34,968 bases of DNA from an uncultured Ruminococcus sp. (GTDB lineage: Bacteria; Bacillota; Clostridia; Oscillospirales; Acutalibacteraceae), in contig CADBYC010000002.1 of NCBI GenBank assembly GCA_902798755.1, positions 67,637-102,604 of the forward strand, written 5' to 3'. Under the pieces are notes generated by a model. It was not told where the DNA came from. It made no database searches and saw only the letters and a list, made by a program, of their open reading frames with translations. Shown one piece after another: positions 1 to 34,968 of this stretch; position 1 is the stretch's first letter, and the number at the start of each line of letters is the position of its first letter. The translations under genes were made by a program, and so were the position numbers.

Positions 1-132
1 CAGATGACGGCTTCTGTATCAAACCTCGGCAACCCTCCGCCCTTCGGGCACCTCCCTTAGGAAAGGGAGGCTATTTGTCGCTCCTCACTCCTAACTCCTC
101 ACTCCTAACTCCTCACTCCTAACTCCTAACTA
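1..132. repeat. Dispersed element B (copy 1, cut by window edge) plus heptamer tract
   Basis: Bases 1-70 match the right part of a dispersed element also seen at 7683-7875 and 22287-22430: the same stretches around 'GGCTTCTGTATC', 'CGCCCTTCGGGC' and the terminal 'GGGAGGC'. Bases 84-132 are seven heptamers alternating CTCACTC and CTAACTC, the complement of the GAGTTAG/GAGTGAG tracts found elsewhere. No gene is seen before the glmM terminator. Confidence 0.8.
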
Positions 133-145
133 ATACAGCTCCTAA

Positions 146-180
146 CTAAAAAGAGCCATTGCGTTTCCGCAACAGCTCTC
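146..180 (-). terminator. Rho-independent terminator of the nagB-LbH-glmM operon
   Basis: Read on the minus strand, a 12-bp stem (AGAGCTGTTGCG pairing with CGCAATGGCTCT, two G-U pairs) closes a GAAA loop and is followed by a run of T. It lies 20 bases after the glmM stop codon. Confidence 0.9.
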
Positions 181-200
181 TTTCAATAATTCATCTTAAC

Positions 201-1547
201 TTAAATAAGGTGTCCCTTAGCCTTGATGACCTCGATGACCTGATCGACGTACTTCTCGCAGACTTCATCTGAGCCTGCTTCTACCATGACGCGGATCACG
301 GGCTCGGTGCCGCTCTCGCGGACGAGGATTCTGCCGTCGTCGCCGAGCTCCTCGGCTACCTTCGCGACAGCTGCCTGCACGTCGGGGTCGTTCTGCGCGT
401 CGGGCTTCGACTTGACGCGGACGTTCTTCAAGACCTGCGGATAGAACTTGCAGGGCGCCGCCAGCTCGCTCATGGGCTTCTCCTTCGCGAGCATGACCTC
501 CATCATCTTGAGCGAGGTCAGGATACCGTCGCCCGTGGTGGCGTACTTGCTGAAGATGATATGGCCGCTCTGCTCGCCGCCGATACGGTTGCCCGTCTGC
601 ACCATGTTCTCATACACGTACTTGTCGCCGACCTTGGTCTTTTCATACTCGATGCCGACCTTGTCGAGCGCCTTGTACAGACCGAAGTTAGACATGATCG
701 TGGTGACGACCTTGTTGTTGAGGAGCTTGCCGCGCTCCTTCATGTACAGACCGTAGACATAGAGGATGTGGTCGCCCGTGACGACGTTGCCCTTCTCGTC
801 TACGCACAGGCAGCGGTCAGCGTCGCCGTCGTAGGCAAAGCCGATGTCGAGACCCTTCTCCACGACGAACTTCTGTAAATGCTCGATGTGGGTGGAGCCG
901 CAGTCGGTGTTGATATTATAGCCGTCGGGGGCGTCGTTAATGACGTAGGTCTTAGCGCCCAGCGCGTTGAACACCGCCTTCGCGATGCTCCACGAAGCGC
1001 CGTTCGCGCAGTCAAGACCGACCTTCACGCCCTTGAAGCTGTACTTGCTCATAGAGATCAGATAGCCGATGTAACGGTTTCTGCCCTCGACATAATCAAC
1101 GGTTCTGCCGATACTCTCGCGCTCAGCGACAGGGATATCGATCTTGCCGTCGATGTACTCTTCGATCTTCAAGAGGGTGTCTTCCTCCATCTTCTCGCCG
1201 TTGCCGTTGAGCACCTTGATGCCGTTGTCATAGAACGGGTTGTGAGAAGCGGAGATCATGATACCGCAGTCGAAGTCGTCGATGCGGGTGATGTAAGCGA
1301 CAGACGGGGTGGTGGTGACGTGCATGATATACGCGTCGGCTCCGCTCGCCATCAGGCCTGTGCACAGCGCGTACTCAAACATATAGGAAGAACGGCGAGT
1401 GTCCTTGCCGATCAGCACCTTTGCCTTCTTGCCCTGGTTCGCGCCGTAATACCAGCCGAGGAAACGACCGATCTTGATAGCGTGGTCGAAGGTCAGGTCC
1501 TTGTTCGCTTCACCGCGGAAGCCGTCTGTACCGAAATATTTACCCAT
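201..1547 (-). CDS. glmM: Phosphoglucosamine mutase GlmM
   Basis: GlmM interconverts glucosamine-6-phosphate and glucosamine-1-phosphate in the cytoplasm, on the route to UDP-GlcNAc and peptidoglycan. The 448-residue length is normal for the family. The N-terminus MGKYFGTDGFRG is typical, the phosphoserine loop ISASHNP places the catalytic serine at residue 101, and the metal-binding loop DGDADR sits near residue 240. The C-terminal domain has the RESGTEPVIRVM phosphate-binding motif. It is the last gene of a minus-strand operon after nagB and the beta-helix gene, five bases after the latter, and a terminator follows it. Because the whole messenger starts with a glmS ribozyme, GlmM is probably also under glucosamine-6-phosphate control. 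Nothing in the sequence looks damaged. Confidence 0.97.
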   Translation of the reverse strand: MGKYFGTDGFRGEANKDLTFDHAIKIGRFLGWYYGANQGKKAKVLIGKDTRRSSYMFEYALCTGLMASGADAYIMHVTTTPSVAYITRIDDFDCGIMISASHNPFYDNGIKVLNGNGEKMEEDTLLKIEEYIDGKIDIPVAERESIGRTVDYVEGRNRYIGYLISMSKYSFKGVKVGLDCANGASWSIAKAVFNALGAKTYVINDAPDGYNINTDCGSTHIEHLQKFVVEKGLDIGFAYDGDADRCLCVDEKGNVVTGDHILYVYGLYMKERGKLLNNKVVTTIMSNFGLYKALDKVGIEYEKTKVGDKYVYENMVQTGNRIGGEQSGHIIFSKYATTGDGILTSLKMMEVMLAKEKPMSELAAPCKFYPQVLKNVRVKSKPDAQNDPDVQAAVAKVAEELGDDGRILVRESGTEPVIRVMVEAGSDEVCEKYVDQVIEVIKAKGHLI

Positions 1548-1552
1548 GGAAA

Positions 1553-2209
1553 TTACCTCTTTTCTACTACTTCACCGCTGTTTTTGTAAATGCAGTTCTC
1601 GGGGACAACGCCGCGCACGCAGGACGTGGGATAGACGTTGGAGTGTCTGCCGATGACGGTGCCAGGGTTGCAGACGGCGTTACAGCCGACCTCTACATAG
1701 TCGCCCAGCATCGCGCCGAACTTTTTCAGCCCTGTTTCGATCTTCTCGGTGCCGTTATGCACAACGACGAGCTGTTTGTCAGACTTCACGTTTGAAGTGA
1801 TAGAGCCCGCTCCCATGTGGGAGAAGTAGCCTAAGATCGAGTCGCCGACGTAGTTATAATGCGGGGTCTGCACGTGGTCGAAGAGGATAACGTTCTTTAA
1901 TTCCGCGGAGTTGCCGACGACGCAGTCAGCGCCGACTAATGCCGAGCCGCGGATAAACGCGCACTGGCGCACCTCGGTGTTCGGTCCGATGATGCACGGA
2001 GCGCCGAGATAAGCCGAGTCAAAGACCTTGGCGGTCTTGTGTACCCATACCTGCGGTGCTCTCTCTTCGTAATCGTCGCCGAGCGTCTCGCCCAGCGCGA
2101 TGATCATGTCCTTGATACCCTTGAGCGCCTCCCACGGATAGGTGAACTGTGAGAGATAGTCTTTCGCGAGGGTGTGGTCAAGGTCGTATAAATCCTTGAT
2201 AGTGTACAT
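1553..2209 (-). CDS. Stand-alone left-handed beta-helix (GlmU C-terminal-like) protein
   Basis: This is a 218-residue protein. Residues about 50-205 carry hexapeptide-type repeats of the left-handed beta-helix acyltransferase fold, for example the stretches around AYLGAPCIIGPNTEV and YVEVGCNAVCNPGTVIG. It resembles the acetyltransferase half of GlmU but lacks the N-terminal uridylyltransferase domain. Proteins of this type are often labelled UDP-GlcNAc pyrophosphorylase, which the sequence does not support. The start at 2209 was chosen because it lies two bases after the nagB stop; an upstream in-frame ATG would overlap nagB. Placed between nagB and glmM, it plausibly acetylates glucosamine-1-phosphate or a related sugar phosphate. 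The substrate is inference. Confidence 0.85.
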   Translation of the reverse strand: MYTIKDLYDLDHTLAKDYLSQFTYPWEALKGIKDMIIALGETLGDDYEERAPQVWVHKTAKVFDSAYLGAPCIIGPNTEVRQCAFIRGSALVGADCVVGNSAELKNVILFDHVQTPHYNYVGDSILGYFSHMGAGSITSNVKSDKQLVVVHNGTEKIETGLKKFGAMLGDYVEVGCNAVCNPGTVIGRHSNVYPTSCVRGVVPENCIYKNSGEVVEKR

Positions 2210-2211
2210 TC

Positions 2212-3003
2212 TTACAGTCTCTCTTTCTTCTCGATGTCGAGGAAGTATTTGTAAGCGCCGACGGTCAGCTCGTCGCAAGCCGCCTCGTCACAAGCGATGA
2301 TCGCGCCGTTGTGCATCTGCAGAGCGGAGCAGGTCCACTTGTGGCTGACAGAGCCCTCTACGGTCTCAGCCAACGCCTTAGCCTTGTTGTGGCCGTTGAT
2401 CAGGATCAGGACTTCCTTAGAATCGGTAACGGTGCCTACGCCGACAGACAGCGCCTGAGCGGGTACAGCCTCGGGGTCGTTGCCGAAGAAGCGGGAGTTG
2501 ACGATACGGGTGTCGGTGGTCAGATTGCGGACGCCTGTGCGGGACGCAAGGCTGGTGAACGGCTCGTTGAACGCGATGTGGCCGTCTACGCCGATGCCGC
2601 CCATGAACAGGTCGATGCCGCCGTAGGAAGCGATCTTCTCCTCATAGCGCGCGCACTCGCCCTCGGGATCGTCGGTCATGCCGTTGAGGATATTGATGTT
2701 CTCGGGCTTCATGTCGACAAGATGATCGAAGAAGTTGTCGTGCATGAAGTACCAGTAGCTCTGGTCATGCTCGTGAGGGAGTCCGAGGTATTCGTCCATG
2801 TTGAAGGTGACGACGTTGGCAAAGCTCAGCTCGCCTGCCTTGTTCATACGAGAGAGCTCCTTGTAAACGCCGATGGGCGAAGAACCTGTCGGCAGACCCA
2901 GTACGAAAGGACGGTCCTCTTTGTGATTGTTGATTCTTCTGGCGATATAGTTCGCAGTCCACTTGCACATCTTATCGTAATTGTCCTGAATAACAACTCT
3001 CAT
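2212..3003 (-). CDS. nagB: Glucosamine-6-phosphate deaminase/isomerase NagB
   Basis: NagB interconverts glucosamine-6-phosphate with fructose-6-phosphate plus ammonia. The protein has 263 residues, close to the E. coli enzyme. Visible motifs are LGLPTGSSP (phosphate loop, about residues 35-43), FNMDEYLGLP with the acidic residue near 70, and GIGVDGHIAFNEP with Asp140, His142 and Glu147 at the catalytic positions. The ATG at 3003 has GGAGGT seven bases upstream; longer in-frame starts run into the leader. No nagA, PTS or GntR regulator accompanies it. Instead it heads an operon ending in glmM, and its 590-base leader contains a glmS ribozyme. That context argues for a biosynthetic rather than catabolic role, though the enzyme family is reversible and the sequence alone cannot decide the direction. 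Confidence 0.96.
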   Translation of the reverse strand: MRVVIQDNYDKMCKWTANYIARRINNHKEDRPFVLGLPTGSSPIGVYKELSRMNKAGELSFANVVTFNMDEYLGLPHEHDQSYWYFMHDNFFDHLVDMKPENINILNGMTDDPEGECARYEEKIASYGGIDLFMGGIGVDGHIAFNEPFTSLASRTGVRNLTTDTRIVNSRFFGNDPEAVPAQALSVGVGTVTDSKEVLILINGHNKAKALAETVEGSVSHKWTCSALQMHNGAIIACDEAACDELTVGAYKYFLDIEKKERL

Positions 3004-3112
3004 GATAGTTACCTCCGTTAAAAGTAAAATAAAAAATCGAATTTGTTTGTTGATCTCACAGAAAAGGCAGCGTCGGTAAGGATAACACCGATACTCGGAG
3101 AAGCTCAACGCT

Positions 3113-3228
3113 TCCGTAGGGACGATCAGCGATCGTCCGCATGACAGAAACGCTTCTCCCCTAACGGACGTTTTCGATAAAGGGAATGCCCGTCATTCTG
3201 CGGATGAGCAATGCTCATCCCTACGATA
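3113..3228. repeat. Pair of inverted palindromic repeats in the nagB leader
   Basis: Two short palindromes face each other. GGACGATCAGCGATCGTCC lies at 3120-3138 on the plus strand, and GGATGAGCATTGCTCATCC lies on the minus strand at 3202-3220. Each is preceded on its own strand by CGTAG and followed by CGCA and TGAC, so they are two diverged copies of one unit in opposite orientation. They lie between the ribozyme and nagB, so they are transcribed. They look like a small inserted intergenic repeat. Confidence 0.75.
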
Positions 3229-3242
3229 ACGCTGTTTTCCCT

Positions 3243-3305
3243 ATCAACACCACATATAAAATCATCTTTATCCAGCATCAAGAGAAGCTCTGTTACAGTG
3301 TTGAT
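3243..3305 (-). other. Accessory stem-loop between the ribozyme and nagB
   Basis: On the minus strand, ATCAACAC (3305-3298) can pair with GTGTTGAT (3250-3243), closing a loop of about 47 bases just after the ribozyme 3' end. Whether it belongs to the ribozyme fold or is independent cannot be told from the sequence. Confidence 0.4.
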
Positions 3306-3309
3306 TCTG

Positions 3310-3512
3310 CTTTTTGATTTCTCTCTGACGACACGCTGTACGCAAAAATTTATGTAAAATACCTTCCGAGTATTACCGAGGGCTGCCTCTTGCAGCCGCA
3401 TAAAAATCACCGTGCGTGATTTTGATTGAGTTTGCGTATTTGCCGTGGCAGTATCCGCCGAATCTTTCGATAACTGCCAAACCTCGTCAACCAATTACGG
3501 TCCCGGCGCTAA
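3310..3512 (-). ncRNA. glmS self-cleaving ribozyme (glucosamine-6-phosphate riboswitch)
   Basis: Read on the minus strand, the conserved glmS ribozyme core is present in order. The cleavage site is A|GCGCC (between 3510 and 3509). It is followed by a very short P1 loop, GTTGACGAGG, and TTATCGAAAGATTCGGCGG-AT flanked by the GGCAG/CTGCC stem. A variable P3 region contains the pairing TACGCAAA/TTTGCGTA and a hairpin AAAATCAC/GTGATTTT. The 3' end has AGAGAAATCA, as in the Bacillus subtilis ribozyme. In known members, bound glucosamine-6-phosphate acts as cofactor for cleavage and the downstream messenger is then degraded. Here the downstream genes are nagB, a beta-helix gene and glmM, not glmS. 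A 122-codon open frame across this RNA is not a gene. Confidence 0.95.
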
Positions 3513-3602
3513 CAGACCTCATGACCTCCTTTGAAGAGGGCTGTTTTAGGGCATGGCGCGGCTCCGTCGCCAACGGCATACAGTAACACACCATACGTTA
3601 AA

Positions 3603-3631
3603 AGTTTATCATAAGCGGGTGTAAAAGTCAA
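3603..3631 (-). promoter_or_regulatory. Sigma-A promoter of the ribozyme-nagB-LbH-glmM operon
   Basis: On the minus strand TTGACT (3631-3626) and TAAACT (3608-3603) are separated by exactly 17 bases. Transcription would start near 3596, about 85 bases before the ribozyme cleavage site and about 590 bases before the nagB start codon. Confidence 0.85.
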
Positions 3632-3717
3632 GAAAACGCGCCGAAACGCTCTGCACGGAATCGTATAAATATACCGCTTTCAAGCGCTGAATTTTATGGA
3701 ATAGTGAAGAAGTCGGA

Positions 3718-3759
3718 GAGTTAGGAGTGAGGAGTTAGGAGTGAGGAGTTAGGAGTTAG
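3718..3759 (+). repeat. Heptamer tract (GAGTTAG/GAGTGAG)x6
   Basis: Six perfect heptamers alternate mostly between GAGTTAG and GAGTGAG. The same units reappear at 3923-3950 and, complemented, at 4092-4126, so the tracts bracket the gap between nagB and galE. Confidence 0.95.
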
Positions 3760-3760
3760 G

Positions 3761-3921
3761 TAAGCGCTGATTAATTACTATGTCATTGCGAGGGCTTTAG
3801 CCCGTGGCAATCCCACAAAGAGAGAATCCGACGTTTCTGTCCTGTGGGATTCCCACGGTCGCTTAGTCGCTCCCTCGGAATGACAATGGATATGAAAGTA
3901 GCATTAATCATTGTTTACTTA
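3761..3921. repeat. Dispersed palindromic element C (copy 1)
   Basis: This is a MITE-like element. The left end TAAGCGCTGATTAAT is the inverse of the right end GCATTAATCA...TTTACTTA. Inside, TGTCATTGCGAGGG and CCGTGGCAATCCCACA are mirrored by GTGGGATTCCCACGG and CCCTCGGAATGACA, so the whole can fold into one long hairpin. It encodes nothing. Heptamer tracts flank it directly on both sides. Confidence 0.9.
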
Positions 3922-3922
3922 G

Positions 3923-3950
3923 GAGTTGGGAGTGAGGAGTGAGGAGTTAA
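3923..3950 (+). repeat. Heptamer tract, second part
   Basis: Four heptamers (GAGTTGG, GAGTGAG twice, GAGTTAA) continue the 3718-3759 tract on the other side of element C, as if C had inserted into a longer heptamer array. Confidence 0.9.
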
Positions 3951-3987
3951 GGGAAAGCCTGCGGCTTTTGGATTTATATAACCGCAT

Positions 3988-4034
3988 AAAACAATAACGC
4001 CTACTGCCCTTTGAAATAAGCAGTAAGCGTTATT
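3988..4034 (-). terminator. Terminator of galE
   Basis: On the minus strand AATAACGCTTACTGC pairs with GCAGTAGGCGTTATT (15 bp with one G-U pair) and is followed by GTTTTA. It lies about 90 bases after the galE stop; the heptamer tract separates the two. Confidence 0.75.
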
Positions 4035-4091
4035 ATAATCATCTATTATGCTGATTGTACCAAATGAATCAGGAGTGGTCGGAGTCTACCA

Positions 4092-4126
4092 TTAACTCCT
4101 CACTCCTAACTCCTAACTCCTAACTA
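4092..4126 (-). repeat. Heptamer tract (CTAACTC type) abutting the galE stop codon
   Basis: Five heptamers (TTAACTC, CTCACTC, CTAACTC twice, CTAACTA) are the complement of the 3718-3759 tract. The last unit ends at 4126, immediately next to the galE stop codon at 4127-4129. Confidence 0.92.
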
Positions 4127-5134
4127 TCAATACCCTTTCGGATTATTCTTCTGCCAGTTCCAGCTATCGCGGCACATGTCCTCGATGCCGTACTTTGCGG
4201 TCCAGTGCAGTCCTTCCTTCGCCTTGGCGGGGTCGGCGTAGCACTCGGCGACGTCTCCCGCGCGGCGGGGCTTGATGTCGTAGGGGATCTCGATGTCGTT
4301 GACCTTCATGAAAGCGTTCACGATGTCCAGCACGCTGTAGCCTGTGCCCGTACCGAGGTTGAAGATCTCCGTGCCCTTGTGCTCAGCGGCGTATTCGATC
4401 GCCCTGACGTGACCCTGCGCCAGGTCCACGACGTGGATATAGTCGCGCACGCCTGTGCCGTCATGGGTGGGATAGTCGTTGCCGAACACGCCCAGCCTCT
4501 CGAGCTTGCCGACCGCTACCTGTGTGATGTAGGGCATGAGGTTGTTGGGGATACCGTTGGGGTTCTCGCCGATCAGACCCGTCTTGTGCGCGCCGATGGG
4601 GTTGAAATAGCGCAGCAGCACCACGCTCAGCTCGGGGTCAGCCGTCGCCGCGTCGGTCAAAATCTGCTCGTTCATGTACTTTGTCCAGCCGTAGGGGTTA
4701 GTGCAGGAGGTGGGCATGCCCTCTCTGAGCGGCACCTCCTTGGGGATACCGTAGACGGTCGCGGAGGAGCTGAACACGATATTATGCACGCCGCGCTTCT
4801 TCATCACCTCCAAAAGGGTGAGGGTGGTGTCGATGTTGTTGCGGTAGTAGCGCACGGGGATCGTGCAGCTCTCGCCTACCGCCTTGAGCCCCGCGAAGTG
4901 CACCACCGCGTCAAAGCGCTCTCTCTGGAACATCGCGTCCACCGCGGAGCGGTCGGCAACGTCCAGCTCATACAGGACTGGACGGACGCCCGTGATGGTC
5001 TCGATACGGTCGATGACCTTAGGCGAGCTGTTGTCGAAGTTGTCGGCGATGACGACCTCATAACCCGCTTCGATCATTTCTACGGCGGTGTGGCTGCCGA
5101 TATAGCCCGCGCCGCCTGTCAGTAAAACTTTCAT
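4127..5134 (-). CDS. galE: UDP-glucose 4-epimerase GalE
   Basis: GalE interconverts UDP-glucose and UDP-galactose (some members also UDP-GlcNAc/UDP-GalNAc) in the cytoplasm, using bound NAD. It is a 335-residue short-chain dehydrogenase/reductase of the extended type. The NAD loop GGAGYIGSHT is at residues 7-16, the SSSAT strand at 121-125, and the catalytic pair Tyr147/Lys151 in YGWTK. The ATG at 5134 is preceded by GGAGG at a good distance; a longer frame starts 15 codons earlier without such a site. It follows the membrane dehydratase gene on the same strand by 153 bases, so both may be co-transcribed for cell-surface sugar supply. No free-standing promoter was recognised in that spacer. 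Confidence 0.96.
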   Translation of the reverse strand: MKVLLTGGAGYIGSHTAVEMIEAGYEVVIADNFDNSSPKVIDRIETITGVRPVLYELDVADRSAVDAMFQRERFDAVVHFAGLKAVGESCTIPVRYYRNNIDTTLTLLEVMKKRGVHNIVFSSSATVYGIPKEVPLREGMPTSCTNPYGWTKYMNEQILTDAATADPELSVVLLRYFNPIGAHKTGLIGENPNGIPNNLMPYITQVAVGKLERLGVFGNDYPTHDGTGVRDYIHVVDLAQGHVRAIEYAAEHKGTEIFNLGTGTGYSVLDIVNAFMKVNDIEIPYDIKPRRAGDVAECYADPAKAKEGLHWTAKYGIEDMCRDSWNWQKNNPKGY

Positions 5135-5242
5135 GTTAACCTCCTGTGTTTTTTGAATAATGTCGGAAATCGCAGACATCTGATCCGCGTTTGATTCAAA
5201 TAAATATCAATTATTCATGGGTGAGGGCATCGCCCTCCCTCA

Positions 5243-5280
5243 ATTCTTCATTCTTCAGTTTTCAGTATTCATTATTCATT
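5243..5280. repeat. Heptamer tract of ATTCTTC/AGTTTTC type
   Basis: Five heptamers of the form A(T/G)T(A/T/C)TTC follow each other in strict 7-base phase in the spacer between the dehydratase gene and galE. A related tract is at 34311-34354. Short hairpins GAGGGC/GCCCTC and GCGAAC/GTTCGC lie beside it, the latter touching the dehydratase stop codon; neither has a T run. Confidence 0.8.
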
Positions 5281-5287
5281 GCGAACG

Positions 5288-7189
5288 TCAGTTCGCGTTA
5301 TGGTGAAACGTGTCCACCATGCTCTCGAGCTTCCTGACGGTCGCGTCGTTGTCGTTGGTCTCGACGATCTCGTGCAGTTCATCGAGCTGCTTGGTCAGTC
5401 CGTCGGGGTCGATGTCGATCTGGTTGCCGATGAAGATCTTCTTGTTGTCGGTCTTTTGCAGACCCTCTTCGCTCATCAACAGCTCCTCATACAGCTTCTC
5501 GCCCGGTCTGAGCCCCGTGAACTTGATCTGTACGTCGCGGTAGGGCACCTTACCGTACATGCGGATCAGGTTTTCGGCGAGGGTAGTGATCTTGACGGGG
5601 TCGCCCATGTCGAGGACGAAGATCTCGCCGCCCTTGGCGATCGCTCCCGCTTCGAGCACCAGCGATACCGCCTCGGGAATCGTCATGAAGTAGCGGATGA
5701 TATCGGGGTGGGTGACGGTCACGGGACGTCCCGCCTCGATCTGGCGGCGGAACAGCGGGATCACGGATCCGTTGGAGCCTAAGACGTTGCCGAAACGCGT
5801 GGTGACGAATTCGGTAGACGAATGCTGCTGGGATTTATACTGCACGATCATCTCGCAGCAGCGCTTGGTAGCGCCCATGACGTTGGTGGGATTGACCGCC
5901 TTATCGGTGGAGATCATGACGAACTTCTCCACTCCGTATTTCTCGGAAAGATTAACCATATTCAGCGTGCCGAAGATGTTGTTCTTCACCGCTTCTGTCG
6001 GAGAGACCTCCATCAGGGGCACGTGCTTGTGCGCCGCCGCGTGGAACACCACCTGCGGGCGGTACTCCTGAAAGATGGTCTCCATCTTATCATAGTCGCG
6101 GACGGAGGCGATCAGGGTGACAAGGTTCAAATTGTCGCCGTAGTCGATGTACAGCTCCTGCTGGATATCGTAGGCGTTGTTCTCATAGATATCCACGATG
6201 ATGACCTGTTCGGGGTGGTACTTGGCGATCTGGCGCACCAGCTCAGAGCCGATGGAACCGCCGCCGCCTGTTACCATACAGACCTTGCCGTAGATGAAAT
6301 CGCGGATCTTCTTTTTGTTGAAGGTGATGGGCGCTCTGCCTAATAAGTCCTCGATCTTGATGTCCTTGACCTGCGACATGATATGGGTCAAGTCGCCGTC
6401 CTCAAAGAGCTGGCTCAGATACGGCACCGTCTTGATGCGGCAGCCCGACTCGGAGCAGTAGCCCATGATGCGCTTGCGCTCCTCCTCCGTGCAGGACGGG
6501 ATCGCGAAGATCACGAGCTCGATGTTATACTGGCGGCAGATCAGCGGGATATCGCGCGTCCTGCCGACCACGTCGACGCCCATGACCTTGGTGTGGTATT
6601 TTGAGGGGTCGTCGTCGACCATGCAGACGGGGAAGATGACGTTGGAGGGGTTGTTCGGGTCGCTCTCGGCGTTTTTGATCTCCTGCAGGATCATCTTCGC
6701 GGCGTTGCCCGCGCCGACGATCAGGGTGCGGTCGCGCTCCTCGTTCTCGGCCTCTCCCGCCTTGAGCAGGGAGAGTACGGTGTTCCTCAGGATCAGACGG
6801 AACAGTGCGATTGCGCCTACGCCCAGTATCGTATTGACTGCCATAAATTCCACTGTAGGCGGCTTGCTCATAAAATACGCGAAGATATACGCCGTGCTAA
6901 GTCCCAGCAATACGGCGACCGAGCAAAGACCGATATCCTTGCCCTTGATTTCGCGCCACGACTTGTTGTAAGCGCCGAACACGAACAGGAAGAAGAAGCA
7001 GAACAGCACGCTCATAGCGATAATGCCGACGATACGGACGGGCTGTATCGCAACCCCCTGTGTATTATCCTTGGTGATGATGCCGAACCACGCCAGCAGC
7101 ATATTGCTGACCAGCGTCGTCAGCGCCACGATCAGCGCATCCGCGATCATCAGCCAGACTTTTCTGATATTAAACGAACTTTTTTTCAT
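5288..7189 (-). CDS. Membrane nucleotide-sugar 4,6-dehydratase (CapD/PglF/WbpM family)
   Basis: This is a 633-residue protein. Four predicted membrane segments lie at about residues 12-36, 52-74, 86-106 and 115-134. A first Rossmann-like region follows (LIVGAGNAAKMIL), then the catalytic extended SDR domain with VTGGGGSIGSEL near residue 305 and STDKAVNPTNVMGATK near 425-440. In that motif Met stands where classical SDR enzymes have Tyr, as in other PglF-type enzymes. The usual reaction is dehydration of UDP-GlcNAc to the 4-keto-6-deoxy sugar at the inner membrane face, the first step to bacillosamine-like or related surface sugars. The ATG at 7189 (MKKSSFN) was chosen from domain extent; the ribosome site is weak and 7201 is possible. 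galE follows on the same strand, and a DegT aminotransferase lies nearby on the other strand. Confidence 0.92.
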   Translation of the reverse strand: MKKSSFNIRKVWLMIADALIVALTTLVSNMLLAWFGIITKDNTQGVAIQPVRIVGIIAMSVLFCFFFLFVFGAYNKSWREIKGKDIGLCSVAVLLGLSTAYIFAYFMSKPPTVEFMAVNTILGVGAIALFRLILRNTVLSLLKAGEAENEERDRTLIVGAGNAAKMILQEIKNAESDPNNPSNVIFPVCMVDDDPSKYHTKVMGVDVVGRTRDIPLICRQYNIELVIFAIPSCTEEERKRIMGYCSESGCRIKTVPYLSQLFEDGDLTHIMSQVKDIKIEDLLGRAPITFNKKKIRDFIYGKVCMVTGGGGSIGSELVRQIAKYHPEQVIIVDIYENNAYDIQQELYIDYGDNLNLVTLIASVRDYDKMETIFQEYRPQVVFHAAAHKHVPLMEVSPTEAVKNNIFGTLNMVNLSEKYGVEKFVMISTDKAVNPTNVMGATKRCCEMIVQYKSQQHSSTEFVTTRFGNVLGSNGSVIPLFRRQIEAGRPVTVTHPDIIRYFMTIPEAVSLVLEAGAIAKGGEIFVLDMGDPVKITTLAENLIRMYGKVPYRDVQIKFTGLRPGEKLYEELLMSEEGLQKTDNKKIFIGNQIDIDPDGLTKQLDELHEIVETNDNDATVRKLESMVDTFHHNAN

Positions 7190-7247
7190 ATCATTACCCA
7201 TTCCTATAAAACGCGGCACACAGCGCGTCACATACTTAATCATGATA

Positions 7248-7276
7248 ATTATAGTACGAAAGCGATGTAAAGTCAA
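7248..7276 (-). promoter_or_regulatory. Sigma-A promoter of the dehydratase gene
   Basis: On the minus strand TTGACT (7276-7271) and TATAAT (7253-7248) are spaced by 17 bases, a near-consensus promoter. It diverges from the spoIIID promoter starting at 7324. Confidence 0.92.
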
Positions 7277-7323
7277 TCATTTTGACAGGCGATCTCCCAT
7301 TTTCCTTTTGCGCGCCGCTCCCC

Positions 7324-7352
7324 GCATAATCCGCGCGCTGAGCTCATACATA
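7324..7352 (+). promoter_or_regulatory. Sigma-E-like promoter of spoIIID
   Basis: GCATAAT (7324-7330), 14 bases, then CATACATA (7345-7352) resemble the mother-cell sigma-E boxes (about KMATATT and CATACAMT). The match is 6 of 7 and 6 of 8. spoIIID is a sigma-E gene in Bacillus and Clostridia, which supports the call. Confidence 0.7.
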
Positions 7353-7385
7353 TGAAGCGGAAAAGATTATTTCGGGAGGTATCCG

Positions 7386-7655
7386 ATGAAAGGATCACAG
7401 GAAGAACGCGCTATAAGGCTGGGAGAATACATGATCGAGCATCAGTCCACCGTGCGCGATACGGCGAACGTGTTCGGGATCAGCAAATCCACCGTACATA
7501 AGGACCTCACCTCTGTCCTGCCCAAGCTCAACGCGGGGCTGTACAAGGAGGTACGCGCCCTGCTGAACGTCAATAAAGAGGAACGGCACCTAAGAGGCGG
7601 CGAGGCGACGAAGCATAAATACGAGGTGCTTAAGGCTTTGAGAGTTAGGAGTTAG
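7386..7655 (+). CDS. spoIIID: Sporulation transcription factor SpoIIID
   Basis: SpoIIID is a small DNA-binding regulator of the mother cell during sporulation, acting with sigma-E to activate and repress many genes. The 89 residues contain the recognisable helix-turn-helix TVRDTANVFGISKSTVHKDL (residues about 22-41) and the basic C-terminal part EERHLRGGEATKHKY. The ATG has GGGAGGT upstream. The end is odd: the last four codons (Arg-Val-Arg-Ser) and the TAG stop lie inside a GAGTTAG heptamer tract that begins at 7642. The original C-terminus may therefore have been replaced by the repeat. The conserved DNA-binding part is intact, so function is probably retained. Confidence 0.96.
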   Translation: MKGSQEERAIRLGEYMIEHQSTVRDTANVFGISKSTVHKDLTSVLPKLNAGLYKEVRALLNVNKEERHLRGGEATKHKYEVLKALRVRS

Positions 7656-7918
7656 GAGTGAGGAGTTAGGAGCGTGGAAATGGGCTCCCTTTCCTAAGGC
7701 GCCCCCGTTGGGGGAATGTCCGAAGGACAAGGGGGGAGCCGCTTCCGGCGAGGAGGCTGTCGCCGACAACTTGTTGGAGGTGACTGAGGGTTGATACGTC
7801 GGAATAGATGACGGCTTCTGTATCAAGGTTCGGCAACCCTCCGCCCTTCGGGCACCTCCCTTAGGGAAGGGAGGCTTTCTGCTGTTTCTCATTCCTCATT
7901 TCTAATTCCTCATTCCAA
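7642..7918. repeat. Heptamer-flanked element B (copy 2)
   Basis: This fills most of the gap between spoIIID and the aminotransferase. Bases 7642-7676 are GAGTTAG-type heptamers in the plus sense. Bases 7683-7875 are element B, with ends GGCTCCCTTTCCTAAGG and CCTTAGGGAAGGGAGGC as imperfect inverted repeats. Bases 7886-7918 are heptamers of the complementary CCTCATT type. The arms thus face each other around the element. Short frames read across it are not genes. Confidence 0.85.
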
Positions 7919-7942
7919 ATTACTATTGATTCTTAATTCTCC

Positions 7943-7971
7943 TTTACATTTCCATAATAAGGGTGTATAAT
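7943..7971 (+). promoter_or_regulatory. Sigma-A promoter of the DegT aminotransferase gene
   Basis: TTTACA (7943-7948) and TATAAT (7966-7971) are separated by 17 bases. The expected start near 7978 gives a leader of about 48 bases. Confidence 0.9.
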
Positions 7972-8025
7972 ATATTCTGTATAAATAGGGCGAACCTTGT
8001 TTGCCGCATACAGGAGATATGTCTT

Positions 8026-9237
8026 ATGATGAATATACCCTTTTCCCCTCCCGATATCGGTGAAGACGAGATCGCGGAGGTCGTAGATACCCTGCGCTCA
8101 GGCTGGATCACCACAGGTCCCAAGACCAAGCTCTTTGAGCAGGAGATCGCTAAGATGTGCAACACCAAGAAGGCGGTGTGTCTGTCAAGCCAGACCGCCT
8201 GTGCGGAGATGACCCTGCGTATCCTCGGCGTAGGCCCCGGCGACGAGGTCATTGTCCCCGCCTACACCTATACCGCCTCTGCCTCTGTCATCTATCATGT
8301 CGGCGCGACGCCGGTCATGATTGACTGCAAGAAGGACTCCTACGAGATGGATTACGACAAGGTCGAGGCCGCCATCACCCCCAAGGCCAAGGTCATCATC
8401 CCCGTTGATCTGGCAGGCGTGGTGTGTGATTACGACCGCATTTTTGAGATCGTGGAGAAGAAGCGCCCGCTCTTCAAGGCTTCCGAGAACCCTGTCCAGC
8501 TCGCGCTCGGACGCATCATCGTCATGGCTGACGCTGCTCACGCGTTCGGCGCGCAGTGGCACGGCAAGATGTGCGGCTCCATCGCCGACTTCACGAACTT
8601 CAGCTTCCACGCGGTCAAGAACCTGACCACCGCCGAGGGCGGCGCAGCTACGTGGCGCGAGATCCCCGGTGTGGACAGCAATATTCTCTACAAGAATTAT
8701 ATGCTGATGACCCTGCACGGTCAGACCAAGGACGCCTTCACCAAGGACAAGGGCACTTCATGGGAATACGACGTCGTGAACACCCAGTACAAGTGCAACA
8801 TGCCCGACGTGCTCGCCGCGATAGGACTGGCGCAGCTCAGACGGTACGAGACCATGATCAGCCGCCGCCACCAGCTGATTGCCCGCTACAACAAGGCGTT
8901 TGAGGACCTCGACATCCAGGTGCTCGACCACAAGGGCGACGACCACCGCTCCAGCGGTCACCTGTACTTTGTACGCTTCTTGGGCAAGGACGCGGCGTTC
9001 CGCAACCGCTTCTATGACGAGATGAAAAAGCGCGGCGTGACCTGCAACGTCCACTTCAAGCCCCTGCCGATGATGACCGCGTACAAGCAAAAGGGCTTTG
9101 ATATCATCGACTACCCCTACGCCTATAATATGCACAAGAATCAGCTGACCCTGCCGATGAACTCCGTGATCACGGACGAAGAGGCGCAGTATGTGATCGA
9201 TACCTTTATCGAGGTATACAACAAGCTGACAAAGTGA
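8026..9237 (+). CDS. DegT/DnrJ/EryC1/StrS-family sugar aminotransferase
   Basis: PLP-dependent enzymes of this family transfer an amino group from glutamate to a keto-sugar nucleotide. The 403-residue protein has the expected parts: SSQTACAEMTLRILGVGPGDEV for cofactor phosphate binding, the VMADAAHAFGA aspartate segment, and the PLP lysine at residue 198 in SFHAVKNLTTAEGG. The C-terminal sugar-binding half follows with HLYFVRF and HFKPLPMM. The start at 8026 has AGGAG nine bases upstream; ATG at 8029 is an alternative. It has its own promoter and terminator. The 4,6-dehydratase gene upstream on the other strand makes the kind of 4-keto sugar that PglE/ArnB-type members use, so a 4-amino-4,6-dideoxy sugar is a reasonable product. 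The exact substrate is unknown. Confidence 0.93.
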   Translation: MMNIPFSPPDIGEDEIAEVVDTLRSGWITTGPKTKLFEQEIAKMCNTKKAVCLSSQTACAEMTLRILGVGPGDEVIVPAYTYTASASVIYHVGATPVMIDCKKDSYEMDYDKVEAAITPKAKVIIPVDLAGVVCDYDRIFEIVEKKRPLFKASENPVQLALGRIIVMADAAHAFGAQWHGKMCGSIADFTNFSFHAVKNLTTAEGGAATWREIPGVDSNILYKNYMLMTLHGQTKDAFTKDKGTSWEYDVVNTQYKCNMPDVLAAIGLAQLRRYETMISRRHQLIARYNKAFEDLDIQVLDHKGDDHRSSGHLYFVRFLGKDAAFRNRFYDEMKKRGVTCNVHFKPLPMMTAYKQKGFDIIDYPYAYNMHKNQLTLPMNSVITDEEAQYVIDTFIEVYNKLTK

Positions 9238-9242
9238 TAGAA

Positions 9243-9268
9243 AGAGGCTGCGCGAGCGGCCTCTTTTC
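9243..9268 (+). terminator. Terminator after the aminotransferase gene
   Basis: GAGGC and GCCTC pair around a GC-rich ten-base loop and are followed by TTTT, five bases after the stop codon. Confidence 0.8.
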
Positions 9269-9273
9269 GAACT

Positions 9274-9594
9274 AAGAAATAAGAATCAAGTAAGCACTGA
9301 TTTATTTCTATGTCATTGCGAGGGCATAGGCTCCCTTTCCTAAGGGAGCTGGCGCACAGCGCCTGAGGGTTCCCGTGGCAATCCCAGCAGTGGCGCTTAG
9401 CCAATCGCTACGCTCTTGGAGCGCTGTCGCATGGGAGTTGTTAGCCAAATCGGAGATTTGGACAACTCCTCAACAAACAGGGACTGAAACGTCGGTTTTC
9501 CTCTTTGTGGGATTCCCACGGTCGCTTAGTCGCTCCCTCGGAATGACTGCAAAATGAAAACTGCATTAATCAGTATTTATTTAAGAAATAAGAA
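9274..9594. repeat. Dispersed element C (copy 2) with a nested short repeat
   Basis: The element itself spans about 9291-9585 (TAAGCACTGATT ... GCATTAATCAGTATTTA) with the GTCATTGCGAGGG / CCCTCGGAATGAC arms of copy 1. A 12-base direct repeat AAGAAATAAGAA flanks it at 9274-9285 and 9583-9594. Inside, 9330-9370 is a nested unit (CTCCCTTTCCTAAGGGAG then GCGCACAGCGC) also found at 14940-14990, and CCAAATCGGAGATTTGG is a small palindrome. This accounts for most of the 508-base gap before the response regulator gene. Confidence 0.88.
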
Positions 9595-9626
9595 CCACGA
9601 GATCTAATAGATAATTTATAAAAAGT

Positions 9627-9656
9627 TCACGATTTCGTGATTATTTGTATTATAAT
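9627..9656 (+). promoter_or_regulatory. Promoter region of the two-component operon with a palindromic operator candidate
   Basis: TATAAT lies at 9651-9656. No good -35 box is present at 17 bases. Instead a perfect palindrome TCACGATTTCGTGA covers 9627-9640, where a -35 element would be. This suggests an activator- or repressor-controlled promoter, possibly autoregulated by the encoded response regulator. Confidence 0.6.
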
Positions 9657-9674
9657 GTAAAAGAAGATATCCCG

Positions 9675-9720
9675 ATCGGTTGAGTTGCCGCACCCGCAAA
9701 AGGGAGCTGTAACGACCGAT
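9675..9720 (+). other. Structured leader of the two-component operon
   Basis: An extended hairpin can form: ATCGGT pairs with ACCGAT outside, and GTTGCCGCACCC pairs with GGGAGCTGTAAC inside around a GCAAAA loop. It is followed by an A run, not a T run, so it is not a terminator in this direction. It does not match any riboswitch I recognise. Confidence 0.45.
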
Positions 9721-9745
9721 AAAAACAGAAACCAGAGGTGATCTC

Positions 9746-10435
9746 ATGACTAACCGTAAAATCATGATCGTAGACGACGATCTCAATATCTGCGAGCTGC
9801 TGCGCCTGTACATCGAGAAGGAGGGCTACCCCACCGTCATCGCCAACGACGGCGAACAGGCGATCGAGCTGTTCAACCGCGAACAGCCCAGCCTGATCCT
9901 GCTGGACATCATGCTGCCGAAGATGGACGGCTGGCAGGTGTGCAGAGAGATCCGCAAGACCTCCGACTGCCCCATCATCATGCTCACCGCCAAGGGCGAG
10001 GTATTCGACAAGATCCTCGGTCTGGAGCTTGGCGCGGACGATTACGTCGTCAAGCCCTTTGAAGCCAAAGAGGTCGTAGCGCGTATCCGCGCGGTACTGC
10101 GCCGCACAGGAAGCTCCGACGAAGAAGCCGTCAAGGAAGTCCGCTGGGACAAGCTCGTGATCAACCTGACGAACTACGAGCTGATCGTTGACGGCAAGCA
10201 GATCGACACCCCTCCCAAGGAGCTCGAGCTGCTCTACCACCTCGCCTCCAACCCCAACAAGGTCTTTACCCGCGACCAGCTTCTCGACCAGGTATGGGGC
10301 TTTGAATACTACGGCGACAGCCGTACCGTAGACGTACACGTCAAGCGTATCAGAGAGAAAATCGACGGCGTTTCCGACAAGTGGGAGCTGCGCACCGTCT
10401 GGGGAGTTGGCTACAAGTTTGAAACAAAGGGTTAA
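9746..10435 (+). CDS. OmpR/PhoB-family response regulator
   Basis: This is a cytoplasmic DNA-binding response regulator of 229 residues. The receiver domain (residues 1-120) has the acidic pocket VDDD at 9-12, the phospho-accepting Asp54 in LLDIMLPKMDGW, Thr81 and Lys103 in VVKPFE. A winged-helix DNA-binding domain follows (about 130-227), with FTRDQLLDQVWG and SRTVDVHVKRIREK. GAGGTG stands before the ATG. The next gene, a histidine kinase, overlaps its end, so they are translated together and form a cognate pair. An HtrA protease follows, recalling CssRS-HtrA in Bacillus. The specific regulon cannot be read from the sequence. Confidence 0.95.
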   Translation: MTNRKIMIVDDDLNICELLRLYIEKEGYPTVIANDGEQAIELFNREQPSLILLDIMLPKMDGWQVCREIRKTSDCPIIMLTAKGEVFDKILGLELGADDYVVKPFEAKEVVARIRAVLRRTGSSDEEAVKEVRWDKLVINLTNYELIVDGKQIDTPPKELELLYHLASNPNKVFTRDQLLDQVWGFEYYGDSRTVDVHVKRIREKIDGVSDKWELRTVWGVGYKFETKG

Positions 10436-12011
10436 TCAAACTCAGAAAACCGCAAAACCGAATAAACCGAGAACGAACAAAGCGCCGTACTTCCGCGTGC
10501 GGCGTTCGCTGTTTAAGAAATATCTGATCTTCGGCATCGTGATCCTGCTGACGAGCTTCATCGCCCTGAGCGTGACGATGTATATCTTCGTCAACCGCTA
10601 CTGGGAGGAGGAGAAGAAGGTCTCGCTGATCGACAACGCCAAGCGCGTCGCCGACGTCATCGAGTCGTCCTCTACCTACCTGCCCGCGGCGCATATGCTG
10701 ATCATCGACAGGGAATCCCCCGTGGGTCTGACGGTCGTCAATATGTCCGAGATCATCGACGCGGATATCATCGTCGTGGACAATACGGGCAAGATCGCCT
10801 ACTGCTCCGCTGAGGACGCCGACACCTTCGCGTCCGATCAGCTGCCGTCCTACGTCCTCGGCGCGACGGCGCAGGGCGACTTCTTTGAAGCGGGCACGCT
10901 GGAGGGGTACTTCCCAAAGGCAAGATACACAGCGGGCGTTCCGATCTCCATGGATACCGACGACGGCGAGATGATCCTCGCGTTCTGCTATGCCTCCACC
11001 CCCGCGACCTTCGTGTCAGGGCTGCCTGTCACGTTTTTGCAGATCTTCCTGACGGCGGCAGTGGTCATGCTGATCATCATTATCATCTTTGTCGCTTCGA
11101 TGTCCTACAGCATGTCGCGCCCCTTAAAGCAGATGTCCAGCGCCGCGAAGAAATTCGCTGTCGGCGACTTCTCCGTGCGCGTCAAGGTCAACTCCGACGA
11201 CGAGATCGGAGAGCTGGCGACCGCCTTCAACTACATGGCGGACAGCCTTTCTTCCAGCGAATCCATGCGCCGCTCCTTTATCTCGAACGTGTCGCATGAG
11301 CTCAAGACTCCCATGACCACCATCGCGGGCTTCATCGACGGCATGCTCGACGGCACGATCCCACCCGAGCGCCACGACCACTACATGAAGATTGTCAGTA
11401 ACGAGGTCAAGCGCCTGTCGCGCCTCGTCACCTCTATGCTCAGCCTGTCGCGTATCGACCGCGGCGAGCTGAAGGTCAACCGTCAGAAGTTCGATATGTT
11501 CTCGCTGATCATCACGATTCTCGCGAGCTACGAGCAGAAGATCGTCTCAAGAAAGCTGCACATCGCGGGACTCGAGGACTTTCGCAGTATCACGGTCAAC
11601 GCCGACCCCGACCTCATGTATCAGGTCGTGTATAACCTGATCGAGAACGCCGTCAAGTTCACCAACGAGGGCGGCACGATCCACTTCGGCGTAGAGGAGA
11701 CCCGCTACGACCTGTCCATCATGATCAGCAATACGGGTCCCGGTATCCCGCCCGAAGATATCCGCTACGTCTTTGACCGCTTCTACAAGACCGACAAGAG
11801 CCGCAGTATGGACAAGAAGGGCATGGGGCTCGGGCTGTTCATCGCCAAGACCATCATGCGTCTGCACGGCGGCGATATCTACGTCGATTCGCGCGTCAAC
11901 GAGCTGACGACCTTCACGATCCGTCTGCCCCGCACCGAGACCGTGACCGCTCCTCCTAAGAGCGAGAGCAAGATCATCGAAACGACCATCAACAGTGAGA
12001 CGGAAGAATGA
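10419..12011 (+). CDS. Membrane sensor histidine kinase
   Basis: The frame overlaps the regulator gene and has no ATG before the first membrane helix. TTG at 10419 (GGGGAG 12 bases upstream) is the likeliest start, with TTG at 10407 possible, so the N-terminus is uncertain. From 10419 the protein has about 530 residues. In order they are a basic cytoplasmic tail, TM1 at about 30-55 and an extracytoplasmic sensor region of about 145 residues. TM2 lies near 200-228, then HAMP (RPLKQMSSAAKKFAVGDF). The dimerisation/phosphoacceptor helix NVSHELKTPMT has His near residue 293. The ATPase domain has NLIENAVKFT, NTGPGIPPEDI and KGMGLGLFI. All catalytic boxes are intact. The sensor region shows no family I recognise; it may detect envelope stress given the adjacent protease gene. 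Confidence 0.94.
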   Translation: MKQRVNQTQKTAKPNKPRTNKAPYFRVRRSLFKKYLIFGIVILLTSFIALSVTMYIFVNRYWEEEKKVSLIDNAKRVADVIESSSTYLPAAHMLIIDRESPVGLTVVNMSEIIDADIIVVDNTGKIAYCSAEDADTFASDQLPSYVLGATAQGDFFEAGTLEGYFPKARYTAGVPISMDTDDGEMILAFCYASTPATFVSGLPVTFLQIFLTAAVVMLIIIIIFVASMSYSMSRPLKQMSSAAKKFAVGDFSVRVKVNSDDEIGELATAFNYMADSLSSSESMRRSFISNVSHELKTPMTTIAGFIDGMLDGTIPPERHDHYMKIVSNEVKRLSRLVTSMLSLSRIDRGELKVNRQKFDMFSLIITILASYEQKIVSRKLHIAGLEDFRSITVNADPDLMYQVVYNLIENAVKFTNEGGTIHFGVEETRYDLSIMISNTGPGIPPEDIRYVFDRFYKTDKSRSMDKKGMGLGLFIAKTIMRLHGGDIYVDSRVNELTTFTIRLPRTETVTAPPKSESKIIETTINSETEE

Positions 12012-12085
12012 CCGCCCACAGCGGCTCTCTCAACCGACCTCACCGACAACGATATAACGATATAGTATATACGACAATCTGACAG

Positions 12086-12115
12086 CCTGCGCGACCGCTC
12101 AATCCCGAGCGCAGG
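12086..12115 (+). other. Inverted repeat just before the htrA ribosome site
   Basis: CCTGCGC (12086-12092) and GCGCAGG (12109-12115) can pair four bases ahead of the AGGAAAGG ribosome-binding sequence. No T run follows. It could modulate translation or be an operator; I see no separate clear promoter in the 126-base spacer. Confidence 0.35.
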
Positions 12116-12137
12116 CGGAAAGGAAAGGTATTTGAAA

Positions 12138-13868
12138 ATGGAACCATTCAATCCCGATCGTCCGTACCGTCCCGAGGACGAGTACGAAGCGCTGGACAAT
12201 ACGCCCGCTCCTGAGAACGTACAGCCGCAGAACGCGGCGCAGGGCTCTCAGCCGTTTGTACCCCCTGTACAGCCCGCTCAGCCTGCTCAACAGCCTATGC
12301 AGCAGCCTATGCAGCAGCCTGCACAACAGCAGTACTCCGCGCCTATGTATCCGCAGCAGCAATACCCGCAGCAGCCCGCGTACCGTCCGCCGATGAATCA
12401 GCCACAGTCCCCGCAGCAGCCTGCCCAGCCCATGAATCAGCCGCAGTACGGCGCGCCTGTATATCCTCAGCAAAGCTATATGCCGCAACAGCAGCAGCAG
12501 TCTGTTCCCTATCCGCAGCAGCCGACTCAACAGCCTGTGCAGAACAATATGCCGCTCTCCCCCAACCCCTACGCGCAGAGCTATCCGAATCAGCCGCAGC
12601 CTATGCCCGTTCAGCAAAAGCCCGCGACCCCGACAGGCACAAAGGTGTTCATCATCATCCTGTGCGCTCTGCTCGCGGCGATGGTGATCGGCTTCATCGT
12701 GTATGTCGCAAGCACCGCGAACAAGCAGAACCAGCCCAAGTCTGATTTTAACAATAATAACGGCTTCTCCATCGACGGCGGCAACGGCAATAACGGCTCC
12801 GACCCCTTCGGCGGTATCATCAACAACGGCGCGACATACAGCGAAGTTGAGGACGAGATCACCCTCAAGGCGGATAACGGCGACACCCAGAAGCGGAGCG
12901 ACGACAATCAAAACTCCGTCGGCAGCCCCGATGAAAAGGCGAAGAACATCACCCTCTCCCCTCTCCCGAAGGATAAGGACGATGAAAAATACACCACCCA
13001 GAGCGCGTATGAGACCGTCAGCGACAGCGTCGTGACCGTCGTGTGCTATCAGGAAGAGATCACCGACAACGAGAAGGATATCGTCGCGCAGGGCACGGGC
13101 ACGATCATCTCTGAGGACGGCTACATCATCACCAACGCCCACGTCATCGGCAACAGCCGCGCTTACGCCATCAACATCGTGCTCAACAACAAGGACAAAT
13201 ACCCCGCGAAGGTCGTCGGCTATGATACCTGGACGGACCTCGCGGTACTCAAGATCGACGCGAAGGACCTCAAGGCGGTCAGCTTCGGCGACTCCGACCT
13301 CATCGAGATCGGTCAGGATGTCATCGCGGTCGGCAGTCCCGGCGGCGAGAAGTTCCAGAACTCGCTGACCAAGGGCATTGTCTCGGCAGTAGACAGAGAG
13401 CTTTCCGTCAACCGCTACGTCCGCTATATCCAGAGCGACGCCGCCATCAGCCCCGGCAACTCGGGCGGTCCGCTGTGCAACATCTACGGTCAGGTCATCG
13501 GCATCACCACTGCCAAGACCGTCGCCACCTACTATGAGAACATGACCTTCTCTATCCCCTCCAAGACCGTTGAGGAGATCGTCGGCGACCTCATGCACTA
13601 CGGCTACGTCAAGGGGCGCTGCCGTATCGGTATCACCGGCACCGAGCTCGCCGCAGAGGAGTATTACTACAGCGAATCGCCCTCGGGCATCGTCATCAGC
13701 GAGATCGACGAGAGCGGCTCCCTCGCGGGCACTAAGCTCAAGAGCGGCGATATCATCACCGAGCTGGACGGTCAACAGATCACGTCCTTCCAGGATATCT
13801 ACGACGTCCTCGCCGACCACAAGGAGGGCGACAAGGTCACCATCAAGGCACAAAGACCCTCGAACTGA
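12138..13868 (+). CDS. Membrane-anchored HtrA/DegP-family serine protease with PDZ domain
   Basis: This is a surface quality-control protease of 576 residues. Residues 1-165 are an unusual cytoplasmic tail rich in Gln and Pro with repeated QQP units. One membrane segment follows (about 168-192, VFIIILCALLAAMVIGFIVY), then a low-complexity Asn/Gly/Asp linker. The trypsin-like domain has His335 (ITNAHVIG), Asp367 (TDLAVLKID) and Ser442 (GNSGGPL), a complete triad. A single C-terminal PDZ domain (about 500-575) contains SGSLAGTKLKSGDIITELDG. The ATG at 12138 is preceded by AGGAAAGG at nine bases; an in-frame TTG two codons earlier is too close to it. It lies 126 bases after the histidine kinase gene, probably in the same operon, and a bidirectional terminator follows. 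Confidence 0.94.
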   Translation: MEPFNPDRPYRPEDEYEALDNTPAPENVQPQNAAQGSQPFVPPVQPAQPAQQPMQQPMQQPAQQQYSAPMYPQQQYPQQPAYRPPMNQPQSPQQPAQPMNQPQYGAPVYPQQSYMPQQQQQSVPYPQQPTQQPVQNNMPLSPNPYAQSYPNQPQPMPVQQKPATPTGTKVFIIILCALLAAMVIGFIVYVASTANKQNQPKSDFNNNNGFSIDGGNGNNGSDPFGGIINNGATYSEVEDEITLKADNGDTQKRSDDNQNSVGSPDEKAKNITLSPLPKDKDDEKYTTQSAYETVSDSVVTVVCYQEEITDNEKDIVAQGTGTIISEDGYIITNAHVIGNSRAYAINIVLNNKDKYPAKVVGYDTWTDLAVLKIDAKDLKAVSFGDSDLIEIGQDVIAVGSPGGEKFQNSLTKGIVSAVDRELSVNRYVRYIQSDAAISPGNSGGPLCNIYGQVIGITTAKTVATYYENMTFSIPSKTVEEIVGDLMHYGYVKGRCRIGITGTELAAEEYYYSESPSGIVISEIDESGSLAGTKLKSGDIITELDGQQITSFQDIYDVLADHKEGDKVTIKAQRPSN

Positions 13869-13904
13869 TCATATCCGCGCATTTAATACTATGCGAGCAT
13901 AGCA

Positions 13905-13943
13905 AAACAGCGTTTCCGAATCCAACGGAAGCGCTGTTCTTTT
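13905..13943. terminator. Bidirectional terminator between htrA and the sirtuin gene
   Basis: AACAGCGTTTCCG and CGGAAGCGCTGTT form a 13-bp stem around AATCCAA. It is followed by CTTTTATTT on the plus strand and by TTTTGC on the minus strand, so it can serve both convergent genes. Confidence 0.88.
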
Positions 13944-14039
13944 ATTTCCCATTTAGAATTATAGTGATAGTTTGCCCTGATTTCTGATAAAGGGTACTCT
14001 CATGCTGTTTCCCAATCTATGAGCTTATACAAATCGGTA

Positions 14040-14753
14040 TCACAGCTGCGACAAAACTTCTCCCACCTTATCGTGGATCACGAGGTCGGCGGTGTGGTCA
14101 TAGGGGGTCGCGTCACGGTTGATCAGGATCATGTGATCGCCGCCGAAATAACGGATATAGGACGCGGCGGGATAGACCGTCAGCGACGTGCCCGCTACGA
14201 TCAGGACGTCTGCGGAGCGGATATCGTCGAGTGCCTGCATGACGGTATCCTCGGGCAGGGCTTCTTCATACAGCACGACGTCAGGCTTGATGATACCGCC
14301 GCACTCACACGTCGGCACACCCTCGCTCTGTGCGATCTTCTCTACGCCGTAGAACTTGCCGCACTTCATGCAGTGATTGCGCAGGACAGAGCCGTGCAGC
14401 TCATGCACGCGCACACTGCCCGCCGCCTGGTGCAGACCGTCGATGTTCTGGGTCACAACGGAGCGCAGCTTGCCCTCTTTCTCCCACTGCGCGAGCTTTA
14501 AATGCGCCTTGTTGGGTTTAGCCGTCAGGCACAGCATCTTGTCGCGGTAGAAGCGGAAGAACTCCTCGGGCTTGCGCATGAAAAAGGTATGGCTTAATAT
14601 CTCCTCGGGCGGGTAATCGTACTTCTGGTGATAGAGCCCGTCCGCCGAGCGGAAGTCGGGGATACCGCTTTCGGTCGATACGCCCGCGCCTCCGAAAAAG
14701 ACGATCCGTTTCGCGCCGTTGATGATCTCTTTGAGCTTGTCCATATTATCCAT
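14040..14753 (-). CDS. NAD-dependent protein deacylase (sirtuin, CobB/SIR2 family)
   Basis: Sirtuins remove acetyl or other acyl groups from protein lysines, consuming NAD and giving O-acyl-ADP-ribose, in the cytoplasm. The 237-residue protein has the NAD loop GGAGVSTESGIPDFR (21-35), TQNIDGLH (101-108) and the catalytic His120 in HELHG. Four zinc ligands lie at Cys128, Cys131, Cys149 and Cys151; the last pair is spaced C-E-C rather than the commoner C-x2-C. The ATG at 14753 follows AGGAGG by seven bases. It stands alone with its own promoter and terminator. Targets cannot be inferred; in many Firmicutes acetyl-CoA synthetase is one. Confidence 0.95.
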   Translation of the reverse strand: MDNMDKLKEIINGAKRIVFFGGAGVSTESGIPDFRSADGLYHQKYDYPPEEILSHTFFMRKPEEFFRFYRDKMLCLTAKPNKAHLKLAQWEKEGKLRSVVTQNIDGLHQAAGSVRVHELHGSVLRNHCMKCGKFYGVEKIAQSEGVPTCECGGIIKPDVVLYEEALPEDTVMQALDDIRSADVLIVAGTSLTVYPAASYIRYFGGDHMILINRDATPYDHTADLVIHDKVGEVLSQL

Positions 14754-14801
14754 GTCCGTACCTCCTTAGGGTGACTGTAGGTGTTCTGTGTTTCTGCTGT
14801 T

Positions 14802-14830
14802 ATTATAACGCCGCTTTCGTCACGGTTCAA
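14802..14830 (-). promoter_or_regulatory. Sigma-A promoter of the sirtuin gene
   Basis: On the minus strand TTGAAC (14830-14825) and TATAAT (14807-14802) are 17 bases apart. The start near 14795 gives a leader of about 40 bases. Confidence 0.9.
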
Positions 14831-14883
14831 GTAGTTTCAGAAAGAAAAGGAGCTGTGAAAAACAAACCATCACCATTACGAGT

Positions 14884-15003
14884 AGCGATTGACGCGGCAA
14901 TCTTCCAAGGTTCTGTCTTGGCTTTGTGGGATTGTCACGGGAACCCTCAGGCGCTGTGCGCCAGCTCCCTTAGGAAAGGGAGCCTATGCCCTCGCAATGA
15001 CTG
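14884..15003. repeat. Dispersed element C (copy 3, one arm degenerate) with nested unit
   Basis: In minus orientation it reads GTCATTGCGAGGGCAT, the nested CTCCCTTTCCTAAGGGAG/GCGCACAGCGC unit, then CGTGACAATCCCACAAAG, matching the left half of copy 2 at 9312. The other arm is strongly decayed. With the sirtuin promoter it accounts for the 278-base gap between the sirtuin gene and the decarboxylase beta gene. Confidence 0.8.
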
Positions 15004-15031
15004 TGTTTCTCCACAGCTCCTTGCTATATTA

Positions 15032-16273
15032 TTAACCTAAAATGCTGAGCAGTACGCCTGCCGCGACAGCGGAACCGATAACGCCCGCGACGTTCGGGCC
15101 CATGGCGTGCATCAAGAGGAAGTTGCCGGGGTCCTCCTGCTGGCCGACCTTGTTGGCGACGCGCGCCGCCATCGGTACGGCGGAAACGCCCGCGGAACCG
15201 ATCAGCGGGTTGACCTTGCCGCCTGAGAACTTGTACATGAGCTTGCCGAAGAGTACGCCGCACGCGGTACCCATGCAGAACGCCAGCAGTCCCAGACCGA
15301 CGATACCGAGGGTCTGCCACTGCAGGAACACGGTACCTGTCGCGGTTGCACCGACCGTCACGCCGAGGAAGATGGTGATAATGTTCATCAGCTCGTTCTG
15401 AGCGGTCTTAGAGATACGCTCTACAACGCCGCTCTCTTTGAAGAGGTTGCCGAGCATGAGCATACCGATCAGGGGAGCCGCAGAGGGCAGGACGATCGCG
15501 CAGATGATAACGACGATGATCGGGAAAATGATCTTTTCGAGCTTTGATACGGGACGGAGCTGACCCATGACGACAGAGCGCTCTTTCTTGGTGGTCAGCG
15601 CCTTCATGATCGGCGGCTGGATGATGGGCACCAGCGCCATGTAGGAGTACGCCGCGACAGCGATCGGTCCGAGCAGCTCGGGAGCTAATTTAGAGGTGAC
15701 ATAGATCGCGGTAGGACCGTCTGCGCCGCCGATGATGCCGATCGCGCCCGACTGAGCGGGAGTGAAGCCTAAGAGGATCGCGCCGATGAAGGTGATGAAG
15801 ATACCGATCTGTGCCGCCGCGCCGAGAATAAAGCTCTTCGGGTTCGCGATCAGCGGGCCGAAGTCGGTCATACAGCCGATACCGAGGAAGATCAGGGGCG
15901 GATAGATACCGAGCTTGACGCCCTGATAGAGATAGTACAGCAGGCCGCCGTAGCTGGGTACGTTGTAATACGATACGCCGTCGAGCGTTGTGACAGCGTA
16001 ATTGATGACTTGTCCCTGGTGCGCTGCCTCATACACCGAGCATTCGACCAACTCGGTAGACGGAGCGCCCATGATGGCGGGATAAAGGTTGACGAGCAGC
16101 ATGCCGAAGGCGATCGGCAGGAGCAGGAGCGGTTCATACTGCTTTTTGATCGCGAGGAACAAGAGGAAGCACGCCACGGCGATCATCACATAGTTCTGCC
16201 ACGCGAGCTGTGTAAAGCCCGAGTCGTTCCATAAGCCCTTCAGGGCTTCTAAAAATCCATTCAATATTTCCAC
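15032..16273 (-). CDS. Sodium-pump decarboxylase beta subunit (OadB/GcdB/MmdB family)
   Basis: The beta subunit is the integral membrane part of biotin-dependent sodium pumps that couple decarboxylation of oxaloacetate, methylmalonyl-CoA or glutaconyl-CoA to Na+ export. The 413 residues are mostly hydrophobic, with many membrane segments. Family stretches are visible: [17 protein letters not shown], the polar motif [13 protein letters not shown] with its conserved Asp, and [13 protein letters not shown] near the end. The start is a GTG at 16273 with AAGGAGGGG in front. It follows the gamma gene by 12 bases. No carboxyltransferase alpha subunit or biotin carrier is nearby, so the substrate of the pump cannot be told here. 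Confidence 0.95.
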
Positions 16274-16285
16274 GATAGCCCCTCC

Positions 16286-16669
16286 TTAAAACGGTCTGAC
16301 ATTGTCAGAAATTCCCGCGCTGCGCCATGCGCTCGCGCCGCTTCTTGCCTTGCGTACACTCTTGATACGCACAGAGGACGAGGGGTACATCGAATATACC
16401 GCCGCCGAGATCACGGCGATCAGCTCGCCGTCGTCCACCTCGGGCTCTGCTTCGACAACCGCCGCGGGTAAGGGCTCGGGCTGATCGTCACGCTGCGCCT
16501 TGGGCAGATCGGCGTTGCGGGACGCCTTCTTGATCCGCTTCTTGTTCTGAATGTTGAAGATGACGGTTCCGTAGAGCTTGATAATGCCGATAAGTACCAG
16601 CAACACCGCGAAAACTACGGCAAAGCCCGTCAGAAGGATGGTAATCGACAAAGTAAAATTATCACCCAT
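16286..16669 (-). CDS. Sodium-pump decarboxylase gamma subunit (OadG family)
   Basis: This is a 127-residue small membrane protein that assembles the beta subunit with the carboxyltransferase in sodium-pump decarboxylases. One N-terminal membrane helix (about residues 8-34, SITILLTGFAVVFAVLLVLIG) is followed by a basic segment and an acidic/proline-rich linker. A conserved tail (about residues 79-127) starts with ELIAVISAAVYSMY and ends in WRSAGISDNVRPF, as usual for the family when longer than the shortest OadG proteins. GGGAGG precedes the ATG. It is first in a two-gene operon with the beta subunit, behind a clear promoter. Confidence 0.92.
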   Translation of the reverse strand: MGDNFTLSITILLTGFAVVFAVLLVLIGIIKLYGTVIFNIQNKKRIKKASRNADLPKAQRDDQPEPLPAAVVEAEPEVDDGELIAVISAAVYSMYPSSSVRIKSVRKARSGASAWRSAGISDNVRPF

Positions 16670-16759
16670 GGTTCATGCCTCCCAGTCTTTGCGAGGGATA
16701 TCGCGCCACAGAAGCTCAGTAAGGTCGGCACGATATTATCCCATAATAATTTAAGATAC

Positions 16760-16788
16760 AGTATACACTATCCGACGGTAAATTTCAA
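16760..16788 (-). promoter_or_regulatory. Sigma-A promoter of the gamma-beta decarboxylase operon
   Basis: On the minus strand TTGAAA (16788-16783) and TATACT (16765-16760) are separated by 17 bases. Confidence 0.88.
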
Positions 16789-16822
16789 CCTTTATTTGGA
16801 GGCTTTTTCTGAATCGAGCAAG

Positions 16823-16858
16823 AAAAAACGCCCGCGATCGGGAAAGAACCGCAGGCGT
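16823..16858 (-). terminator. Terminator of spoIVA
   Basis: On the minus strand CGCCTGCG pairs with CGCGGGCG (one G-U pair) and six T residues follow. It lies about 90 bases after the spoIVA stop. Confidence 0.88.
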
Positions 16859-16949
16859 AAATATCATTAACGTGTGTAAGGGCAGGCGCTCGATCAATGC
16901 TCCGCTCAGACAGGCGTGATCAAGGTGGTAAGGACGGTACGTGCTTGTG

Positions 16950-18428
16950 CTACAGGATAATGCAGATCAGCCCGTTACAGCCGTCGTTGATGATCTTCTC
17001 CACCGTCTCCCCTATCTTGAGCCGCGCCTTCTCGGGCATGCGGTAGAGCTTGTTGTGCAAGCCCTCGTTGACAAGGTCGCTGACGGATTTGCCGAAGATA
17101 TTGCTGTCCCATATCTTCGCGGGGCTCTCCTCAAACTCCTTCAAGAGATAGCTGACCAGCTCCTCGCTCTGCTGCTCCGAGCCGACGATCGGCGTGACCT
17201 CGGCGTTGGTGTGCACGCGCATCATATGGATGGACGGTGCGGAGGCTTTCAGCCGGATACCGTACTTCCCGTTCTGCCGCACGATCTCGGGCTCTTCAAG
17301 ACTCAACTCCTCCATCGTCGGCATGACAATGCCGTAGCCCTTCTCGAGGACGTCCTCATACGCCTTGCCGATACGGTCGTAGTTGCTCTTGGAGCGCGCT
17401 AATTCACAGATACATTCCATCAACTCTCTGTCGTCGCGGACGCTGACACCGCTTTTTTCGGTCAGGATTCGGTAGAACAGCTCGGGGCTGAGCTGTACCG
17501 CTACGTCCGCCCTGCCGATACCGAGATCCATCTCGCTGAGCGTTGCCGATTCGATATACTCGTTCTCGCACAGCGCGGGGGTCATATCCTGCACCTCGCG
17601 GATCTTTGAGACGTTCCTCGCACTGTCGCGAATCGAGGAAAAGACCGCTTCCCTGAGCCAGTTGTCGCGCTCGAGCCCTCTGAGCCACCCGGGCAGATCG
17701 ACGTGGATCTCACGGATCGGGAACTCGAACAACAGTGCCGCGAGGATCCCCTTGACGGTATTCTCGTCCATCATCGCGCAGTCGACGGCGACGGCGGGAG
17801 CGCCGTAGCTGCGGCTGAGCGAATTTGCCAGCGCAGAAGCGGAAGCGCTCTCGGGCGCTGTCGTGTTCAGCAAAATGATAAAGGGCTTGCCCGAAGCGGT
17901 CAGCTCGGCGGCGACTCGTTCCTCCGCCGCTACGTAATCCTCTCTGTCGATATCGCCGATCGAGCCGTCGGTCGTGACCAGTACGCCGACCGTACTGTGG
18001 TCGGTGACGACCTTCTTCGTGCCCAGCTCCGCCGCGTCGCGGAAGGACATCTCGCTCTCGCTCCACGGGGTACGCACCATGCGCTCGCCGTCTTCCTCGA
18101 TATAGCCCATCGCGCTCTCGACGATGTAGCCCACGCAGTCGATCATCCTCACGCTCAGTCGGGCGTTGTCCTCGAGCGTAATCGGGACGGCGTTCTCAGG
18201 CACAAACTTCGGCTCGGTAGTCATGATGGTGCGCCCCGCGGCGCTCTGGGGCAGCTCGTCGATGGTGCGCTCGCGCAGGTTCTCGTCCGTAATATGCGGC
18301 ACCACGAGCGTATCCATGAATCGCTTGATGAAAGTGGATTTACCCGTGCGGACGGGTCCCACCACGCCGATATAGATATTCCCGCCCGTGCGGCTCTCTA
18401 TATCCTTATAAATGCTTTTTGGTTCCAT
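16950..18428 (-). CDS. spoIVA: Stage IV sporulation protein A, spore coat basement ATPase SpoIVA
   Basis: SpoIVA polymerises on the outer forespore membrane in the mother cell by ATP hydrolysis and forms the base on which the coat is built. The 492 residues equal the B. subtilis length. The P-loop GPVRTGKST is at residues 24-32. The middle region and the C-terminal ARLKIGETVEKIINDGCNGLICIIL region, which anchors the protein to the membrane in Bacillus, are present. GGAGG precedes the ATG. The gene upstream on the same strand encodes a SipL-like protein, the known SpoIVA partner in Clostridioides. The spacing of 80 bases and a possible sigma-E promoter suggest both linked and independent transcription. 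Confidence 0.97.
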   Translation of the reverse strand: MEPKSIYKDIESRTGGNIYIGVVGPVRTGKSTFIKRFMDTLVVPHITDENLRERTIDELPQSAAGRTIMTTEPKFVPENAVPITLEDNARLSVRMIDCVGYIVESAMGYIEEDGERMVRTPWSESEMSFRDAAELGTKKVVTDHSTVGVLVTTDGSIGDIDREDYVAAEERVAAELTASGKPFIILLNTTAPESASASALANSLSRSYGAPAVAVDCAMMDENTVKGILAALLFEFPIREIHVDLPGWLRGLERDNWLREAVFSSIRDSARNVSKIREVQDMTPALCENEYIESATLSEMDLGIGRADVAVQLSPELFYRILTEKSGVSVRDDRELMECICELARSKSNYDRIGKAYEDVLEKGYGIVMPTMEELSLEEPEIVRQNGKYGIRLKASAPSIHMMRVHTNAEVTPIVGSEQQSEELVSYLLKEFEESPAKIWDSNIFGKSVSDLVNEGLHNKLYRMPEKARLKIGETVEKIINDGCNGLICIIL

Positions 18429-18455
18429 GTTTTCCTCCGATACTGTTGATACTAT

Positions 18456-18484
18456 TATTTATGCGGGTCCGTTCCGCATTATGA
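18456..18484 (-). promoter_or_regulatory. Possible sigma-E promoter of spoIVA
   Basis: On the minus strand TCATAAT (18484-18478), 14 bases, CATAAATA (18463-18456). The upstream box matches well and the downstream box only partly. The spacing equals that at spoIIID and sipL. Confidence 0.5.
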
Positions 18485-18508
18485 TATCGCGCGGACAGCT
18501 TCTTGCTG

Positions 18509-20035
18509 TTACGCCGTCGGTATCATCAGCATCATGCCGCCCTCGATACTGTCGCCCTGCAGGTCATTCTCCGCGATCACATCCTGCGGGCGGGAGCAGA
18601 AGCGCTTGGAGATATCCCATACGCTGTCGTCGCTGTCGGTGAAGTAGAGGATCAGCGCGCCGTTCTTCTCCCTCTCGGGCGCGTCGTCGTCCGCCGTAAC
18701 GGAGGTCAGGACGGTACAGCTCTTGCGACAGCACAGGGTCAGGCGGAACGTAAGCTCCGCCCTGAGTTCCATATGGCGACTGTCGGTCAGGCGGTAGCTC
18801 AGGCTGTCGACGCAGGTCATGCTCCTGACAATCTCCTCACAGCCCTCTCTGTCGGGCGTATAGGAGAACTCCGCGTCACGCTCGGCATAGCGTATCTCGC
18901 CGTCAGTGTTCTCATAGATGATACCCACGCACAGCTTGGTATTCAGAACGGTATTGCCGCCCTGATTGGCGACCGCCGTATTCACCTTGGCGCAGTGGAC
19001 GTCGATGACCTTGCCGATCTCGTCCTCTACGCCGATATTGGTCTTTTCAACGTCGGTATAGGTGCGGCAGATCACGCCCGTTCGGCAGGAAAACGGCTCT
19101 TCACGCGCCTGAACGTCCCTGTCGACCGAAAAGGCGTCAGAGAGCACGGAGATCTCCTGTTCCTCATAACACCGCGCGGTAAAGCAGAGCTTTGCGTCCA
19201 ACAGCAAAAGCTGTGAACCGTCAGCCGCGTCGTCCGAAAGGCGCACGTCGGCGCTCATCACGCTCAGCTCCCCGTCAACGACGCTATTCTCCGACGCGCC
19301 CTCACAGTCCACCACGCGTGAGATCGGGATATTGTAGGACATGCACTCGGTCTCAGGCTTATCTACACCGCACAGGTACATCAGCTCGAGCTTCAAGTCC
19401 GCGTTGAACATGATCTTGTCATGAATGGTTTTCAGCTCCGTGATACGCGCCGAAAGCCGATAGGTCAACAGACTGCTGATCCCGCTTTTCGCGTTCACGG
19501 ATACGTCCTCCTGCACGGAGAAGCTCTCTGTGCACAGTCCGCACAGCGACGAAGCGGCGATCTGCTCGCTCTTCACCTGCAGGTCGTCGCCGTCCTCATA
19601 GGTATAGTAGGGCGACTCGCAGGCTTCCTCCACCTTCGCGCACAGGGAGAACGCGCCGTGCAGGCTGAGCTTGCGCGGGCTCAGCGCGCGGCAGTTCATG
19701 TACTCGGGCTTTGCTTCCACCGATACGGCGCAGTCCGGTACGTCGCCCTTGAGCGGAATACTCTGTGAAAACGGCTGGGTGTACTCGTAAGAGCGCATAC
19801 AGCCCTTGTTGCCGTCGAGATACAGGATCCGCACCGTGGCGCCTCCCTCTACGCTCAGTCGGTCGCCGCTGACGTTGCTCATATAGATCTGCGGCATGAG
19901 GGTGCAGGATAAGATCCGCTCGATATCGGGACAGTAATCGGGCAGGGTCAGGTCGATATCCACCGCCTGCTCCACCGCCGTATCCAGCGCACAGCGGACG
20001 GTATTGATGCTTTTCTTTGTCAGATGATATTCCAT
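18509..20035 (-). CDS. sipL: SipL-like spore coat morphogenetic protein (DUF3794/SPOCS plus LysM)
   Basis: This is a 508-residue protein. It has DUF3794/SPOCS-type beta-rich segments (for example VDIDLTLPDYCPDIERIL near residues 26-43 and a repeat with similar spacing around residues 150-400). A single C-terminal LysM domain covers about residues 460-505 (DSVWDISKRFCSRPQDVIAEN). This architecture is that of SipL of Clostridioides difficile, which binds SpoIVA and localises the coat; SpoVID plays that part in Bacillus. It lies directly upstream of spoIVA. AAGGAG precedes the ATG, and a strong sigma-E-like promoter sits 30-60 bases further up. Mother-cell expression is therefore likely. The name rests on architecture and neighbourhood. 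Confidence 0.88.
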   Translation of the reverse strand: MEYHLTKKSINTVRCALDTAVEQAVDIDLTLPDYCPDIERILSCTLMPQIYMSNVSGDRLSVEGGATVRILYLDGNKGCMRSYEYTQPFSQSIPLKGDVPDCAVSVEAKPEYMNCRALSPRKLSLHGAFSLCAKVEEACESPYYTYEDGDDLQVKSEQIAASSLCGLCTESFSVQEDVSVNAKSGISSLLTYRLSARITELKTIHDKIMFNADLKLELMYLCGVDKPETECMSYNIPISRVVDCEGASENSVVDGELSVMSADVRLSDDAADGSQLLLLDAKLCFTARCYEEQEISVLSDAFSVDRDVQAREEPFSCRTGVICRTYTDVEKTNIGVEDEIGKVIDVHCAKVNTAVANQGGNTVLNTKLCVGIIYENTDGEIRYAERDAEFSYTPDREGCEEIVRSMTCVDSLSYRLTDSRHMELRAELTFRLTLCCRKSCTVLTSVTADDDAPEREKNGALILYFTDSDDSVWDISKRFCSRPQDVIAENDLQGDSIEGGMMLMIPTA

Positions 20036-20064
20036 TCTTTTCGCTCCTTATAGCTTGCTGATAC

Positions 20065-20093
20065 AGTGTATGAGGACGACAGGACAAATATGA
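20065..20093 (-). promoter_or_regulatory. Sigma-E-like promoter of sipL
   Basis: On the minus strand TCATATT (20093-20087), 14 bases, CATACACT (20072-20065). The downstream box is an exact match to the sigma-E -10 consensus CATACAMT. The start would give a leader of about 23 bases. Confidence 0.85.
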
Positions 20094-20168
20094 CATGACA
20101 GAAGACAACGAAGCATTACGAAATCAGACTGTGAAGACTGTCTGCGTTTTATCTAAAAATCAGCATAA

Positions 20169-20199
20169 GAAAAACCCCTATCCCGAAAAGGATAGGGGC
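20169..20199 (-). terminator. Terminator of the rubrerythrin gene
   Basis: CCCCTATCC and GGATAGGGG form a perfect 9-bp stem around six bases. On the minus strand TTTTTC follows. It is 22 bases after the stop codon. Confidence 0.92.
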
Positions 20200-20220
20200 A
20201 ACAGCTTATTATAAGGTATA

Positions 20221-20763
20221 TCAACCAAAGTATCTCTTGAGTAAGCCCTTGAAGCCTGCGCCGTGACGCGCCTCGTCCTTCGCCATCTCATGAACGGTGT
20301 CATGGATCGCGTCGAGGTCGGCAGCCTTCGCGCGCTTTGCGAGATCGAGCTTACCCGCGCAAGCGCCGGTCTCAGCCTCTACACGCATCTCGAGGTTCTT
20401 CTTGGTGGAGTCGGTGAGGACTTCGCCCAGAAGCTCCGCGAACTTCGCGGCATGCTCAGCCTCTTCAAAAGCGTACTTGTTGAACGCGGCGGAAACCTCG
20501 GGATAACCCTCTCTGTCCGCAACTCTCGCCATCGCAAGGTACATACCTACCTCACTGCACTCGCCCTCAAAGTTGGAGCGCAGATCAGCCTTGATATCCT
20601 CGGCAACGTCCTTCGCGATACCGACGACGTGCTCGCAGGCAAAGCCCGCGTCATCACTCAGCTTGTTGAACTTCTCGCCGGGTACTTTACATACCGGGCA
20701 CTTCTCGGGAGGAGTATCTCCCTCATGTACATATCCGCATACAGGACAAACCCATTTTGTCAT
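20221..20763 (-). CDS. Reverse rubrerythrin (rubredoxin-first, ferritin-like peroxidase)
   Basis: Reverse rubrerythrins of anaerobic Clostridia reduce hydrogen peroxide and oxygen to water with electrons from NADH through rubredoxin partners. The 180-residue protein starts with a rubredoxin-like iron site (CPVCGY and CPVC, residues 6-9 and 22-25). A ferritin-like four-helix domain follows, with the di-iron ligand motifs [10 protein letters not shown] and [10 protein letters not shown] and a final DEARHGAGF. This order is the reverse of classical rubrerythrin. The ATG at 20763 has AGGAGG upstream; the longer frame upstream is non-coding leader. It is probably an oxidative-stress gene, and no PerR box was identified. 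Confidence 0.95.
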
Positions 20764-20945
20764 ATCTTTTTCCTCCTTTTCCGCCCGATCAAGCGGGCAA
20801 AATGATGATAAAATCGGTTGCACACAATATACCATAAAGAACGAAAAATAAATTTCTGTATTGGAATAATAATAAGTTTTCAGGCATAATATTTTGTTAG
20901 GTTTTGCTAACCATTTGCTAACCAAAAGAATGAGGAGTGATGACA

Positions 20946-21488
20946 ATGCCGTCAGTATTTTTAAGTCCGTCATTGCAAGAATGGAATCCCTATGTCAACG
21001 GAGGCAACGAGGAATATTACATGAACTTTGTCGCCGACGCGATCGAGCCGTATCTGCGCGCTTCGGGTATCACCTACGCCCGCAATACGCCCACCCAGAC
21101 GCTGAGTCAGGCGATCTCGCAGTCTAACGCGGGGAACTACGATCTGCACCTCGCGATCCATTCGAATGCCGCGGGAGAACAGAACAGCGGCAAGATACGC
21201 GGGACGGACGTTTACTATTACCCGACAAGCTCTAAGGGCAAACGCGCCGCGGAGATCATCGCCGAGAACTACCGCGACATCTACCCCCTGCCCGACAGGG
21301 TCAAGACCGTCGCCTCGGCGGCATTAGCGGAGCTCAGGCGCACCAAAGCGCCCGCCGTGCTGATCGAGACCGCCTACCACGACAACCTCGCCGACGCGGA
21401 ATGGATACAGGAGAACATCGGCGCGATCGGTCGGAACCTTGCGCAGAGCATCGCCGAATATTTAGGCGTGCCTTTTGTCGATTTATAG
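20946..21488 (+). CDS. Divergent amidase_3-like N-acetylmuramoyl-L-alanine amidase
   Basis: The 180-residue protein resembles zinc amidases that cut the bond between MurNAc and L-alanine in peptidoglycan. Recognisable are the helix with [11 protein letters not shown] (Glu ligand position), [10 protein letters not shown] with the zinc His, and the catalytic Glu in [10 protein letters not shown]. The first zinc motif, normally DPGHGG, reads SPSLQE, so the first His is absent. Clostridial relatives share this form, so it may be a subfamily trait and not damage. No signal peptide or cell-wall-binding repeats are visible, so it may act in the mother cell, be released by lysis, or be non-catalytic. 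ATG 20946 was chosen because GAGGAG lies eight bases upstream; GTG 20937 and ATG 20940 overlap or crowd it. Confidence 0.85.
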
Positions 21489-21518
21489 TTGCATATAAAG
21501 TCAGCCGTGTGTTATAAT
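21489..21518 (+). promoter_or_regulatory. Promoter candidate for the LUD-domain gene
   Basis: TTGCAT (21489-21494) and TATAAT (21513-21518) are 18 bases apart. The -10 box lies inside the stem of the amidase terminator. Confidence 0.65.
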
Positions 21519-21540
21519 GTACTATAACGCACGGCTTTTC
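21503..21540 (+). terminator. Terminator of the amidase gene
   Basis: AGCCGTGTGTTATA pairs with TATAACGCACGGCT (14 bp, one G-U pair) around ATGTAC, followed by TTTC. It starts 15 bases after the amidase stop. Confidence 0.8.
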
Positions 21541-21567
21541 ATGTGCATACACACGGAGGTATAGAAA

Positions 21568-22227
21568 ATGGAAGAAAACATGATGAAACGAATCGACAAA
21601 ACGATGGAGCGCTTACAGGCGCACAATATGGCGGCGTACTACGTCGAGACCAAGGAAGAGGTCGTACCGCTGCTGAAAACGCTGATGAAAGAGGGCGAGA
21701 CCGTCACCCACGGCGGCTCCGTGACGCTCGGCGAGTGCGGCGTGACCGAAATGCTTAACAGCGGCGACTACAACTATCTCGACCGCTCCAAGGCGCAGAC
21801 GCCCGAGGAGATCGAGGAGATCTACCGCAAGGCGTATTTTGCCGACACCTATCTGACCAGCGCGAACGCCGTCACCGAGAGCGGCTTGCTGTACAACGTG
21901 GACGGCAACTCCAACCGCGTCTCCGCGATCCTGTACGGTCCTAAGCAGGTCGTCTTTATCTGCGGGTACAACAAGATCGTCAAGGATCTGGACGAAGCGG
22001 TCATGCGCCTGAAAACCGTCGCCGCGCCGAGGAACACCAAGCGACTGGGCTGTGAGACCTACTGCGCCAAGGAGGGCGAGTGCCTCGCCTTAGGGCGCGA
22101 CGCCTCTTACATGTGCGACGGCTGCAAGAGCCCCCAGCGCATCTGCTGTAACTATGTCGTATCCGCGCGCCAGCGCCAGAAGGACAGGCTCAAGGTCATC
22201 ATCGTCGGTGAAGAATTAGGCTACTGA
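21568..22227 (+). CDS. LUD-domain protein (LutC/YkgG-like, DUF162)
   Basis: This is a 219-residue protein of the LUD family named after lactate utilisation proteins LutB/LutC. Visible are the THGGSVTLGECGV loop near residues 48-60, the SANAVTESGLLYNVDG strand-turn and FICGYNKIVKDLDEA. A C-terminal cysteine cluster (CETYCAKEGEC and CDGCKSPQRICC, residues about 167-195) is followed by a basic end. That cluster is absent from classical LutC and could bind iron-sulfur or zinc. No lutA or lutB is adjacent, so a role in lactate oxidation is not supported by context. GGAGG precedes the ATG at eight bases. The function of these solitary clostridial members is not known to me. Confidence 0.85.
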   Translation: MEENMMKRIDKTMERLQAHNMAAYYVETKEEVVPLLKTLMKEGETVTHGGSVTLGECGVTEMLNSGDYNYLDRSKAQTPEEIEEIYRKAYFADTYLTSANAVTESGLLYNVDGNSNRVSAILYGPKQVVFICGYNKIVKDLDEAVMRLKTVAAPRNTKRLGCETYCAKEGECLALGRDASYMCDGCKSPQRICCNYVVSARQRQKDRLKVIIVGEELGY

Positions 22228-22233
22228 TTCAAT

Positions 22234-22450
22234 TAATTAGGAATGAGAAACGAGGGATTAACGACGGGCTTTGCCCGCACCTGAAAGGCTCCGTAATTCT
22301 CAGGGAGCTGTCGCCGACAATTTGTTGGCGGTGACTGTTGGTTGATACTTCGGAACAGATAACTGCTTCTGTATCTAATTTCGGCACGCGACACACGTGT
22401 CTCGTGCCACCTCCCTTAGGAAAGGGAGGCTTCCTCCTGACTCCTAACTA
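22234..22450. repeat. Heptamer-flanked element B (copy 3)
   Basis: Bases 22234-22262 hold degenerate plus-sense heptamers (AATTAGG, AATGAGA, AACGAGG). Bases 22287-22430 are element B, sharing GGTGACTG, GGTTGATAC, GCTTCTGTATC and the end CTCCCTTAGGAAAGGGAGGC with copy 2. Bases 22437-22450 are CTGACTC and CTAACTA. CACGCGACACACGTGTCTCGTG is a small inner palindrome unique to this copy. This fills the spacer before rsmF. Confidence 0.82.
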
Positions 22451-22466
22451 ACAAAGGGGCGATCCT

Positions 22467-23816
22467 ATGAAAATGAACGAATATTTCGCGCGAATGAAAA
22501 CCGTCTTGGGCGAGGACTACGACCGCTTCTTAGAAACGGTGGACAAGCCCGCCTATAAGGCGATCCGCGTCAATACATTGAAAATACTCCCCGAGGAGCT
22601 GATCCCGCTTCTGCCCTTTGCGGGTGAACAGGTTCCCTTTGCTCCGACGGGCTATTACGTAGACGTCGAAAAGCTCGGCAAGCACCCTCTGCACCACGCG
22701 GGCGCGTTCTATGTGCAGGAGCCGTCTGCGATGTCCGCCGTGACGGCGCTCGACCCGCAGCCGGGCGACAAGGTGCTCGACCTGTGCGCCGCGCCGGGCG
22801 GCAAAAGCACCCAGATCGCCGCGTCCCTCAGCGGCACGGGACTGCTGTGGGCAAATGAGATCGTCCGCCCGAGAGCGCATATCCTGCTGTCGAATATCGA
22901 GCGCATGGGCGTCAAGAACGCCGTCGTATCGAATATGACTCCCGAAGCGCTTTGTACTAAGCTCGAGGGTTATTTTGACAAGGTGCTGGTCGACGCGCCG
23001 TGCTCGGGCGAGGGTATGTTCCGCAAGGACAAGGACGCGATCTTTGAATGGTCGGTCGAGCACAGTCTGTCCTGCGCACAGCGGCAGAAGGCGATCCTCG
23101 ACTGTGCGGCTCGCGCCGTCAAGCCCGAGGGAGAGATGGTCTACTCCACCTGCACTTTCTCCCCCGATGAGAACGAAGGCGTCGTCACGCACTTTCTGAA
23201 AGAGCACCCCGAATTCGAGCTGATCGACACGGGCTGTCGCTTCGGCATCAAAACGCTCGACCACGCGATCCGCGTCTATCCCTTTCACGGCGGCGAGGGG
23301 CATTTTGTCGCGAAATTCCGCAAGAAAAAGGGCAAGGCCTACAAGGGCAGAATGTTCCGCTATGTAGAACCTACCCGCGAGGAGCGCGTCGAGATCGAGA
23401 AGTTCGTAGCCGAGATCCTGCGCAACGTCAGCTTCCGTCACTATCACGTGATCGACGAACGAATCCTCAACCTGCCCGATCCCGAGCTGCTGCCCGATAT
23501 GGAGGGCATGAATATCCTGCGCGCGGGCGTAAAGCTCGGCGACTTCAAGAAAAACCGCATCGAGCCGCACCACAACCTCGCCACCTCTCTGACCCCCTAT
23601 GAATTCAAGCGCAGGCTGATCACGGAGTATGACGACACCCTCTGCGCGCGCTATATCAGCGGCGAGGAGCTGGAGATCGACACCTGGATCAACGGCTGGG
23701 GCGTTGTGACCGTCAACGGTATCACCCTCGGTCTGGGCAAGGCGGTAAACGGTCACCTCAAGAATAAATATCCGAAAGGACTGCGTACCCTCGCATGGAA
23801 AGACTTACAGATATAA
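22467..23816 (+). CDS. rsmF: 16S rRNA (cytosine-C5) methyltransferase, RsmF-like
   Basis: This is a SAM-dependent RNA m5C methyltransferase of the NOL1/NOP2/Sun family with 449 residues. The SAM loop is VLDLCAAPGGKSTQIA (near residue 110). The two cysteines of the mechanism are in VDAPCSGEGMF and YSTCTF. After the catalytic domain (to about 290) comes the RsmF-type C-terminal region, with KGLRTLAWKDLQ at the end. Members modify C1407-like positions of 16S rRNA. The ATG at 22467 has AGGGG upstream; ATG 22473 is possible. Its end overlaps the start of rsmA by 22 bases, so two rRNA methyltransferases are co-translated. The precise target base is inference. Confidence 0.92.
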   Translation: MKMNEYFARMKTVLGEDYDRFLETVDKPAYKAIRVNTLKILPEELIPLLPFAGEQVPFAPTGYYVDVEKLGKHPLHHAGAFYVQEPSAMSAVTALDPQPGDKVLDLCAAPGGKSTQIAASLSGTGLLWANEIVRPRAHILLSNIERMGVKNAVVSNMTPEALCTKLEGYFDKVLVDAPCSGEGMFRKDKDAIFEWSVEHSLSCAQRQKAILDCAARAVKPEGEMVYSTCTFSPDENEGVVTHFLKEHPEFELIDTGCRFGIKTLDHAIRVYPFHGGEGHFVAKFRKKKGKAYKGRMFRYVEPTREERVEIEKFVAEILRNVSFRHYHVIDERILNLPDPELLPDMEGMNILRAGVKLGDFKKNRIEPHHNLATSLTPYEFKRRLITEYDDTLCARYISGEELEIDTWINGWGVVTVNGITLGLGKAVNGHLKNKYPKGLRTLAWKDLQI

Positions 23817-24655
23817 GCACCGTCAAAAATATCCTGAGCCGTCACGGATTCACGTTCTCCAAGGTGTTGGGACAGAATTTCCTGATCAATCCCTCCGTTT
23901 GTCCGCGCATGGCTGAGGCGGCGGTACAGGGCGACAGGGTCGGCGTACTGGAAATTGGACCGGGTATCGGCGTACTGACCAAGGAACTGCTCGAGAGAGC
24001 CGGGAAGGTCGTCGCGGTGGAGCTGGACAAGCGCCTGCTCCCCGTTCTGAGCGAAACGCTCGGCGCGTATGACAACCTCAAGGTCGTCAACGCCGACGTG
24101 CTCGAGCTCGATCTGCATAAGTTGATCACGGACGAATTCGGCGGTATGGACGTCGTCGTCTGCGCCAACCTGCCGTACTACATCACCTCCCCCGTCATCA
24201 TGAAGCTGCTCGAGGATAAGCTGCCGATCAAGTCCATCACCGTCATGGTGCAAAAGGAAGCGGCAGTAAGGCTGTGTGCAGAACCCGGTACGCGCGACAG
24301 CTCCGCGATCACGGTCGCGGTACGCTATTACTGCGATCCCGAGCTGCTGTTCCACGTGTCGTCGGGCTCTTTCATGCCCGCGCCGAAGGTGGACTCGGCG
24401 GTCATTCAGCTTCATCTCCATGAGCCTGTCGTACAGCCCAAGAATGAAGCGACCTTCTTCAAGGTCATCAAGGGCGCGTTCGCTCAACGCAGAAAAACCG
24501 TATTGAACTCACTTTCTTCGTCGCTATCTCTTGACAAGAACGCCGTTCGTGATATACTGAAAGCAGCGGGGGTAGAAGAAACCGCCCGCGCCGAGAGGTT
24601 GACTCTCGAAAACTTCGCCGATATATCCAACGCCCTCGATGATAGGAGCAAATAA
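23795..24655 (+). CDS. rsmA: 16S rRNA dimethyladenosine transferase RsmA (KsgA)
   Basis: RsmA methylates two adjacent adenines (A1518/A1519 in E. coli numbering) near the 3' end of 16S rRNA during small-subunit maturation. The 286-residue length is usual. The N-terminal FSKVLGQNFLINP, SAM-binding VLEIGPGIGVLTKELL, acidic VVAVELDKRLL and the catalytic NLPYYITSP motif are all present. A helical C-terminal domain contains GAFAQRRKTVLNSL. The ATG lies within the end of rsmF, and the stop shares its last base with the ATG of the next gene, so translation is coupled throughout. Confidence 0.97.
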   Translation: MERLTDISTVKNILSRHGFTFSKVLGQNFLINPSVCPRMAEAAVQGDRVGVLEIGPGIGVLTKELLERAGKVVAVELDKRLLPVLSETLGAYDNLKVVNADVLELDLHKLITDEFGGMDVVVCANLPYYITSPVIMKLLEDKLPIKSITVMVQKEAAVRLCAEPGTRDSSAITVAVRYYCDPELLFHVSSGSFMPAPKVDSAVIQLHLHEPVVQPKNEATFFKVIKGAFAQRRKTVLNSLSSSLSLDKNAVRDILKAAGVEETARAERLTLENFADISNALDDRSK

Positions 24656-24870
24656 TGGAAAAGAAATATTTCACCATACTGGTCGTTTTGATAGGTCTGC
24701 TGGCTGTCAGCATCCTGCTGATGGGCATTTCTCTGTTGCTGTCCGAGCGCGTGTTCGGTCAGGTATCGAGCTACATCGCCATCGCCTGCGTGGTCGTCAC
24801 GCTAATCGGCGTAGTGATCGTCATTCGCAGCAACCGCAAGCACAAGGACGACGATAACGACGAGGAATGA
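24655..24870 (+). CDS. Small membrane protein, 71 residues, two helices
   Basis: I do not recognise this protein. It has two strongly hydrophobic segments (about residues 7-29 and 40-58), a short polar turn between them and a charged tail (RKHKDDDNDEE), so both ends are probably cytoplasmic. GGAG stands six bases before the ATG, which overlaps the rsmA stop by one base. A terminator follows directly. The context (rsmF-rsmA operon) does not suggest a function. The coupling, ribosome site and clean topology argue that it is real. Confidence 0.8.
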   Translation: MEKKYFTILVVLIGLLAVSILLMGISLLLSERVFGQVSSYIAIACVVVTLIGVVIVIRSNRKHKDDDNDEE

Positions 24871-24882
24871 TCACGCACTTAC

Positions 24883-24909
24883 GCACCGCTGAAAGGCGGT
24901 GCTTTTTTT
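24883..24909 (+). terminator. Terminator of the rsmF-rsmA operon
   Basis: GCACCGC and GCGGTGC form a 7-bp stem around TGAAAG, followed by seven T residues. Confidence 0.95.
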
Positions 24910-24989
24910 GTTGCACGGGTATTGAAAACGTCAGTCATACGGGTAAAAACAATATCAAATATTCTAATAGCAAATAAAGCGCGCTGACT

Positions 24990-25007
24990 TTGTTAAAATA
25001 ATAACAA
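24990..25007. promoter_or_regulatory. Rex-type operator upstream of adhE
   Basis: TTGTTAAAATAATAACAA matches the Rex consensus TTGTTAAnnnnTTAACAA at all but one defined position. Rex represses fermentation genes such as adhE when NADH/NAD+ is low. The operator covers the -35 box of a candidate promoter (24990-25019). Confidence 0.85.
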
Positions 25008-25019
25008 TATGTCTATAAA
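24990..25019 (+). promoter_or_regulatory. Upstream adhE promoter candidate (P1) overlapping the Rex site
   Basis: TTGTTA (24990-24995) and TATAAA (25014-25019) are 18 bases apart. The -35 box is the left half of the Rex operator, so Rex binding would block it. Confidence 0.55.
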
Positions 25020-25057
25020 CATCAAAAATCCCGCGTTTTCTTTGTGTCATATGCAAA

Positions 25058-25086
25058 TTGAATCCGATTTTGGCATATGCTATACT
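25058..25086 (+). promoter_or_regulatory. Downstream adhE promoter candidate (P2)
   Basis: TTGAAT (25058-25063) and TATACT (25081-25086) are 17 bases apart. An inverted repeat CATATGC (25049-25055) / GCATATG (25073-25079) brackets the -35 box and could bind a second regulator. Confidence 0.7.
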
Positions 25087-25132
25087 TAATAATGTGCAAT
25101 AAATCATTTTCCTGTTATGGGAGGAATCTTAA

Positions 25133-27757
25133 ATGGATAAAGAAAAGTATTTAGTAGACAGCGTGGAAGCGCTGGAAAAGAAGATCGGCGAGGTCCGCAG
25201 GGCGCAGGAGAAGTTCAGCTCCTACACCCAGGAGCAGGTCGACGCGATCTTCAAGGCGGCGGCTCTGGCGGCTAACAAGGCGCGTCTGTCGCTGGCAAAG
25301 GACGCCGTAGCCGAGACAGGCATGGGCGTCGTGGAGGATAAGGTCATCAAGAACAACTACGCCTCCGAATATATCTATAACGCATACAAGGACGCCGTCA
25401 CCTGCGGCGTTGTCGAAGAGGACAGTGCGGCGGGTATCGTGCGCGTTGCCGAGCCGATCGGCGTTGTCGCGGCTGTCATTCCGACCACCAACCCGACCTC
25501 GACCGCGATCTTCAAGTGCCTGATCTCTTTAAAGACCCGCAACGGTATCATCATCTCCCCTCACCCGCGCGCGAAGAAAAGCACCATCGACGCGGCAAAG
25601 ATCGTCCTTGACGCGGCTGTCAAAGCGGGCGCACCCGAGGACATCATCGCATGGATCGACGTACCCTCTCTCGATATGACCAACACCCTGATGAAAGAAG
25701 CCGACATTATCCTCGCGACCGGCGGTCCCGGCATGGTAAAGGCGGCATATTCCTCAGGCAAACCCGCCCTCGGCGTAGGCGCGGGCAACACCCCCGCCAT
25801 CATTGACGAGAGCGCCGACATCATTCTCGCCGTCAACTCCATCATTCACTCTAAGACCTTTGACAACGGTATGATCTGCGCGTCCGAGCAGAGCGTACAC
25901 GTCGCTTCTTCCATCTACGACAAGGTCAAGGCGGAGTTCGAATATCGCGGCTGTTATTTCTTAAAGCCCGACGAGCTGAACAAGGTGCGCAAGACCATCA
26001 TCATCAACGGTTCTTTGAACGCGAAGATCGTCGGTCAAAGCGCTTATAAGATCGCAAAGCTCAGCGGCGTTGAGGTTCCCGAAACAGCTAAAGTGCTGAT
26101 CGGCGAAGTACAGAGCGTGGACCTCAGCGAGGAATTCGCACACGAGAAGCTCTCCCCTGTCCTCGCAATGTATAAATTCGACACCATCGAAGAAGCGTTC
26201 AACAACGCGGAACAGCTGATCGCGGACGGCGGCTACGGTCACACCTCCTCCATCTACATCAACGAGCTGACCCGCAAGGACGTGCTCGACGAGTTTATGG
26301 AGCGCATGAAGACCTGCCGTATCGTGGTCAACACTCCCTCCTCACAGGGCGGTATCGGCGACATCTACAACTTCCGTCTTGCGCCCTCGCTGACGCTCGG
26401 CTGCGGCTCATGGGGCGGCAACTCGATCTACGAGAACGTCGGCGTCAAGCACCTGTTGAACATCAAAACCGTAGCCAAGAGGAGGAACAATATGCTTTGG
26501 TTCAGAGCGCCTGAAAAGGTATATGTCAAGCAAGGCTGTCTGCCCGTCGCTCTCGACGAGCTGGGCGCCGTTATGAATAAAAAGAAAGCCTTCATCGTCA
26601 CCGACAGCTTCCTGTACGCGAACGGCTACACAAAGCCGATCGAGAGTAAGCTCGACGAAATGGGCATTATGCACACCACCTTCAGCGAGGTCGCTCCCGA
26701 TCCGACCCTCGGCTGCGCGAAGATGGGCGCCAAGATGATGCAGAGCTTCAAGCCCGACGTCATCATTGCGGTCGGCGGCGGTTCTCCGATGGACGCCGCA
26801 AAGATCATGTGGGTACTGTACGAGCATCCCGAGGTCGATTTTGAGGACATGGCGATGCGCTTCATGGACATCCGCAAGCGCGTCTACACCTTCCCGCACA
26901 TGGGCGACAAGGCATACTTCATCGCGATCCCGACCTCCTCGGGCACAGGTTCCGAGGTCACGCCCTTCGCGGTCATCACCGACGAGAACAGCGGTATCAA
27001 GTATCCGCTGGCGGACTATGAGCTGATGCCCGATATGGCGATCGTCGACGCGGACATGATGATGAACGCGCCCAAGGGTCTTACCTCCGCTTCGGGTATC
27101 GACGCGGTATCTCACGCGCTGGAAGCCTACGCCTCCATCATGGCGACCGACTACACCGACGGTCTCGCCCTGCAGGCGTTGAAGGTATTGTTCGAATATC
27201 TGCCGAAGGCATACAAGAGTGCAGTCACAGGCGTTCCCGATAAAGAAGCCAGAGAGAAGATGGCGAACGCCGCTACTATGGCGGGTATGGCATTTGCCAA
27301 CGCCTTCCTCGGTGTGATGCACTCTATGGCGCATAAGCTGGGCGCGTTCCACCATATCCCCCACGGCGTGGCGAACGCGCTGATGATGAACGAGGTGCTG
27401 ATGTTCAACAGCAAGGAAGCGCCGACCAAGATGGGCACCTTCCCGCAGTACGATCACCCGCACACGATGAGAAGATACGCCGAGGTCGCCGAGACCTTAG
27501 GCATCGACGGCAAGGACGATCAGGAAAAGCTCGACAACCTGCTCTCCGCGATCTCCGCCCTCAAGGAAGAGATCGGCATCATGCCGACCATTCGCGACTA
27601 CGTCCCCGATGAGGAAGCGTTCCTCTCCACCCTCGACGAGATGAGCGAGCAGGCGTTCGACGACCAGTGCACGGGCGCGAACCCGCGCTATCCGCTGATC
27701 TCCGAGATTAAGCAGATGTATCTCAACGCCTATTACGGCGAGCATAAAGACGTTTAA
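25133..27757 (+). CDS. adhE: Bifunctional aldehyde/alcohol dehydrogenase AdhE
   Basis: AdhE reduces acetyl-CoA to acetaldehyde and then ethanol, reoxidising two NADH in fermentation; family members assemble into spirosomes. The 874-residue fusion has an N-terminal CoA-acylating aldehyde dehydrogenase (about 1-440), with the catalytic Cys249 in DNGMICASEQ and a GVGAGNTPAII segment. The C-terminal iron alcohol dehydrogenase (about 455-874) has GGGSPMDAAKIMW, PTSSGTGSEVTPFAVI and the metal-binding His cluster MHSMAHKLGAFHHIPHG. The ATG has GGGAGG upstream. The upstream region carries a Rex operator and two promoter candidates. A kinase-like gene follows after 12 bases. Confidence 0.97.
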   Translation: MDKEKYLVDSVEALEKKIGEVRRAQEKFSSYTQEQVDAIFKAAALAANKARLSLAKDAVAETGMGVVEDKVIKNNYASEYIYNAYKDAVTCGVVEEDSAAGIVRVAEPIGVVAAVIPTTNPTSTAIFKCLISLKTRNGIIISPHPRAKKSTIDAAKIVLDAAVKAGAPEDIIAWIDVPSLDMTNTLMKEADIILATGGPGMVKAAYSSGKPALGVGAGNTPAIIDESADIILAVNSIIHSKTFDNGMICASEQSVHVASSIYDKVKAEFEYRGCYFLKPDELNKVRKTIIINGSLNAKIVGQSAYKIAKLSGVEVPETAKVLIGEVQSVDLSEEFAHEKLSPVLAMYKFDTIEEAFNNAEQLIADGGYGHTSSIYINELTRKDVLDEFMERMKTCRIVVNTPSSQGGIGDIYNFRLAPSLTLGCGSWGGNSIYENVGVKHLLNIKTVAKRRNNMLWFRAPEKVYVKQGCLPVALDELGAVMNKKKAFIVTDSFLYANGYTKPIESKLDEMGIMHTTFSEVAPDPTLGCAKMGAKMMQSFKPDVIIAVGGGSPMDAAKIMWVLYEHPEVDFEDMAMRFMDIRKRVYTFPHMGDKAYFIAIPTSSGTGSEVTPFAVITDENSGIKYPLADYELMPDMAIVDADMMMNAPKGLTSASGIDAVSHALEAYASIMATDYTDGLALQALKVLFEYLPKAYKSAVTGVPDKEAREKMANAATMAGMAFANAFLGVMHSMAHKLGAFHHIPHGVANALMMNEVLMFNSKEAPTKMGTFPQYDHPHTMRRYAEVAETLGIDGKDDQEKLDNLLSAISALKEEIGIMPTIRDYVPDEEAFLSTLDEMSEQAFDDQCTGANPRYPLISEIKQMYLNAYYGEHKDV

Positions 27758-27769
27758 GGAGGCGTTACT

Positions 27770-28525
27770 ATGAGCAATCTGAATCATGAGATCTTGGCTG
27801 AGAGAAGCCACAAGGTCATCTATAAAGACGGCGACACCGTTCTCAAGGTATTCGACAGCGATTACAGCAAAGCGGATATCCTGAATGAAGCGTTGAATCA
27901 GGCGCGTATCGAGGAGACAGGACTGAACGTCCCGAAGCTGCTTGAAGTCGGTATCATCGACGGCAAATGGGCGATCCGCACCGAGTATGTACCCGGCAAA
28001 ACGCTCGCAAAGCTGATGGAAGAGAATCCCGACAAGCTCGACGAGTATCTCGACCTCTTTGTCAATATCCAGAAAGAGATCTTCAGCAAGGAAGCGCCTC
28101 TGCTCAATAAGATCAAGGATAAATTCAACCGTAAGATCTCCGCGAGCCGCTTTGACGCGACCACCCGCTATGAGCTGCACACGCGCCTTGACTCGATGAA
28201 GAACCACAAGAAGATCTGTCACGGCGATTTCACGCCGTCCAATATCATCATCACCCCCGGCGGGGACTACTCGATCCTCGACTGGTCGCATGTCACGCAG
28301 GGCAACGCCGCTGCCGACGCCGCGCGCACCTATATGCTGTTCTGCCTGAAGGGTATGGACGAGGTCGCCGAGAAATATCTCGCCCTCTTCTGTAAAAAGA
28401 CCGACACCGCCAAGCAGTACGTACAGCGCTGGATGCCGATCGTCGCCTGCACGCAGAGCGTCAAGGGCAAGCCCGAGGAGCAGGACTTCCTCGAGCGCTG
28501 GGTCAACGTCGTAGATTACGAGTGA
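27770..28525 (+). CDS. APH-family small-molecule kinase
   Basis: This is a 251-residue protein of the aminoglycoside/choline phosphotransferase fold. The Brenner-type catalytic loop CHGDFTPSNII (Asp and Asn in HxDxxxxN) lies near residues 148-158, and the metal-binding Asp is in SILDWSH. The N-lobe has the HKVIYKDGDTVLKVF strand with its candidate nucleotide-binding Lys. The protein is probably cytoplasmic. The gene is 12 bases downstream of adhE with its own AAGGAGG, so it should be made with adhE. Its substrate is not evident; resistance is only one of many roles of the fold, and an association with fermentation suggests a metabolic or housekeeping substrate. Confidence 0.85.
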   Translation: MSNLNHEILAERSHKVIYKDGDTVLKVFDSDYSKADILNEALNQARIEETGLNVPKLLEVGIIDGKWAIRTEYVPGKTLAKLMEENPDKLDEYLDLFVNIQKEIFSKEAPLLNKIKDKFNRKISASRFDATTRYELHTRLDSMKNHKKICHGDFTPSNIIITPGGDYSILDWSHVTQGNAAADAARTYMLFCLKGMDEVAEKYLALFCKKTDTAKQYVQRWMPIVACTQSVKGKPEEQDFLERWVNVVDYE

Positions 28526-28656
28526 CACGCGCCGCCTTTTGCAAACTTGATTGTTACTAACGTTTCATAAACGGCGGGACAAATGTGTTTCTTAATCCGT
28601 TTTTACCCTACTGTTATTTATCGGCGAATCAAAAGTATTGATGAAGGAGTGTTATC

Positions 28657-29052
28657 ATGTCCGAGATCACCATCGGCTTGACAAATGAAAAATCTGTCGC
28701 GGTCACGATCGAGAATACCGCTATCTCCATGGGCAGCGGTACGCTCAGGGTTTTCGCGACGCCCGCAATGATCGCGCTGTGCGAGGGCTGCTGTGCCGAA
28801 GCTGTCGAAGACCTGCTCGGCGAGGGCATGACCTCCGTCGGCACCAAGGTCGATATCGAGCACCTCGCCGCCTCCCCCATCGGCGCGAGTATCCTGTGCA
28901 AAAGCAGGATCGTTGCTGTGGACGGCAGACGGCTGGACTTCGAGGTCGAAGTCCATGACAATGTCGGTCTGATCGGCAAGGGCAGGCACACGCGCTTCAT
29001 CGTCGACGCGGAAAAATTCGTCAACAAAACCTACGCAAAGCTGAACAAATAA
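28657..29052 (+). CDS. Hotdog-fold thioesterase (FlK-like family)
   Basis: This is a 131-residue protein that looks like a single hotdog domain of the fluoroacetyl-CoA thioesterase-like type. It has an N-terminal strand with TATPAMI-type sequence (VFATPAMIALCEGCC), the SVGTKVDIEHLAASPIG segment with the likely catalytic His, and the final strand KGRHTRFIVD. Such proteins hydrolyse short acyl-CoAs, some acting as detoxifiers. GAAGGAG precedes the ATG. It follows the kinase gene after 131 bases and precedes a terminator, so it may be the last gene of the adhE transcript or have its own promoter. The acyl substrate is unknown. Confidence 0.87.
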   Translation: MSEITIGLTNEKSVAVTIENTAISMGSGTLRVFATPAMIALCEGCCAEAVEDLLGEGMTSVGTKVDIEHLAASPIGASILCKSRIVAVDGRRLDFEVEVHDNVGLIGKGRHTRFIVDAEKFVNKTYAKLNK

Positions 29053-29067
29053 GACTCACATAAGCAA

Positions 29068-29095
29068 ATCCGCCCGAGGAATCCCTCGGGCGGAT
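29068..29095. terminator. Bidirectional terminator between the thioesterase gene and gatB
   Basis: ATCCGCCCGAGG and CCTCGGGCGGAT form a 12-bp stem around a four-base loop. T-rich stretches lie on both sides (ACTTTTAT on plus, TTTGCTTAT on minus). Confidence 0.88.
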
Positions 29096-29115
29096 ACTTT
29101 TATGTTCTGATGATA

Positions 29116-30528
29116 TTATCCGATCAATTCTTTCAGCTTGGCGATAACGGTCGGCGCGTCAGCACGTCCGCGGCTCTGCTTCATGACGTTGCCTAAGACT
29201 GCCATCAGCGCTTTTTCCTTGCCGCTCTTGTAGTCGGCGACCGCCGCCTGCATCGACGCTATCGCGTTCTGACAGTATTCTGTCAGGGTCGCGTCGTCAA
29301 GACCCGCCATATCGGACTCGCTGACGAAATCCGTCACGGGCTTGCCGCTGTCGAGCATCTGGTCGAGCGCTTTCTTCGCAAGATTGTTCTTGAGCTTGCC
29401 GCTTTCGAGCAGCTTGCACAGCTCATTCAGCTGTTCGGGAGTGGTCTTGATATCCAGCGCCTCTTTGTCAGCTTCGGTCTCAAGTCTGCGGAAGATCTGA
29501 CCGATGATGAAGTTCGAGGCGGTTTTCGGAGATTTCAGCCCCTCGCTCGCTTTGTCAAAGTACTCAGAGATACTGCGGTACTTCGTCAGCTGGGCGGCGT
29601 CCTTCTCGGGGATACCGTATTCCTCGGTATAACGCTGGTATTTCTGCTCGGGCAGCTCAGGCAGTCTGCCTTTGATCTCCTCTACTCTCTCACGCGGTAC
29701 GTTGATTGTCACAAGATCAGGCTCGCGGAAATAGCGATAGTCATGCGCGTCCTCTTTCGAACGCATGGAAGAGGTAGTACCTGTCGCGTCGTCGTATCTG
29801 AGAGTTTCCTGCACGACCTCGCCGCCGCTTTCGATCAGATCGACCTGGCGCTCATATTCATATTCCATCGCCTTCGCGATATTGGTGATGGAGTTCATGT
29901 TCTTGATCTCGGTACGGGTGCCGAGCTTCTCACTGCCCTCGGGACGAACGGAGATATTGACGTCACAGCGCATGGAGCCCTCCTGCATACGGCAGTCGGA
30001 AATACCGATATAGCGCATGGTCTGCTGGAGCTTTTCAACATACTCCTTTGCCTCGTCGATACTGCGGAAATCGGGCTCGGTAACGATCTCGATCAGCGGT
30101 ACGCCGCCGCGGTTGTAGTCAACGTAGGTGTCGCCGTGGTTGTGGATCAGCTTACCCGCGTCCTCCTCGATATGGATACGCAGAATACGGATTTTTCTGC
30201 CGTTAGAGAGCTGAATGTAGCCGTGCTCGCACAGGGGCTTATCAAACTGGCTGATCTGATACGCCTTAGGCAGATCGGGATAGCAGTAGTTCTTTCTGTC
30301 CATCTTGGCGATCTCGGCGATCTCGCAGTTGGTGGCAAGACCCGCCATGATCGCGTACTCCACCACGCGCTCGTTGAGCTTCGGGAGCGTACCGGGCAAG
30401 CCGATACAGACAGGACAGCAATGGGTGTTGGGGTCGCCGCCGAACTTGGTGGTGCAGGAGCAGAAGATTTTCGTATTGGTCTGTAACTCTACATGGGTCT
30501 CAAAGCCCGCTACTAACTCATATTTCAC
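29116..30528 (-). CDS. gatB: Aspartyl/glutamyl-tRNA amidotransferase subunit B
   Basis: GatB is the kinase and tRNA-binding subunit of GatCAB, which converts Asp-tRNA(Asn) and/or Glu-tRNA(Gln) to the amide form. From the GTG at 30528 it has 470 residues. It contains the FETHVELQT N-terminus, the zinc-site cysteines (CSC and CCPVC), DRKNYCYPDLPKAYQISQ in the catalytic cradle and the helical/YqeY tail ending in VMKQSRGRADAPTVIAKLKELIG. GTG 30528 overlaps the gatA stop as GTGA, the usual coupled arrangement; GTG 30543 would add five residues. It is the last gene of aspS-gatC-gatA-gatB. Confidence 0.95.
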   Translation of the reverse strand: MKYELVAGFETHVELQTNTKIFCSCTTKFGGDPNTHCCPVCIGLPGTLPKLNERVVEYAIMAGLATNCEIAEIAKMDRKNYCYPDLPKAYQISQFDKPLCEHGYIQLSNGRKIRILRIHIEEDAGKLIHNHGDTYVDYNRGGVPLIEIVTEPDFRSIDEAKEYVEKLQQTMRYIGISDCRMQEGSMRCDVNISVRPEGSEKLGTRTEIKNMNSITNIAKAMEYEYERQVDLIESGGEVVQETLRYDDATGTTSSMRSKEDAHDYRYFREPDLVTINVPRERVEEIKGRLPELPEQKYQRYTEEYGIPEKDAAQLTKYRSISEYFDKASEGLKSPKTASNFIIGQIFRRLETEADKEALDIKTTPEQLNELCKLLESGKLKNNLAKKALDQMLDSGKPVTDFVSESDMAGLDDATLTEYCQNAIASMQAAVADYKSGKEKALMAVLGNVMKQSRGRADAPTVIAKLKELIG

Positions 30529-31982
30529 AGCTTGACACCCCACTTTGTTTCGATAAATTTGTCCTCTTTCTGCTCATACTGATAAGCAAGGTTGAGGATG
30601 GTCTTTTCGTCGAACTTCTTGCCGATCAGCTGCATGCCGATGGGTAGCCCCTCACTGTCAACGCCGCAGGGGATCGACACGCCAGGCAGACCCGCCGCGT
30701 TGACCGGTACGGTGCAGATATCCGAGAGATACGCCTCGAGCTGATCAGTCTCCTCGCCGAAGAGATAGCCGTTCTTGAACGCGGTCACGGGAGCGGTCGG
30801 CGCAAGAATGACGTCGCATACTTCAAACGCTCTGTCAAACGCTTCAACGATCGCGCCGCGCAGATTGACCGCCTTTTTATAGTAAGCGTCATAGTAGCCC
30901 GCGGACAGCACATAGGTGCCCATCAGGATACGGCGCTGGACTTCCTTGCCAAATCCCTCGCTGCGGGTACGGCAGATCATGTCGTGCGTACCGTTATAGT
31001 GCTCGGCTTTGTAGCCGTAACGGATACCGTCATAGCGACCGAGGTTGGATGAAGCCTCCGCCATCGCGAGGATATAATAGCAGGGCAGAGCGAATTTCAG
31101 CTCAGGGAAATCGAAATAGACGATCTCGGCGCCCATCTCCTCATACGCCTTTGCCGCGTCGAGGACAGCCTGCTTGACGTCCTCGCGAACGCCGTCGAGG
31201 TACTGGTTGGCGATACCGATCTTCTTGCCCTTGATATCATCATACAAGGTCGGCAGAGCAGGCTCGCTGCCCTGAGAGGTGGAGTCGCGCTCGTCATACT
31301 TTGCGATCGCGTCAAAGACGATCGCCGCGTCCTCTACGTCGTGGGTGATCGGTCCGATCTGGTCGAAGGAGCTGGCATAAGCGATCAGACCGTAACGAGA
31401 TACCGCGCCGTAGGTGGGCTTTAGGCCGACGATACCGCAGAAGGAAGCGGGCTGACGGATAGAGCCGCCCGTATCGGAGCCTAAACCGTAAACGGCGAGA
31501 TTACCGCCGACAGCAGAGGCGACGCCGCCCGAAGAACCGCCCGCGACATGGTCGAGGCTGTGCGGATTCTTTGAGCCGCCATAGTAAGAGGTCTCACAGG
31601 AGGAGCCCATCGCGAACTCGTCCATATTGGTCTTGCCGAGCATGACCACGCCCTCTTTCTGGAGCAGCTCATACACGGTCGCGTCATAGATCGGTTTATA
31701 GCCTGTCAGGATCTTGGACGCGCAGGTGGTCTCAATGCCCTTGGTGGAGATATTGTCCTTCAAGGTCATCGGGATACCCTCGAGCATACCGATCTCCTGT
31801 CCCGCGGCGATCTTGCGATCGACCTCCTCAGCCTGAGCCAAAGCGACCTCGGGCGTAACGGTGATATAAGCGTTTAATTCTTTATTAGAATTTTCAATAG
31901 CTTCTAAATATTTCTTTGTCAGGTCAACACAGGATATCTCCTTATTGACCAGCATTTCATGAATTTTCTTGATCTGTCCCAT
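30525..31982 (-). CDS. gatA: Aspartyl/glutamyl-tRNA amidotransferase subunit A
   Basis: GatA is the glutaminase subunit that releases ammonia from glutamine for the GatB site. The 485-residue amidase-signature protein has the Lys in MTLKDNIS (near residue 79), the glycine/serine-rich VAGGSSGGVASAV loop and the nucleophilic serine in GSDTGGSIRQPASFCG. The start at 31982 lies one base after the gatC stop. The ribosome site is weak (AGAGAG), consistent with coupled translation from gatC. All catalytic residues are present. Confidence 0.97.
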   Translation of the reverse strand: MGQIKKIHEMLVNKEISCVDLTKKYLEAIENSNKELNAYITVTPEVALAQAEEVDRKIAAGQEIGMLEGIPMTLKDNISTKGIETTCASKILTGYKPIYDATVYELLQKEGVVMLGKTNMDEFAMGSSCETSYYGGSKNPHSLDHVAGGSSGGVASAVGGNLAVYGLGSDTGGSIRQPASFCGIVGLKPTYGAVSRYGLIAYASSFDQIGPITHDVEDAAIVFDAIAKYDERDSTSQGSEPALPTLYDDIKGKKIGIANQYLDGVREDVKQAVLDAAKAYEEMGAEIVYFDFPELKFALPCYYILAMAEASSNLGRYDGIRYGYKAEHYNGTHDMICRTRSEGFGKEVQRRILMGTYVLSAGYYDAYYKKAVNLRGAIVEAFDRAFEVCDVILAPTAPVTAFKNGYLFGEETDQLEAYLSDICTVPVNAAGLPGVSIPCGVDSEGLPIGMQLIGKKFDEKTILNLAYQYEQKEDKFIETKWGVKL

Positions 31983-31983
31983 G

Positions 31984-32262
31984 TCACGCTCTCTTTCTGA
32001 CGAGGAAGTGATCCTCCGCCTGTTCGGGGGCGTTCTTGAGGATTTCCTCGACGGGTAAGGATTCCTTGACCTCGTCGGCGCGGAAGGCGTTAGACAGGTT
32101 ATTGATATTATCGAACTCGCCGGTCTTGACGTCTACGCTGTTGATGGTGTCGGCAAAGGCGACGATCTTCTGCATTTCTTCGGTCAGACCGTCGATATCC
32201 TTCTCGTCCACAAAGAGCTTAGAGAGCAGGGCGATATTTTCGATATCTTCTCTTGTAATCAT
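31984..32262 (-). CDS. gatC: Aspartyl/glutamyl-tRNA amidotransferase subunit C
   Basis: GatC is the small subunit that clamps GatA to GatB. The 92 residues have the typical pattern: REDIENIALLSKLFVDE at the start, LTEEMQKIVAFADTINSVD in the middle, and LREDEV-like FRADEVKESLPVEEILKNAPE then FLV at the end. The ATG at 32262 has AAAGGA upstream. A longer frame continues into the repeat element upstream and is not real. Confidence 0.95.
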   Translation of the reverse strand: MITREDIENIALLSKLFVDEKDIDGLTEEMQKIVAFADTINSVDVKTGEFDNINNLSNAFRADEVKESLPVEEILKNAPEQAEDHFLVRKRA

Positions 32263-32291
32263 AATGGTTAGTCCTTTCGGAAACTTTTTTA

Positions 32292-32412
32292 CTGTCATTC
32301 CGAGGGAGCAAAGCGACCGTGGGAATTCCCTTGTCACTAATACACTGATCAGAGGGTTTCTTCCTCTCTTTGTGGGATTGCCACGGCTCCTTAACGGAGC
32401 CTCGCAATGACA
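32292..32412. repeat. Dispersed element C (copy 4) inside the aspS-gatC spacer
   Basis: The arms GTCATTCCGAGGGAGCAAAGCGACCGTGGGA-like and TGTGGGATTGCCACGG...CCTCGCAATGACA-like match copies 1-3 in inverted orientation. The element can form a long hairpin in the operon transcript. Confidence 0.85.
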
Positions 32413-32426
32413 ATGTTATTTATCTT

Positions 32427-34172
32427 TTATCTTAACTTGATATGAACTTCTCTTAACTGCTGTTCGCTGACTTCACCGGGTGAGCCCATCATGACGTCCT
32501 GCGCATTAGAGTTCATCGGGAAGGCGATGACCTCGCGGATATTCTCTTCTTCGGTCAGGAGCATCAGCATACGGTCGACGCCGGGCGCCATACCCGCGTG
32601 AGGCGGAGCGCCGTACTGGAACGCGGTGTAGAGGGAACGGAATTTCTCTTTGAGATCGTCCTCGGTATAGCCCGCGATGGAGAACGCCTTCTTCATGATG
32701 TCGATGTCATGGTTACGCACAGCACCGGAAGAAAGCTCTACGCCGTTGCAGACGATGTCGTACTGGTACGCCAGCACGTCGCAGGGATCCTTTTCGAGAA
32801 GCGCCTGCATACCGCCCTGAGGCATACTGAACGGGTTGTGGGTAAAGATGATCTGACCGCTTTCCTCGTCCTGCTCAAACATCGGGAAATCGACGATGAA
32901 GCAGAAATCAAAGCGGCTCTTGTCGATCAGGTCAAGACGGGTAGCTACCTCGGTGCGGATCTGACCCGCGAGCTTCGGCGCTTCGGCGGCAGTATCGGCG
33001 ATGAAGTAGATCACGTCGCCTGCCTTGGAGCCGTTGCGCTCGATCAGCTCTTCCCTGTCGCCGGGCTTCAGGAACTTGTCAATCGGACCGTCGAACTTCA
33101 TATCCTCGGTCACCTTGACATAGCCCAGACCCTTCATACCGATGGAGAGCGCGAACTCCTCCATCTTCTTGAACCAGCTCTTGGAGCAGGACGCCGCGCC
33201 GGGCACGTTGATGGAGCGGACGCATTTTTTCAGGAAGGGTTTGAAGTCGGTCTCCTCAAACATATCGGAGATCTCAACGATCTCGAGCGGGTTGCGCAGG
33301 TCGGGTTTATCGGTACCGTACTTGAGCATAGATTCCGCAAAGGAGATACGGCGGAAAGGCGGCTTGCTGATCTCTTTATCGGTGAACTTCTTAAAGGTCT
33401 CGTACAGGACCTCTTCCGCTGTGTCAAAGACATCCTCCTGAGTCGCGAACGCCATCTCAAAGTCGAGCTGATAGAACTCGCCGGGAGAACGGTCGGCACG
33501 CGCGTCCTCATCGCGGAAGCAGGGAGCGATCTGGAAGTATTTATCGAAGCCCGAGACCATCAGAAGCTGCTTGAAGATCTGCGGTGCCTGAGGCAGCGCA
33601 TAGAACTTGCCCTTATGCTTACGCGAGGGGATCAGATAATCGCGCGCGCCCTCGGGAGAGGAAACGCCGAGAATAGGAGTATTGATCTCCATGAAGCCCA
33701 TCTCGCTCATCTTCTGACGCAGGAAGGTGATGACCTGAGAGCGCAGAAGAATGTTATTGTGTACCTTCGGATTACGCAGATCGAGGAAACGGTATCTCAG
33801 GCGGGTATCCTCGTTGGTCGCGGTGGAAGAAACGACCTCGAAGGGCAGGTTGTTTTTGCACTTGCCGAGGATCGTCAGCGTATCGGCGGTAACCTCTACC
33901 ATACCTGTCGCGATCTTCTTGTTGATGGTATCCTCGTCACGCTTGACGACCTTGCCGGAGATCGTGACGGTGCACTCGCGGTTCACTCCGTTGAGCATCG
34001 CGTCGTCATGTACGACGACCTGGGTCACGCCGTACTGGTCGCGGATATCGAGGAACATTACGCCGCCGTGGTCACGGATATTCTCCACCCAACCGGCAAG
34101 ACGGACTTCCTCCCCTATATGATTCTCTCTCAAATCTCCGCAGGTGACGGAGCGATAAATGTTTGCTTTCAT
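32427..34172 (-). CDS. aspS: Aspartyl-tRNA synthetase, probably non-discriminating
   Basis: AspRS charges tRNA(Asp) and, in non-discriminating forms, also tRNA(Asn) with aspartate. The 581-residue bacterial-type enzyme has the N-terminal OB domain (about 1-110, LAGWVENIRDHGGVMFLDI), then the class II core with TPEGARDYL-like SSPEGARDYLIPSR. Motif 2 is CFRDEDARADRSPGEFYQLD, and motif 3 is GAPPHAGMAPGVDRMLML. Motif 2 reads RADRSPGEF where the E. coli enzyme has RADRQPEF, a one-residue insertion. His35 stands where E. coli has Leu30; His there is, from memory, a mark of non-discriminating bacterial AspRS. AAAGGA lies upstream of the ATG. gatC follows across a repeat element. Confidence 0.95.
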   Translation of the reverse strand: MKANIYRSVTCGDLRENHIGEEVRLAGWVENIRDHGGVMFLDIRDQYGVTQVVVHDDAMLNGVNRECTVTISGKVVKRDEDTINKKIATGMVEVTADTLTILGKCKNNLPFEVVSSTATNEDTRLRYRFLDLRNPKVHNNILLRSQVITFLRQKMSEMGFMEINTPILGVSSPEGARDYLIPSRKHKGKFYALPQAPQIFKQLLMVSGFDKYFQIAPCFRDEDARADRSPGEFYQLDFEMAFATQEDVFDTAEEVLYETFKKFTDKEISKPPFRRISFAESMLKYGTDKPDLRNPLEIVEISDMFEETDFKPFLKKCVRSINVPGAASCSKSWFKKMEEFALSIGMKGLGYVKVTEDMKFDGPIDKFLKPGDREELIERNGSKAGDVIYFIADTAAEAPKLAGQIRTEVATRLDLIDKSRFDFCFIVDFPMFEQDEESGQIIFTHNPFSMPQGGMQALLEKDPCDVLAYQYDIVCNGVELSSGAVRNHDIDIMKKAFSIAGYTEDDLKEKFRSLYTAFQYGAPPHAGMAPGVDRMLMLLTEEENIREVIAFPMNSNAQDVMMGSPGEVSEQQLREVHIKLR

Positions 34173-34226
34173 CTTTTCATATTCCTTTCAGAAACAATTC
34201 AAGGATAAAATTCCCTATTCTGTAGT

Positions 34227-34255
34227 ATTATATCACAACCAATAGTCAAAGTAAA
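34227..34255 (-). promoter_or_regulatory. Sigma-A promoter of aspS-gatCAB
   Basis: On the minus strand TTTACT (34255-34250) and TATAAT (34232-34227) are 17 bases apart. The start near 34220 leaves a leader of about 48 bases, too short for a T-box, and none was seen. Confidence 0.75.
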
Positions 34256-34310
34256 GGCGGCAAGGCGCTTTTTTTACGATTAATTACACGCAACCGTAGT
34301 ATGAAATAGT

Positions 34311-34354
34311 AATATCCAGTATCCAGTATTCAGTTTTCATTCTTCAGTTTTCAT
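34311..34354. repeat. Heptamer tract of AGTATTC/AGTTTTC type
   Basis: Six heptamers in strict 7-base phase (AATATCC, AGTATCC, AGTATTC, AGTTTTC, ATTCTTC, AGTTTTC) lie in the gap between aspS and the amylase. They share units with 5243-5280. Confidence 0.85.
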
Positions 34355-34366
34355 CAACAAGACAAA

Positions 34367-34391
34367 AGCTCCCCTTATGAAAAGGGGAGCC
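34367..34391 (-). terminator. Terminator of the amylase gene
   Basis: On the minus strand GCTCCCCTTT and AAGGGGAGC form a stem around a short loop and TTTTGTC follows. It is 44 bases after the amylase stop. Confidence 0.85.
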
Positions 34392-34434
34392 GATTTGTGA
34401 TTCAGTTGAGTTGATCGCAACTCTTATAAGCCAA

Positions 34435-34968
34435 TTACTTGAGGTAGGTCTGGCCGGAGGGACCTACAGCGCCGGTCACGGTAGAACTACTGTTCTGCAG
34501 GACGTAAACGCGCATATTGCCCTTACCGGTGGATTCTACGCTCAGCGTACCGTTGCTAACGGTCTTCTTGGTACCGGTGACAGCGTCAACATAGGTACCG
34601 TTGGGGATATTCTTGAAGGTAGCGCCGTCTGTGACGGATACACAAGCGAGGGAGTCGACATTCTTGCCGTTGTAGTTGCCGGTGTAGCGTCTGATGTACG
34701 CCATGTTACCGCTGACATAGTTGCTGTTGGTGGTGTACTGACCCTCTTACCGGTCGCGTTGCTGTACTGCGAGAAGTCAGTGGTGTTGACGGAGCCTTCC
34801 AGATAATCGCCGAAGTACGCACGGCCGGAGTTCGCCAGAGAGATGTTGGGGCCTTCATCGATACGGCAACCCTTCTGGAACTCTACCTCACCGCCGTAAT
34901 ACAGACACGGAATACCGCGGAAGGTGAACATCAGGTCGAGGTTCTCTGCCCATGTCTGGGTACCGCCG
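34435..34968 (-). pseudogene. Alpha-amylase 3' part, reading frame broken near 34735; 5' part outside window
   Basis: From the right edge, one frame encodes GTQTWAENLDLMFTFRGIPCLYYGG, then GPNISLANSGRAYFGDYLEGSV and SQYSNATG, the end of a GH13 alpha-amylase barrel. The match ends near 34745. The expected continuation resumes in another frame near 34735 with EGQYTTNSNYVSGNMAYIRRY and runs through the C-terminal beta domain (FKNIPNGTYVDAVTG, VSNGTLSVESTGKGNMRVYVL) to a stop at 34435. About 30 residues that normally sit between NATG and the EGQY-type strand (containing LAKHIQRLN-like sequence in relatives, from memory) are also missing. This is either a real deletion plus frameshift or an assembly error. 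The rest of the gene, including a signal peptide if any, is not in view. Confidence 0.85.

Follow-up and report, generated by a model that had tools for sequence, protein, structure and literature searches.

The glmS ribozyme is an RNA switch that cuts itself and is known mainly for turning off glmS, a gene of cell-wall sugar synthesis. Why should such a switch stand in front of nagB, a gene of the glucosamine-6-phosphate deaminase family? The question is raised by a stretch of 34,968 nt from an uncultured Ruminococcus sp. (Acutalibacteraceae; assembly GCA_902798755.1, contig CADBYC010000002.1, positions 67,637-102,604 of the forward strand), which as a whole is called the window below. On its minus strand, a promoter-like site is followed by a glmS ribozyme, a dispersed repeat, nagB, an acetyltransferase gene and glmM, in that order. 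The window copy resembles the ribozymes that precede glmS (RF00234) in its conserved core and fold and in heading what appears to be an amino-sugar biosynthesis operon; unlike them, it precedes nagB, the acetyltransferase gene and glmM.

An initial annotation, made from the sequence alone, had reported a glmS ribozyme upstream of nagB on the minus strand, and this was confirmed by covariance searches. Our covariance model R1 (29 aligned relatives with a short P3, the window left out, 148 positions), whose seeds were ribozyme-like leaders gathered by motif from other genomes, has a single match in the whole window, at 3514-3268 on the minus strand, with 142 bits, E 3.3e-41 and 148 of 148 positions filled. 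The search with RF00234 that the annotation had proposed also returned the ribozyme (3521-3393, 32.7 bits, E 1e-5, in a permissive scan of 2900-3900), and missed the Rfam cut-off of 37 bits, a gathering score that is a database cut-off and not a structural feature; a scan of the whole window at the gathering threshold gave no match. The annotated span, 3003-3512, was right about the ribozyme part and wrong in its extent: the ribozyme occupies 3514-3268, and most of the remainder, 3262-3040, is the dispersed repeat. The cleavage site and conserved segments were all found on the minus strand as described, with AGCGCC at 3510-3505, GTTGACGAGG, TTATCGA...TTCGGCGGAT and, further down, AGAGAAATCA, which lies within the 5' strand of helix P3.1. 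In the sequence and the alignments, the RF00234 core and cleavage site read AGCGCC ... GUUGACGAGG ... UUAUCGA ... UCGGCGGAU. The helices, which we take to correspond to those of known glmS ribozymes, are named P1, P2, P2.1, P2.2, P3, P3.1 and P4 after them, and by the same analogy the cut presumably falls between A3510 and G3509. The identity of the ribozyme and its placement before nagB are thus close to certain.

The secondary structure is supported by the fit of the window to R1 and by covariation among the 29 relatives. In these sequences 97.1% of pair cells are paired, versus 88.6% in column shuffles, and shifting the partners by 1-3 columns lowers pairing to 32-48%. Both sides have changed in 16 of the 31 pairs, and the covariation score was reached by 0 of 500 shuffles. 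In the R1 alignment, 104 bases, mostly extra, fall within one hairpin (P3) of the window ribozyme (3334-3437, minus strand), and this insert fits as an explanation of the weak Rfam score of the window copy. It is conceivable that the ribozyme has decayed or taken on another function, a relic deaf to glucosamine-6-phosphate (GlcN6P) and left behind when nagB took the place of glmS; the score below the RF00234 cut-off, the insert in P3 and the repeat between ribozyme and nagB would suit such a history. However, many core positions are invariant in the 29 sequences, compensatory change is strong, RF00234 matches exceed the cut-off in 15 of 38 genomes of the genus (a sample taken from a larger group, the window's own genome included), and related P3 extensions occur in G161, G166 and G184, where the core has hardly changed. 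A relic is, in our judgement, quite improbable. Two minor features of this region may be recorded. The P3 extension holds CTCGGAAGGTAT, common to the window, G161, G166, G184 and L023; resembling sequences are seen in L020 and L022. An 11-codon frame at 3522-3487, with its ATG behind a ribosome-binding-like AAAGGAGG, spans the cleavage site in the window and in G184; by eye, none was seen over the cleavage site in more distant ribozymes.

The annotation had placed the ribozyme between a promoter and nagB, and this arrangement holds. The sigma-70-like promoter TTGACT-17-TAAACT at 3603-3631 on the minus strand (consensus match 9/12, with TG before the second hexamer) lies upstream of the ribozyme and is the only promoter-like site found on that strand in 2950-4150, where the scan gave 4 sites on both strands against a mean of 2.1 in shuffles. 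A like site is recognisable in the relatives G161, G166 and G184. A separate promoter downstream of the ribozyme, which the annotation had named as evidence against its proposal, did not appear: the same scan found no promoter-like site on the minus strand between ribozyme and nagB. It is very likely that the ribozyme controls the nagB operon. The repeat in the ribozyme-nagB interval (3040-3262, minus strand) has 34 matches in its own genome, itself included; at the corresponding place it is present in G184 and absent in G161 and G166. Read by eye, it has inverted ends, GTAGGGATGAGC ... GCGGACGATCG.

The three genes behind the ribozyme are separated by gaps of only 2 and 5 bases, and thus nagB, the acetyltransferase gene and glmM look like one operon. 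The first, nagB (2212-3000, minus strand), encodes a protein of 262 aa that matches TIGR00502 with 372.5 bits (cut-off 236.9) and has relatives in the PDB at E 3.8e-100. The last, glmM (201-1547, minus strand), encodes a phosphoglucosamine mutase (TIGR01455, 547.7 bits, cut-off 447.55) and is the only one found in this genome, which is about 90% complete (a single match at E up to 1e-60). Between them lies the gene for a left-handed beta-helix acetyltransferase like the C-terminal half of GlmU (1553-2209, minus strand), whose match to TIGR03992 covers profile positions 212-393 and is below that model's full-length cut-off. It resembles the archaeal bifunctional sugar-1-phosphate nucleotidylyltransferase/acetyltransferases of PDB entries 5z09 and 2ggo over residues 237-390 (E 2e-21) and, unlike them, stands alone without the nucleotidylyltransferase half. 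We propose that it may be a glucosamine-1-phosphate N-acetyltransferase. The glmU found elsewhere in the genome comprises the N-terminal half only (positions 3-239); the half that it lacks is thus apparently supplied by the operon. From GlcN6P, GlmM and an acetyltransferase of the GlmU type produce GlcNAc-1-P.

The annotation had argued that it makes no sense for a catabolic deaminase to be shut off by its own substrate, so that a ribozyme before nagB implies a biosynthetic operon. An off-switch that senses GlcN6P would indeed be of little use on an enzyme degrading it, and is ordinary feedback on one that makes it. The biosynthetic reading is supported by the presence of glmM and the GlmU-like acetyltransferase gene, by the failure to find a second glmM or nagA and, as described below, by glmS behind the ribozyme in three clusters and by glmM-nagB pairs in two congeners without a glmS match. 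A catabolic nag operon would pair nagB with nagA; here its neighbours are glmM and the acetyltransferase gene, and no catabolic gene was found among the genes of the operon. Nor was nagA found in the 38 genus genomes, either with TIGR00221, which matched 8 of 14 controls and missed B. subtilis, or with E. coli NagA, a search run without its own control whose query did match by tblastn in locus L058. According to the available part of PMC6171935, B. subtilis does have nagA. In L058, which has no ribozyme, the nagA match and a second nagB (45% identical) share the locus with an acetyltransferase-nagB-glmM cluster, which hints at separate nagB genes for catabolism and biosynthesis.

The window NagB belongs to the same family as the catabolic allosteric deaminase of E. 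coli and shares its active-site positions: D72, D141, H143, E148, R172 and K208 of E. coli, which we took to represent the active site, are conserved in it and in every NagB from the surveyed loci. It differs from the E. coli enzyme in its company, an operon with glmM and no nagA found, and in the GlcNAc6P activator site, for which Ser151, Arg158, Lys160 and Tyr254 are given in the excerpts of PMC4281351; these correspond to Thr, Gly, Arg and Tyr in the window, and loss of Arg158 would fit a lost activation by GlcNAc6P. We considered the Arg158 change as a mark of a biosynthetic NagB and rejected it as unspecific. Arg158-to-Gly also occurs in the NagB proteins of L083-L098, loci with no ribozyme and no glmM match, and is thus no mark of direction.

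In most organisms NagB is catabolic, its reaction is reversible, and the NagB of Giardia has been reported as anabolic, producing GlcN6P from fructose-6-phosphate and ammonia (PMC4281351, in the part available). The window protein is like Giardia lamblia GlmNagB if it, too, is a NagB family enzyme for GlcN6P synthesis, a direction suggested in its case by the surrounding genes; Giardia is a eukaryote, and no ribozyme is mentioned in the available part of that paper. Two findings in excerpts of the literature speak against a synthetic role: the Km of E. coli NagB for ammonium is high, 31.4 mM (PMC11593775), and the NagB of Akkermansia, which is without glmS, proved unable to make GlcN6P under physiological conditions (PMC5902328). 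For the anabolic Giardia enzyme, the Km for ammonium is 19-23 mM (PMC4281351). Reversibility might also mean that the window NagB runs both ways according to supply, the ribozyme limiting only expression and net flux being set by ammonia and GlcN6P. The failure to find nagA and the absence of catabolic genes from the operon argue against this, and by itself such a two-way use would leave the retention of a product-sensing switch unexplained; we hold it to be very improbable. From the gene content, the window NagB likely works in the synthetic direction.

The pairing of ribozyme and nagB recurs, as seen in a survey of the genes that follow RF00234 matches, also suggested by the annotation. RF00234 (E up to 1) matches 21 of the 38 genus genomes, with at least 32.7 bits in 17, among them the 15 above 37. 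Each of these 17 matches is followed by nagB in the same orientation, the gene running off the contig in G164 and G173 and the match in G155 being in two pieces. The matches in G150, G151, G157 and G169, at most 20.3 bits, were treated as chance; in loci from three of these genomes (L115-L117) neither nagB nor glmS was found and R1 gave no match. At 30 glmS loci of the genus (L002 and L118-L146; flanks of at most 1.5 kb, some cut by contig ends), R1 found no ribozyme, an 18.6-bit match inside one glmS coding region being taken as chance. With nagB following in 17 of 17 genomes and no ribozyme at the 30 glmS loci, the ribozyme goes with nagB only in the 38-genome sample.

A nagB gene (TIGR00502, E up to 1e-20) is present in 19 of the 38 genomes, namely the 17 with a ribozyme and G165 and G174. 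In the latter two, nagB is of a second type, 37% identical and shorter, at which R1 found no ribozyme; no glmS was matched in these genomes (one 99% and the other 83% complete), and glmM is paired with the second-type nagB. At these loci (L163 in G165, L162 in G174), where this nagB adjoins glmM, a full replacement of GlmS is possible.

We also surveyed NagB loci from other records, using a search of genome contigs and keeping the best 80 of at least 590 confirmed loci. Because an early motif scan that demanded exact AGCGCC missed some loci, the counts use R1; and because some genus genomes are probably of the same species as surveyed loci, the genus and NagB-locus counts were not summed. Among these best 80, R1 finds a ribozyme of at least 121.7 bits at 38 loci, 20 of which are among its 29 seed sequences and 18 not. 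Each of the 38 has nagB behind the ribozyme in the same orientation, and 27 also have both the acetyltransferase gene and glmM, in varying order. When only nagB, the acetyltransferase gene, glmM and glmS are ranked, the first gene after the ribozyme is nagB in 30 of these clusters, the acetyltransferase gene in seven and glmM in one. At seven of the 38 loci, nagB has neither glmM nor the acetyltransferase gene behind it (5 kb read behind nagB in five, 2133 bases in L059 and 742 in L029), and in L206 and L207, too, nagB stands without them. In three (L039, L069 and L078), glmS is also downstream, 1159, 11 and 75 nt, respectively, from the preceding gene.

These counts bear on an alternative in which the ribozyme acts on glmM and the acetyltransferase gene, and NagB is a deaminase of the usual kind, either a passenger or serving as an overflow valve or in glucosamine use. 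That NagB is catabolic in most organisms is in its favour, and the conserved active site is compatible with it, since this does not tell direction. However, an overflow valve would then be shut off by the ribozyme at the very moment of GlcN6P excess; among the genes ranked, nagB stands first in most of the 38 ribozyme loci and is the sole one found in seven; glmS and nagB behind one ribozyme, as in the three clusters above, would form a futile cycle; and nagA was not found in the genus sample. We regard this alternative as rather unlikely, and favour a NagB that would itself be the controlled, synthetic enzyme.

The ribozyme is absent at 42 of the best 80 NagB loci, including some where nagB, glmM and the acetyltransferase gene are clustered. 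Some of these loci are cut near nagB (98 bases upstream in L044, 467 in L053); other ribozyme-less clusters were read with 5 kb upstream, e.g., L048, L060 and L062. Among the best 80, the ribozyme accompanies NagB proteins at least 90% identical to that of the window in 15 of 18 cases, at least 85% in 35 of 52 and at least 80% in 37 of 59; in L083-L098, with 70-74% identity, R1 finds none. Carriers are clustered in the NagB tree (0 of 500 shuffles as low). As drawn, the tree requires at least 13 gains or losses of the ribozyme, of which well-supported branches force only 4, a pattern compatible with one origin or several. By their titles, the records are mostly gut metagenome bins, many of them from ruminants, and are labeled Ruminococcus, Lachnospiraceae, Erysipelotrichaceae and others, bin names that may be wrong.

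It might be thought that NagB simply replaces GlmS in this organism. We rejected this possibility, as contig C63 of the same genome carries a glmS that is nearly full-length (597 of 607 model positions) and truncated only where the contig ends. This glmS has no ribozyme and adjoins genes for an ANTAR-type regulator and glutamine synthetase. The order glnA - ANTAR - glmS is the same in G161, G166 and G186, and thus the C63 gene is unlikely to be a contaminant; the arrangement was not seen at the other 26 genus glmS loci (flanks of at most 1.5 kb). In G161 (L210, 1397-9999) the order is glnA, ANTAR, glmS, glnA, aminotransferase, second ANTAR and a type III glutamine synthetase gene truncated at the end of the sequence read, so that glmS has three glutamine synthetase genes and two genes for ANTAR regulators around it. 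These neighbours suggest that glmS of the C63 type may answer to nitrogen supply. In the genus, 32 of the 38 genomes have a glmS match above the model cut-off; in G155 and G182 the matches stay below it, and G153, G163, G165 and G174 have none. The G182 copy was at first suspected to be broken, a suspicion given up because the copy contains an assembly gap (a run of N). Fifteen of the 17 genomes with ribozyme and nagB (the window's own and 14 of the 16 others) have a glmS match above the cut-off, so NagB need not be the sole supplier of GlcN6P.

We think it probable that the ribozyme responds to GlcN6P and provides end-product feedback on a biosynthetic operon with an aminating NagB, with GlmS kept as a second route. 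It would head the mRNA of nagB, the acetyltransferase gene and glmM; when GlcN6P is plentiful, this would bind the leader, self-cleavage would follow between 3510 and 3509, and decay of the operon mRNA would result. NagB would aminate fructose-6-phosphate with ammonia to GlcN6P, GlmM would convert GlcN6P to GlcN-1-P, and the beta-helix protein would acetylate this to the cell-wall precursor GlcNAc-1-P, to which the separate single-domain GlmU half would add UMP. The ribozyme would thereby act as end-product feedback on the ammonia-dependent entry step, for nagB as for glmS elsewhere, while a second, ribozyme-free route would remain through the glutamine-dependent GlmS, whose gene lies in a glutamine-synthetase cluster (glnA - ANTAR - glmS - glnA, at least in the close kin of the window). 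The rumen is rich in ammonia, and two nitrogen-dependent routes to amino sugars are plausible. More tentatively, the same division of labour may hold in many rumen and gut Bacillota, with a ribozyme-controlled, ammonia-dependent NagB serving when ammonia is abundant and a glutamine-dependent GlmS when nitrogen is poor; NagB would then be truly biosynthetic and the ribozyme its marker.

We found no report of a pairing of glmS ribozyme and nagB in the parts of the literature available, and nagB-linked copies may be present in the surveys of McCown and colleagues. The available excerpts of PMC3306399, PMC10668854, PMC11477304, PMC11602151 and PMC6171935 do not report it, and in PMC3306399 and PMC10668854, as excerpted, GlmS and NagB are treated as opposing enzymes. 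If our reading is true, a metabolite-sensing ribozyme follows the product that it senses and not the enzyme family, and the annotation of nagB as a deaminase would be misleading in many gut genomes and metabolic models. The ribozyme, present at 38 of the best 80 NagB loci, would then be a sequence marker for ammonia-dependent amino-sugar synthesis in ruminant gut bacteria. The reading also bears on the old question of whether a bacterial NagB is synthetic in nature, and on antibacterials directed at the glmS ribozyme, which assume glmS as the target.

Beyond the genus, both partners of the ribozyme are seen. At the family level (150 genomes, stricter filters), RF00234 gives 12 loci, of which nine lie beside glmS; the others are the window, L017 and L018, the last with its ribozyme at a contig end. 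At the order level, R1 matches 85 of 394 genomes; in the 30 loci read, the ribozyme is by glmS in 23, by nagB in 4 (G182, G443, G542 and the window) and by neither in 3. The top three order-level R1 scores, at least 136 bits, are all nagB-linked and the next is 95, the filters used at this level having split the window ribozyme into pieces of 82 and 43 bits. In L017, a locus with no glmS match, the ribozyme (1508-1654) lies behind an acetyltransferase-glmM pair and is followed on the same strand by a frame that looks gapA-like by eye. Three ribozymes from one genus of another family (L172, L173 and L181, near 1501-1660, R1 85-95 bits), in loci without a glmS or nagB match, adjoin a gene that by eye is 4-alpha-glucanotransferase-like and, in two of them, also a CPBP-type protease-like gene; the orientation of the ribozyme relative to these neighbours differs between the loci.
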